Source of the DNA: Haliotis asinina
Taxonomy: Eukaryota; Mollusca; Gastropoda; Lepetellida; Haliotidae
Assembly: GCF_037392515.1 (NCBI RefSeq)
Contig: NC_090281.1
Span: 64,501-128,500, forward strand
Direction of reading: 5' to 3'
DNA: 64,000 bases
The notes below the pieces were generated by a model. The model was not told the DNA's origin, did not search any database, and saw only the letters and a list, made by a program, of their open reading frames with translations. Shown here piece after piece: positions 1-64,000 of this stretch (the stretch's first letter is position 1; every line of letters begins with the position of its first letter). The position numbers were made by a program, and so were the translations under genes.

Positions 1-2700
1 AGAATATGGCATCTGGGTCCTCCATTATGTTTCTTGGCTTTGCTGATGATTGTCTGTAAAGAAGGATGATGCTATGGTAAGACACTAGAATTTTGCGATA
101 AAAATGATAATAGCATGAATGTGTACAATACTTACACTTTGGCACACGTGCGTTTCTATTACATAGTGTTTAACGGCATGGCATTAGTATACAGAGCACA
201 CTTCTTGCGTATATTGCATGATTCCAACTATGAATACTCATGACATCTTTTATGTGCATTAGGTTTCAAACATTTCAATTTGAAAAATAGGTACAATGGC
301 AGCACACACAATTAGGGCAGTTTGCAGACATATTACAGTAACAAATTGTAATGCAAGTCAACGTTTAAGGTCGGAAATCTGTTACTGTTCAGTTTCGGAT
401 ATTTTACACTTATGGACGCAAAAATTGACTTACCTCCAATTGTAAATTCCTAGAATGTCAGATGAATCCAGCCATGCCTGTGGATACAACTGCAAAAACT
501 GAACTGTACATTCTGAAACACTCAGAGGAAAAACAAAAAACATCCATTCTAGCCGTTTAAACAAATGATGCTGGAAGTCCAAACACTTAACCATGAATGA
601 AACACAGAACAGTTTTTCAGACTCCTTGGCGTGAGGTATAACAGGAAGTAACTCTACAGGCGTGAGAAAAACAGCCACACAGCCTTCGCAACCAAATGGC
701 ACACGTGGAACAAATTATTAAACAATTCACACCATCACCAGTTATGCCCCCTTAGAAAACAAATTGCAAAGAGTTATGTCCCCTTCGTGAGAACAGTTTC
801 ATCTTCGTACGTGAGAACATACACTAGCCCTAACCTAACCCTAACCCTAACCCTAACCCTGAGTTATGTCCCCTTGGTGAGAAGAGTTTCATTTTCGAAC
901 GTGAGAACATACCCTAACCCTAACCCTCACCCTAACCCTAACCATAACCCTCACCCTCACCCTCATCCTCACCCTCACCCCAAAGCGGAATGTTAACCTT
1001 GGGTCTAACCAATGGCCGGACCCAGGAGCCTAACCTAACCCTAACCTAGAGTTGTACCTTCAATCTAACTGCTAACCTTGGGTTTAACCCATGGTCAGAC
1101 CCAGGAACCTAACCCTAACCCTAACTCTAAGCCTCAACCTCACCCTAACCCTAACCATAACCCTCACCCTCACCCTCACCCTCACCCTTACCCAAAACCG
1201 GAATGTTAACCTTGGGTCTAACCAATGGCCGGACCCAGGAGCCTAACCTAACCCTAACCCCAAACCGAAATATTAACCTTGGCTCTTACACATGGTCGGA
1301 CCCAAGGACCTAACCTAACCCTAACCCTAACCCTAACCCTAACCCTAACCCTAACCCTAACCTTAACCCTAACCCTAACCCTAACCCTAACCTTAGAGTC
1401 GTTCCTTCAACCTAACTGCTAATCTTGGGTCTAGTAACAGTGACTATTGTATTGTGATACAGTCTTCCATGAAATTGAATTGGCTATGAAAGCAGTAATT
1501 CAGTGTTATTTCATACTCAAGCACGTGGTGAAATAAGAATATGGCATCTGGGTCCTCCATTATGTTTCTTGGCTTTGCTGATGATTGTCTGTAAAGAAGG
1601 ATGATGCTATGGTAAGACACTAGAATTTTGCGATAAAAATGATAATAGCATGAATGTGTACAATACTTACACTTTGGCACACGTGCGTTTCTATTACATA
1701 GTGTTTAACGGCATGGCATTAGTATACAGAGCACACTTCTTGCGTATATTGCATGATTCCAACTATGAATACTCATGACATCTTTTATGTGCATTAGGTT
1801 TCAAACATTTCAATTTGAAAAATAGGTACAATGGCAGCACACACAATTAGGGCAGTTTGCAGACATATTACAGTAACAAATTGTAATGCAAGTCAACGTT
1901 TAAGGTCGGAAATCTGTTACGGTTCAGTTTCGGATATTTTACACTTATGGACGCAAAAATTGACTTACCTCCAATTGTAAATTCCTAGAATGTCAGATGA
2001 ATCCAGCCATGCCTGTGGATACAACTGCAAAAACTGAACTGTACATTCTGAAACACTCAGAGGAAAAACAAAAAACATCCATTCTAGCCGTTTAAACAAA
2101 TGATGCTGGAAGTCCAAACACTTAACCATGAATGAAACACAGAACAGTTTTTCAGACTCCTTGGCGTGAGGTATAACAGGAAGTAACTCTACAGGCGTGA
2201 GAAAAACAGCCACACAGCCTTCGCAACCAAATGGCACACGTGGAACAAATTATTAAACAATTCACACCATCACCAGTTATGCCCCCTTAGAAAACAAATT
2301 GCAAAGAGTTATGTCCCCTTCGTGAGAACAGTTTCATCTTCGTACGTGAGAACATACACTAGCCCTAACCTAACCCTAACCCTAACCCTAACCCTGAGTT
2401 ATGTCCCCTTGGTGAGAAGAGTTTCATTTTCGAACGTGAGAACATACCCTAACCCTAACCCTCACCCTAACCCTAACCATAACCCTCACCCTCACCCTCA
2501 TCCTCACCCTCACCCCAAAGCGGAATGTTAACCTTGGGTCTAACCAATGGCCGGACCCAGGAGCCTAACCTAACCCTAAACTAGAGTTGTACCTTCAATC
2601 TAACTGCAAACCTTGGGTTTAACCCATGGTCAGACCCAGGAACCTAACCCTAACCCTAACCCTAACCCTAAGCCTCAACCTCACCCTAACCCTAACCATA

Positions 2701-2738
<38 letters not shown>

Positions 2739-4211
2739 CCAAAACCGGAATGTTAACCTTGGGTCTAACCAATGGCCGGACCCAGGAGCCTAACCTAACC
2801 CTAACCCCAAACCGAAATATTAACCTTGGCTCTTACACATGGTCGGACCCAAGGACCTAACCTAACCCTAACCCTAACCCTAACCCTAACCCTAACCCTA
2901 ACCCTAACCTTAGAGTCGTTCCTTCAACCTAACTGCTAATCTTGGGTCTAGTAGCAGTGACTATTGTATTGTGATACAGTCTTCCATGAAATTGAATTGG
3001 CTATGAAAGCAGTAATTCAGTGTTATTTCATACTCAAGCACGTGGTGAAATAAGAATATGGCATCTGGGTCCTCCATTATGTTTCTTGGCTTTGCTGATG
3101 ATTGTCTGTAAAGAAGGATGATGCTATGGTAAGACACTAGAATTTTGCGATAAAAATGATAATAGCATGAATGTGTACAATACTTACACTTTGGCACACG
3201 TGCGTTTCTATTACATAGTGTTTAACGGCATGGCATTAGTATACAGAGCACACTTCTTGCGTATATTGCATGATTCCAACTATGAATACTCATGACATCT
3301 TTTATGTGCATTAGGTTTCAAACATTTCAATTTGAAAAATAGGTACAATGGCAGCACACACAATTAGGGCAGTTTGCAGACATATTACAGTAACAAATTG
3401 TAATGCAAGTCAACGTTTAAGGTCGGAAATCTGTTACGGTTCAGTTTCGGATATTTTACACTTATGGACGCAAAAATTGACTTACCTCCAATTGTAAATT
3501 CCTAGAATGTCAGATGAATCCAGCCATGCCTGTGGATACAACTGCAAAAACTGAACTGTACATTCTGAAACACTCAGAGGAAAAACAAAAAACATCCATT
3601 CTAGCCGTTTAAACAAATGATGCTGGAAGTCCAAACACTTAACCATGAATGAAACACAGAACAGTTTTTCAGACTCCTTGGCGTGAGGTATAACAGGAAG
3701 TAACTCTACAGGCGTGAGAAAAACAGCCACACAGCCTTCGCAACCAAATGGCACACGTGGAACAAATTATTAAACAATTCACACCATCACCAGTTATGCC
3801 CCCTTAGAAAACAAATTGCAAAGAGTTATGTCCCCTTCGTGAGAACAGTTTCATCTTCGTACGTGAGAACATACACTAGCCCTAACCTAACCCTAACCCT
3901 AACCCTAACCCTGAGTTATGTCCCCTTGGTGAGAAGAGTTTCATTTTCGAACGTGAGAACATACCCTCACCCTAACCCTCACCCTAACCCTAACCATAAC
4001 CCTCATCCTCACCCTCATCCTCACCCTCACCCCAAACCGGAATGTTAACCTTGGGTCTAACCAATGGCCGGACCCAGGAGCCTAACCTAACCCTAACCTA
4101 GAGTTGTACCTTCAATCTAACTGCTAACCTTGGGTTTAACCCATGGTCAGACCCAGGAACCTAACCCTAACCCTAACCCTAAGCCTCAACCTCACCCTAA
4201 CCCTAACCATA

Positions 4212-4255
<44 letters not shown>

Positions 4256-5716
4256 CCAAAACCGGAATGTTAACCTTGGGTCTAACCAATGGCCGGACCC
4301 AGGAGCCTAACCTAACCCTAACCCCAAACCGAAATATTAACCTTGGCTCTTACACATGGTCGGACCCAAGGACCTAACCTAACCCTAACCCTAACCCTAA
4401 CCCTAACCCTAACCTTAGAGTCGTTCCTTCAACCTAACTGCTAATCTTGGGTCTAGTAGCAGTGACTATTGTATTGTGATACAGTCTTCCATGAAATTGA
4501 ATTGGCTATGAAAGCAGTAATTCAGTGTTATTTCATACTCAAGCACGTGGTGAAATAAGAATATGGCATCTGGGTCCTCCATTATGTTTCTTGGCTTTGC
4601 TGATGATTGTCTGTAAAGAAGGATGATGCTATGGTAAGACACTAGAATTTTGCGATAAAAATGATAATAGCATGAATGTGTACAATACTTACACTTTGGC
4701 ACACGTGCGTTTCTATTACATAGTGTTTAACGGCATGGCATTAGTATACAGAGCACACTTCTTGCGTATATTGCATGATTCCAACTATGAATACTCATGA
4801 CATCTTTTATGTGCATTAGGTTTCAAACATTTCAATTTGAAAAATAGGTACAATGGCAGCACACACAATTAGGGCAGTTTGCAGACATATTACAGTAACA
4901 AATTGTAATGCAAGTCAACGTTTAAGGTCGGAAATCTGTTACGGTTCAGTTTCGGATATTTTACACTTATGGACGCAAAAATTGACTTACCTCCAATTGT
5001 AAATTCCTAGAATGTCAGATGAATCCAGCCATGCCTGTGGATACAACTGCAAAAACTGAACTGTACATTCTGAAACACTCAGAGGAAAAACAAAAAACAT
5101 CCATTCTAGCCGTTTAAACAAATGATGCTGGAAGTCCAAACACTTAACCATGAATGAAACACAGAACAGTTTTTCAGACTCCTTGGCGTGAGGTATAACA
5201 GGAAGTAACTCTACAGGCGTGAGAAAAACAGCCACACAGCCTTCGCAACCAAATGGCACACGTGGAACAAATTATTAAACAATTCACACCATCACCAGTT
5301 ATGCCCCCTTAGAAAACAAATTGCAAAGAGTTATGTCCCCTTCGTGAGAACAGTTTCATCTTCGTACGTGAGAACATACACTAGCCCTAACCTAACCCTA
5401 ACCCTAACCCTAACCCTGAGTTATGTCCCCTTGGTGAGAAGAGTTTCATTTTCGAACGTGAGAACATACCCTAACCCTAACCCTCACCCTAACCCTAACC
5501 ATAACCCTCATCCTCACCCTCATCCTCACCCTCACCCCAAACCGGAATGTTAACCTTGGGTCTAACCAATGGCCGGACCCAGGAGCCTAACCTAACCCTA
5601 ACCTAGAGTTGTACCTTCAATCTAACTGCTAACCTTGGGTTTAACCCATGGTCAGACCCAGGAACCTAACCCTAACCCTAACCCTAAGCCTCAACCTCAC
5701 CCTAACCCTAACCATA

Positions 5717-5748
<32 letters not shown>

Positions 5749-6923
5749 CCAAAACCGGAATGTTAACCTTGGGTCTAACCAATGGCCGGACCCAGGAGCC
5801 TAACCTAACCCTAACCCCAAACCGAAATATTAACCTTGGCTCTTACACATGGTCGGACCCAAGGACCTAACCTAACCCTAACCCTAACCCTAACCCTAAC
5901 CCTAACCTAACCCTAACCCTAACCCTAACCCTAACCCTAACCTTAGAGTCGTTCCTTCAACCTAACTGCTAATCTTGGGTCTAGTAACAGTGACTATTGT
6001 ATTGTGATACAGTCTTCCATGAAATTGAATTGGCTATGAAAGCAGTAATTCAGTGTCATTTCATACTCAAGCACGTGGTGAAATAAGAATATGGCATCTG
6101 GGTCCTCCATTATGTTTCTTGGCTTTGCTGATGATTGTCTGTAAAGAAGGATGATGCTATGGTAAGACACTAGAATTTTGCGATAAAAATGATAATAGCA
6201 TGAATGTGTACAATACTTACACTTTGGCACACGTGCGTTTCTATTACATAGTGTTTAACGGCATGGCATTAGTATACAGAGCACACTTCTTGCGTATATT
6301 GCATGATTCCAACTATGAATACTCATGACATCTTTTATGTGCATTAGGTTTCAAACATTTCAATTTGAAAAATAGGTACAATGGCAGCACACACAATTAG
6401 GGCAGTTTGCAGACATATTACAGTAACAAATTGTAATGCAAGTCAACGTTTAAGGTCGGAAATCTGTTACGGTTCAGTTTCGGATATTTTACACTTATGG
6501 ACGCAAAAATTGACTTACCTCCAATTGTAAATTCCTAGAATGTCAGATGAATCCAGCCATGCCTGTGGATACAACTGCAAAAACTGAACTGTACATTCTG
6601 AAACACTCAGAGGAAAAACAAAAAACATCCATTCTAGCCGTTTAAACAAATGATGCTGGAAGTCCAAACACTTAACCATGAATGAAACACAGAACAGTTT
6701 TTCAGACTCCTTGGCGTGAGGTATAACAGGAAGTAACTCTACAGGCGTGAGAAAAACAGCCACACAGCCTTCGCAACCAAATGGCACACGTGGAACAAAT
6801 TATTAAACAATTCACACCATCACCAGTTATGCCCCCTTAGAAAACAAATTGCAAAGGGTTATGTCCCCTTGGTGAGAACAGTTTCATCTTCGTACGTGAG
6901 AACATACACTAACCCTAACCTAA
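1..6923. repeat. Subtelomeric tandem array, ~1.5 kb unit, 4.5 copies
   Basis: Near-identical units start at 1, 1536, 3053, 4558 and 6086 (periods 1535, 1517, 1505, 1528 bp); the fifth is cut short near 6923. Each unit has a unique-looking AT-rich half of about 780 bp and a C-rich half made of short CCCTAA runs, CCCTCA/CCCTCAT variant runs and a roughly 50-bp module containing ACCTTGGGT...GGACCCAGG, seen up to four times per unit. Length differences between units come mainly from the number of CCCTAA and CCCTCA repeats. The C-rich strand is on +, as expected for the left end of a chromosome. Small ORFs of 90, 78 and 69 codons recur in every unit, but the non-coding parts are equally conserved, so they give no evidence of coding. 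Confidence 0.95.
1307..1403. repeat. Longest interstitial CCCTAA telomeric array
   Basis: An almost perfect run of CCCTAA with a few CCTTAA/CCTAA interruptions. The equivalent run in later units is shorter (about 2856-2911, 4375-4414, 5868-5943), so it expands and contracts independently of the unit. Confidence 0.93.
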
Positions 6924-7025
6924 CCCGTACCCGTTCCCGTACCCGTACCCGTATCCGTACACGTACACGTACCCGTTCCCGTACCCGTACCCGTACCCGT
7001 ACCCGTACCCGTACCCGTACCCGTA
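6924..7025. repeat. Variant telomere-like array (CCCGTA)n
   Basis: About 17 hexamers, mostly CCCGTA with CCCGTT and ACACGT variants, replace the CCCTAA run expected here in the truncated fifth subtelomeric unit. On the other strand this reads TACGGG. The switch is abrupt, after two normal CCCTAA copies, and the array ends directly against a retrotransposon remnant. Confidence 0.9.
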
Positions 7026-7037
7026 AGCGTCTCTGCC

Positions 7038-7490
7038 ATGCCTGTCTGTAGCTTTGACCTCGAGGTCCATCCATGGTACTACCCTGAACATGTCCAGTGC
7101 TTCATGGAAAATGATGCTTTTAAACTTTTATGGAATAGGCCAATATACATCCAGAAACAAACAAAACACATTCCACGCAGGAAACCTGATCTTGTATATT
7201 TTGATAAAGCCTATGAAATTATCTATATCATTGAATTTTCGGTCCCATTTGACAGCAATGGTGATTGGCAAGATTTGGGAAAAGCATGATAAATATGCCC
7301 TTGCTTTGGTACCTCTTGAACTCTTGGCGCAGATCAGGAGCACATCCCTTCTGGTTTGGGTAATGCAGAAGGCTGCAGTCTTGGGGAGCCTTTATATTCT
7401 TCAGAAAAGTCTTGGTGGGTTTGACTCCTGGGAGAAGTATGATTCGCTGTCTGGGCTTCATGTAGAGAGGGCAAGGGCCCTGTGCTGATG
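7038..7490 (+). pseudogene. 3' remnant of a non-LTR retrotransposon with restriction-like endonuclease
   Basis: The first ~83 codons (7038-7289) carry RRKPDLVYFDKAYEI followed by IIEFSVPFDSN. This resembles the PD...hydrophobic-(D/E)-x-x-x-P pattern at the C-terminus of R2-type and related non-LTR elements, the region of the PD-(D/E)xK endonuclease. Reading then shifts frame near 7270-7285 and continues with EKHDKYA and VLGSLYILQKSLGG, which fits the region following that endonuclease. Everything upstream, including the reverse transcriptase, is missing, as in ordinary 5' truncation. The junction with the CCCGTA array at about 7025-7037 suggests insertion into telomere-like DNA. Family assignment is from motif memory only. 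Confidence 0.55.
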
Positions 7491-7865
7491 ATGAGCTTAA
7501 CCAGCCTGACTGTACCAGGATCACCCAAACACTCCCTGCTGCATATCTGTCTTAATCTGTAAAACATAATTTACCTAGTATCCATCTGACTATTTGCTCA
7601 CTGGACACTGTAATCTGAATCTAATCTATTATTACCCCGGATTGCCTCTTACGCGCTAGAAGGTTATAGTCACATGACTTTATCTCACCGGGTACCCATT
7701 TTCTTATAGGTGAACAAAGGCAATTTTGAACAAACTCACTTGCCTAAGATGAGACCACATGTGTCATATCTTTCATTGTATGGCAGGGCAATAATATGGC
7801 CCACTTACAATCTCAAACAGTCTGAATCTGGCGTTTTCTCCCATCACTTACAGCCTGATACATCC
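7491..7865. other. No gene recognised
   Basis: Unique-looking sequence between the retrotransposon remnant and the 56-bp minisatellite. No long ORF or repeat seen. Confidence 0.6.
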
Positions 7866-9475
7866 TCTCACTTTCATATAATCTGATGTACCCTCCCCAT
7901 TATCAATCTGAAACATCTTGGCCTGTTCTATCGCCTGAGGTACCTCCAAATCACTTCCAATCTGAAGCATCCCGTACCCTCTCTACAGTCTGAGGCAGCA
8001 ACCCCATCACTTACAATCTGAAACAAACAATGGATTACATACAGTATGAGGTACCCTGTCCATCACTTAAAGAGTGAAATATCCCATCCCTTACATACAT
8101 TCTGAGGTATTCTCCCCACCACATACAATCTGAAACAACTCGTCCCTTTCATACACTGTGGAGGACCCTCCCCATCACTTGAATTATCCCATTCCTATTA
8201 TATGGTCTGACGTTTCCTCCCTACTACTTACAGTCTTATACATCCTTTCACTTACAAACAATCTTTGGATCCCTCCCCATCACTTGCTATCTGAAACATC
8301 CCACCTCTTACATACACTTCGAGGTACCTTACAATCAGAAACATCACATCCCTTAGAACAGTCTGTCTTACCCTCTTATCACTTACAATCTCAAACATCA
8401 CATCCCTTCCATGCTATCTGGGGTACCCTCTCCATCATATACAATCTCAAACATCTTATCCGTTAATACTGTCTTAGGTACCCTCCCCACCATTTACAAT
8501 TTCAAACATCGCGTGACTAAATACAGCCTTCGATACCCTCTCCATTACTTACAATCTGAAACATCACACCGTTACATCGAGTCTGAGGTCCCCCCCCCCC
8601 CACTCCCGCCATCATTTACAAACTGAAACAACCCACGGATTACATACAGTCTGAAACACCCCATCCCTTACATACAGTCTGAGGTACTCTGCCAGTCACT
8701 TACAATCTGAAACATCCCGTCCTTGTCTACAGTCTCGGGCATTAAACCCCATCACTTACAATCTGCAACAACCCATGGATTACATATAGTCTGAAATACC
8801 CGGCCATCACTTACAATATGAAACACCCCATCCCTTGCATACAGTCTGAGGCACCCTCGCCCTCACTTACAATCGGAAACTTCCTATCCCTTACATGCAG
8901 TCTGGGCAACCTTACACATTATTTACAGTCTGAAACATCTCATCTCTCACATACAGTCTGAGCAGATTTCCTCATCACTTACAGCCTAAAGTGGTCTATC
9001 CCTAACATACAGTCTGAGGTACCCTCGGCATTACGTGCAACCTGAAACATGACATCTCTTACATACAGTCTGGGGTACCCTCCCCATTACTTACAATCTC
9101 ACACATCCCATCTCATGGATTACATACCCTGACCATCACTTACAATCCGAAACATCCCATCTCTTACATACAGTCTAAGGTACCCACCCCAACACTTACA
9201 ATCTGAAACATCTCATCTCTTACATACAGTCTGAGGTCGCCGCCTCATCACTTACAATCTGAAACATCTCATCTCTTACATACAGTCTGAGGTCGCCGCC
9301 TCATCACTTACAATCTGAAACATCCCATCTCTTACATACAGTCTAAGGTACCCACCCCAACACTTACAATCTGAAACATCTCATCTCTTACATACAGTCT
9401 GAGGTCGCCGCCTCATCACTTACAATCTGAAACATCCTATGGATTACATACAGTCGGAGGTCCCAAACCCATCAC
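7866..9475. repeat. Minisatellite, ~56-bp unit
   Basis: Degenerate repeats whose core alternates ACTTACAATCTGAAACATC and TTACATACAGTCTGAGGT with a CA-rich linker. The unit is 56 bp where clean (about 9190-9440); the left part is more diverged and includes a C homopolymer near 8590. Short ORFs here are by-products of the repeat. Confidence 0.9.
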
Positions 9476-9715
9476 TCCTTACGCACTGTATGACGCACTC
9501 TACCCTTTTCGTACACAAGTAGGTTTTGGATACCTGACTCATTACATGCACTATGTGACTCCACTCCTTGGAAATTCATGGAGTCGGGTTAAAACTATCA
9601 TTGCACGTTGTCTCAGTCAAATGATTGGCCCATACAGTTTCTACACAATATAGAGCACACACCCTGATGTCACTATGATCTCTCACTGATCTCACATAAT
9701 GCCCTCAACCTATCA

Positions 9716-9807
9716 CAAGATCAACCCCGCCCACCCGACCAAACTCCATCAATACAATCACTGACTCGCGTGGCACAGGTGTACATTTCGCCTGCTCAAA
9801 TAACCGG
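9716..9807. repeat. Dispersed ~92-bp repeat, copy 1
   Basis: This segment (starting near CAAGATCAACCCCGCCCAC and running to AAATAACCGG) reappears in inverted orientation at about 17590-17690, including TCACTGACTCGC and GGTGTACATTTCGCCTG. It is probably part of a short interspersed or MITE-like element; no terminal structure was resolved. Confidence 0.75.
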
Positions 9808-9903
9808 CCCAACAGGAGTATTATTATGACTAAGGGTTAGGTGCTAACCCTGACTAATTCTTTATCATCGGTGAACGTGAACATGGAGTATCTGCAGGTA
9901 AGA

Positions 9904-10176
9904 GTGTGCTCGTGTCGATGTTCACTTGAGTAGAATAAGATGGTGTGCTAGTGTCGATGTTCACTTGAGTAGAATAAGAAGGTGTGCTCGTGTCGATATT
10001 CACTTGAGTAGAATAAGAGGGTGTGCTCGTGTCGATGTTCACTTGAGTAGAATAAGAGGGTGTGCTCGTGCGGATGTTCACTTGAGTAGAATAACAGGGT
10101 TTGCTTGTTTAGATGTTCATTTGAGTAGAATAACACTGTGTGCTTATGTCGATGCTCACTTGAGTAGAATTACAGG
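9904..10176. repeat. Minisatellite, 39-bp unit, 7 copies
   Basis: Copies start at 9904, 9943, 9982, 10021, 10060, 10099 and 10138, each beginning GTGTGCT and containing TTCACTTGAGTAGAATAA. Because 39 is a multiple of 3, repetitive reading frames stay open on both strands; these are not genes. Confidence 0.95.
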
Positions 10177-11035
10177 GTATGCCTTAGGTACCTTTGTTAT
10201 GTATGGGTTCATGCGTACTTCCGTAAACCTCATAATCGAACACTGGTATCATTGATGTTTCCATAAACGATGTTGATTCGGATGTAACAGTTTCATGTTC
10301 ACACTACCGATAACTGCTTATTTTCATGACACACGTCCCAGCACATGTGCACCAATGTAGGGCTACTATTTAGCACCATGCAGTAAGAAGTGGAACACTA
10401 TAGGCAGGCGTACGTGTTGTAGCATGCATACAGCACATGATGTAGCAATGTACAGGGCTTTTTTATGGTAAACATAAGGTGTTAACACTAGATGTGCAGA
10501 ACCGTTTTCATTGTAAAGACAAGATGTTACCATTGAAAATGCAGGGCTTTTTTTCATGGTAAAGTCAGGTACAGTGCTGGAATATCTCCTTCTGTGGCTA
10601 ATGACCCCATATGATGTAGAAGTTTACAATGCAATGAATGCAACAAGGTTTACATCGAGCCGAAATATGAGAACGTGATATATCTGCCGACTAGGTGTTT
10701 ATCTTCCTACAATCACTAAATGTTTGTCAGTGTTGAGCCCAGGGTTAAATCCGCGGTATACCGGCCACTCGGCAGCAGCCAAAGTTCAAAGCGACTCGTA
10801 TAATCCTATCCAGGGACTGTCTGTATGCATTATCTTATGTCATAGGTGACAGATACAAGCTGATATCTCCCATTAAAACTGTTGTCATCACACATGTTAA
10901 TACACGCAGTATAGTGTCAGGAATACAAATAGTTTCACGGGTATATAGGCAGCTATTTGCACCACGCAACCAGACATATAGCCAGCAGGACGAACACTTG
11001 TCCGAAGAAGGCTGAAGTCGGGGGGACACTCCCAT
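10177..11035. other. No gene recognised
   Basis: Spacer between two minisatellites. Short ORFs only, without recognisable motifs. Confidence 0.6.
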
Positions 11036-11785
11036 CCAATACACACAGGAACGACGAACAACACCGTTTTCTGTACACACGGGTGGGACTGGCAACACCT
11101 TCCGCCATACACACAGGAGGGACTGGAACACCTTCTCCGATACACACAGGGGAGAGTGGCAAAACCTTCCGCCATACACACAGGAGGGACTGGAACACCT
11201 TCTCCGATACACACAGGGGAGAGTGGCAAAACCTTTCTCTACACATAGAAGACGGACTGGCAACAGCATTTTTCTCTATTACACACAGCAGCGACGAACA
11301 ACACCGTTTTCTATACACACAGGGGAGACTGGCAACATCTTTCTGCATACTTTTTCCATACACAGGAGGGACCATAACACTGGAGAGACTGGCAACACCT
11401 TTCTCCATAAACACAGGGGAGACTAGCAACATCTTTCTGCATACTTTTTCCATACACAGGAGGGACCATAACACTGGAGAGACTGGCAACACCTTTCCCC
11501 ATAAACACAGGGGAGACTAGCAACATCTTTCTCCATACTTTTTCCATACACAGGAGGGACCATAATACTGGAGAGACTGGCAACACCTTTCTCCATAAAC
11601 ACATGGGAGACTAGCAACATCTTTCTGCATACTTTCTCCATACACAGGAGGGACCATAACACTGGAGAGACTGGCAACACCTTTCCCCATAAACACAGGA
11701 GAGACTGGCAACATCTTTCTCTATACACGCAGGAACCACTGGCAACACATTTATCCGTACACATAACGGCTGAACTGGCAACACA
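11036..11785. repeat. Minisatellite with 94-bp higher-order unit
   Basis: Built from related 31-35-bp blocks containing ACACAGG...GACTGGCAACA. From about 11340 to 11690 three blocks form a clean 94-bp higher-order unit: the marker GGACCATAA recurs with 94-bp spacing near 11371, 11465, 11559 and 11653. Open frames on both strands are repeat artefacts, rich in Cys or Thr depending on strand. Confidence 0.92.
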
Positions 11786-12527
11786 TACACAGTGTGCTCA
11801 CTGAAAAAAGACGCTCTAGCCCCTTGCCCAAAGAGGTGACCTCGATCCAGGTAGATATCATATTCTTTGGGGTAGAACTGATCACAAAAAAGGAAAATGT
11901 GAAATGTATTGTAGATGTTAATTGAGAAAGCGTTTTGTTTGAGAGATATAGATATGTAAACATTTGAAAACATTCTGAATATCCATATATATTCGTGTGT
12001 TCTTCAAGCAAGCTACTGTGATACTGATGATTCGCCGATTCAGTGGGAGAGGCTACTCGGCTGTACTTCTTTTACAAATTGTAAGTGACTTGTCAACAGT
12101 ATTGAAAAAGTTCGATATCGAGATTTTCGTTAGTCTCCAACTACACGAGGACTGTGTGACACTCATTCGTTTTGGCTCAGTTTATCATTTCTAGGTACAC
12201 GTAATGGTGAGTAGAGACTATACCATTACACATTTAACACACAGCATGACACAGATAGAAAATACTGGTTGAAAATACGTGTTGCGGACAAAGACGAGTA
12301 TTTTACAGTATGAATTTAAACAAAAAAGCTGGCACTGAAAACTGGTTATATTGTATGGACACTTATATGAAATAGTCAATGTGTACCAAAGAAGCAAAAC
12401 CCCATAAAGACAGTTTTTACAGTTACTAAGGCAATAATTGTTGAAATCACAACAGTGGGATCATCACGAGAGCGTTGCTCTCATAAAGTATATAAATCAT
12501 CACTATCTACGGGAACAATTGAAATTT
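11786..12527. other. No gene recognised
   Basis: AT-rich spacer; nothing beyond ORFs under 90 codons that lack motifs. Confidence 0.6.
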
Positions 12528-13070
12528 GAAGCCACAATAACATAGTAAGAGCTATATAAAGGTTGGCAAGGGATAGGGTTGGGTTAGGAGTAGGGTTAGT
12601 GTTAGGTTTATCTAGGAAGCCACAATAACATAGTAAGAGCTATATAAAGGTTGGCAAGGGATAGGGTTGGGTTAGGAGTAGGGTTAGTGTTAGGTTTATC
12701 TAGGAAGCCACAATAACATAGTAAGAGCTATATAAAGGTTGGCAAGGGATAGGGTTGGGTTAGGAGTAGGGTTAGTGTTAGGTTTATCTAGGAAGCCACA
12801 ATAAGACAGTAAGACCTATATAAATGTTGGCAAGGGATAGGGTTGGGTTAGGAGTAGGGTTAGTGTTAGGTTTATCTAGGAAGCCACAATAAGACAGTAA
12901 GACCTATATAAATGTTTGCAAGGGATAGGGTTGGGTTAGGAGTAGGGTTAGTGTTAGGTTTATCTAGGAAGCCACAATAAGACAGTAAGACCTATATAAA
13001 TGTTTGCAAGGGATAGGGTTGGGTTAGGAGTAGGGTTAGTGTTAGGTTTATCTAGGAAGCCACAAGACAG
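12528..13070. repeat. 88-bp tandem repeat with TTAGG-like G-rich block, ~6 copies
   Basis: Copies start with GAAGCCACAATAA at 12528, 12616, 12704, 12792, 12880 and 12968, and a partial copy starts at 13056. Each holds a TATATAAA box followed about 15 bp later by a G-rich telomere-like block (GGGTTGGGTTAGGAGTAGGG...GTTAGG). The G-rich strand is on +, opposite to the subtelomeric arrays at the left edge. Confidence 0.95.
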
Positions 13071-13660
13071 TAAGAGCTATTTGAATGTTTGCAATCTCTT
13101 CAAGATGGAATGGACGAAGAACTGTTTAAATGTATGCTTAATGTAATAGCTCCGATACACATATCTAAACATATCCCTTTGCACTAAGATGTGTTCATTG
13201 TCAATGCAATTAGTGTTCGTTACTCATCAATATTTATTGATCACTCAGTTTCAAGCAGAACGGAATCTCAGCTTGTACTTCGCAATACGTACATGGGGCT
13301 GCATCGTTTCAGTGATAACTTGAAGATTGGTTGGTTGATACGATACATGAGACATGCTAAATTATCAAATACGTTTGGTGTCACCAGAATATTGAATAAC
13401 GAATGGTTGATACCATACATGTGACAACAGTATTATGATATAGATGTGTTTGGCATAATGGAATAATGAATAACGATACACCCGCTGTGTCCTGCCTCAC
13501 CCGAACAGATACTTGCAGTTCAAGCTCCACGCACCTTAAGTAAATGAAGACGAAGAAAGGAAGAACAACACCGACCAAGAACAACACGACAACAGTTTGG
13601 GAGAAATCAGTGTGGAGCTTGCGGATGCGGTGCATAGACAATAGTCAGTTATTTGTAAAT
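13071..13660. other. No gene recognised
   Basis: Spacer. Short ORFs without motifs; a short near-duplicate (GGTTGATACGATACATG and GGTTGATACCATACATG, near 13330 and 13404) is the only visible structure. Confidence 0.55.
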
Positions 13661-14325
13661 GCACCCTATCCGGTGACCTCCGACTGTCAATACGGACCCC
13701 AACCAGCAATCACTGACTGTCTATATGGATCTCAAACTGAAATTACTGACTGTCTATGCGGATCCCAAATCGGCGGTTACTTAATGTCTATAGGGATCTC
13801 AAACTAAAATTACTGATTGTGGGTCTGGGCTCCAACCAGCGAATACTGGTTGTTTAAATGGACCTAACCAGCGATTACTGACTGTCTATATTGACCTCCA
13901 ACCACCGAATACTGACTGTCTATATGGACCTCCAACCAACGATTACTGTCTATACTGACCTCCGATCACCGATTACTGACTGTCTATATTGACCTCCAAC
14001 CAACGATTACTGACTGTCTATATGGACCTCCAACCAGCGATTACTGACTGTCTATACTGACCTCCAACCAACGATTACTGACTGTCTATACTGACCTCTA
14101 ACCAACGATTACTGACTGTCTATACTGACCTCCAACAACCGATTTCTGACTGTCTATACTGACCTCTAACCAACGATTACTGACTGTCTATGCTGACCTC
14201 CAACCAGTGGTTTCTGACGGTCTATACTGACCTCCAACCAGCGATTTCTGACTGTCTATACTGACCTCTAACCAACGATTACTGACTGTCTATACTGACC
14301 TCCAACCAGAGAGTACTGACTATGT
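13661..14325. repeat. Minisatellite, ~34-bp unit
   Basis: Repeats of GATTACTGACTGTCTATA followed by CTGACCTCCAACCAAC, cleanest from about 13860 to 14310 and more diverged on the left. Confidence 0.93.
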
Positions 14326-14640
14326 CCACCACACCAAGCGATTAAAATGTGTGAATATACGTCTCACCCCACAGTTGCTGCCTTTGTATATGCACCCCTT
14401 AGATGACTTACTAACTGTAATGTATCCATAGCAGTACCGAGCTGTACATGGACCATTTTCCGATTGTACAGTGTGACAACGTCTACAATGCATACTCTGA
14501 CATTCCGTCGAGTACGACTCCACAACGCATCATCAGAAAACTACTTCAGTAAATTACGCCCATCAATAGTGTTGCATCTTAGTTGGATCAAAGACTGCTT
14601 TTTCCTGCTGTTGTGTGATAGATGCTGCATTTGCTGACGG
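14326..14640. other. No gene recognised
   Basis: Short unique spacer between the 34-bp and 32-bp minisatellites. Confidence 0.6.
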
Positions 14641-15772
14641 CAAACAACGAGTAAATGCATCCTCTATTACCCATACAGATGGAGAAATACATCCTCTTTT
14701 ACAGCACAACTGGAGAAATACATCCTCTATTGCCTGCACATATGGAGAAATACATCCTCTATTGTCTATACAGCTAGGGAAATACATCCTTTATTGTCTA
14801 TACAGTTCGAGAAATACATCCTCTATTGTCTATACAGTTCGAGAAATACATCCTCTATTGCCTACACATGTGGAGAAATGCATCCTCTATTGCCTACACA
14901 TGTGGAGAAATACATCCTCTAATGCCTACACAGCTAGGGAAATACATCCTCCATTGTCTATACAGTTGGTGAAATACATCCTCTATTGCCTACACAGCTA
15001 GGGAAATACATCCTCTATTGCCTACACAGTTGGAGAAATACATCCTCTATTGTCTATACAGTTGGAGAAATACATCCTCTTTTACAGCACAACTGGAGAA
15101 ATACATCCTCTATTGCCTGCACATATGGAGAAATACATCCTCTATTGTCTATACAGCTAGGGAAATACATCCTTTATTGTCTATACAGTTCGAGAAATAC
15201 ATCCTCTATTGTCTATACAGTTCGAGAAATACATCCTCTATTGCCTACACATGTGGAGAAATGCATCCTCTATTGCCTACACATGTGGAGAAATACATCC
15301 TCTAATGCCTACACAGCTAGGGAAATACATCCTCCATTGTCTATACAGTTGGTGAAATACATCCTCTATTGCCTACACAGCTAGGGAAATACATCCTCTA
15401 TTGCCTACACAGTTGGAGAAATACATCCTCTATTGTCTATACAGTTGGAGAAATACATCCTCTATTGTCTATACAGTTAGAGAAATACATCCTCTATTGC
15501 CCACACATGTGGAGAAATACATCCTCTAATGCCTACACAGCTAGAGAAATACATCCTCTATTGCCTACACAGTTGGAGAAATACATCCTCCATTGTCTAT
15601 ACAGTTGGAGAAATACATCCTCTATTGTCTATACAGCTAGGAAAATACATCCTCTATTGTCTATACAGTTGGAGAAACACATCCTCTATTGTCTACACAG
15701 ATGGAGAAATACATCCTCTATTGTCTATACAGTTGGAGAAATACATCCTCCATTACCAACACATCTGTAGAA
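14641..15772. repeat. Minisatellite, 32-bp unit, with ~383-bp higher-order duplication
   Basis: About 35 copies of a 32-bp unit around GGAGAAATACATCCTCTATT. A block of about 12 units starting near 14681 is repeated from 15064 (shared marker: TTTTACAGCACAACTGG), giving a 383-bp higher-order period. The unit length is not a multiple of 3, so all three forward frames are long and open; none is a credible gene. Confidence 0.95.
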
Positions 15773-15848
15773 ATCCTTCAACACTGGTCGCGTAATCAGT
15801 TCACTAAAACAATGCGTTGGCTTTTCATAAAGTTTCAGTTCCGGCTTA

Positions 15849-16412
15849 TTGAATTATTAAGGCTTTGGCGAAATTCTTCGCTGTATATGCTTTGCTTAGA
15901 ACTATACAGTGCAGATCAGAGCTGCAATCCCATCATGCTGGGCATTCTTTTGTTCCTTATCATATTTTATCTCAGTGAGCATTTGGCAGGTTTCATTAGA
16001 CTCTCTAAGGATGTGCTCTTAAAGAACTTCTTAATATTGAATTATTAAGGCTTTGGCGAAATTCTTCGCTGTATATGCTTTGCTTAGAACTATACAGTGC
16101 AGATCAGAGTTGCAATCCCATCATGCTGGGCATTCTTTTGTTCCTTATCATATTTTATCTCAGTGAGCATTTGGCAGGTTTCATTAGACTCTCTAAGGAT
16201 GTGCTCTTAAAGAACTTCTTAATATTGAATTATTAAGGCTTTGGCGAAATTCTTCGCTGTATATGCTTTGCTTAGAACTATACAGTGCAGATCAGAGTTG
16301 CAATCCCATCATGCTGGGCATTCTTTTGTTCCTTATTATATTTTATCTCAGTGAGCATTTGGCAGGTTTCATTAGACTCTCTAAGGATGTGCTCTTAAAG
16401 AACTTCTTACTG
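15849..16412. repeat. 188-bp tandem repeat, 3 copies
   Basis: The marker GGCTTTGGCGAAATTCTTCG occurs at 15861, 16049 and 16237, with near-identical sequence throughout. The unit length is close to nucleosomal size. Confidence 0.95.
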
Positions 16413-16611
16413 TTTCGGTACAGAGAAGGACTAGGATGAAGATACTCGTTTGTTGTTGTTTACTGCTATGGAGACAGCTCAGCAGTCTGTTAGTTTTAGT
16501 AACTCTGATGATGGAGGTTTTGACCATACACTTCCAGGCACTTGAAGGAAAATCGCCTCCAGCGGATTTCATGCTGAGTTTGTTGGAACATTTCTACGAT
16601 CGCTTCGAGGA

Positions 16612-17128
16612 ACACATCCTCCATATCTCCAGGGTATACGTTCCGATAAGTCTCCACTATACCCTGGACGCGTCTACGGCTCTGCCCGATAAATTTATTA
16701 CCTCCCTTAACTGCCTTTTGATCCAGTCAGGTGTCTACGTTGGGAAGTTGAGCGAACCAATCACAACTCACTTTCGTTTTTTGAATTATCTAACCGATTA
16801 TACTTGGCAACAGAAACCATGCAGAGGTTCTCTGGAAGAGGTAGAAGGCGTTCTCGCATATGCTGTTTTTAAGTTTCGGACCTGTCAATTTGTTTGTATG
16901 ATTTCCCTAAAATGTGGGACGCACTGTGGGGAAACCTTCGCAGTTGCGACCGCTGCCTTTGTTGACACTGGCAAGATCAGTTATAACGGCGGCCTAGCTG
17001 ATTGGCTACTGTGAGAAGGCGGAGCCAGCGAAGGGAGGTAATAAATTTATCGGGCAGAGCCGTAGATGCGTCCAGGGTATAGTGGAGACTTATCGGAACG
17101 TATACCGTGGAGATATCGAGGATGCGAG
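16612..17128. repeat. Large inverted repeat (arms ~97 bp), MITE-like
   Basis: The left arm (16612-16708) and right arm (17031-17128) are reverse complements with only a few mismatches over about 97 bp; the inner ends are CCTCCCTT and AAGGGAGG. The ~320-bp centre is not palindromic. A 192-codon ORF (16436-17014, + strand) runs through the left arm and centre. It has a hydrophobic start, resembles nothing I know, and may be chance. The structure fits a foldback or MITE-type element; no clear target duplication was seen. Confidence 0.85.
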
Positions 17129-17589
17129 GAACAGGGCTCTGGACATAAAGCTGTAGGTTTTTAGGTGTTAGTCCACAAAACAACCAGATGTAATGCTACC
17201 AAATGACAAAGACATGTGCAGTTATTTACAAAGGTATGACTATAACAGTACAACGTAGAGTGGTCAAACACATAGAGAGGCAGTGTAATACAACTACTAT
17301 ACTACTCCGTGACAGTAGTCCAGCAGGGGCAAAGCAGGACCAGGAGTTGGGCACACTAAATACTGGTGCCAAGCATACTCAAGTGCCATGTTAAAAAGAA
17401 CGTGTACACAAACCTCCCTGTGGTAAAAGCAGACCAAGATGCCCTGTTAAAGTGAATATCGACACAAGCGTAGCTGGTATTTCTACTCACGGTAACATCG
17501 AAATATCTGCAGACATTTTGTAATGGCGTTTATTCAAGCCATGTTACAGAATTAGTTATAAGGATACACGTGTTTCTTTGTATGCGTTG
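17129..17589. other. No gene recognised
   Basis: Unique-looking spacer; only short motif-free ORFs. Confidence 0.55.
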
Positions 17590-17690
17590 AGCCGGTTATT
17601 TGAACAGGCGAAATGTACACCTGTGCCATGCGAGTCAGTGATTGTATTGATGGAGTTTGACCAGGTGGGCGGGGTTGATCTTGGGTTAGG
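17590..17690. repeat. Dispersed ~92-bp repeat, copy 2 (inverted)
   Basis: Reverse complement of the segment at 9716-9807; shared landmarks include CCGGTTATTTGA, GGCGAAATGTACACC and GTGGGCGGGGTTGATCTTG. Confidence 0.75.
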
Positions 17691-17857
17691 TTGGAGGCAT
17701 ACAAGAGCATTGATGGGTCATAGTGACAACAGGGTGTGTGATCTATAATCCTCTCCTTTTGTCCAGCGAACAATGCAGGCAATACGCCAACTTCGTCTCT
17801 AACCTTAGACTCATCAATTGTTAGTTTGAGGTGTTGCTAAAACGATATGGACAGACG

Positions 17858-18876
17858 GGAGTCTCAGACTGTGTACACAGAGCGGGTGTCTCAAACTATA
17901 AACAGACGGGAGTCTCAGACTGTGTACACAGAGCGGGTATCTCAAACTATACACAGAGGGGAGTCTCAGACTGTGTACACAGAGCGGGTATCTCAAATTA
18001 TACACAGAGGGGAGTCTCAGACTGTGTACACAGAGCGGGTATCTCAAACTATACACAGACGGGAGTCTCAGACGGTGTACACAGAGCGGGTATCTCAAAC
18101 TATACACAGACGGGAGTCTCAGACTGTGTACACAGAGCGGGTATCTCAAACTATTGTTACGAGTATGTGTACTTTGTTATTAATTAAGTAATCATTATTA
18201 TTGGGGCATATTTAGTGTTTTAAATATCAAATATGATGGGTCACATTTCGTTTTAATAGGTGGTAAACACTTTTAGCAGACTGTGTACACAGAGCGGGTA
18301 TCTCAAACTATACACAGAGGGGAGTCTCAGACTGTGTACACAGACCGGGTATCTCAAACTATACACAGACGGGAGTATCAGACTGTGTACACAGAGCGGG
18401 TATCTCAAACTATACACAGACGGGAGTCTCAGACTGTGTACACAGAGCGGGTATCTCAAACTATACACAGACGGGAGTCTCAGACTGTGTACACAGAGCG
18501 GGTATCTCAAACTATTGTTACGAGTACGTATACTTTGTTATTAATTAAGTAATCATTATTATTGGGGCATATTTAGTGTTTTAAATATCAAATATGATGG
18601 GTCACATTTCGTTTTAATAGGTGGTAAACACTTTTAGCAGACTGTGTACACAGAGCGGGTATCTCAAACTATACACAGAGGGGAGTCTCAGACTGTGTAC
18701 ACAGACCGGGTATCTCAAACTATACACAGACGGGAGTATCAGACTGTGTACACAGAGCGGGTATCTCAAACTATACACAGACGGGAGTCTCAGACTGTGT
18801 ACACAGAGCGGGTATCTCAAACTATACACAGACGGGAGTCTCAGACTGTGTACACAGAGCGGGTATCTCAAACTAT
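17858..18876. repeat. 51-bp minisatellite interleaved with LTR 5' fragments (361-bp higher-order unit)
   Basis: The 51-bp unit (GACTGTGTACACAGAGCGGG ... CTATACACAGACGGGAGTCTCA) forms three blocks: about 17858-18154, 18279-18515 and 18640-18876. Between them sit two copies of the first 124 bp of the adjoining LTR (18155-18278 and 18516-18639). Blocks two and three with their LTR pieces make a 361-bp higher-order repeat that is almost identical between copies. Being a multiple of 3, the 51-bp unit leaves several frames open on both strands. Confidence 0.93.
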
Positions 18877-19248
18877 TGTTACGAGTACGTATACTTTGTT
18901 ATTAATTAAGTAATCATTATTATTGGGGCATATTTAGTGTTTTAAATATCAAATATGATGGGTCACATTTCGTTTTAATAGGTGGTCAACACTTTTAGCA
19001 TAGTTGATTCTCTCTCACACTAAGACTTTGATGAGTTTGCTATATTATATTTGTGACCCACTGACTTAGATTTTGCCTCTCTTGAATTGTACCTGAAATC
19101 TGCATTGTTATATTGACTTGTGACTTTGGATACCTTGCTCTCATTGCGTAATAACATCGGCTTTTGAACGTAAACAACTTTGTTCAGTTTTGCTGGTTTA
19201 CAAGGGGATTTCTTACATTGTTGTCACGGTAAATTCTTCACCGTAACA
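18877..19248 (+). mobile_element. Gypsy-type LTR (372 bp)
   Basis: Begins TGTTACGAG and ends CCGTAACA, a TG...CA terminus set with matching inverted ends (TGTTACG/CGTAACA). It is followed after 4 nt by a primer-binding site. Its first 124 bp are duplicated upstream within the 51-bp minisatellite. A diverged relative lies at about 59040-59567. Confidence 0.85.
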
Positions 19249-19252
19249 AAAT

Positions 19253-19270
19253 TGGGGGCTCGTCCGAGAT
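19253..19270 (+). other. Primer-binding site, tRNA-Pro type
   Basis: TGGGGGCTCGTCCGAGAT differs at one position from the tRNA-Pro-complementary primer site known in murine-leukaemia-type retroviruses. It lies 4 nt after the LTR end and supports both the LTR boundary and the + orientation of the following gag. Confidence 0.85.
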
Positions 19271-19355
19271 AGAATTCATTTGACATTTGAGACCGTTTGT
19301 GAAATATATTCCAAATTTCTGCATTTTGCAACAAGTTAATTGTCGAACCAGCAAA

Positions 19356-20770
19356 ATGGTGTTTGAACTTGAGAAGTTTGTATTGTCCCCTGACTTTGAG
19401 ACAATTAGTCAGTTGAGAAAGTCAGATTTATTGCAAATTTCTTCACATCTCTAACTTGATGCCAAACCTGCAATGAGGAAATTTCAGATTTTGAAAATTG
19501 TGTTAAATCACTATATATTGATGGGGGAATAATTAAGATGATATTTTGGAAATGATGCCAGAGGAATGTTCAGACCTGTTGGAAATGAAAAAAAATAGAA
19601 TTGAAAAGGTTGGAAATGAAAAAGTTTGAGATGGAGAAAGAAATACAATTGAAGATATTGCAAGTTGATAGAGAACTTGCTCTGAAAAAAAATTGAAAAC
19701 CCTTCTCAGACCTCAGATTCTTCCTCATTTGATATTGCAAGGCATGCCAGGCTTGTACCCCCTTTTAATGAGAAAGAAGTAGACAAATATTTTCTACATT
19801 TTGAAAAAGTTGCTGAAAATCTCAAGTGGCCTAGGGAGTCATGGACTATGCTATTGCAAACTGTTTTAAAGGGTAAAGCTCAGGATGCTTATTCAGCTCT
19901 GTCAGTACAGCAAAGCTCAGATTATGATCTTGTCAAGAGTACAATTTTGAAAGCTTATGAATTAGTACCTGAGGCTTATTGTCACAAATTCAGAAATGCT
20001 CACAAAAGGGACAATGAGACTTTTGTAGAGTTTGCCAGAGAAAAGGAAACATTGTTTGATAGGTGGTGTGGGTCTAAGGAGGTCACAGATTTTGATGGTT
20101 TGAAGCAGTTAGTGTTGATGGAAGATTTCAAGCAGAGTGTTCATGCTGACCTTAAGATGAACAAAAGGTTGATGACCTACATAAGGCAGCAATGTTGGCA
20201 GATGATTATTGTTTGACTCACAAGAGTTCTTTTAAGTCTCCGGGTAATACAAAGTTTTCTGGCCCAAAGGGCTTTTCCCCGGTTAAGACTTCAGGACATG
20301 CAGGTTACAGTGGTGTTAGAACAGGTTCAAATTTTAGTGGCAACCAGTCACATACTTTTCAGTCTAAGCCTAAGACTACCAGTGATTCTGATGCTGTTTG
20401 TGCGTAGTGTAAGAAGCCAGGTCATTTGGTGTCTGCATGTTATAAACTCCACTTTAAAAATCAGGCTACAGGTTCCCCAAATGCTTTTGTGTCCATCGCA
20501 CCTAAGCTTTTCTTTCCAGGTGGTTCTGGGGAGAGTTTTGTGTGTGAGAGTAAGTCTCAAGATTCTGTAGTTCGGGTGGAGTTTTTGCCCTTTGTGTATA
20601 AAGGTTCGGTGTCACTTATGGGAGATAATTCTACCCCACGGCCCATTATTATCTTAAGGGATACTGGAGCTCTTCAATCTCTGATTTTGAAGGAGATTTT
20701 GCCTTTTTCTGATGAGTCTTCAGCTAACTCAGATGTTTTGCTTCAGCAATTTTCAGAAAATGTATATTAA
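19356..20770 (+). pseudogene. gag: Gypsy retrotransposon gag-protease, decayed
   Basis: The start at 19356 (MVFELEKF) follows the LTR and primer site directly. Several stops interrupt the N-terminal part (first near 19453). The best-preserved part (19848-20200) is an invertebrate Gag of the SCAN-like type, with AYCHKFRNAHKRDNETFVEF and LVLMEDFKQSV. After a frameshift near 20190 come LADDYCLTH, a zinc knuckle (C-x2-C-x4-H-x4-C, 20398-20442) with a stop codon between its first two cysteines, and a retropepsin active site DTGA (about 20660). The reading ends near 20770 and no reverse transcriptase follows. An integrase of the same general Gypsy type lies at 30.3-31.0 kb. Confidence 0.82.
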
Positions 20771-21351
20771 ACAAAAATCAATCAACAGATAAACCATAAA
20801 GCCAAGAAGGATTGCAAATTGTTGAAAAGGAAGTTTCTTGAAAAATTACTTACTTGATTAATTACCCCAACACAAGTTAAGCAGTTCATCACATTTAATG
20901 ACATATCCTATTTTCTTATGGACACACAATCTGTTGCTCTGAGGTGTAGTAACATGTTTATTTATCATCATTAAATGACTTGATTCTTATGTTACGATTT
21001 ATGAAATAATGATCTGAATCATGTTACGTGTTATTATTCGAATAGATATACTTAAGGATTTCATTCTTTTGTTGTTTTTTTACGCTGTTCTGTGTGACAC
21101 TTTCTTTCCAGTTTCTTGTCTATTGAGATCGTCACGCCTGTTCCGCCACACTCTACAAAGCGCTTCTGTAAATAAATGTTTAAAGTACTTTACAGCATGT
21201 TTCACACATTTCAGTTCATCTGTTAGGCAAAGGTATTTATATAAGCCAAGCTGGCTTGGTTACTGAAGTTAACATCCATAAACCTGTCTTTGCACTATTA
21301 ATTAAATTAAATCTAACTATTCATAACAACAGGCAGGTGAGTAAAAATTAC
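20771..21351. other. AT-rich, no gene recognised
   Basis: Unique AT-rich sequence right of the Gypsy remnant, with only short ORFs. Confidence 0.5.
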
Positions 21352-21442
21352 CTTTACAAGATCCCGTTGACCATACTTGGTCGTGATATAGTCACTTGTT
21401 TCTTTGACTACCATATTCACAGAGTCCTTGTCATCGGCTTTA
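21352..21442 (-). CDS. Candidate exon of a - strand host gene (downstream exon)
   Basis: Bounded on the - strand by an acceptor (TTTTTATTTCAG) and a donor (AAG|GTAATTTTT). Entered with two codon bases from the previous exon, it is fully open for 30 codons (AAA GCC GAT GAC ... GTA AAG). The phase matches the end of the 44-bp exon at 21957-22000 when that exon is read in its fully open frame. The product is charged and unrecognised, and further exons probably lie to the left. Confidence 0.45.
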
Positions 21443-21956
21443 CTGAAATAAAAACAAATGTCATTTTCCTTGCACTTCATTCAATCATGCATTCAACATA
21501 ATGTCTAATTAAAATTTAAGATCGTCAGTGAAAATTATACACCCAAGTCAACTTCAGATTTATCACTTTGAATACATATATTGTTCTGAAAGTTTACCAT
21601 TTTGATTTAAAATGACTTCAAAACAGGCTAACCGTCCTTTGTGTTATTTCGTGCAAATTCTATGTACATCCTGTTTGCCAAAGTTACGCAACCGTTAAGT
21701 GAACAGCTTGACATAAAGATTATGATAAAAGAAGTTTAGTTATATCACATAACATAACCTTGCAGCAATTAAGCATTGTAAAATCAAGAGGTCAGTTTGT
21801 AATGTTAAACTGATTAAGTTTACCGGCTATTCAAATCCATTTGCAAATGTTACTTTCATGTATTTTTCATTTTGAGAAAACGTACGTAGGGAAGTGAATT
21901 AATGAAATATTCAAAATGAAATTATGTCTGTGTTACCTAGTAACATAAATACATAC

Positions 21957-22000
21957 CTTCGATAGGCAAGGGTGATCTTTTCCTCCAGCAGCAGTGGTGC
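21957..22000 (-). CDS. Candidate internal exon of a - strand host gene
   Basis: A 44-bp exon between acceptor TTTAATCTTTTAG and donor AAG|GTATGTAT. Read from its first base it encodes APLLLEEKITLAYR and leaves two bases that pair in phase with the exon at 21352-21442. Exon 1 (24525-24627) ends in phase 1, so direct joining would use another frame and meet a stop at the next exon. Either an unseen intermediate exon exists or one of these calls is wrong. Confidence 0.4.
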
Positions 22001-22579
22001 CTAAAAGATTAAATCAAATACGTTAAATATAACAGGTATATATATGATTATGTTCAACACATATGCATTAAATTACTGAAAAACTACATGAAATTTCAAA
22101 TATGTCCTACGCAAAGCTAACAGTTTCTTATATGAATTTAGTGTTTGCCTCAAATAGTTCAGACACACATCTGATCTCTCTGAGAGAATTTGGGGGTGAA
22201 CAATTTCATTTCACTAATGATCCAGGATTGAATTACACGGAAATATTGCCATTGTAAAAGCCAATCATTTTTATCATTCTTTAAAATATATCTGAATTGG
22301 TGAAATATATCTTGCAATACCCTGTAAACCCATGAGTGAACATTACCACTACATATGGAGGATTTTTCTGATGCAGATCGTAATTCATCCCCCCACACAC
22401 CTTTTGTTCAAGTGTTAACCGAGTTGCAAAGCTAAAATTTACAAACTATTAACAGGAGCACTAAAATCAAAAGTCGGCCCCTTTAAGCTTAAATACATAC
22501 TTGTGGTTAGTACTAAGAGAGTTAGTTACAAATACAAGCTTGCTGTATTCTATACCATGTAGATCTATTGAAATGGAAT
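22001..22579. other. Intron-like AT-rich sequence, no gene recognised
   Basis: Lies between candidate exons of the - strand gene and before the SINE insertion. A 79-codon - strand ORF (22159-22398) shows no motif. Confidence 0.45.
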
Positions 22580-24363
22580 ATAAACAAACTTCAACATATG
22601 TCATATTTGGGATTTCACTTTCTTAGTAAAGTACACATTCTAGTACTTTTTTCGGTTTAGTCCCATCCGGGATTCGAACCCGCACCCTCAGAGTCAGGCA
22701 CCTAATCGCCAGCACACAAAGTCAGCCGCCTAGCCCGCTCAGCCACCGCGACTTCCACAAAAATGAAAGTCGGACAACTGGTAGTCTAGACTGCGTACTT
22801 TGTGTACCCCTCTGATGAGTGTAAATTGGCACGGCTCCCACGGCCGAAAGCTATGATTACACGATGCCATTTAGAAAGTGGTCAAATGCAACATATGTCA
22901 TATTTGGGATTTCACTTTCTTAGTAAAGTACACATTCTAGTACTTTTTTCGGTTTAGTCCCATCCGGGATTCGAACCCGCACCCTCAGAGTCAGGCACCT
23001 AATCGCCAGCACACAAAGTCAGCCGCCTAGCCCGCTCAGCCACCGCGACTTCCACAAAAATGAAAGTCGGACAACTGGTAGTCTGGACTGCGTACTAAGA
23101 AAGTGAAATCCCAAATATGACATATGTTGCATTTGACCACTTTCTAAATGGCATCGTGTAATCATAGCTTTCGGCCGTGGGAGCCGTGCCAATTTACACT
23201 CATCAGAGGGGTACACAAAGTACGCAGTCTAGACTACCAGTTGTCCGACTTTCATTTTTGTGGAAGTCGCGGTGGCTGAGCGGGCTAGGCGGCTGACTTT
23301 GTGTGCTGGCGATTAGGTGCCTGACTCTGAGGGTGCGGGTTCGAATCCCGGATGGGACTAAACCGAAAAAAGTACTAGAATGTGTACTTTACTAAGAAAG
23401 TGAAATCCCAAATATGACATATGTTGCATTTGACCACTTTCTAAATGGCATCGTGTAATCATAGCTTTCGGCCGTGGGAGCCGTGCCAATTTACACTCAT
23501 CAGAGGGGTACACAAAGTACGCAGTCTAGACTACCAGTTGTCCGACTTTCATTTTTGTGGAAGTCGCGGTGGCTGAGCGGGCTAGGCGGCTGACTTTGTG
23601 TGCTGGCGATTAGGTGCCTGACTCTGAGGGTGCGGGTTCGAATCCCGGATGGGACTAAACCGAAAAAAGTACTAGAATGTGTACTTTACTAAGAAAGTGA
23701 AATCCCAAATATGACATATGTTGCATTTGACCACTTTCTAAATGGCATCGTGTAATCATAGCTTTCGGCCGTGGGAGCCGTGCCAATTTACACTCATCAG
23801 AGGGGTACACAAAGTACGCAGTCTAGACTACCAGTTGTCCGACTTTCATTTTTGTGGAAGTCGCGGTGGCTGAGCGGGCTAGGCGGCTGACTTTGTGTGC
23901 TGGCGATTAGGTGCCTGACTCTGAGGGTGCGGGTTCGAATCCCGGATGGGACTAAACCGAAAAAAGTACTAGAATGTGTACTTTACTAAGAAAGTGAAAT
24001 CCCAAATATGACATATGTTGCATTTGACCACTTTCTAAATGGCATCGTGTAATCATAGCTTTCGGCCGTGGGAGCCGTGCCAATTTACACTCATCAGAGG
24101 GGTACACAAAGTACGCAGTCTAGACTACCAGTTGTCCGACTTTCATTTTTGTGGAAGTCGCGGTGGCTGAGCGGGCTAGGCGGCTGACTTTGTGTGCTGG
24201 CGATTAGGTGCCTGACTCTGAGGGTGCGGGTTCGAATCCCGGATGGGACTAAACCGAAAAAAGTACTAGAATGTGTACTTTACTAAGAAAGTGAAATCCC
24301 AAATATGACATATGTTGCATTTGACCACTTTCTAAATGGCATCGTGTAATCATAAACAAACTT
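22580..24363. mobile_element. tRNA-derived SINE fold-back tandem array with 12-bp target duplication
   Basis: A 297-bp unit is present in two - strand copies (22592 to about 23091, the second truncated) followed head-to-head by four + strand copies and a partial fifth (about 23092-24351); the marker GGTGGCTGAG recurs at 23271, 23568, 23865 and 24162. Each unit holds a tRNA-like segment with an A box (TGGCTGAGCGGGCTAGG) and a B box (GGTTCGAATCC). Acceptor-stem pairing is imperfect, so this is a SINE head and not a functional tRNA. The whole 1.76-kb insert is flanked by the 12-bp direct repeat ATAAACAAACTT (22580-22591 and 24352-24363), so it entered, or later expanded, as one insertion. It sits inside the first intron of the candidate - strand gene. 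Confidence 0.88.
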
Positions 24364-24524
24364 ATTTTTCAGGCCTATTTTACTTAGATTTCATCATAAC
24401 ATTTAAAAATAATACAAGCTAAAATATACATTCGCGGGATAAACTTTATAATCTATCCGGATTTCTGTCATTAACGTAATAATTATTTAAACGTTATTTG
24501 ACAATAAAAAAACCTTGGTCTTAC

Positions 24525-24627
24525 CTGACACATCCGAGGTACTCCGAGTTTCTCGCATCCGTTCTGTTTTCTTCTCAAAGTCGCGAATTCTTTCGTCGAG
24601 TGCTTTTGGGGAAAGTGAGGTGGCCAT
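24525..24627 (-). CDS. First coding exon of a candidate - strand host gene
   Basis: Starts with ATG in a strong context (ACCATGGCC) and encodes 34 residues, highly charged and helix-prone (RIRDFEKKTERMRETR), before a consensus donor CAG|GTAAGA. Not recognised as any family. It faces away from the spliced + strand gene, with about 350 bp between ATG and the other gene's first donor, so the two probably share a promoter. Later exons may be those at 21957-22000 and 21352-21442, but the phase does not fit without another exon. The ~2.5-kb intron carries the SINE array. Confidence 0.5.
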
Positions 24628-24984
24628 GGTAAAGTTTACACGACGCAGCCATCTTATGCTGAAAGTTTTGAAAATAATTGCTAGGAAAACAAATTTGTGA
24701 TATACAATTTGTTCCTACCCGCCAAACAAGATGGCGTCTCGCTAACACTCACGGGAAATACACAGTTTTGTCATTGTTTTGTTTTTTTTAAAATAAATCT
24801 AATATGACCATTTGACAGTAGATTTCAGCGTTCTACAACAAAAGAGGAAGGTACACCCTGTTGTGAGTTGTTTTTGTAACAATTAGATAGTCTCGCGTGG
24901 ACGTGATCCTGTCGCCCTTCGTTTATTTGTTTACATTGCCGACATCAAAGGGGAGTGTGAAAAGTGGAATTCAGCGGATTGAAT
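24628..24984. promoter_or_regulatory. Candidate bidirectional promoter and + strand 5' exon
   Basis: The region between the - strand ATG (24627) and the + strand donor (24985) contains AACAAGATGGCG (24725-24736), which fits the YY1-type promoter motif AAnATGGCG. No TATA box stands out. The last part (ending GATTGAAT at 24984 and followed by GTAAGT) is probably the 5' untranslated exon of the + strand gene. Confidence 0.4.
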
Positions 24985-25157
24985 GTAAGTACTCAAAGTG
25001 ACAACAGTGGGCAGTTGTGGTTTTAGCGGTCTTTTCATCGCATTAGCGTCACTGATTATTTTTTCTCAATGTCAAGCATCAATATGTACGCCTTGCGATC
25101 ATTAACAGTGATTAATTGTGAAAACATGTTCACCTTACTTTGACAGGCCCGAACGTC

Positions 25158-25652
25158 ATGAGTCCTACTGATTTAGCACTCATGAGAAACGTTATTGTAG
25201 CAAATAAGTTATTTTCTAAAATCCTGTCAGGAGAAGGTAATATCCGGATATATTTCTGCTGGATGGACCCAACGTATCATGTAAGTAATTTACGCACAGT
25301 GCTCAAAACATGCACGTGGATTGGAACATTCTTTGTTCTTTTCAGTTATACACCCAGATCTACTATCCCTATCTACCCTTTAAGTTAACTTGATGAATAC
25401 CTTTATTACTATTACTAATATAATTTGGTGATGTGTCACAATTTCTTTCAAACCTTAATTCATTTGTCAATGCGAATGAAAAATGACGCACAATCCTACT
25501 GACCCTTTGGCTATGATTTGTACATGCAACTATTCATAATTTCTATAGACTATTCGTGGCACTTTCTGCTGCAGGGACATAGTTCTTTGCGGACATTGCG
25601 ACAAGTAATTGTCAAGAAAGACAGCCTACAAGCACAAGAAAAAAGTTTCTGA
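25158..25652 (+). CDS. Small two-coding-exon gene of unknown function
   Basis: Coding exon one is 25158-25280, inside a spliced exon bounded by acceptor TTTGACAG (to 25146) and donor CAT|GTAAGT; coding exon two is 25575-25652, after acceptor CTGCTGCAG. They join in phase 0 to give a 66-residue protein starting MSPTDLALMRN and ending QAQEKSF, stop TGA at 25650-25652. An upstream non-coding exon ending at 24984 with GTAAGT would complete the transcript. The three splice junctions match consensus and the frame is continuous, which supports a real gene. The product is not recognised; more exons or alternative ends are possible. Confidence 0.5.
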
Positions 25653-25710
25653 AATATGGTTGGTTTCTACAATATTCTTTTAACATGGGTACCCAGAGAT
25701 ATTCCGTATA

Positions 25711-26530
25711 CAGTCGAACCCCATTGTCTCGAACTCGGTTGAGACGAATTCTCGGATGTGTCGAACTGACATCTCGGTCCCGATTTCCTTATATTTATCA
25801 TTATTTTTACCCTGATGTGTCGAACTAGATGTGTCGAATTCCCGGTTGTGTCGAACTCATTTTAGGGTCCCCAAAGGCTCTAACAAGTACAAATTTACCC
25901 TTTTGTCTCGAACTGTCAAAGCTGGTTGTTGCAACTGAAAACTTCAGTCGCGCAATCGGAAGTCAGCCTCATAAACGTGCTACCTAAAGATCAAAAGTAA
26001 CGATTAACGGACTCAACAATCAAGTGACATGTTTAACTACGCATCTATACACACATTGTCAGCACACTTACCAACTGAACTTTACTCAAACAATTAACCA
26101 TAATTAAGTTGTTACCAGTGACACGTTGATCACGGACCGACAGGATATCTCTAAACAAACAATGGCGCATGTTGTTGTCATGTGACAGTCTATGTTAGCG
26201 GTCATGTGATTTCCTTGAAAATACAAAATGAGAAGTGAGGAAAACGGAGTTGGATTATCTAAATTGATGTTTTGTTTTTGGTTTAGTATTTAAGGTGTAG
26301 GATCAATTTTTTTAACCAGTACGGTTAGTAACATGGCAGAGCAATTCAGCGAAGGACCCGATCAGCCCGGGGGGATAACTGGATCGCATGTTACACCTAA
26401 AAAGCGAAAATTATCTGTGAAGACAATAGAGACAAAATACGAGGCTGTCATAGCTGTGGAGTCGGGTGGAAAATCCAAAGCAGAAATTGCAACTGAATTT
26501 GGCATATACATGGATTAAAAATGCTTAATA
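25711..26530 (+). mobile_element. 5' part of a pogo/Tigger-type transposon
   Basis: Begins with CAGTCGAACCCC right after a TA dinucleotide, which is the usual terminal sequence and target of pogo/Tigger elements; GTCTCGAACT and TGTCGAACT motifs recur in the first 200 bp. The coding start at 26333 is described separately. No matching right terminus was found, so the element is truncated. Confidence 0.7.
26333..26518 (+). pseudogene. Tigger-type transposase, N-terminal helix-turn-helix only
   Basis: Sixty-one residues with KKRKLSVKTIETKYEAVIAV and GGKSKAEIATEFGI, which match the CENP-B/pogo N-terminal DNA-binding helix-turn-helix. Just after EFGI, a small deletion and frame change remove the start of the recognition helix; TWIKNA can still be read in the next frame. 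The DDE catalytic domain is absent. It lies inside the element that starts at 25711. Confidence 0.7.
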
Positions 26531-27780
26531 CATTAAGAAACTTTTTTGAGCAATTCTGCTGTGATGCCATGCCCGAACGCCAAACAGACTGTAATTTCGG
26601 ATTCTTTTTATGAGATAAATTCCCCACATGTACGCGTATGTACATTCCGATTCCGTTTGTATGAACTATACAACTTTTTATACTGACTGAAAATGAATTA
26701 GTGCTGTCAACTAAGTGGGATCGCTTGTGAGTTTGTTAAATTATTCTTGTTCTTATCTTTTTGTATGCATATTTATTTGCCATGACGAATAAAGTGATTG
26801 AATTGATTTACATTTGTACATGTTGCAATTTAAAGATCAATACTGCCGTAAACGTATATGTATTCGTTATATCTATTCATACAATCTGTACTCCAGAAAT
26901 ATTTCAACCAAGTCACATCATACATTCATTAGTTTATCTATCAAATTATCAAGTATCTTATGTTCTGTGTCAGTTCTGTGTATCCAGTTGTACCAGTTAA
27001 TCAGTTTGATGATTTAATATTTGTTTTATAACCATTAAAACCTTGTCCATCAGTACATGTTGCATTGACATTATCATCACACCTCAAGTTTCATATTTCT
27101 GAAAGAATCCTTGTGTCAGTTATTTGATATGTCCGTTATTTACAGATATGGATTGTGGACCAACAAACTTGGAGAATGACAAGACGCCTTCATTGGTATT
27201 TATAATTTACGCTATATTATCTGTTATATGCCCGGTAAGGGAATCTCTTTTATAACAATATTATTCATATTGATATTTATAATGAAGCAGACGCTATGTA
27301 GATACTCAGAATAAACCTTTTTGACTTCACTCAAAGTATAACTGTACATGGGTTCAAGCGTAATATATACATATATTTACAATTCCAGGAGAAATACGGC
27401 TTACGTCACTGCCAGACGTTTGTTTCAAGAAAAACACGTTATCTTTATCTCCGTAACGACAAGATGTTTATCTGTAAAGATTTTTCGGGTGAATGACAAA
27501 TGTTTCATCAGGTTAGTCATTAAAAGAATTTTTAGATTTCACTAAAAAACGGGTTTGCACTGTCACTTTGCTATCCATGTTTAATATATTTAATGTATGT
27601 ATCATACATGTAACTGTAATAACTGAAAGTGAGCAAATGGTAATCCGTATTTAATATTTGTAATACATATCATCTGCATTATCATATATATTGCTGTGTT
27701 TCATTCACTGGAAATGTTAGATTTTACAAGCTTTTCTTCAGTGAATTTTCTCTCAGTTGAATTGATGATTCAAACTGAAT
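26531..27780. other. AT-rich, no gene recognised
   Basis: Unique AT-rich sequence. A possible exon at about 27146-27195 (acceptor TTATTTACAG, product starting MDCGPTNLEN) is too short to assert. Confidence 0.4.
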
Positions 27781-27797
27781 GTCCTTTTCTTTTCCAG

Positions 27798-28040
27798 ACA
27801 CTGACAGTGACCAAGATATTAGCAGCACATTCAAGGTTTGCGAGTTATTACCACCATAGTGTGAGAGCCTGATTGATTTGGATTCAGATGTTTCGCCAGA
27901 TATTAACCAGGACTCGCATACACCAACAAACATCTACAGAAGAACAAAGCACTTTGTGCAGTGGCTAGCTCGTCTTCATTCAGTGTGCCTACCTCCTGAG
28001 CAATGTTTGTGTGGAGAGAAGTCTGTTACTCTTCTCTGAG
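27798..28040 (+). pseudogene. Possible exon of unknown gene, one in-frame stop
   Basis: After a pyrimidine-rich acceptor-like TTTTCTTTTCCAG, a frame reads DTDSDQDISSTFKVCELLPP, stop, then about 60 further open residues (including NIYRRTKHFVQWLARLHSV) to a stop at about 28039. Composition is protein-like, with an acidic start and a Cys-containing end, but no family is recognised. It may be the tail of a transposase gene or a host exon. Confidence 0.22.
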
Positions 28041-28265
28041 CGCCCCAGTTTCTCAAAACAATACAACGAATTGTGTACTACTGCAACTGCCCTCTTTCAT
28101 TAAAATGTGAGCTTTTCTAAGAAATGAAACAGTTGAATCATAACATTTCCAGAGTTTGTTTTTTGTTCAAATAAATATGTAATAAATATAACAGATAATA
28201 CAACATATTTCAGTTTTCTAAACTAAGCGGAAACCCTCATTGTCATCTTCCTTGTACAGAAACCT

Positions 28266-28510
28266 AGCGGAAACCTACATTACCCAAGATCCACAAGGTT
28301 TCCGCAAGACCAGAAACTTACTCACTCCAGCTATAAAGGTTTCAGTAAACTGAAACTAAATGGAAACTTCCAACTACAGTTTCAGTTGATGGAAACATGA
28401 CGGAAACCAATACTTGTTAGTTTCAGTTGTGGAAACTATGCGGAAACTCTCTAGCGGAAACCTACATTACCCAGTATCCATCAGGTTTCCGCAAGACCGG
28501 AAACCAAGTT
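28266..28510. repeat. Paired ~50-bp repeats forming GCGGAAACCT/AGGTTTCCGC hairpins
   Basis: Two related copies (28266-28317 and 28453-28504, 187 bp apart) each contain GCGGAAACCT and its exact reverse complement AGGTTTCCGC about 20 nt apart (28267-28276/28296-28305 and 28454-28463/28483-28492). GGAAAC/GTTTCC motifs recur about every 20-30 bp in between on both strands. Confidence 0.8.
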
Positions 28511-28532
28511 ATTTTTGCTGTGTTTGTATTGA

Positions 28533-28625
28533 TTGATGTACAGGCTTCGATTGATTGATGTACAGGCTTCAACTTATGTACAGGCTTCAACTGATTGGTG
28601 TGCAGACTTGTGTTGATTAGGTTAA
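28533..28625. repeat. Short direct repeats at the Penelope-like element 3' flank
   Basis: TGATGTACAGGCTTC and close variants recur three to four times. They lie just beyond the stop of the - strand Penelope-like ORF and are probably its 3' untranslated tail. Confidence 0.6.
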
Positions 28626-28656
28626 CGAGTTACAGGTAAAGATGTTTGGATAAAGA

Positions 28657-30295
28657 TTAGTCACTGAGGATAAGGTGGTTCCATGTATTGGGTAAGTAAA
28701 CACCTCCGTCTCTGTTGATTGAGGGCTTGATTGCAATGGCTTCTAGGAGCTTCCGTTTTTTTAAATCACTGGCGTTCCTAACTAATGTCCTGGTGTTGTC
28801 CCAAACAATCTTGTGATTGGGGTTGTGCATAATGTGTTCACATACGACAGATTTCTGATCCAAATTTTGAACTGATGTTTTGTGCTCTTTTAACCTGATA
28901 GTCAGTGGTCGACCAGTTTCACCAATATATATATATGTCTCTTTACAACTGCATTGGATCTGGTAGACGCATCCTGCTGGATTGTTGCATTTAGGTGTTG
29001 TTGGCCCGCGTCCATTAGCTAATAGTAGCGTTTTCAGGTTGGTGTCGCTACGGAAGGTGACGTCTATACCTGTTGTTTTCTTGATGAAACGGCTGATGCG
29101 ATGACTTATCTGTCTGGCCATGGTATGGTATGTTAATTCTGGTGGGGGAAGGTTCTGGTTTAGTTGACTTGGGAGTTTCTTTCAGGGTCTTGGTGATGGT
29201 GTTGCTGACTAGATGGGGTGGGTACTCGTTAAGGTCTTGGAAGGTTGATTTCAGGTGTTTTAATTCGCTGTGGAGGCTGTCAGAACTGCAGACTGCTTTT
29301 GCTCTTCGTGCCAGGGTAGCTACTATGCCTTTCTTAATCTGGGGATGATGGTTGGACTGGTGATGAATATACTGATCCGTATGTGTTGGTTTACGGTAAA
29401 CACTGGTGGCTATGGATTGTTGATGTCGATGGAGAAGAATGTCCAGGAAGGGAAGCTGTTGGTGTGTCTCTTCTTCCATTGTAAACTGAATTCTTGGGTG
29501 TTGGGAATTCAAGTGTTGCAGCAGGGCCTCTGGATCTTGGTTGTCGTCCAGGAGGGCAAGGACATCATCTACTTTGCGGAACCAATGCTTTGGGGTGAAT
29601 GGTGCAGTTTTCAGGGCAGTTTCTTCAAAGGCAATCATGTATATTTCTGTCAGTAGTGGTGATAGAGGGGATCCCAATGGCAATCTATGGATCTGTTGGA
29701 AGAGTTGGCCATTCCAGTTGAAATATGAAGTCTCAAAGCATTTACTTACTTGGGCTGTGAGTTTGGTGTCTAGGTCTGGTAGATATATTTGCAGTCTAGT
29801 AGATAGGATGTGAATGGCTTCTTTGATGGGTATATTGGTAAATAGGTCTACCACGTCGTAGCTGACCAACTTTTTTGTGTCACTGGTGTTTCTCAGTTTC
29901 TGTACGAGGGATGCCGAATCTTTCACGAAGGAGCTGCCAGTTTTTCCCAGTGGGGCTAGGATGCGGGATAGATGTTGGGCCGTGTTGTAGTAGACGGCTC
30001 CTCTAGAGCACACAAGGATTCTAGTCTTTACAGGGTTCTTATGTATTTTGACGGTGGCACGGGCATATGGCGGTTGGGAGTTGTTGGGATTGAGGTGGCT
30101 GAATATGGAATCACTGATTTCTCGGTTGGTATGGAGGGTCTTCAGAGTTTTCTTTAGCTGTCTCTCTAGTTTGGCAGTAGGGTCTTTCTTTAGAGGTTTG
30201 TAAGTTGTGGGGTCTTTCAGGGTCTTGTCTACTAGCTGTGTGAAGTTGAACCATAAAGCACTTTTAGTTTGATTCCTCCAACTTCTAAATGCCTT
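28657..30295 (-). pseudogene. Penelope-like retroelement: reverse transcriptase and GIY-YIG endonuclease
   Basis: On the - strand the first ~400 residues are a Penelope-type reverse transcriptase: SYDVVDLFTNIP (motif A), LPLGSPLSPLLTEIYM (motif B), a degenerate catalytic motif KVDDVLALL, and PFLDILLHR and SVYRKPTHTD in the thumb region. A frameshift near 29,050-29,120 leads into a 154-residue frame with VYQIQCSCK and YIGETGRPLTIRLKEH, the GIY-YIG endonuclease; the TA-rich stretch at 28926-28938 has altered this motif (YIYIGET). The N-terminal conserved part upstream of DPTTYK is missing, so the copy is 5' truncated at about 30290, where it abuts a Gypsy integrase fragment. Penelope elements encode RT plus GIY-YIG for target-primed integration. 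Confidence 0.9.
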
Positions 30296-30299
30296 TGAA

Positions 30300-31027
30300 A
30301 CAACTGATACCATTTATGATTTGTCAGGTACTTTTACGAATCATTCTTTGTGTGAGGTGGAGACAGAGGACTTATCTTCAAAGAGAAGTAGCTCTTCAGG
30401 ACTTCTTGATAAGTCAGATAGTTTGTCAGGTGGTGAACACATTCTTTCCAGAGAGCAGTTTATTAGTGCACAAAGTGAGGATGTTGAAGTGCAGCAGTTG
30501 GCTAGTAAGGCTGTTTCTTTTGAGGAGGTTAACAAGGTTCCAGTTTGTTATTACTACAAGGATGGTGTTCTGATGAGGAAATATAGGTCGCCGGATGTTC
30601 TTGCGGAGGATGAATGGAAATTGTACCATCAAATTGTGCCATCAAATTATTTCGAAAACATGTACTTTCATTCTCACATGAAAGTCCTATGGCAGGTCAT
30701 TTGGGTGTAAACAAAACTTGTGAGAAAATTTTGGCCCATTTGTTTTGGCCCAGTCTGAGACAAGATGTGGCTCAATTTTGTAAGACATGTTATGCATACC
30801 AATTTGTTGGAAAACCAAATCAGAAAATTCCTTCCGCTCCCTTGAAACCTATACCAGCTTTTGAGGAACCTTTCAGTAGAGTTATTATTGATTGTGTTGG
30901 TCCACTACCTAAGACTAAGTCTGGTAATCAGTATTTACTCACAATCATGTCTGCTTCCAACAGATTTCCTGAAGCAATTCCGCTTCTTAGGATTGTTGCT
31001 CCTGTGATTGTCAAGGCTATGATCAAG
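30300..31027 (+). pseudogene. Gypsy retrotransposon integrase fragment
   Basis: Reading starts in the region before integrase (LSREQFISAQ, VPVCYYYKDGVLMRKY), shifts frame near 30640, and continues with the H-H-C-C zinc region (HESPMAGHLGVNKT ... QFCKTCYAYQ, last metal-binding Cys changed to Tyr) and the catalytic core start IIDCVGPLPKTKSGNQYL and ASNRFPEAIPL. The first catalytic Asp is in IIDCVGPL. The frame then runs without a stop into unrelated low-complexity sequence, so the core is cut at about 31027 and the second Asp and Glu are missing. Family and orientation match the gag-protease at 19.4-20.8 kb, but reverse transcriptase and RNase H are not present between them. Confidence 0.82.
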
Positions 31028-31490
31028 TTTATCGCACTTCTGATCCTGAAGAGGAAGAAGGAGGAAGCCCCCACCAGCAGTCAGGTGTCCACCAAAGCAG
31101 CACCTCCCCCGACAAAGGACTCCACCACCACCAACGAAGTAGGCAAACAGAGTGTCAAGACTCTCAAGAAACAGATGACTACTGATGTGCTGTGGAACAA
31201 CAGTTACTATCAGCAAACTGCTGGTCGCTGTGCTAGTCCTGACAAGCCCCCTCTCCTGCTAACCCCAAGGCAGCACCCCACAAAGAGTTGCCTCCTGATC
31301 TTTAAGATTTGTATGATCTACCACCAATGCTGCCACCAGAGATGCTGCCGACTGTCCCCACTACTGACGCAAAGCAGACAGCAGCTCCAGGGATGGAAAC
31401 GACTTCCGACACGACTACTCATTCAGAAGAGATGATGATGATGATGACGGATCCCATGATACTTTCCGTGATGCCTCCAGAGATGCCTCC
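31028..31490 (+). other. Low-complexity coding-like sequence at the left end of the capsid-type Polinton
   Basis: Ser/Thr/Pro/Lys-rich open frames, one continuous with the Gypsy integrase fragment by chance of junction. No domain is recognised. GC content and codon appearance match the Polinton genes that follow, so this is probably the eroded edge of that element. Confidence 0.35.
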
Positions 31491-31672
31491 AGAGATGACT
31501 TCAGAGATGACTTCAGAGATGACTTCAGAGATGACTTCAGAGATGCCTCCAGAGATGACTTCAGAGATGCCTCCAGAGATGACTTCAGAGATGACTTCAG
31601 AGATGACTTCAGAGATGACTTCAGAGATGACTTCAGAGATGACTTCAGAGATGACTTCAGAGATGACTCCCA
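31485..31672. repeat. 12-bp tandem repeat (GAGATGACTTCA)
   Basis: About 15 copies of a 12-bp unit, alternating GAGATGACTTCA with GAGATGCCTCCA, preceded by a GAT run near 31430. Read on + it gives alternating EMTS/EMPP; on - it gives EVIS repeats. The repeat lies inside a 151-codon open frame (31309-31764) that may be its own by-product. Confidence 0.93.
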
Positions 31673-31904
31673 TGTTTAATGATGAAAATCATTTTCATAC
31701 CAGACAAATGGACTTCCTACATTGTTCGACTTGTAATCCCCACGACCGTTTGAACTGGTGGTGATCTGTTGTTGCTGTTTTTCTTGTTGTTCACAGGTTG
31801 TTGTTCCTTCATCAATAAAATATGTGAATGGTTTGAATGTGTTGTATATCTTCAAGGTTCGTAGATCCTTGAGGTCATTTCTGCTGTAACCCGTGATAAG
31901 ACGT

Positions 31905-32578
31905 ATGTCGGGGACACTGTCAGAGGCTATGTCAGGGACACTGTCAGGGACACAGTTAGGGGCCGACGACCTTGTGGATTCCATGGTCACCCCACTCACG
32001 TTACGTCATCCCTTTACCATGTTGATTGCAGGCCCTACAGGGTCAGGTAAAACTTTGTTCGTCAAAACGTTTGTGGAGCATGTGTTTCAACCAGGGATTC
32101 TCGCTCTGCCACCTCAGGGGATCGTTTGTGTGTATAGTGAATGCCAACCCATGCATGAAGACTTGGAAGTGGTTACATCTAGGTTAGGCATTCCCCTGAC
32201 CTTTGTGCAAACCATGAGCGAAGCCAACACGCAGTTACCTGCAGGGTCTGCATCCCACCGGTTTATCATCATCATCGCAACACGTCCGCGCTGTACTTGA
32301 AGCAAAACCTCTTTGAATTGTTGCCTCATCATCGCACCATTAGTTTAAATGCCCACTACCTGGTGCTGTTTAAAAATCCGAGGGACGCCTCTCAAATGGA
32401 TCACTTGGCCTGACAAATCTTTCCAGGACAGAGGACTTTCCTTTGAAAAACTTATGAGGATGCCACTTTGGCTCCTTATTCCTATCTGTTTCTTGACTTG
32501 AAACCGACCACGGCTAAAGAGCATCATGTATGTACCCATCTCTTTCGCAGTCCCACCACCCTTTACATTCCCAGGTGA
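31905..32578 (+). pseudogene. Polinton packaging ATPase (FtsK/A32-like), broken
   Basis: Contains HPFTMLIAGPTGSGKT, a perfect Walker A (about 32023-32058), then IVCVYSECQP and, after a frameshift near 32270-32280, ISLNAHYLVLFKNPRDASQM, the conserved segment of Polinton DNA-packaging ATPases. A stop replaces the residue after DHLA (near 32410), and another frame change precedes YSYLFLDLKP. The stop at 32576-32578 is followed immediately by a TAAATAGAGG motif. In intact relatives this ATPase pumps DNA into capsids, so its presence marks this element as capsid-encoding. Not functional as it stands. Confidence 0.85.
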
Positions 32579-32588
32579 TAAATAGAGG
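32579..32588 (+). promoter_or_regulatory. TAAATAGAGG promoter-like motif, copy 1
   Basis: Starts directly after the ATPase stop and 49 bp before the ATG at 32628. The same 10-mer occurs at 33121 and 33510, and a variant at 35697. It is TATA-like and spaced as a core promoter would be. Confidence 0.5.
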
Positions 32589-32627
32589 TGTCCGTCTGCT
32601 CTTACCCTCAGCTGACCCTGAGCTGCC

Positions 32628-33077
32628 ATGGAAGACAGACGAAAACAGGCCCAGCCGCGCAATTCTGCTGATGTTGCCACAGGTTTGTTTAAACCCATCC
32701 TGACCACCTTGTGACGTGATCCCACTGAACGTCAACGATCAGGTGTACAACGGTTGTGTGAAAGTCTCAGGGCTCCTCCTGGTTCCTCCTCCTCCTCCGC
32801 CAAACCAAACCAATTTCCTTAAAAGAGTTGTGCCCCACAGCTCCCACCATGGCAAACACGTTTGCCCCTGTCTATACGCATCGTGCATCACCTGCCACTA
32901 CCTTGTCTTCTCCTTGAACTGGCAGTCCCACCTACAGGAACAACAACAGAAGCGACAACACCCAACTCATTGCCAAAAGAAACCTCAAAGGAAACCTCAG
33001 GGGCGTCTCAACTCACCCCTCCCAGGAAACAGAAGAAGAGCAACGAGAAAACAGCCCCAGGCGCATCTTTGACCTGA
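32628..33077 (+). pseudogene. Polinton hypothetical protein, ~149 residues with two in-frame stops
   Basis: One frame from ATG at 32628 (MEDRRKQAQPRN) to the stop at 33077, interrupted by TGA at about 32712 and TAA near 32820. The C-terminal third is polar and rich in Ser, Thr, Pro and Lys (ETSKETSGASQLTPPRKQKK). No family is recognised. Placed between the packaging ATPase and the basic 108-aa protein, with a TAAATAGAGG motif 49 bp upstream; probably a virion-related accessory protein (inference). Confidence 0.4.
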
Positions 33078-33120
33078 ATGGTGTTAAGTCAGAAGAACTC
33101 TCCATCCACCAACATTACCA

Positions 33121-33130
33121 TAAATAGAGG
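33121..33130 (+). promoter_or_regulatory. TAAATAGAGG promoter-like motif, copy 2
   Basis: Located 60 bp upstream of the ATG at 33181; the following bases (TATCC) also resemble copy 1 (TGTCC). Confidence 0.5.
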
Positions 33131-33180
33131 TATCCCATCCTTATCCTCGTCAGTTCCATGGTAGCAGCAGCAGGGACATC

Positions 33181-33507
33181 ATGCCTGCCCGTTTGAAACG
33201 CCACAGAGAAGCTCTCTGTCATGTGTGTAGCAACACCAGTCATGCGAAAGGCTATTTTGAAACAAAGTCTGAACTGAATCAAGCCATTAGTGAATGTGTG
33301 GTGAATTTGTATGGAGGTAACCTTCCTATGACAGCACAGCAACGACATCGTTTACAAAAGCATGGGCAACTCATGCAAATGTTGATGAAAGGGAAAGTGT
33401 CTGTGGCCAAGAAACGCAAACTGTTACAACAGAAAGGAAGGGGATTGGGTCTCTTGTCTGCCTTGGCATCGGTGGTGGGTCCTTTGGTGTCTGTCCTGTT
33501 GGGGTGA
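33181..33507 (+). CDS. Polinton small basic protein with hydrophobic C-terminus (108 aa)
   Basis: An intact frame starting MPARLKRHREALCHVC. The middle is basic and helical (RLQKHGQLMQMLMKGK, KKRKLLQQKGRGLG) and the end is hydrophobic (LLSALASVVGPLVSVLLG), suited to membrane or capsid-interior interaction. Small basic proteins with a Q-K-G-R-G-like motif and hydrophobic tail recur in Polintons and are thought to be minor virion components; that assignment is from general recollection. It has its own TAAATAGAGG motif 60 bp upstream and is followed by the next motif immediately after its stop. It is among the few intact genes of this element. Confidence 0.6.
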   Translation: MPARLKRHREALCHVCSNTSHAKGYFETKSELNQAISECVVNLYGGNLPMTAQQRHRLQKHGQLMQMLMKGKVSVAKKRKLLQQKGRGLGLLSALASVVGPLVSVLLG

Positions 33508-33509
33508 TC

Positions 33510-33519
33510 ATAAATAGAG
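33510..33519 (+). promoter_or_regulatory. TAAATAGAGG promoter-like motif, copy 3
   Basis: Starts a few bases after the stop of the 108-aa gene (33505-33507) and 46 bp before the ATG at 33556. Confidence 0.5.
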
Positions 33520-33555
33520 GGCTCATTTTGGATTGGGGTTAGTTGCCTCTGCACT

Positions 33556-34479
33556 ATGATGAAGCATACACGGAAGATGGTGATGGTCCAAGAAGAGGTA
33601 TGGCAAAGTCTGCAAGACGAAAAACGACAACGCCATTTGCTCAAGTCCAACCTGTTGGAACAGAAACGGTTACACACGCTTCACAATATGGATACCCTCA
33701 TCCGTGATGACACAGTTCCCTTTAGGGACAGAGAGCAGCAGTATAACACCTTGTTGCAACAGATTTTGGCGTTTCAAGACAAAGCAGCAGCAACAACAAC
33801 AGCACGACGCACCAGCAACACACAGCCATTGAACGGAACCCTCAAGACTGATGCCACCACCAGGGAGGAAGGAACAACACCTATCGGGAAAGGGACTCCC
33901 CGTATGTACGGTTTTACTTACTGAGTCACACACTGTCCTGTGTAGAGGTCGCCTAGACGTCTTAGGTCTACAAGTCTGAATGAAGTGGTTCAAAAGATTC
34001 CTAAAACACTACAAGGCAAGGCCAAACAGTTGATGGCACGGATACAAGCCCATCGTGACTTGGGTTGGAATGAGAACAGTCAATTCATGGTGGAAGGGGA
34101 AGACATGTCTGGGACTCACATGGTAGATCTCATCAATGATCATCAACATACCAAAGCAGATCCTCCATGGGGTTGGAATATTCTGGCTCAGTATCTCGCT
34201 TCTAGCAACGTACCTCATGAACTGATTGGCAACCGTCTCCGTTGGTCTTGGATGATGAAAACGAAACGGTCCACCCAGCAGCAGCAACAGCAGCCAACTC
34301 CCACTCCAGTGAAACGTCGGGCAGAAGGTATCTCCTTGTTTTTGACACCATCCCAATCCGATGTGGAACCGAAGATGAAGAAGAAGAAGAAGAAGAAGAA
34401 AGAAGAAGCTGCAATGCCACTCAAGGCAGAGACTCCCTCCTCCCCTCTTAACCGAGTTCGTCAATGGATTCACTTTTAA
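33556..34479 (+). pseudogene. Polinton structural-type protein, split by two in-frame stops
   Basis: One reading frame from MMKHTRKMVMVQEEVWQSL to RVRQWIHF, interrupted by TGA at 33922-33924 and TAG at 33943-33945. The N-terminal half is a helical, charged segment ending in a short spacer; the second half has VVQKIPKTLQGKAKQLMARI and a compact globular part (LGWNENSQFMVEGE, VDLINDHQHT, ILAQYLASSNVPHELI), then a Lys-rich tail (ten consecutive Lys residues). This two-part layout is common in metazoan Polinton hypothetical proteins found beside capsid genes; the function is unknown. The last codons overlap an AATAAA signal. Confidence 0.6.
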
Positions 34480-34483
34480 TAAA
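34478..34483 (+). terminator. AATAAA polyadenylation signal overlapping a stop codon
   Basis: AATAAA begins one base into the TAA stop of the split structural gene (TTTTAATAAAAG), 35 bp before the integrase coding start. Confidence 0.5.
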
Positions 34484-34518
34484 AGAGAACAGAGGGTGAC
34501 ATCAACAACAATGTTTGC

Positions 34519-35700
34519 ATGAGACGTCCAAAGAGAAACAACAACAGCAAGTCCTCCCCCTCTTTGTCGCCTGCCTGTGCAGGATGGCTTCACCATACCT
34601 ATTACGATCCCAAACATCCTGCAGGCTATGAAGGGTGGCATGGTTTGTGGCAAGAAACAGTAAAACAGCACGCAGTGGGATCCCAGAAGGGGGGGAATCC
34701 AGAAGGGGAAGCCCTAGAAGGGGAAACCCGCACTCACGCAACATCAGGTTTGACAATGGTTGAAAACCCTGGACATGTACACCTTGCACAAACCAGTTCA
34801 GCAGTGCTTTTCCAGGGATCATTACCGTGGGGACCGCGTGGAAGAATTGGAATGACCCTCTAGCCTATCAAAATGAGAACCAAGGTTATCAGTATTTGCT
34901 GTGTGTCATCAATGTCTTCTCCAAAATGGCTTGGGTGCAACCCATGAATCCAAGACTGGCACCACGTTGATTGAGGCCTTTCAACGAATCCTGAAACAAG
35001 TTGAAGGACGTGTGCCCTCCATGTTACAGACTGACAAAGGGACCGAATTTGTGAATAAATCTTTTCAGGCCTTCATAAAAAAACATGACATCCATTTCTA
35101 CACCAGCCAAGACCAGAAACCAAAGCCTCGGTGGTGGAACGTTTTCAAAGAACGTTGAGAAACCGTATGTGGCGTTATTTCACCCAACATGGAACACTTC
35201 ACTACCTCAAGGCTTTACCCCAGCTTCTGCATGCCTACAATCATCGACTTCATCATACGATTGGACAATGACCTGTGGACATTCATCCCAACAACCGTTA
35301 TGATGAAATTCGGGTGTTGGATCATATGGAACAGCAACGACAGAAGCAACGCCAGAAGCAGAAGCACCGTCAACACCAGAGTTCTCTCTTGTTACCTGGG
35401 ACCCATGTTCGCTTGAACAAGGCCAAAGGGACCTTTGACAAAGGGTATCTTCCAAACTGGACCACCGAAATGTTCACCGTGGATCGGGTTGTGCAAGGAC
35501 GTGTCCCTCCTGTCTACCAAGTGAAAATGATCATGGGCAAGTGCTCCAAGGCACCTTTTACCCACAGGAACTACAACCCATTCAGAAAACGGATGACGTA
35601 TACAAAGTCAATCAGGTCCTGAAACTGCGATGCCGTCAAAAGAAGGAAGAAGTGCTGGTGAGATGGTCGGGATACCCTGTCAGCTTCATTTGGTCTTTAA
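34519..35700 (+). pseudogene. Polinton integrase with C-terminal chromodomain, broken
   Basis: N-terminal region has HTYYDPKHPAGYEGWHGL. After a frameshift the core shows NQGYQYLLCVINVFSKMAWV, LQTDKGTEFVNKSF (second catalytic Asp) and VVERFQRTLRNRMWRYF (catalytic Glu, in another frame). The segment expected to carry the first Asp reads YRGDRVEELEW and is altered. A C-terminal chromodomain is readable near 35610-35690 (VNQVLKLR ... EVLVRWSGYP). At least four frame changes and a stop (TTIGQ*) make it non-functional. The retrovirus-like integrase inserts Polinton DNA; the chromodomain may guide target choice. Confidence 0.88.
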
Positions 35701-35706
35701 ATAGGG
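35697..35706 (+). promoter_or_regulatory. TAAATAG(A/G)GG motif, variant copy 4
   Basis: TAAATAGGGT lies at the end of the integrase region and only 17 bp before the ATG at 35714, closer than the other copies. Confidence 0.35.
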
Positions 35707-35713
35707 TAACCAC

Positions 35714-35968
35714 ATGCTTCCAACCATCAGTTGGGTCATACACCCATCTGAGAGCGAACTGAGGCTCAGGTCCAAGGAGAACAACAAGAGTTCCTCCTCC
35801 TCACGTTGGTATTGCTTTGGCATGCACGAGTATGGTTCAGCTGGCGTTGAACAACAGTGAGAAGCAGTTGTGGACTGCCTTGTTGGCCAGTTGTCTGGGG
35901 TACTTGCTCCCACAACCCACTTTGGTGTCATCATCGTCGTCATTGTCACAATTGTCTTCTTCTTCTAA
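35714..35968 (+). pseudogene. Polinton small membrane protein, one in-frame stop
   Basis: An 84-codon frame from MLPTISWVIHPSESEL to a terminal hydrophobic helix FGVIIVVIVTIVFFF, interrupted by one TGA (35858-35860). The middle is Ser-rich. The tail anchor at the extreme C-terminus suggests a single-pass membrane protein. No family is recognised. The overlapping + frame (35817-36011) is a shadow. Confidence 0.45.
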
Positions 35969-36025
35969 CCCTGCATCTCCAACTACCTCAATGTCCAGTC
36001 TGGTTCCCTAAGAGCAGAAAGCAAA

Positions 36026-37144
36026 GATGTCCATGTCGTTGTTTTCCAAGCGGGACTTTACGTCACCTTACCCAGTAATGCTTCGATGGATGTTCATCCC
36101 AACAACAGGGTGAATCATTATGAAGCCAAACTACCTTTTCACATTTCCATGAATCGTCAAGAGTGGGAAGTTGGCGTCAGTGAGCTTCGTTTTCCCATGA
36201 CGTGGTACAATGTGTCATACCCCTTCAACTGGTTTGTGCTTCGCGTGATCAGTTCAGCAGCATCAGATGTGACCGTGGTCACATGATAGAAGAGAAGTGA
36301 ATCAGTGAAAAAGTGATTATTCCAGAGGGAGTGTATTCCGCTCGAGAACTTGTCCAGAGACATACTGCTTCAGCGTGCCTGTACACGATTGGTGGAAAAG
36401 CATACAGGTAATATTTACCAGGCGGATGTCAGAGAGCGGTACACCGTCACCGTGAACTACCCCAAAGAAGAACTCCGATTTCAAATGCGTGGCCAAATGC
36501 ATGTCAACTTTTATGCTCCCACTCCAAAAGACATGTGCAGGGTCATCACGGGTTCGTCCTGCAAATCAGCCACCCAGCCTGACCTACACCACTCAACTGG
36601 TGTTGCCTGCTTCCTTGGTACGCATGCTCCGATTCATGCAACTACCCATGGTCGATGAAGCACAGGAAATAATTCAAGTCTCCACTTACCCTGTCAGGTC
36701 AGCGTGTTTGACCATCCTCTTGTGGTGGGTGAACAGGAAGTCGACCATCTGGCTGACTTTGATACAGTGTACGTCTACTCGGATGTGATGGAAGATCAAA
36801 TCGTCGGGGATACCATGGCTCCCTTGCTGATGTATGTTCCTGTATCCTGTCGGATGAACAGCGTTGTGATGAAAACTCCCCAGCATCTACGCTACATGGG
36901 ATTGTGCCAGGGAACCACAGATGCCATTCAAATCTATTTAACGGATGACATAGGACGTCCCGTGACGGCGGATCTGGGAGCAGACGAAGGTCATAACTAC
37001 CCACGACACACGGGCAAGTTGGGACTAGAACTCCAGTTTGCAAAACCCTTACCTCGTCCTGTCACTCTTGTCTGCTGCGAGGAATACGAAAGCGTGTTGG
37101 AAATTGATCGGTTCCGCAACAGTCTGATGTCTAAGGATGGATGA
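36026..37144 (+). pseudogene. Polinton minor capsid (penton-like) protein, broken
   Basis: The start region reads LYVTLPSNASMDVHPNNR and WEVGVSELRFPMTWYNV, the typical N-terminal segment of Polinton penton-type minor capsid proteins (single jelly-roll). A stop near 36284 and further frame changes follow. Later segments (TVTVNYPKEELRF; YVYSDVMEDQIVGDTMAPLL; TTDAIQIYLTDDIGRPV) match the rest of that family, and the frame is open from 36704 to the stop at 37142-37144. Its stop overlaps the start of the protease gene. Implies that the ancestor made particles; the major capsid gene was not found in this window. Confidence 0.78.
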
Positions 37145-37340
37145 CACGAGGAGCTTGACGACCAAACATTTGAATGCCTATATACAGCAGGACCCCCTGC
37201 TGCGTCCTCTTTACAAGGGACCTTTGCCCGAGATCTATCCTAAAGCCTACATTGTCAACACGGACCTTAGCCATCTCCCGGGTACAACACTGTATCGTCC
37301 AGCACCGCGTGTCTCAGTTATGGTGTGGACACAGCCCTGA
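37137..37340 (+). pseudogene. Polinton adenain-like cysteine protease, N-terminal fragment
   Basis: Sixty-seven residues with QDPLLRPLYKGPLPEIYP and AYIVNTDLSHLPGT, the beginning of the Ulp1/adenain-type maturation protease encoded by Polintons. The His-Trp expected right after PGT is lost (TLYR) and the rest of the catalytic domain is missing. The ATG overlaps the end of the capsid gene. The protease would process virion proteins. Confidence 0.65.
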
Positions 37341-37534
37341 CAAAGGACACAACCTTATCGTTCATGTTCGAGTTCATACCGTTTGTAAACAAAAGATCAG
37401 GGACGCTCCTAATCCTGACTCTTTTGTCACATTTGTTCTTGTTAGTGAGGGAAAAGAAAACGTTAAAAAAACAACAAATGCCTTCTTATGACATGGCATA
37501 CAATGGCATGAAAGCATTCTTTAGTGAGATTTTA
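37341..37534. other. No gene recognised
   Basis: Between the protease fragment and the histone-type stem-loop; open frames are weak (MPSYDMAYNGMKAFF on +). Confidence 0.4.
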
Positions 37535-37536
37535 GT

Positions 37537-37552
37537 GGTCCTGAAAAGGACC
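37537..37552 (-). terminator. Histone-type mRNA 3' stem-loop downstream of the zinc-ribbon gene
   Basis: On the - strand: GGTCCTTTTCAGGACC, a 6-bp stem with loop TTTC, the architecture of replication-dependent histone 3' stem-loops. The 5' flank is A-rich (CAACAAAAC) and the 3' flank is ACTAAA. A purine stretch ACTAAAGAA follows about 10 nt after the stem, in the place of the U7-binding element. It begins 24 nt after the TGA of the - strand gene at 37577. Confidence 0.6.
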
Positions 37553-37576
37553 GTTTTGTTGTTGTTGTGGTGGTGA

Positions 37577-37858
37577 TCACAATGGCCACAGGGGTGGCAT
37601 CATGCTTTGGCGCAGGGGAATGCCTATCTTGGTTTTCTTCACTGGGCACCTGCTTCCATGGGTGAGGCACCGTATGTAAGTGTCCTTGAGTCCCGTACCA
37701 CAGTATACGCAATAGAACATGCCATTATAGGCATTGGTCCCATTGGCATAGACTGGTAAACACCCGTGACATTGGCTGCATTTCCATGCTGGCAGTGGTG
37801 GTGCTGCCGGCAGCGAAGATGTTTCCAACGAAATCAACTCCAAATCCCAGTTTTCCAT
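37577..37858 (-). CDS. Zinc-ribbon protein of the capsid-type Polinton (93 aa)
   Basis: An intact - strand frame starting MENWDLELISLETSSLP. Two Cys pairs form a zinc-ribbon pattern: CSQC (residues ~27-30) and CVYC with a following Gly (~50-54); an additional Cys-His-Cys set (RCLTHGSRC) follows, then a basic stretch KKTK. Unlike the other genes here it is transcribed leftwards and has no A-rich polyadenylation signal, but a histone-type stem-loop 24 nt after the stop. A related, broken ribbon lies on + at 38369-38512. Such small zinc proteins could be regulators; no function can be assigned. Confidence 0.6.
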   Translation of the reverse strand: MENWDLELISLETSSLPAAPPLPAWKCSQCHGCLPVYANGTNAYNGMFYCVYCGTGLKDTYIRCLTHGSRCPVKKTKIGIPLRQSMMPPLWPL

Positions 37859-38368
37859 GGTTGTCCGCTCAGGTCCTCCTCCTCATCCTACAGAGCAGAG
37901 CTCAACCAACCACAGGACAACACCTCACGACCATGACGCCACGGATGCCACGTCACGACCTCACGCGCAAGCACGACATCATCGATGTGACGTTGGCACT
38001 TCAACGATGGACCATATATATAAGTTCCAAAATGTTTTTACAGTGACACATCAGACTCATCAACATAAACACAGGAAAAGTCAAAGTCATCGACCAGCAC
38101 CCTACCGAAAGAATTGTGGTCGGAAACAATGCCTCAGATGCAGTCCCACCTTTCACATGAATGCTGGCATCAAGAGGGCAGAAACAACTGAACCTACCAC
38201 GGCAGTAAAAGCGCTTGCGGCAGCTGCCACACTCACCCCACCTCTACACGCTTGCATCACTGCTAACAGAAACAGACATGCCGTCCACGTCACCACCGCC
38301 GACTACAACAAAAACAACAGGAGCGACAGAAACATCTGATTCCATCCGAAAGATAGCAGAAAAATGGC
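37859..38368. other. Intergenic region with TATA-like box; no certain gene
   Basis: Holds TATATATAAG (38016-38025) on +, about 340 bp upstream of the second zinc-ribbon sequence. A + frame (to 38339) with a basic Cys-containing patch (KNCGRKQCLRC) may be its N-terminal part; evidence is weak. Confidence 0.35.
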
Positions 38369-38512
38369 GCTTGATCATGTGTCCTACCTGTTTGAAAGCT
38401 TATCCAACCAACAAGTTGACATCGTCCCTGGAGCTACGTGGTAAGTGTGCATCTATTGTGGCAAAGGTATAAGGAAGCAAGCACAACCTCTTCACGACAA
38501 TACCTGCCCCGG
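38369..38512 (+). pseudogene. Second zinc-ribbon sequence, frameshifted
   Basis: Reads LIMCPTCLKAYPTNKLT, then after a frameshift near 38440 VCIYCGKGIRKQ and HDNTCP. The order C-x2-C, about 20 residues, C-x2-C-G resembles the intact - strand protein at 37577-37858 (CSQC ... CVYCG), so the two look like paralogues facing away from each other. It ends where the 341-bp tandem repeats begin. Confidence 0.45.
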
Positions 38513-38519
38513 AAAATTT

Positions 38520-39665
38520 TCGCCTGCTTCTAGGTAAACTCACCGGCGTATGCACTTGCTCGCGGGCGAATCAAGACTCGAACCGGTTCGCTGCGCCAGC
38601 TACCCTGTCACCATCATCGCCTCTCCTCTCGGTCTGCTTCCGACACTATCACCCATCTCTAGGCCAAAGTCAGCAGAGTCTACACTTGCTCACGGGCAAA
38701 TCAAGACTCGAACGGGTTTGCCTGCGCCAGCTACCGTTTTACCATCATCGCCTCTCCTCTCGAGGTCGCCCCCTCAACCTCTGTGCAACACCAGTGTTTT
38801 GCCTGCTTCGTGGCTGAGACATCGCCTGCTTCTAGGTAAACTCACCGGCGTATGCACTTGCTCGCGGGCGAATCAAGACTCGAACCGGTTCGCTGCGCCA
38901 GCTACCCTGTCACCATCATCGCCTCTCCTCTCGGGATCGTCCCCTCGCCTGCTATGCAACACCAGCATGTCGATCTGCTTCCGACACTATCACCCATCTC
39001 TAGGCCAAAGTCAGCAGAGTCTACACTTGCTCACGGGCAAATCAAGACTCGAACGGGTTTGCCTGCGCCAGCTACCGTTTTACCATCATCGCCTCTCCTC
39101 TCGAGGGCGCCCCCTCAACCTCTGTGCAACACCAGTGTTTTGCCTGCTTCGTGGCTGAGACATCGCCTGCTTCTAGGTAAACTCACCGGCGTATGCACTT
39201 GCTCGCGGGCGAATCAAGACTCGAACCGGTTCGCTGCGCCAGCTACCCTGTCACCATCATCGCCTCTCCTCTCGGGATCGTCCCCTCGCCTGCTATGCAA
39301 CACCAGCATGTCGATCTGCTTCCGACACTATCACCCATCTCTAGGCCAAAGTCAGCAGAGTCTACACTTGCTCACGGGCAAATCAAGACTCGAACGGGTT
39401 TGCCTGCGCCAGCTACCGTTTTACCATCATCGCCTCTCCTCTCGAGGGCGCCCCCTCAACCTCTGTGCAACACCAGTGTTTTGCCTGCTTCGTGGCTGAG
39501 ACATCGCCTGCTTCTAGGTAAACTCACCGGCGTATGCACTTGCTCGCGGGCGAATCAAGACTCGAACCGGTTTGCCTGCGCCAGCTGCCGTTTTACCATC
39601 ATCTCCTCTCCTCTCGAGGGCGCCCCCTCAACCTCTGTGCAACACCAGTGTTTTGCCTGCTACGT
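38520..39665. repeat. 341-bp tandem repeat, GC-rich, 3.5 copies
   Basis: Unit starts (TCGCCTGCTTCTAGGTAAAC) at 38520, 38822, 39163 and 39504; periods are 302, 341 and 341 bp, the first carrying a 39-bp deletion. Each unit consists of two related ~170-bp halves marked by CAAGACTCGAAC and CACCATCATCGCCTCTCCTC. Open frames of about 200 codons cross the array because the repeat is GC-rich and stop-poor; they are not convincing genes. Confidence 0.93.
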
Positions 39666-40130
39666 GGGCAGACGCAGAGGGCAGCGTCGCAATTTCCGCA
39701 TCGCCGTTCCGTTCCCGTCCCGTCTACGTTCGTGCCCGGGGAACGTAGGCATTTTCCGAGCAGTGGCCAAGCTGGCTCGGGTTCCCCTTGTGTAGAAAAC
39801 TACGTAAATACGTTGGATAGTTAAACTTTCACCTGACGATAATACACATTTTAAAAAGTTTAGATTTACTTTATTTGAAAAGATAGAGCATGTACCTCCG
39901 CCATTAAATGGGCTTTCTGGCAATACCATCCAATTTGACAGAAGTTACATCTGTTTACACCATTGTTGCCGTCACCAGAAGAGCTTTCTAATGATACCAA
40001 AAAATGTATGCTACAGACTAGAGTGCTGCAGTTAGAAGCAAAAAAAAAGACGCAATAAGGCAACACGAGAGCAAATGCGCCATTGAAAGGCCGCAGACGC
40101 GAAAAGCGGCGGTATATACGGACGTGTGTA
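39666..40130. other. No gene recognised
   Basis: Unique sequence after the 341-bp repeats. A purine run (about 40035-40050) and short ORFs only. Confidence 0.5.
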
Positions 40131-40640
40131 GCGTCTCCAAAAAGCATTGTATATGTACATGTGATACGTCGTTAGAAGCAGATTTGAAAGGGCATTCATA
40201 TGCATTATGGACATTTAGGAACGCAAAAACGATATAAAAATTATCAACGAAATTAACTTCCGATTACCGATCCGTTGCGACGGAAATAGCATGCGGCATT
40301 ACATACGGACAGCTATACACAACATTGCAGACGTGCATGTTATACATCGCTAGAAACCCCATGGAAAGACCTTTCAAATGAATCATAGATATAAGAAATC
40401 CAATGAGGGATAACGAAATTAGGACGAAAGTCCACTTCCGCTAACGGCGCCGTTGCGACGGAACTAACATGCGGCATTACCTGCGGACAGCTATGCACAA
40501 CATTGCAGATGTGCATGTTATACATCGCTAGAAACCCCATGGAAAGACCTTTCAAATGAATCATAGATATAAGAAATCCAATGAGGGATAACGAAATTAG
40601 AACGAAAGTCTACTTCCGCTACCGGCGCCGTTGCGAGCGG
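40131..40640. repeat. ~179-bp satellite-like tandem repeat
   Basis: TTATACATCGCTAGAAACCCC occurs near 40340 and 40519 (179-bp spacing) with almost identical flanks; a more diverged copy precedes them (about 40150-40330, TGATACGTCGTTAGAAGC). Confidence 0.88.
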
Positions 40641-41160
40641 CATTACCTACGGACATGCCTAGCATCTTTGCTAGAAAGAAAATATAGCTGAAAAAGATAT
40701 ACTATGTTAGATATATAAAGAATTGTATGTTTGAACCAAATATATCATGAAATAGACTTTTGCGGAACCACATGAACGAAACATCGTTTTAAATGCATTG
40801 CATTTGAAATGACTTATATAGCGCAGAACGGATATAGAAAAATATATCTGAAAAAGACATAACACATACATAAAGAATTGCATAACTGAACCAAATACAT
40901 TATGAGCTATTTGTGTTAACCAGCACTCACCACGTGGAGGTTGCTCATTTAAGAGTGCCATTTTTCTTCTCCTGCACCATTCCCACAACAGCAAGTTCGA
41001 ACAGCGAACCCCTTTACTACTGCTGTATAAACCTAATGGGTCGAAACTGACATAAGGTTATGGAATTACAGGCTATAACCTACTACTTCTATCCTACGGT
41101 TTTGGCTTTATCAACTTTCCGGTCTACTTTCACTTTCACCTACTTGTTTCTCACCTTTTG
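40641..41160. repeat. Degenerate ~159-bp duplication and spacer
   Basis: CTGAAAAAGA(T/C)AT with AAAGAATTG(T/C)AT and TGAACCAAATA recur near 40689 and 40848. The remainder up to the tyrosine-recombinase stop is unique with no gene. Confidence 0.6.
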
Positions 41161-41171
41161 GGCTTTATGAG

Positions 41172-42812
41172 CTAGCCTTTTCCTTTGCTTTTCCCCTTTC
41201 CCTTCCCCCTACCTTCAAGGTGTTGGGACTGGGGCTGGAGCTGGCTGGAGGAATCTGTTGGAACTGACGCCGATGCAGATTCCTCAGCGTTTGATGTACC
41301 CGCAGCTTGTTGGATAACATCTTGCACAAAAGGACACTCACTAGCAGCCTGTAAGGGAGTCTTCTTAGTGTAGTACCTACTGACAGTCTTACGTTTTGCA
41401 GCATCATCGGGATGCTGCCTTGCCACTTCAGTCTCCAAAGCTTTCCGAACATCCGTGACCGTAAATGTCCTCCGTTCGTTTTCCAAGTTGGGTTTAAGGA
41501 AACCTCTTGTCCTGTGATAGCGGACCAACTCGAGACACATATTCCCCACTTCAGTGCCGTCCACTCTCCTGAAGAAAGGCGATTTGTCCGGTAGAGCATC
41601 TTCAGGCATGTCACCACGTACATATTGACGGTAATCCCTGAACATGTCGTAATCCTCTTTGGACAAGCTTAGGGTGACCAGGAAGCTCATGGACGTCTTG
41701 TGGTCCATGAAAGAAAGTTGGTGCCTCCTGGCAACACACCGTGCCTTATTGAAATCTGCCAACTTCATACATGACGCCACTGAAGGTCTTTGGGCATGTC
41801 CAAGTTGAATTATCCCACAAGACAAGTACCGCATCACCAGGCGCTGATAGTCCTCAGATGGAAGTTGATCTGCCTTGGCCCGGTCCAGGATGTCCCTCAC
41901 CTCTTGTCTGGTTGCAGGATCGGTGTACCCCTTTTGAACAACGGAAATGGGCGGCGGTTGTTTGGTTTCATCTCTGAATTCTGTAACAGATTTACGGACC
42001 TCTTCGCGTTTATACTGGCTAGAGACACCTGTATATGAACAATGCGTAGCACTTGTAAACCTACGCAAATTATCGAAAACCCTTGGGAACATTTGAACAT
42101 ACGTTTGGCAGTAGCTGAGAAAGGATTTGACAGATGACATGTAATTTTTAATGCCACCTGCAGATACCCCATTTTGTGAAAGGACCGTGTGAAAATAATG
42201 AATTTCATCTACGTGCTCAAATATATCAAAGTTGATACAAGCCGTATTACTATTTGGGAAAACATGTTTTTGGATATAATAGAAAAACTTAGAAACGCGG
42301 CGACACGTGTCACCAGCATTACGCCCTGCTTTTTTAAGAATATTGGTTAAATATTGATAAAACCCTGAAAGTGTCGGCTCACTTTCAGGGAACCTATGGT
42401 ATAAGCCAGTGTTTGTAAGATTAGCCCTGACTGTGTTTTGTTTGTAATTATACCGAGTACCACTTCTGGTAGACCCAGTTAAACCAGCACTGGTACTCGG
42501 CATTGGATTACTAGTTGAAGGAGAGGCTGCAGATGCGTCCTCTCCTTGAATTGTGTGGCCAAAGTGTTTAAGTACCCTGATGTAATCAGGGATTTGATTT
42601 TTGTTGACACTGTATGTGCCACAAAATGCCAATAGAGCCGACATTGACACCAGCTGTGTAGCAGTATAGGACTCGCTACGGCGGCGATTTTGGGCGTGTA
42701 TGGCGTGTAGACCAGGAGTAGAGCTACCAGGATAACATTGCTTTAAATGCGCGATGCCTTTGTAATATGTTTTACACTTTTGACAAACGACCGAAATGTT
42801 TGTGGAAGGCAT
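41172..42812 (-). CDS. Tyrosine-recombinase-like protein with N-terminal zinc finger (546 aa), intact
   Basis: The longest intact frame in the window. N-terminus: VVCQKCKTYYKGIAHLKQCYPG, a C-x2-C...H...C zinc-binding motif. A Ser/Thr-rich linker follows (~90-115), then a helical region (~140-260) like the core-binding domain of phage-type integrases. The C-terminal half has GHAQRPSVASCMKLADF (candidate catalytic Arg), a Lys in MDHKTSMSF, FTVTDVRKALETEVARQHP (the usual His-x-x-Arg has Thr in place of His) and VSRYYTKK (candidate nucleophile Tyr). This suits Crypton- or related YR-type transposases and domesticated relatives, but the degenerate box II leaves catalysis doubtful. The tail is GKGKGKSKGKG. 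The start ATG follows a plausible context; no frameshift or stop is present, unlike almost all neighbours. Confidence 0.6.
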   Translation of the reverse strand: MPSTNISVVCQKCKTYYKGIAHLKQCYPGSSTPGLHAIHAQNRRRSESYTATQLVSMSALLAFCGTYSVNKNQIPDYIRVLKHFGHTIQGEDASAASPSTSNPMPSTSAGLTGSTRSGTRYNYKQNTVRANLTNTGLYHRFPESEPTLSGFYQYLTNILKKAGRNAGDTCRRVSKFFYYIQKHVFPNSNTACINFDIFEHVDEIHYFHTVLSQNGVSAGGIKNYMSSVKSFLSYCQTYVQMFPRVFDNLRRFTSATHCSYTGVSSQYKREEVRKSVTEFRDETKQPPPISVVQKGYTDPATRQEVRDILDRAKADQLPSEDYQRLVMRYLSCGIIQLGHAQRPSVASCMKLADFNKARCVARRHQLSFMDHKTSMSFLVTLSLSKEDYDMFRDYRQYVRGDMPEDALPDKSPFFRRVDGTEVGNMCLELVRYHRTRGFLKPNLENERRTFTVTDVRKALETEVARQHPDDAAKRKTVSRYYTKKTPLQAASECPFVQDVIQQAAGTSNAEESASASVPTDSSSQLQPQSQHLEGRGKGKGKSKGKG

Positions 42813-43685
42813 ACTTGATGATAGTGCTGGGACACTTACTTTCTGGGAATGATTGGTCTGGATGTCACAGTCTTGGACAAATTAAGAAATAAACTGCTTA
42901 TACGATATGTCTATTTAGGGAATAAACCTAGTAATGTTGAGTATCAGTTTGATAAAGTGAGCAACGTAAATGACTGAAAAATGCAGAAATTAAGAACAAA
43001 CGAGAAGAAATAAAAGTAAAGTTCACTTGCCAATGGTGATTGCCAACGCTAACTGGTAGTGATCCACTAAGACACTTGGTCTGTGATGATGAAATTGCAG
43101 TGAAATGCATTCCCTTATATTACCACGTCGCGGTCAGACAACCAATGGGGTGGTTTAGATGTGGCCAAGCCGGATGTTTGTACGGGGGAGGAGGAAACTG
43201 GAAATTGTCCATCTCCATTCCATGCGTGATGTCCATTTGGAGGGGCATGAGCATGCCAAAAGGTGTGAATTGCCCATGCCAAAGGAATTTTATAGTTGAA
43301 GTTGAAGTCAGTGGGGCGACGAGGTTTAAAATCACAAAGTAGCGGCATGTCAAAAGGAAGTGACCCAAGCTGAGTGATTATAACCATAAGAGAGCAAGGC
43401 AGGTGACGAAATTACAATTGCTGATAAATAGCATCTCCAGGGTAAGAAGATGTGAACACAGACGAGTGATATACAGCTAATCAGGTAATAATTAAGTTTA
43501 CAGGAAGGTAGAGAAGAACGTGTACTCGTAGTATATACAATCAGTCCATGCGGACATATCTGAAAGAAGTTATGAAAATAATGATGATAAGGAGTTGCGA
43601 ACGCAACTCAGTAATTAAGTGGCCACACAGAGGCGGCCTTTGTGATAAGTTACAGTTGTCAGAGCATGGCGCCATCTTGTCTGTT
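42813..43685. other. No certain gene
   Basis: Upstream of the tyrosine-recombinase gene. A 90-codon - strand frame (43115-43387) has no recognised domain. Could include the upstream part of the recombinase element. Confidence 0.4.
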
Positions 43686-44560
43686 TGATGCGCGTCGTTA
43701 TATAATGGAACGTTTATTCGAATGCACAGTATACCTTGGCACATCCACATTGTCAAGGTATTACCGACCCCTTTTACACCTTTGGTTTCTGATGCTGAAG
43801 TAACAGCTAAGGAAAGATGCGCGCCAGATCCCCAATTCTACCAGCCACACGCACAAGTACAGTTACATAATGCCGCGCATTCCTTGATTAAAAGACGTTC
43901 CTCGAATGCATATTATAACCTGGCATAGACGCACTTTCAAGGGCTTTCAGGTGCGTTTGAAACATTAAATGTTGGATGATTGATCGTGAAATTATAGGTG
44001 CCTTAACACTGACGGGAGACGTGCGCCAGACCCCCGACTTTACCCGCCATCAGCAGTTGCATAATGACGCGCATGGCTTGAATGTCTGAGGTGACACGAA
44101 TACACGTCACACCTTGGCACAACCGCACTTTCAAGGGCTTTCCGATGCATTTTAAATCTTTCATTTTGGATGAAGGATAATGAAATAATAGCTGGCGGGA
44201 GGTACGCGCCAGATCTCCGTTTTACCCTACCAGTCGCACAAGAACAGTTACGTAATGACGCGCATTGCCTGATTATCTCATGTTCCTCGAACGCCCGTTA
44301 TAATTTGGCAGAGCCGCACTTTCAAGGGCTTTCAGATGCATGTTAAACATTCAATTTTGGATGGCGGATAGTGAAATTATAGCTGCCGTAACACTGACGG
44401 GAGACGAGCGCCGGATCCCCGACTACTTTACCCGCCATTGGCGCAAATGCATTTACATAATGGCGCGCATTGCTTGACTCTCAGACGCGACTCGAATGCA
44501 CATTACACCTTGGCAGAACCGCACTTTCAAGGGCTTTCCACCACCGTAAAAGTTTATATA
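43686..44560. repeat. ~190-205-bp satellite-like repeat, ~5 copies
   Basis: CGCACTTTCAAGGGCTTTC recurs near 43930, 44124, 44315 and 44520 (spacing 191-205 bp), a diverged copy precedes it (about 43740), and each unit carries CGCGCATTGC(C/T)TGA and GCCAGA(C/T)C(C/T)CC. Copies are strongly diverged, suggesting age. Confidence 0.85.
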
Positions 44561-46440
44561 TTAAGACCACAGGCGTTGCTTTTATGGCTTTATTCCAGTT
44601 CGTTGCAACTTTAGCTCTGTCACGTATATTGATTCCTGTGTAGAGCGAATGTCTAATGTTGCACACCAGCATGTTGCACATTTCCAGAATCCCACATGAA
44701 TCACCTTGCAAATGCTTTGTAGTTGTAAATATTAACGACGCCGGTATAGCCGGTGAACAGATTCATCTAAATTCCGCCAATCTATATCACCTGCGGTATT
44801 TGTTGCATTTCGCTCATTAATACCCATGTAGCTCCACCACTAAATGCGCAACGTGTGCGTTTTATACACTGTCTGACACACACTTTAACTGGCTTTCAAA
44901 CGCAGTATAGAAATGCATTTTCTAAGGTGAATCGTAAGAGTGGTTGCCATTACATCGTGACCGGACTATGGTGGCATGATGACTACTGTGATATAGAAGA
45001 ATTGAAGTTCAACAAAATTACACAAACCATCATGTCGGAGATTCAATCTGGACTGGTTACCAGGGGCACCATTAGAATCACGTTTGCATTTTTGGAGAGA
45101 GCGTTGGATCGGGTTTCCAACCATGTATAACATGCATAGATGGCTTCCAAAATACAATGGCGCGAGCGACTTCCACCGGAGGCTGGGTGGAAGAAAAGTC
45201 TTCCACCGAGACTCCTGTGGAAGAAATTCAGACGGCCTAAAATCACGGAAACCTTAATTGCTCAGCTATAAATTTGCCAAAAAAGACGCGCAAGGGTCCC
45301 GCTATCCAATGACGTGCAGGATGCGCGTGTAAGGCGGCGAATGCAGCTCCCAAGGGAGCCGTGCTGCAATAGGTGATACAATCTGGGTGGGTGGTATCAG
45401 TGCCATCTATGTAGTTTAAAGCTCTATTGTATTTTTTATTCGTTCTTGTTCTAACTGACGTTATATTTCGCATATCTGTTTCAGTTGCAAACCGTCTGCA
45501 CTTCCTTTAATATATCCTTCTTCATATACGGCCGGATACAGCCCCATTCTGTTTGTCTATAATATAGTTTATAAATTAGTTTTTAATTATATGTCATTTA
45601 ATATTTGATTGATATGTAAGGTTTACTTTATCAGATATGTATATATGTTTTAAATTTAAATATCGGAAACATTCAACGTTAACACCATGGAGGCTCATTG
45701 ATGGTGGATATCCTTTTCTTCTTATGATTCGGCAAGTTTTATTCTCATGGCTTTTTTACCAGGATATTAAATTCTATTCGATTGGTGGGACTCTTTGTGA
45801 GATATACATCTGTAATTAATCTTTTGTCAGGTTTTATACCCTAATCTTCATCTAGAAATAACCTGGTGGGTAATCGTGTAATGTAATGTCTAACCTAGTT
45901 ACAAAGTTGCCTTGTGCTACTATTTTGCCCGCAACAGGTACAGGTTTTTTTCTCTGTGGAAATATAGGATATGAAAAGGCTGCCATTCTTAATAATTTTG
46001 GAAGAGAAGCCATTTTGATTAAAAACGATGTAAGGGCTGGTCAGTGTTATTCTAATTACCCATTCAAGCTCTGTAAAATCTGTTAGTGGCATTCGTTTGT
46101 ATACTCTATCTTTCAAGTATAAGACGTATCGGGTGTCTTCCTCAAGAGGGGAAATTGAAATCCTCTGTGTCTCCTTGATCACCGAGTGTTTCATTGTATG
46201 CCATTGTTTATATGATACTTTAGAAAATAGTTTCCAATATTTTTTCTTGTGGGTACCTCATGTATGAACCTCATGCCAATAAAATTGACGTGCTCGGTCA
46301 GGAAAATCTTGGTTAGAGATATAGTGTCTTCCACTGTCACTGTGACACCTTGCAGACTGGAGTATGTGTCACCTCCAAGGTGTGCGCGTGCATGACGTCA
46401 GTGATGGCGATCCCGAGGGATCTCGCGAGAGGAAGCATGT
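44561..46440. other. No gene recognised
   Basis: Mixed unique sequence. ORFs at 44855-45130 (+) and 45895-46194 (-) lack motifs. A small inverted pair CTTCCACCG/GTGGAAG occurs at 45169-45226. Confidence 0.45.
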
Positions 46441-46451
46441 TCCAAGATGGC

Positions 46452-46540
46452 GGCAGATGGACGGGACGGGACGGGACGGGACGAGGGAGGGAGGGAGGGA
46501 AGGGAAAAGGAGAGGGGAGTGGGAGAGGGAAGAGGACGGC
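46452..46540. repeat. Purine-rich simple repeat (GGGAC, GGGA)
   Basis: GACGGGACGGGACGGGAC followed by GAGGGAGGGAGGGAAGGG and related G-runs; several G tracts of three or more on +, so quadruplex formation is possible. Confidence 0.85.
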
Positions 46541-46613
46541 AAGGGAACTTAAATCGTTCAAGTGTTAAAGCTGGGTTTCGTAGGTCAAGTTTTCCGTTGG
46601 GGAGTATTTGGGT

Positions 46614-46629
46614 GGCCCTGAAAAGGGCC
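46614..46629 (-). terminator. Orphan histone-type 3' stem-loop
   Basis: On the - strand GGCCCTTTTCAGGGCC, followed by ACCCAAATA, an almost exact match to the animal histone mRNA 3' stem-loop and its ACCCA flank; AACGGAAAAC about 15 nt later could be the U7-pairing element. The sequence immediately upstream on the - strand does not encode a histone C-terminus. It may be the tail of a lost histone gene or of an element gene. Confidence 0.55.
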
Positions 46630-46670
46630 TAATGGCAGCTAGCATGGGATTGTGAGCAGTAGGAGTTGGG

Positions 46671-47000
46671 TTGTTGACGACGACAGTCGTAGCCGCTCCG
46701 GTGGTGTTAGGACTTGAATTAGCGGCTGTAGTGATGGGAACAGTTGGATCAGTGTTTAAATTCGTTGCTTGCAAATTGAATCATAAAGCAAAGAAACACG
46801 GTGAAATTAGAATACTTGCTCTATCAAAGCTAAACACGACAGAAGATCATGTTTCCACCGCACTCAATGACAACAAAATCTCAGAAGACGTGTTTCGTTT
46901 GATCATCAGCGAACTAGAAAAATACAACAAAATGAAGAATGAAATTAGATCAAACATTCATAAAACATATTCTATAAGCGATAACGGTAAAAAAAAGTAA
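46671..47000 (+). CDS. Membrane/coiled-coil protein C-terminus, mobile-element-associated family (uncertain)
   Basis: About 109 residues: a hydrophobic segment (VVAAPVVLGLELAAVVMGTVGSVF) followed by a charged helical part (KAKKHGEIRILALSKLNTTE, DHVSTALNDNKISEDVFRL, ISELEKYNKMKNEIRSNIHK) and a Lys-rich end. The pattern K-A-K-K-H ... L-N ... D-H-V-S-x-A-L-x-D is one I associate with a family recurring in invertebrate genomes, apparently within transposable elements; this is recollection, not proof. The true start is unknown and lies upstream, so it may be a 5'-truncated copy. A histone-type stem-loop lies 40 bp upstream on the opposite strand. Confidence 0.4.
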   Translation: MLTTTVVAAPVVLGLELAAVVMGTVGSVFKFVACKLNHKAKKHGEIRILALSKLNTTEDHVSTALNDNKISEDVFRLIISELEKYNKMKNEIRSNIHKTYSISDNGKKK

Positions 47001-47740
47001 ATGTAGCAAGGGATACAACAAGCCCGACAGGTATTTATCTCGAAAACCAACCGCATAATAGAAGATACACGTTAAACTGCTTCGCTGAAATCAGTATAGC
47101 AGTGAGGTCCTGCAGACAGCCGACTGAAAGTTACCACACCCCAGTGGAGACCCCCAGCCGACCGCAGGTCCTGCAACCCACCGCACCACCATCTGCTTAT
47201 TCAAACTATTATAGATTTGTTCACACCTATGTATAATAACGGAATTGTGGCAGGCTGAAGACATATTTTGTATTTATGCTGAGAATCTGATTATTAGGGC
47301 GCTCAAAAAATGGGGCATGGTAACAATCTATTGATTATTGTTATTAAAGAAGATCAGTTCAGGGAGGCTTTTTCAACTGAATTCATTGCTGATCATCTTT
47401 TACTTATATATGTTGAAATGTTCCTAAACGAATCCATAAGAAAAAAATACGTCGCTAATCCCATAATTGATTTCGTTACTCTGTATATAGACATTTGGGT
47501 AGTAAAGGGAATAGGCCTCCACTGTGAGCTTGCGTGAAAGGGAGACGGGTTGTGTCATTTTGGGTTCAGTGTTTGAAATAGGGGTCTAGATCTATGTTAT
47601 TGATATTAATTACTTATTTGTTTGAACTGGTCTCGTGAAATGATTACTTATACTACTGGATTTGTTTTGCTTTTAAAACTAAGGACTTTGTAGAATATGC
47701 CGAGGGATTTACAAAAGTTTCTGATAAACCGATTCTGTCC
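47001..47740. other. No gene recognised
   Basis: Unique sequence between the coiled-coil ORF and the LINE remnant; a 75-codon + ORF (47310-47537) has no motif. Confidence 0.45.
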
Positions 47741-47750
47741 AATAAATGTT

Positions 47751-49823
47751 TTATGGAGTGTAATCAAGGGTATGCCGTAGGGTGTTGTTCATAGTCATGA
47801 CTAATGTAGTGGTATAAACATGAGATAGTTTGATCGTCTCAACTGACGCGAGTTTGTGCCAAAAAGACAACATATTGACATAAATTTTTACATATAAAGG
47901 GGTTCTACATAATTCGCCATAAACCATAAAGTTTGGGTTGGATTTTCTAAGGCCCAAGGCAATTTCTACAAACTTTAAATGGACACTTTCAATAAGTTCT
48001 AGTTTCTCATGTCCCCATATTTCGGATCCGGATGTAAGGATTGGTGATATCATGACATCAAAAGCTGACATGATCTAGTTGTAGTTTAACATTTCATGCT
48101 TTCTTTAAGAGGCAATACATCACTTTTGTGGCATTTACTACCACTCGTTTAATGCCGGTAACCATTATTTTATTTCTATGGAATTCTATTCCTAAATAAA
48201 CATAGCTATCAACGATATTTAATTTCCATATTTAAATTCTAATCTTGATCTTTTAGCACCGAAAACAACGAGTTTTGTTTTTGATTAATTAACGTTTAAT
48301 TTCCAGTTTCGGCAATAATCATAAAATGAGTCTAACGATATTTGAAGATCTTCTTTTGTTCTTCCAAAAAGAACACTATTGTCACCATATAATAACACTA
48401 AAAGAATAAGAATACTCGTAGTTCATTTTCACGAAACACCTCTAATTTAACACCATCAAAGCCGAGTTCATACAGGTGATTTTCTAAATCGCTTTAAAAG
48501 ATTGAAAATAAGGGTGGGGACAAATATTCTCCCTGGCGAACATCTTTTTCACTAGGAACATAGCAAGAGGAATCACTGTTAAATTTTACAATTGATTTAA
48601 TGTTATCATAAATGTTTGTAATAAGCGTGACGGATTTGCCGTGAATTCCAATCTTCTGTATCTTCGTCCACAGACCAATTCTCCAAACAGTGTCAAATGC
48701 TTTTGTGAGGTCAATAGACGTGCAGAAGAGTTTATGTTTTTGAGTGGACATTATATTTGCAAGTATATGTAAAACAAACATGTTATCTATTGTTGTAAAG
48801 TTCTTTATGAATTCCGAAAGTCTGGCATTTAAAATACACGTGAAAAATTTTCCCACACAACTCAAGATGGTTATTGGTCTGTATGAATTGGGGTCATTTT
48901 GATCGCCATTATTATTGTATGTGGGTTTTATAATACCGATTAGCCATGATTCGGGAAGTTTCCCAGTTGAAAGTATAAGATTGAAGAAGTCGATGTAAAA
49001 CGGGGCAAGTATATCCACTGAGTCAATAATATAATCATTTTCAACATTATCTGTTCTACCTCTCTTCAATTTTGTAGTAGTACTCTTTATTTCTTCTAGA
49101 GTGATATCTTTATTCCATATGCTACAATCGAGATTAAAATCGTTTGTTTTTTTTCGTGTGTGGATTCATTTCCGTCGTCATTTTGGTCGTTGACATTCAA
49201 CGCTTTATAACAATCATAAAAGGAATCAATAGTAGGACAGTTTTCAGTCCCATTAAAGTGTCTATCTTTAAGGAAGTTCCAGTATTGTTTTGGCGATTTC
49301 TTTAAGTTATTTCTGAACGTTCTTTGGAGTGAGGTTTCATGGATTTGGATATATTTATCTATTTTGTTTTGGTAAGTTTTCGATTCTGTACTGAGTCTTT
49401 GAACATTGGAGTGGGTATTGGATTTTTTAACTCGGCGTTTAGCGTTTTTGAATCATCGTCTACAGTGTCTACATTCCTTACCGAACCAGGGTTTGTTTTT
49501 TTACGGTTGATATGGCGCGCAGGTGTTCTTGTACAGAATATTTCACGTGCGGCGTTAACTAGCACATTCGTGAGGCTATCCGAGAACATGTCTATAATGG
49601 ACAAATGTGCATGGTTGGATAACCAGCAATGTGCAAGATCTGTAAGTCTATATATTTCATTAATATCTATGTTTTGCCGATATTCAACTCTCTTTTCTAC
49701 GTTGTAATGTTTAGGGTTCGATATTGAATCTTTGTGAAGGTTTGGGGCTTGAGAGGGTGATTTCAAATTATCATTGAATACGTTGTAGTCAAGCCTTTGA
49801 TACAGTTTGGAGAAATGGTTCAT
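47751..49823 (-). pseudogene. LINE (non-LTR) reverse transcriptase, decayed and 5' truncated
   Basis: On the - strand, in order: an endonuclease-RT linker (49823-49359), reverse-transcriptase fingers and palm (49069-48494) with IIKPTYNNNGDQNDPNSYRP, FCTSIDLTKAFDTVWR (motif A, Asp kept) and VRQGEYLSPPLFSIF (motif B), a catalytic box degraded to YGDN near 48,385, and a thumb/C-terminal part (48071-47751) with PILTSGSEIWG. The apurinic-like endonuclease is absent, so the copy is 5' truncated near 49,823. Several frameshifts separate the parts. Clade within the Jockey/CR1 group is not certain. Confidence 0.85.
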
Positions 49824-49889
49824 GGATTAAAATGATTGTAGTAACATGAGCAGCTAATGTTTTAAGATAATGTACAATAGGTTTCAACA

Positions 49890-50160
49890 AATTAAATCCT
49901 GTGTAAGACATGGCCATTCTACTTCACTTCTCTTCCACTGTGATATTGGTGTCATATAGGGTCGAAATTCATCCCCTTTCTTATTTGCTCTCTACCTTAA
50001 TGACCTTGAAACCCTTTTTAATGTGAACACATGTAAATGTACTCGGTACTGTAATTTGTATTATTGAGGAACAACTTAGCATCTACATAAATTTATTAGC
50101 AGTGTCGTATGCAGATAACACTGTTTTGTTATCGGAATGTGCTGAGGAATGAAAGCATTA
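49890..50160 (+). pseudogene. Second LINE reverse-transcriptase fragment, opposite strand
   Basis: On + this reads NSSPFLFALYLNDLE, then after about 80 bp VSYADNTVLLSECAEE, which are motif B/C pieces of a non-LTR reverse transcriptase with the second catalytic Asp changed to Asn. Stops separate the pieces. Only about 90 residues of the palm survive. Confidence 0.7.
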
Positions 50161-51395
50161 TTTCGTCATGACTATACTTTGACGTCATATGTTATTATTA
50201 AAGGGTGGTATCTTCAACGGGTGAGTAATAAATGTCTATTTTAATGAAGAATGAGGATTATGATTTATGGATATACAACTTCTTTTATTCAGTGAGTGCG
50301 ACGTTTCGACATAGACACTAATGTTGTTGTCAAGCAAATGGTACCGGGTAATAAATTTGGAGGAATATATACATGAATAGTTGTTACAATCAATGAGAAG
50401 ATGAGTTGTTTATGCAATTAACGGGGTTGATGTACACAAACTGATGGGAAGCCAGAAGTTAATAACGAGTATGGTATAGGAGATTGGAAGCCAGTAGTGT
50501 GTTGTTGTAACAAGGTGGATTTAAGTACAGAATTATTTTAACTTCATCCACTCAACTTCTGAAATGTCTATCAAGGATGGCCATTGTAATACAGAAATAA
50601 ATCTTTCAACTTAAGTAAATAACTTTACTTATCTTCCTAAATGTGCCCAAATATGGTGTCCATGTTAACCCTGTTCTCTTTGTAATTTGAACCTCTGAGT
50701 GAGGCACGCCATCTATCATCCATAACATTACATTGCAGGTTTGCAAGTGTCGCGAAGGCTGCACTCGTGAAGCAGCAAAGCGATTTTGGCCTTCCCGGTC
50801 AAGAACCACATTGTCTCTGACCACAAGCTCAAACAGGTTGTCCTCTCTTTGTCTACATCCAAATTCGCCTACAGTCTAAAACATTTCAAGGTCTGTTGAC
50901 TGTTGATTATGCAATGAAAAACCATCTAAATGGTCCATCCCTTGTTTCAGGTGCTAATTAAAGGGTACCAATTAGAGAATACATTCTACAACAATAAGCC
51001 TATTATTCCCTGGCAAGGGTTCACTTTTATGACATGTAGTAAACCCTGTCCTGTAAGTCAGTGTGTCCGGTACACCTTTATTTAATCCATGATGTAATGT
51101 AGGTTTATGTAATTTGTGCTGGCCACACTAGGGGCAAATATAACATTAATATCAAATTTTGACTCTTAGGACAAGAAGGATACAGATGAGCGAAGTTATG
51201 CTAATATATAGAATTGATTCTTAGTTGATCGCATAGGATGACAAATAGGAAACACTTATGTGCACTTCAAACAGGGTCCCAACTTTAAAAGATGTGTCTC
51301 CACACACGTCAGATGCAGTTACATTAATTTGAATCACAAATGCATACTATCAAAATAAGGCTTAATCCTGCAGTTCTCATGAATAAATAGTATCA
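50161..51395. other. No gene; includes a Penelope-like terminal sequence candidate
   Basis: TGAGTGCGACGTTTCGACAT followed by TTGTTGTCAAGCAA (50291-50337) resembles sequences near the ends of Penelope-like elements. The rest (50340-51395) has only short motif-free ORFs. Confidence 0.35.
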
Positions 51396-52735
51396 ATGAT
51401 TCATCCATTCAAAGAGATGCTCCTGAAACACTTGAAGCAATCTTTTGAGGACAACACCCTGGTTGCTGATGTGAAGAAGGTCATTCGATCTGACTTGGAA
51501 TCCAGGCAAGTTTATTTTATTTCAAATTTTAATTGGATGACAAAAGAATGGCAAAATAAATAAATATAAAATACATAACACTTGTAAATGTTAACTATTC
51601 CTAAAATTGTAACAAGTGTATATAAACAATAAACATGTTATCAAGTTATCATGAAAACATATAATAAATCAACTAATTTCACAAAAATAATATGCCAACA
51701 AGTTTACAATAATTCAAACATCATTATATACATCATTGTAAGATTGGTTGGAAAATAAATTTATCAACAATACATTAGACAACAGCAATTTCAATAAACA
51801 ATAATTGGTGAAAATTTATTTTCAGGTATACAGGTACTGCACTAGATTACCTTCTAACAGCCTCAGCTGTGGACCCAAGGTTCAAAAGCATGCCTTATCT
51901 AGATGAAGCAGGAAGCCACAAGGTTTACCAGGCACTTCTAGACGCAGCCATTCAGTTCCACCAGTCTCAAGTTGAGGTAAATAACTTGGCATTATGAATA
52001 CCAATTTGAAATTACAACAAAACCAATGTGTCATAATTTTTTTATATAGTTTATTCAAAATCTACTATGACCATATCAAAAATATTTTTAGGTTCATGGG
52101 AGGATGGCAGAGGAAATATCATAGTTTTCAAACTTCATTGGTTTAATTTTCATCATGTTAGTTTGTAAAATAGTGGGAAATGTAACCATATATATTTGCA
52201 AATGAAAAATGAAATAGTGAAAATCCTAATTTGCAGGCTGTAAGAATCAAGACAGAACCAGGAGAGCAGTCTGGCCCAGCAATTCCCACTCTGCCTAGTA
52301 TGCCTACAACAAATCTTGAAAATGAAGAGTTACACCCCGAGGCAACAGAACCAGTGCTGAAAACAGAAAACAGAGAAGAAGCTCATTCTACTCTTAGTGA
52401 CCTCTTTGGTGATGTGTTTTTTGTCAAAGTTGAGGAGCGTCTGAGTGTATATGACAGACTGGATGCAGAAGTGAAATCCTACAGGAATGATAAGTTCCTT
52501 GTCCTTGAAGGGGACCCACTGCTGTGGTGGAGGGGGGAGGGAGGGAAAGTATCCCCTCTTAGCCAAGTATGCCAAGTGTTGTTTAAGTGTACCAGCAACA
52601 AGTGTGGCAAGTGAAAGGGTGTTTTCCACAGCAGGGGATATCGTTACTGTTCAGAGGGCATGTCTGAGCAGTAACAATGTTGACCAGCTAGTCTTCCTGG
52701 CCAAAAACATGATCATTCCAGATGATTTGCAGTGA
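51396..52735 (+). pseudogene. hAT-family (ZBED-like) transposase, spliced, 3' part, frameshifted
   Basis: Three exons: 51396-51505 (MIHPFKEMLLKHLKQSF), 51826-51976 (YTGTALDYLLTASAVDPRF) and 52237-52735. Junctions join in frame; the first intron uses a GC donor (CCAG|GCAAGT) with acceptor TTTTCAG, the second GT-AG. The third exon has an acidic linker (EPGEQSGPAIPTLPS), DPLLWW, and after a frameshift in the G-run at about 52527-52545 the hAT dimerisation domain (YPLLAKYAKCCLSVPATSVA, SERVFSTAGDIVT, NNVDQLVFLAKN). The N-terminal BED finger and catalytic Asp region are missing. hAT domains with introns are found both in transposons and in domesticated ZBED genes. Confidence 0.85.
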
Positions 52736-53254
52736 ATCTGTAACAGTGACTTTGTGGGATGTTAACATATTTGTTGTTTTGAGTTAATGTTAACATTAGC
52801 AGCCAGGTAGGCTCATACTAGGCTGGTAGACAAAACCTTTTGATTTTATCCTGAATAGGTGTATTTTGACTTTTAGTCTTCCTGGTCAGTGGCAAAGACC
52901 ATGATGGTCTCAGATGGTTTGTACTTTACCAGTGAATCTGTAACAGTGAATCTCTTATTTGTTTATTTTGAGTTACTGTTGACTCAACTTGACTGTTCGA
53001 CATTGGTAGGCTAGGCTGATGGCCAAAGCCTTATGCTGAATATCCTCATATTGTGATATTACTGAAGGTCAGTGAAGGACTGTGACTAGGACTGACTACA
53101 TGTATGTTAAACACTTTGTACTTTGGATTCTAGTCATTCCTTGGTTTACATTGCTGTTATTTATATTTTACTTTCTGCAACAGACTAACAGTTTTCAAAT
53201 TAAAGTGAAACTAGTCAAACTAAAACATTTTTTACTTGTTTATCAACTTTATGT
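52736..53254. other. hAT 3' region, no gene
   Basis: Follows the hAT stop; includes a diverged internal duplication (AGTCTTCCTGG(C/T)CA and CCAGTGAATCTGTAACAGTGA occurring twice). Confidence 0.5.
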
Positions 53255-53340
53255 GAATCGAATCGAAAAGAATCGAATCGAGTTCTAATAATCGATAATC
53301 GAATCGAATCGAAGAGTGAGTGAATCGTGACACCCCTAAA
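53255..53340. mobile_element. (AATCG)n run and probable hAT right terminus
   Basis: Repeats of GAATC/AATCG end in GTGACACCCCTAA (53327-53339), which resembles the inverted terminus of hAT elements. No matching left terminus was seen upstream of 51396, so the element is truncated. Confidence 0.55.
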
Positions 53341-53999
53341 TACGTCAATTAGCCTATGTACATTAGCCTGAAAGAACTCTAGCACAACAAAAGATTAGTG
53401 AAATACTAGTAGTTCAGTCTATATGCTTTTGGGTACCATTGGGTACATGAGAAACTGAAAACAGCAGCAGCAAAATCCTTCCTAAATGTCCAAACCTTTC
53501 CAAGCCTTGTAAATATCATCTTTTCAACTTTGGAAATTTTTGGAAATATTATATTTTCAAATTGTAAATTTTTGCAAATCATCGTTTGTTTTTTTTTCTC
53601 TTGTGTAGCATGATGGTGATTAGATTGCCCTGATCAATGTAGAGCAAGAGAGGTGTCAGAGTTAACAGTTGAGAATTCACAGGTTGGAATTCAGAGGTAA
53701 AGTGCTCTCGCTAACTGCCAGGTCTCTTACTGGCTGGCTGTTGACTACACTGTATGTGAATATGCTGTAATTATTATTACCAGAAATGGATGAGGATAAA
53801 GCAATGCCGGTGGAAGAAACATTGAATAACAGCATAATAAGCTTTCGTATATATATCGCTGAAAGAAATGTGCAGGTTAGAATGTGGTAAGTGTTGGACA
53901 GCTGAAAACTTTCAGGAAGTGTTGTAGACTTGGTATCCAACCATTTTGATTGTGTTGCATAATACCGTCTGTATATTCCGATATGTTCATCAACTCCTC
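53341..53999. other. No gene recognised
   Basis: Unique AT-rich sequence between the hAT terminus and a - strand integrase tail. Confidence 0.45.
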
Positions 54000-54150
54000 T
54001 CAAGCAAACACTTTCGGCAGTCCGTCTTTCAAGTAGTACAAATTCAGTTTGTGGTCTTTGATTTTGAATCGGTCAACATTGTAGGTTTTCATGCAACACA
54101 TCGGCTTGGTGGCACGTCTTCTGCTGTCTCATTCATACTCACCCAGTTTG
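54000..54150 (-). pseudogene. Polinton integrase C-terminal tail (second Polinton group)
   Basis: The - strand reads YNVDRFKIKDHKLNLYYL and KDGLPK, closely matching the integrase C-terminus at 62429-63397 (YNIDKVDMKADEPNLYYL, RDGPGR), with a stop at 54000-54002. The matching GEYE/DSRR region is readable upstream in a shifted frame. Only this tail remains; a third copy of the same group. Confidence 0.75.
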
Positions 54151-54464
54151 TAAAAGTACCTTCAAAAAGTCGAGGCACCCGTAGCGAGCCACGTCCTCGT
54201 GGTGGGTGCTGGGTAACGCCAAGAGCTCGCTCAAAACACCACTTTGGCCCTGACTTCGCCTAGGCGGGTGGTCGAATAGGCACGGTTCGGCCAATGGGCT
54301 GGTCATGCCAAGCCCCTTCCATGGACTGTGTATGTGTCATTGCACAAATATTATTTGGAATTGTTTGAAGTTTCTTGGCACTACTACTGATCTCTAACTT
54401 TTTGGATTGTGAAATATGATAATATGAACTTTGCCTAGAGTCTTGTGCCCGAAGATGGTGGCTC
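54151..54464 (+). other. Probable 5' untranslated region of a LINE
   Basis: GC-richer sequence just upstream of a LINE ORF1 start; no coding frame recognised. Confidence 0.35.
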
Positions 54465-55165
54465 ATGGGCCAATCTGGTGGATCAATTATTTATAATTCT
54501 TCTGCTGGAGCATATCATCCCCCCATTAAAAGAAACAAGCGTCAACTTGACAATGATGATGATGAACTGCGACCGTCTATTCCGACCGTTGAATACTGGC
54601 CACGATTTCTAGTGATCGAGACTCTTGACAAATCACCTTTGAAATTAAACACATTTACGGTATCTAAGGTATACATGGCATCGCAGGTGAGGTACGAAAT
54701 GTCAGACGACTGCGTTCAGGTTCCCTACTTGTAGAATGTAGCAGGAAACAGCAATCAACCAACCTGTTGTCAACTGAACTCTTCGTTGGAGTCCAGGTTT
54801 CAGTTACTCCACACAAGACTCTGAACACGAGCAAAGGCATTGTTAGAGACCGAGATCACTTGTTTGCAAATATGACTGAGTTTGACATCGTATCAGAAGT
54901 GAAAGATCAAGATGTGACTTTTGTTAAAAGATTTACAACTCGGATAAACTCAGAAACAAAACCTACTAACACATATCTCTTCCACTTCTCTTCTCCAAGT
55001 ATTCCAAAATCAGTAAGAGCAGGATATTGTAATATCAGTGTTGATACTTACATCCCCAACCCGCTTAGGTGTTTTAAATGTCAGATGTATGGACACGGTG
55101 TAAATACTTGCACATTGTCTGTTGTGTGTGCTCACTGTGGTCGACCTAACATTAGCTACATTTAA
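54465..55165 (+). pseudogene. LINE ORF1 (Gag-like, CCHC) of an RNase H-bearing LINE
   Basis: Starts MGQSGGSIIYNSSAGAYHPP, with PTVEYWPRFLVIETLD marking the ORF1 core. A stop/frameshift at about 54732 separates the second part (54767-55165: TPHKTLNTSKGIVRDRDHLF, TNTYLFHF, TYIPNPLRCFKC). The C-terminal zinc knuckle CFKCQMYGHGVNTC is intact and the next one begins (CAHCG) before the frame ends. ORF1 binds the element RNA. The downstream ORF2 is represented only by its RNase H domain at 56.5 kb, with a Tc1 element between. Confidence 0.75.
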
Positions 55166-55358
55166 AAAATCAGAAAATAATGAATTACAATACAAACAAG
55201 AATATAATGTTCCCAGAAATTATTGAGAAAATCTCAGTTTTTTTTCTAATGATGCTAAGATTGGAAAAAGGGCTTTCACTATGCACTAAGCATACTAAAT
55301 AAAGGAGACAAGTCTTGAAGGCTTAGAACGCAGCTCATTACGTCAAGAGTTATCTCCC

Positions 55359-56382
55359 TTGGCTGAGCAGACGGCTTCCTGTGTTGACATGGCAGAATTT
55401 ACAGCAAGAGAGAAAAGAAAGCTCATTCTAGATGATTTTGAAAGGGGTGAGGCTGATGCTAAAGTGTTAGCTTGTAGACATGGTATTCCTCTGTCTACAG
55501 TATACAGAACTTTGAAGAATATTCAAACAGGAACCGGGATAGAGCACAAAGCAGGGGCAGGTCGGCCTAGGAAATTCAGTGTTGTGGATCGCCGAAGACT
55601 TGGGCAGATTGTGAGTAGGGGCAAATTGAAAAGTGTTGAGAACATCAGAAATGAAATGATTAGCAGAGGAAGTCCTCAGGTATGCAATGAAACAGTTAGG
55701 CAGGAATTACAGAGACTTAATTGGGTGAAAAAACGTGGAATTCCCTCGCCGTTGATGAAAGATGCACAAAAGGAAAAACGTTTTTAAAAACTGGTGTCGG
55801 GCTCATGAAAATCAAGATTGGGATAATGTTTTCTTTTCGCATGAAAGTTCTGTTTGGCTTTTCCCTAACTGTGTGAAAATTTGGACCAAAGATACTGTCA
55901 AACCTATCTACCAGCGACCAAAACATAGCCCGAAGTTTCACATGTGGGGTGGCATATCGGCTCGCGGAGTGACGCCATTGTGTGTTTTCACGGGAAACTT
56001 GACAAAAGAAAGATACGTTGACATTCTAAATGGTCAGCTTCTTCCGACAGCACAAACATTGTATGAAGATGATTGGATTTTCCAGCATGATAATGACCCA
56101 AAACACACTGCGCGCTACACAAAACAGTGGTTGTCGGGCGAAAATGTTCAAGTTTTAGACTGGCCCAGTTACAGCCCAGACCTAAACCCAATTGAGAATG
56201 TGTGGGGAGTCATGAAGGACAGAATAAACCAAAAGGGACTGAGAAATATTGAAGATATGAAGGCCGAGGTGGTCCAATATTGGGATACCCTGTCACACGA
56301 TTACCTACAAACTTTGATGGGTAGTGTGCCTAGGCGTATTCAGGCATGCATTGCTGAGCGAGGAGGTCTAACAAAGTACTAA
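55359..56382 (+). pseudogene. Tc1/mariner-family transposase, one frameshift
   Basis: N-terminal paired helix-turn-helix region (REKRKLILDDFERGEADAKV, GIPLSTVYRTLKN; GRPRKFSVVDRRRLGQIV), a one-base frameshift in the overlap 55762-55787, then the DDE domain. The first catalytic Asp is replaced: FFSHESSVWLF has His where these enzymes have Asp. The second Asp (FQHDNDPKHTA) and Glu (LDWPSYSPDLNPIENVW) are present. Short inverted sequences (CTCATTACGT near 55334 and its complement near 56453) may be terminal repeats. It splits the LINE whose ORF1 and RNase H flank it. Confidence 0.88.
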
Positions 56383-56476
56383 AACAAGACTGAGACTGTA
56401 AAAGGATGATGTTTTAACATGTTTATGTAAGTAAAACGCCTGAAGTTAATAAACGTAATGAGTTACATGACGCAAC

Positions 56477-57100
56477 ATGATTCTCAATAATTTCTGGGAA
56501 CACTATAAATATAGCAATTATAAATCCTTATTTACAGACGGGCCCAAGGACGGTAGGGCAGTGGCTTGTGCCACCGTCATTGGATCCAGAACAATATCGT
56601 CTAGATTACCAGATAATTGTTCCATTTTTACAGCAGAAGCTAACGCCATATTAACAGCTCTTAAATATATTCAAAGACATCCTAAACATAAACAATACAT
56701 AATCTTTTCTGATTCTCTTTCGTGCCTTCAGGCCAATAAAAACCTAGCATGTAAACATCCACTTTTAATAGAAATTATTGAACTTTATAACCATCTTGCA
56801 ACTGGCCAATACGACATCGTCTTCTGTTGGTTACCCAGCCATGTTGGTATCTCTGGTAACACTTTGGCTGACCTTGCTGCTAAGGCAGCGCTAAACAAAT
56901 CTGTGACCCCACTTCATATTCCCTATACTGATTATAAAGCTACCATTAGATCTTACATCCGTGATCTGATGCAGAAGAAGTGGGACACCCAAGCAGGTAT
57001 CAATAAATTAATGTTTGTCAATGTCAAACCTGTGAGCGCCATCAAAGTATTCGAGGAGCTAAATGATCTGGTAAGTCTCAAATTTCAAATCAAGGTGAAG
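56477..57100 (+). pseudogene. LINE RNase H domain (ORF2 C-terminus)
   Basis: An open frame with LFTDGPKDGRAVACATVI (first catalytic Asp), FTAEANAILTALKYI (Glu), YIIFSDSLSCLQANKN (Asp) and WLPSHVGISGNTLADLAA (His and last Asp), i.e. a complete ribonuclease H fold as in the I/Nimb-type LINEs. The RT and endonuclease parts of ORF2 are missing. The last ~25 residues of the frame belong to the next element. Orientation matches the ORF1 at 54.5-55.2 kb, so both probably come from one copy that lost most of ORF2. Confidence 0.8.
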
Positions 57101-59039
57101 ATGCCGCTGGACAGACAGAGGTAAACAAGAAGTTGCGACCCAACCTGAGACTGTCAGTGGTCCATTGATGACTCGTTCGCGAAGATTCGCATATTGGTTT
57201 GGGTAACCCAATGGGTACAGTTGACACACTCTACCTAGACATGACTAAGTACAAGTATGGCCCCTTCAAAGGCGAGTCCTACCTGCCACTACCTCTGTAC
57301 TACAAGAAAAAGAAAGCTACGATAAGCGTAAAAAACAAAGACGACAACTGCACATGGGTGGCGATTCGATCCACCAGGTTTCCAGCCAACTTACATTTGG
57401 ACCGACTCTCCAGCTATCAGGAGGACGAATGGTTCTACTGGGAGGGCATTGTTGTACCCACTCCCATCTCCGTGTTCAGCAAAATCGAAAAATAGAACAA
57501 CCATCAATGTGTTCAGATACGAAAGGAATGTGACGATCGTACACAGGATCAGTCCCCTTGCAGGTGACAAACGATGCCAGACCATCAACTTATTCGTTGT
57601 TCAGCGAGGTGACAAGTACCACTGCGTGTGGATCAAACATATCAACTAACTGCTGTACGATCAATTGAATCACGGGGAAAAGAAACACTTCTGCGAGCAG
57701 TGCCTGCACGTCTTCATGTGAGCTAGCCGACCTCTTAGAATCACTCTAGGAGGATTGCCGAGGCGTGGGACAAACAGCTGTTCAAACTGACAAAGGCGAC
57801 TTCCTGAAATTCACCAACAACAAACATCAGATGTTTGTGACCTACGCCAACTTTGAAGCCCTCATCAAACCTGTCAACACTGCTGGCCCGTCGCCAGGTC
57901 AAAGTTTTACCAAAAAAATGCAAGAACACGAAGCCTGTGAGTTTGGGTGTGTGGTCGTTCGATGCAATGGGAAAACGACCGCTCCCTTCATCTACCAAGG
58001 ACCCGAAGCATCCGAAAGATTTCTCATGCATTTGTGATGTATAGAGAAAATCTTCAGGAATAAACTGAACAAAATCAATTGCCCTCCATATCACCAACTG
58101 ATACACCGATGCCAATACGAGATGTCTGGTGTTGAGGAAAGGTGTCTACCCTTACACGACTGCCATCCATCGAATGCTTTCACAGCACCTTGAAGGACTC
58201 GTCCATCACCATGCGCATGCGATGTAAGTGTGGGACAAACTGGGTTGCAAGACACTGTACCTGGAAACAGATGTGCTTCTGGAAAACATGCTCAAAACAG
58301 TATGGTAATTCTCTCATCCTGGTCTCTCTTGGGATGCCCTGCTAAAAAAAAGGAGAGATGAAAATTATGAAATGCATTTCTTCGTCAAGAAGGGATTGCG
58401 AGGTGGCATTTCCATGACTTGCTATGCTAAAGCCAATTACAAGTACGTGAAAGGCCTCAACCCCAACCAGCCAAGCAAGCACCTCCTCTACCTCAATGCC
58501 AACAACCTGTATGGCTGAGCCATGAGCCAGTATCTGTCCACCGGTGGATTCGAATCGGTTGACTCGCCTACGACGATCTATGTCGAGAGCTTTGCACTGG
58601 TTCACAAAAGGGCTATCTCTTTGAGGTCGAATACACGCTGACACACAACATGACTCACACAACAGCTATCCCCTGACTCCCGAATGATTGATGGTGAACC
58701 CACGCTGGATGTCTGACTACCAACAAAATCTGATTTGAACCAACAAGCTGGTCAACATTGAAAAACTTGTGCTGAACTTGAGGAACAAAGCCAAATACAT
58801 CACTCACTATTACAACCTGCAGTTATACCTGTCGCTGGGCATGTAGCTCATGAAGGTTCACAGTGCACTCGAGTTTGATCAAAGTCGTACATCTGACTGA
58901 ATATGGATTTGCGAAAGCGATTTTGAGAAAAACCTGTACAAGTTCATGAACGAGTCAGTGAAATTTGAAAAAATGCATCAACATCAGGCTGGTGAGATCC
59001 ACCAAGAAAGTCAAACTTCAGAAACTCATCATTAGCCCA
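57101..59039 (+). pseudogene. Polinton protein-primed DNA polymerase B, N-terminal two-thirds, decayed
   Basis: Recognisable segments in order: DTLYLDMTKYKYGPFKGESY, KKKATISVKNKDDN, WFYWEGIVVPTPISVF, INLFVVQRGDKYHCVWIKH with FCEQCLHVF (Cys-pair region), then the exonuclease start TYANFEALIK, where the catalytic Asp is Asn, KMQEHEACEFGCVV, RGGISMTCYAKANYKYV, and polymerase motif A as LLYLNANNLYG followed by a stop (Asp to Asn again). Further pieces (GTKPN-type frames to 59,039) follow. At least ten stops and frameshifts. An LTR insertion interrupts it at about 59040. No residual function is expected. Confidence 0.85.
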
Positions 59040-59567
59040 GCATTACGAGTGTGTATGTCCTGTATATTTTGTTATTAATTCAGTAATAATTATTATTGGG
59101 TTACAACATTTGGTGTTTTGAATATTAATTATGATAGGTCACATTTCATTTTAATAGATGGTCAACACTTTTAGGATTCTGGTTTTCCGGAATTTATCTG
59201 CTCCTAGTTTACTTCCAGGAGACTTCTTCTAGGGCATTCTACAGTGTTGATGATGTTCGTTTGTGCCTGAACTTTCCGGAGCGAATTAGTAAATATATAT
59301 AAAGGCTGGTTGCCGTGCGGAGGAGGACACACACACTCATTCATGTTTGCTGGAGTTACATCACTGCCACGCTTGATCATCAAAACCCATCAACGTCTGA
59401 CCTACATTATCTGCTGTCACACCGATCGCCGTGTTGACATTCTGCATATACCTTGCATACCTTGCTCTCGTTGCATAGTAATACATGATTTGAATGTAAG
59501 TGACTTGTCTTTGTTCTGTTTTGATGGTTCACAGGGGATTTCTCAAATTGTTGTTCTTAACCGTAAC
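59040..59567. mobile_element. Solo Gypsy-type LTR inside the Polinton polymerase gene
   Basis: The left part matches the LTR at 18877-19248 (TTGTTATTAATT(C/A)AGTAAT, GGTCACATTTC(A/G)TTTTAATAG(A/G)TGGTCAACACTTTTAG), and the right end has GGGGATTTCT and CCGTAACA (59560-59567) as in that LTR. It is about 155 bp longer internally and no internal retrotransposon sequence follows, so it is a solo LTR. A clear target duplication was not found. Confidence 0.75.
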
Positions 59568-60062
59568 AATAACGTCTTAGTCGCGCTCAACATGAACAAA
59601 TTCCACATCAAATTCAACCAGCCTGTATATGTGGGAATGAGCATCCTCGACCAAAGACGTGAAAAACCACATACATCTGTACGACACCAGCAACAACACT
59701 GTCAACAAAAAAGTGCTCAGCAAGATGAAAGACGGGTAAGCCAGCATACTGATTGCTGAGTATATTGTGTTGAGACCCATGATGTATTCCATCAAGAAAG
59801 CTGATGACAATAAAATTACGAAGGTGTGAAGAAACATGTGGTGAAAAAGCACATCAAGTATGTCAAATTTAAGCAATTCCTGTTCAAAAAGAAAACGTTC
59901 AAACAGCAATCAAGAAGACCTCTCTGTCTCCCATGGACACAAAACGATGGATTGCCATTGACTGAGTCCTCACTTACGCCTATGGACACACGCACATGCT
60001 GACTCAGTAAATTAAACAGACGTGTCACATGCATGGGATAAAACAAACGAAGGAGAAAATTT
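59568..60062 (+). pseudogene. Polinton DNA polymerase B, C-terminal part, motif C deleted
   Basis: Resumes with FHIKFNQPVYVGMSILDQ, matching the polymerase at the right edge of the window (SHIKFNRPVYVGMSILDL). The ~50 residues that contain the YTDTDS catalytic motif there are deleted here, and reading continues in another frame with NTVNKKVLSKMKDG and later KKHVVKKHIKY. Ends near 60,000-60,060 before the integrase. Same decayed copy as 57101-59039. Confidence 0.8.
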
Positions 60063-60955
60063 ACTATAGACCGTGAGGGTACTGGAAAGGTGTGGACACC
60101 ACCCTGAAATTCGCCAAAGCCGCCAGGTTCCCAGAAGACAAAGCCAAAGCTCCAAAAACAAGCTGTCTGGCAAGTTTACCTGCCTGCACCTCGATATATC
60201 CTGAGGAGAATATTTGACATCTCAACACCAAATCACGTTCACCAAGCCTACCTCGTGTTCTCATACACAACAGGGTGACACACAAAATGTACAAGCATGC
60301 CCTGACCATCATCGATGTCGCCAGTCGCTATAAGGAAGATGAACCTTTGAAGTTGCCAAAGCCTTTGAACGCATCTACAAACACAGTCAGTTGACCTGGC
60401 CCACTGTATTGCAAGTCGATCCCGGACGCAAGTTTATGGGAGCCATGTTGCAGCTGCTGGTGGGAGCTCACCACAGCCAAGCCATCATCAAGAGAGTCAA
60501 TCTCACCTTGGCTCAATGCCTGTTCTTACATCAGTACTCATGCGGTTTGGTCGATCCCCAAAACAAAAACACGGAATGCTTGCCGAGAATGCTGGACGGC
60601 ATGAACCACAAAGTCACCAGACTCGTGGGCAAGAGACCCATCAAAGCCATCAAAATGAAATCCATTACTGCGACACCAGCAGCAGCACGTCATGATAAAA
60701 CGGAAGAGAAACCCTTACCGGACCGAAACCCTCAGGTACTTGTACCAGCCGGGCCAATATGAGGGAGACAGCAGAAAACGCCCCACCAATCCGTTATGGT
60801 CGATGAAAGTGTGCACCATCGACCTGGTCAGCATGAAAGACGGTGAACCTAACCTGTACTACCTGAAAGACGGGCCACCAAGAGCCTTCATCTGAGAAGA
60901 GTTAATGATCATGCCTCGCGACACTGTTCCATCACAACCCACCGCTTCATTTTAT
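60063..60955 (+). pseudogene. Polinton integrase, decayed copy (second group)
   Basis: Fragments match the intact integrase at 62429-63397: WQVYLPAPRYILRR, VHQAYLVFS (first catalytic Asp of HQADLLFL changed to Tyr), LQVDPGRKFMGAM (second Asp kept), AIIKRVNLTLAQCLF (catalytic Glu changed to Lys), NHKVTRLVGKRPIKAIKMKS, and YYLKDGPPRAFI near the end. Several stops and frameshifts separate them. The order polymerase then integrase is the same as in the right-edge copy. Confidence 0.83.
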
Positions 60956-61013
60956 GCTACCCAACTGAAAAAAAGAACAAGTGCTCCCCTTTTAAAGACA
61001 TATAGGTACACGA

Positions 61014-61300
61014 GTATAAAAACAATGCCAAGAACTAAACTGTTGCATCAAGCCTATGACAAAATCCCATTGGGTCGTTTGTCCCTTCAGGAGGATATAC
61101 CACATATCATGAGCCAGATACATGAGAATCCGAGGTAGTGCAAACCCTGAACAGCGAAAAATTGCGGCTTCCTGTTCCTAGTGGAAAAGTCTTCCTTTCT
61201 GACCAAGAAAGACAAATCCTGGACTGATCACCTCACACATTCTACAAGGGATATAATATCCCTATTCTGTTTCTCGAACTGTATTTCCATTTCTTTCACC
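61014..61300 (+). CDS. Small ORF downstream of the decayed integrase, possible next element gene
   Basis: TATAAAA (61014-61020) lies 8 bp before ATG at 61026-61028; the frame MPRTKLLHQAYDKIPLGRLS runs to TAG at about 61138. In a shifted frame, LRLPVPSGKVFLSDQERQIL, then a stop, and YKGYNIPILFLELYFHFF follow up to about 61308, which look like a conserved protein interrupted by frame changes. No family is recognised. It probably belongs to the same Polinton and would start a downstream gene. Confidence 0.35.
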
Positions 61301-61309
61301 ACAGAAAAT

Positions 61310-62333
61310 AGCAAATTCGTCGATTTAAGATGATGAAACATGTTATGAAAATAATATTTCTAGCAATATTGTGTGACAGACATGAAGATAAGCTTAGATT
61401 GTATGTATATCCACATAAATGTTTGAATTTGCATGGATTTCTTTGCTCAAATAAGTTTGTATGTATACTTTCTAAAAAATCAAACATAGAACTAAGTTTC
61501 CATTTTGGATTTTTCAGCAAAACCCCACCCACGAAAACATTTTGTTACATTAATGGTAATGAAAACATCCATACTTCTTGATATAGTATTTTTAAATCAA
61601 TATCATTATTCAAAACCTTGAAAAAATACCAAAAATATTGTTGTTAAGGGAAAGATATGCCTGTTACAGGAAAGACAAAAAATGTCGCTTAACAATCTGT
61701 TTATCACATTATATAAACATCAATATATTGCACCAAAAAGTGTGACTTTACACAGGCTTACACCTAAGAATATATTAAGACATATGCATATTTTATACAA
61801 AAATCCTCTGTGAACTGCTGTTTTTTCTCTAACGTAACATATACGTTCTTTACAGTAACAGAATAAATTCTTTACTGTAACCGTTTGATTTCATTGTAGT
61901 TAAGTCAGTATGTACATCCAACAAATGCTGTTTATTGCGTACACATACGGTACAGAATAATATTCGTGTAATGAATGGTTATGGGGTAAGATATTAGTAA
62001 AATCTTGCACATGAAAATCACAGTGACAGATATATTCTTTCCCGTAACAATTACCATTCTCTGCTGTAACCGCCTGAGGACACAAATATCACTTATCATT
62101 TGTTTTTCACATTGTATAAACACAATAATACATTGAACCAAAAGTGTGACAGGTTCCCACCTAATAATATATTAAGATACAAGTTTATATTAAACATAGT
62201 TCCTGTTTAAACATCTGATTTTTCTTTCCTGTTACAATTTCTAGCGTTACAGGAAAGAATGTTATAGGAAAGAAGTACATCAACAGTAGTATATACAATG
62301 GGGGTTCTGGACCACTTTCAAGAAAAGTCTCTA
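61310..62333. repeat. AT-rich spacer with imperfect ~400-bp direct duplication
   Basis: Segments with TATAAACA(T/C)AA and CA(C/A)CAAAA...GTGTGAC and TAATATATTAAGA(C/T)A(C/T)A recur near 61710-61790 and 62110-62185. TGTTACAG/CTGTAAC-type motifs recur on both strands (61669, 61855, 62063, 62246). No gene. Confidence 0.7.
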
Positions 62334-62362
62334 CAAAGCCTTATTTACTAAATAAGGCTTTG
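62334..62362. terminator. Perfect 14-bp-arm hairpin downstream of the Polinton integrase
   Basis: CAAAGCCTTATTTA, one base, then TAAATAAGGCTTTG: a complete palindrome of 29 bp, about 66 bp beyond the integrase stop on the - strand. It may act in 3' end formation or be a replication-related or terminal structure of the element; no loop of histone type is present. Confidence 0.5.
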
Positions 62363-62428
62363 GTTGGGTCCTTAGCTCTTGCTACTATTACCCCTACTAC
62401 AAAAAAGTTGGCGTGCCTATGAAACAGT

Positions 62429-63397
62429 TTACCGTGTGTTGGTAGGAGGTAACACTGTGCCGTACGGTACGATCAATAATTCTTCTCTTACAAACCCCCT
62501 ACCCGGCCCATCCCTCAAGTAGTATAAGTTAGGTTCGTCGGCTTTCATATCCACTTTATCTATGTTGTAAGTTTTGACTGACCATATAGGATCGGTGGCC
62601 CGCTTACGGCTATCACCCTCGTGTTCCCCCGGCTGGTATAGATACCTCACTAGGGCCCTATCTGGTATCTGTTTCTCCTTCCCACGTAATGGAGCGGCCG
62701 ACTCTGCAACTATTGATTTTAGTTTGATAGCGTCTGCCGGTTTCTTACCGGTGAGACGGGTGACTTCATGGTTGATTGCCGACACCACCTTGGGTAACCT
62801 CGTGACCCATTCAGTCGATCGTTTTCCAGGGGTGGCCATCTCCCTAGCATACTGATGGCCGAACAAGCGCTCAGCCAAAGTCCTATTAAATCTCTCAACT
62901 ATGGCTTGGCTGCGATGGGCTCCGGCCGTGCCACGCCTGACCTTTGTATCGTGTTTGGCTAGCAGTTGTGACACGGCACCCATGAACTCCCGTCCGGGGT
63001 CAACTTGCAGCTCTGTTGGCCACGTCAGCGGGCTGCGTTTGTATATGCGTTCGAATCCTCTGGCTACCTGGGCCGAATCTTTCGTGGTCAAGGGTTCGGC
63101 TTCCTTGTAGCGACTGGCTACGTCCACTACGGTTAAGGCATACTTGTACCTCTTGTCGTGGGGTAGGAACAGTAGGTCTGCCTGGTGAACGCTATTAGGT
63201 ATGTTAATACCGAACCTCCTTCTAGGCACGTAGCGTGGTGCCGGCAAATAGATCTGCCACAGGGCTTGTTTTTCAAGCCACGCTTTGGCTTCCTCCGGGG
63301 GTACTCGCGCTATTTTAGCTAGCTTATCTACTGCGGTAGCTCCTTTCCAGTACCCACGCGGGCTGTAGTAAATAGCCTCAAATTTTTTCATGTCCAT
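62429..63397 (-). CDS. Polinton integrase (rve-type, 322 aa), open frame
   Basis: N-terminal helix region (FEAIYYSPRGYWKGATAVDK, PPEEAKAWLEKQALWQIYLP) like an integrase zinc-free linker, then the DDE core: HQADLLFLPHDKRYKYALTV (first Asp), LQVDPGREFMGAV (second Asp) and AIVERFNRTLAERLFGH (Glu). All three catalytic residues are present. A conserved C-terminal module follows (VRYLYQPGEHEGDSRKRA, YNIDKVDMKADEPNLYYL). No stop or frameshift. Its ATG at 63397 lies 20 bp before the end of the polymerase gene, so the two overlap. A perfect hairpin lies after the stop. It would insert the element's double-stranded DNA. Confidence 0.9.
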   Translation of the reverse strand: MDMKKFEAIYYSPRGYWKGATAVDKLAKIARVPPEEAKAWLEKQALWQIYLPAPRYVPRRRFGINIPNSVHQADLLFLPHDKRYKYALTVVDVASRYKEAEPLTTKDSAQVARGFERIYKRSPLTWPTELQVDPGREFMGAVSQLLAKHDTKVRRGTAGAHRSQAIVERFNRTLAERLFGHQYAREMATPGKRSTEWVTRLPKVVSAINHEVTRLTGKKPADAIKLKSIVAESAAPLRGKEKQIPDRALVRYLYQPGEHEGDSRKRATDPIWSVKTYNIDKVDMKADEPNLYYLRDGPGRGFVREELLIVPYGTVLPPTNTR

Positions 63398-64000
63398 ACG
63401 CGTATGTGTTTATCCCATCAATAGCTATCCAACGTTTCGTGTCCATAGGCGACAGGGACGTCTTGTTTATAGTCAGTCCGTACATCTTATGTCCATCACT
63501 TCTAAGTGTGTTCATTTTATGCCTAAAGGTACGGGTCTTGAACAGGGCTTCCTTGAATATGGCGTGTTTGAGGTGTTGTTTCACCACATACTTCTTAACC
63601 CCCTTAGCCTTCCGGATCTCACTATTGTCGGCTTTCAGTATGGAGTACATCTTAGGTCTCAAACCTATGTACTCGGCTATGGGCGTGCCAGCACACTCAT
63701 CCTTCATCTTACCTAGGACCTTTTTATTTACCGTACTGTGTATGGCATGGGTCTTAGGGTAGTCGCTGGTGTCGTATAAATCGAGGTGTTTTTTCATGTC
63801 CTCGTACACGTCCTCGGTTCGAATCTCCATCAGCAGGGAATCCGTGTCAGTGTACAGCACTTCACACCTGTCGCCGTACTGTTTCTTGAGCTCGTTGTAG
63901 TAAAAGTCGTACATCAGGTGTTTGGATAAATCGAGGATGCTCATCCCCACGTAAACAGGCCGGTTGAATTTTATGTGGCTTTTCTTCATGTGTAGGGCAA
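63378..64000 (-). CDS. Polinton protein-primed DNA polymerase B, C-terminal part (runs off the window)
   Basis: The - strand frame is open from its stop at 63378 to 63989 and beyond; the window edge cuts it. It contains RPVYVGMSILDLSKHLMYDF, the catalytic motif C VLYTDTDSLLMEI (both Asp present), KTHAIHSTVNKKVLGKMKDE, KGVKKYVVKQHLKHA and a C-terminal thumb (RSDGHKMYGLTINKTSLSPM). Length before the edge is about 203 residues out of a family that exceeds 800. The final 20 bp overlap the integrase start. The same family is represented in decayed form at 57.1-60.1 kb. Confidence 0.88.
   Translation of the reverse strand, partial: ALHMKKSHIKFNRPVYVGMSILDLSKHLMYDFYYNELKKQYGDRCEVLYTDTDSLLMEIRTEDVYEDMKKHLDLYDTSDYPKTHAIHSTVNKKVLGKMKDECAGTPIAEYIGLRPKMYSILKADNSEIRKAKGVKKYVVKQHLKHAIFKEALFKTRTFRHKMNTLRSDGHKMYGLTINKTSLSPMDTKRWIAIDGINTYAYGHEKI

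Follow-up and report, generated by a model that had tools for sequence, protein, structure and literature searches.

The locus raises the question of whether a gene that does not encode a histone can end its mRNA in the manner of the animal replication-dependent histone genes. Within the 64,000-nucleotide stretch of Haliotis asinina DNA that we analysed (hereafter the window), a 93-aa zinc-ribbon ORF is read on the minus strand from 37858 to 37577, and 24 nt past its TGA, on the coding strand, lies the palindrome GGTCCTTTTCAGGACC (37552-37537), which is followed by ACTAAAATCTCACTAAAGAATG. We lean, with some reserve, towards the reading that this ORF belongs to a Polinton-like element as a small gene of regulatory type, and that its mRNA ends, or in an active ancestor ended, via the replication-dependent histone pathway of the host.

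The hairpin downstream of the zinc-ribbon ORF

The hairpin (GGTCCT-TTTC-AGGACC, 37537-37552, minus strand), recognised from its sequence, a consensus search and folding, has a perfect 6-bp stem and a TTTC loop, with AAAAC as its 5' flank and ACTA as its 3' flank, and its sequence, coordinates and spacing after the stop codon are as the earlier note had given them. The histone-type architecture claimed for it was borne out by the Rfam covariance model Histone3 (RF00032), which aligns with the hairpin and both flanks over 37511-37557 of the minus strand at 37.2 bits, against a gathering score of 34 (E 3.1e-7), and covers 46 of 46 model positions. When the whole window was searched on both strands with curated thresholds, this was the sole match to reach the Rfam gathering score. 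In folding calculations, the 30-nt stretch of the site forms the expected hairpin at -9.3 kcal/mol (z -3.4; 2 of 200 shuffled sequences fold equally well), and the 75-nt 3' region that contains it has a z of -2.2, with 5 of 200 shuffles as stable. Moreover, the downstream AAAGA that had been reported is present at 37522-37518, as part of an AAAGAA (37517-37522, minus strand) that is by its sequence a candidate U7-pairing, or histone downstream, element. Its first base lies 15 nt past the stem, and the distance of about 10 nt that had been given for it fits only when counted from the expected cut.

The site thus resembles the 3' end of replication-dependent histone mRNAs (RF00032), on which SLBP and the U7 snRNP act, in its 6-bp GG..CC stem, its TTTC loop, its A-rich 5' flank, the AC past the stem, the downstream purine element and the nearby stop codon, and it differs in that the gene is a zinc-ribbon ORF without histone similarity which apparently sits in a mobile element. 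The site departs from the 23-base sea urchin consensus AACGGCTCTTTTCAGAGCCACCA only at one flank base and in two base pairs that are exchanged. The same layout of hairpin, flanks, purine element and near stop codon is set out for histone genes in three sources (PMC6210712, PMC5011920, PMC1924863), and two of them describe the pathway of SLBP, U7 snRNP and CPSF73 through which replication-dependent histone mRNAs are formed (PMC1924863, PMC5011920). For the bivalve Lucina, a palindrome near the stop codon is reported in all histone mRNAs found, and purine-rich elements nearby only in some (PMC6210712).

Polyadenylation signals bear on the site in two ways. None of four poly(A) signal hexamers occurs on the minus strand between 36000 and 38100, and between the hairpin and 36000 there is neither AATAAA nor ATTAAA; about 0.5 are expected in 1.5 kb, hence this absence is not significant, and as support for histone-type processing it is weakened because both hexamers are scarce anyway in the GC-richer stretch around the site. 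In addition, ACTAAA hexamers adjoin the stem, which counts against a histone-type end. A hairpin and a poly(A) signal are not exclusive, since C. elegans histone genes are described as having both (PMC1924863). The same hexamers, lying immediately past the stem, would also suit a reading in which the palindrome acts as a GAAA-loop hairpin in a plus-strand transcript, or as a DNA site, and the minus-strand mRNA is polyadenylated normally; any TTTC-loop hairpin reverse-complements to a GAAA-loop hairpin. We give this reading very little credence, as the Histone3 match is on the minus strand and the hairpin lies 24 nt past the minus-strand stop codon as opposed to about 400 nt past that of the plus-strand capsid-type ORF.

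Chance and a second hairpin

Chance accounts poorly for the hairpin behind the zinc-ribbon ORF. Under Markov models, the loose consensus GGYYYTTTHCARRRCC is expected 0.008-0.011 times per window, its perfectly paired form 0.0011-0.0016 times, and the strict pattern GGYYCTTTTCAGRRCCAC in its perfectly paired form about 1e-5 times, a figure that speaks directly against a chance palindrome resembling a histone hairpin; in 100 shuffles of the window, the expectation for the loose consensus is 0.01 against the 2 that the window contains. The figures are nevertheless to be read with care, because the window was picked for this very finding, and such selection makes the odds look more striking than they are, to an extent that cannot be gauged. 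A 16-mer that matches with up to three mismatches is, moreover, not rare here (3 found against 0.46 expected, with as many in 2 of 100 shuffles), as a chance origin would have it.

Sequence collections from other organisms allow the same question to be asked empirically. The strict pattern occurs in 68 stretches of 257 Gb of prokaryotic contigs and in 3 stretches of viral contigs, in which the ORFs look by eye like those of phages. Perfect pairing is found in 29 of these 71 matches, all of them prokaryotic, a density of about 7e-6 per 64 kb. They are not all independent, since flanks are shared within two groups among them, L023/L024/L027 and L042/L045, which together account for five of the 29. 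None of the 29 chance stems reaches the Histone3 gathering score, and the site behind the zinc-ribbon ORF, scored with its flanks, surpasses them all. Ten of them, chosen by hand and leaning to A-rich flanks, were scored exactly and range from 19.2 to 33.1 bits, the upper end of which is a point in favour of chance. A second loop variant was found in 6 stretches of viral contigs, a single one of which is perfectly paired (21.3 bits), and the gathering score is reached by none of the nine viral-contig stretches that the two hairpin patterns yielded (3 and 6). Placement argues in the same direction as the scores: the 60 nt past the stop codons of the 59 ORFs of at least 90 aa amount, by arithmetic, to no more than about 3% of the positions of the two strands, and the hairpin lies within such a stretch and on the coding strand. 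Altogether, we regard a chance palindrome as unlikely.

This judgement has to take into account a further hairpin that fits the strict pattern, GGCCCTTTTCAGGGCC at 46629-46614 of the minus strand (GGCCCT-TTTC-AGGGCC, 46614-46629), which is followed by ACCCAAAT and had escaped the earlier note. Its RF00032 score of 31.0 bits is below the gathering score of 34 and inside the range of the ten exactly scored chance stems. No recognised gene ends at it and no minus-strand ORF of at least 90 aa stops nearby, which strengthens the case for chance and counts against a histone-type end at the first site. Among stop-to-stop frames of at least 30 codons, one that has 38 codons and no ATG ends 9 nt upstream of this hairpin and another on the minus strand crosses it, both largely antisense to a plus-strand frame. 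The plus-strand ORF at 46656-47000 has, among 35 candidates, 6 homologues with 51-61% identity, which lie in ENA/JGI contigs, and a scan with the alignment of these homologues found no relatives in viral contigs; the ORF matches no Pfam family and is composed of a hydrophobic hairpin and then a helical, charged region. By eye, the likeness of the homologues in the plus-strand frame seems to extend, past one stop, to LMAASMG (46629-46649) at the edge of the hairpin. The suggestion that the second hairpin is itself conserved plus-strand coding sequence gained only partial support, as homologues exist but do not share the residues, GGPEKG, that the hairpin would specify. We lean towards coincidence, in or beside coding sequence, for this second hairpin, but two strict hairpins within 64 kb by chance alone are very unlikely. 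It may be the trace of another gene with a histone-type end, and it serves either as a warning against taking the first site at face value or as a hint of more such sites in the genome.

The zinc-ribbon gene and its Polinton-like surroundings

The 93-aa ORF (37577-37858, minus strand, ATG to TGA) was recognised in the ORF list by its zinc-ribbon motif (CxxC ... CxYCGxG), and in full it carries CxxC ... CVYCGTGLK ... H...CP. Its length is unremarkable among the 59 ORFs of at least 90 aa in the window. Pfam returned for it only ZZ_ADA2, at 17.9 bits and thus under the cut-off of 27.5, and no histone family; its PDB sequence matches are weak (best E 0.24), and a structure model from the single sequence was too poor, with a mean pLDDT of 45.6. 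Neither a set of about 5.8 billion proteins, at the word sensitivity of that search, nor the viral contigs yielded homologues. We believe that the gene is probably real because the opposite strand carries, at a distance of 0.4 kb, a divergent and broken paralogue (38278-38537, plus strand), where piecewise comparison revealed a frameshifted sequence with CPTCLKAY ... CIYCGKGIR ... H...CP. As single comparisons, the pieces of this paralogue match the 93-aa ORF with E-values of 5e-4 and 0.034; in a search of the entire window, the better piece reaches only an E-value of 1.8. The motif CxYCGxG[LIVM][KR] is confined within the window to the ORF and its paralogue and is absent from all 40 simulated windows; less weight attaches to the plain CxxC-x12-24-CxxC motif, which occurs 5 times against an expectation of about 1. 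Between the two divergent ORFs lies TATATATAAG (38015-38024, plus strand), which is TATA-like on both strands and might serve as a promoter. Judged from these sequences, the zinc ribbon probably represents a real gene family in a divergent arrangement. The 3' end of the paralogue enters a tandem-repeat array, so that little can be read into the missing hairpin at that end.

The zinc-ribbon ORF had been assigned to a capsid-type Polinton. In profile searches, the integrase bore this out and the ATPase stayed below the cut-offs; the capsid identity is presumptive. The integrase pieces (34877-35759, plus strand) comprise an rve core (PF00665, 36.0 bits against a cut-off of 32.6, E 8.9e-9), the only part of the element above a curated cut-off, and a chromodomain-like tail at 16.9 bits (Chromo), under the cut-off of 25.1. 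The P-loop ATPase piece, of A32/FtsK-like type (31890-32297, plus strand), has weak Pfam matches, all of them under the cut-offs. The capsid-type ORF (35969-37141, plus strand) consists of pieces that share a single frame interrupted by stops and is, we presume, a Polinton minor capsid gene; Pfam and PDB sequence searches yielded no match for its pieces, and the structure model of one piece was too poor (mean pLDDT 31.8). Integrase, ATPase and capsid-type pieces are all on the plus strand, between 31.9 and 37.1 kb. Directly upstream of the ATPase piece, a 12-nt tandem repeat runs within an ORF (31422-31704, plus strand) and encodes TSEM/PPEM repeats.

The rve integrase with its chromodomain-like tail, the putative piece of a P-loop ATPase, the small zinc-binding accessory genes and, presumably, the capsid-type ORF are features in which the fragment is like Polinton/Maverick elements and adintoviruses; unlike in these, neither a polymerase nor terminal repeats were found in it. 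The polymerase result, no polymerase match in Pfam for the ORFs of the element that were examined, is a weak test, because the ORF at 63378-63989, which we take to be PolB-like, was equally unmatched. Inverted pairs of at least 60 nt are absent from 28-64 kb, and around the element there are only short, low-scoring ones. Searches of viral contigs with the capsid-type and ATPase pieces and with the integrase of another Polinton of the window, which reach only close relatives, found no related loci, and no homologues of the ORF at 33181-33507 were found. Two more Polinton pieces, with integrase and, presumably, PolB, are situated at 59343-60912 (plus strand) and 62429-63991 (minus strand); they face each other and are about 61-63% alike, and rve was matched in the second.

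The element looks like a decayed Polinton-like fragment, and the 93-aa gene likely belongs to it. That the tools support the Polinton identity in part counts against the complete reading, and it could be argued that the hairpin is genuine but that the gene behind which it lies is the host's or another element's. No terminal repeats that would mark the right edge of the element were found, and the failure to find homologues of the zinc ribbon would fit such an origin as well. We nevertheless consider it improbable, since the 93-aa gene and the capsid-type ORF converge, with about 440 nt between them, and a divergent paralogue adjoins the former, a layout that in our judgement is virus-like.

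Decay of the element, evident from the in-frame stops, means that an intact hairpin is no proof of present selection. It would also accord with a passive origin, in which a host histone 3' end was gained by recombination and the hairpin is idle for the zinc-ribbon gene or is found in this copy only. The hairpin and both flanks do look like a whole histone 3' end; however, the hairpin is placed exactly as a working one would be, and tblastn with the four core histones detected no histone gene near the site and no histone coding relic in the window, where the hits were weak and the best, to H4, had 37% identity over 43 aa (E 0.046, 41427-41519). We therefore view a passively acquired end as rather unlikely.

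Proposed histone-type processing of a Polinton-like gene

In favour of a histone-type end for the zinc-ribbon mRNA are the hairpin, its flanks, its position on the coding strand 24 nt past the TGA, and the paralogue across the shared upstream region; that the site is represented by a single copy and that no homologue of the protein turned up count against it. If the end is of this type, the hairpin in the nascent transcript would bind SLBP, the purine element would pair with U7 snRNA and CPSF73 would cleave about 4-5 nt past the stem, which would give a non-polyadenylated mRNA present mainly in S phase. The protein would then be timed to host DNA synthesis, and this would suit an element that is copied in the nucleus. 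SLBP/U7 processing, S-phase timing and the absence of poly(A) are what we infer from the resemblance to histone mRNA ends. More tentatively, the machinery that forms the 3' ends of animal histone mRNAs may have been captured by a virus-like mobile DNA element for one of its own regulatory genes, whose early expression would thereby be locked to the S phase of the host.

Zinc-finger-like Ziftr genes are described for some adintoviruses, and adomaviruses have histone-like genes termed Histoid; what this account treats is proteins that resemble histones, as opposed to mRNA ends of the histone type (PMC11071296). A search of the open-licence literature found no report that links Polintons with histone stem-loops, and among the titles and abstract beginnings listed, none concerned a gene of a virus or transposon that ends in the histone manner. 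To our knowledge, SLBP/U7 processing is used in nature by hardly any genes other than the replication-dependent histone genes. If the favoured reading is true, the locus would thus represent a non-histone use of this machinery by a mobile element, and it would imply that selfish DNA can tie gene expression to host DNA replication via RNA processing. It would also provide a simple sequence signature to seek in other Polintons and in adintoviruses, and would make it possible to ask whether S-phase control of a foreign gene requires no more than the histone hairpin.

The window contains further features. Between 22592 and 24354, inverted and tandem units of 297 nt each carry a tRNA-Thr according to ARAGORN (6 calls), and no tRNA match in the window is at the Rfam gathering score. 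On the minus strand, an HDV-like ribozyme candidate (40893-40959; RF02682, 33.1 bits against a gathering score of 44, E 0.025) lies about 210 nt downstream of an intact 546-aa ORF (41172-42812, minus strand), which has no convincing Pfam match and which we take to resemble a tyrosine recombinase.
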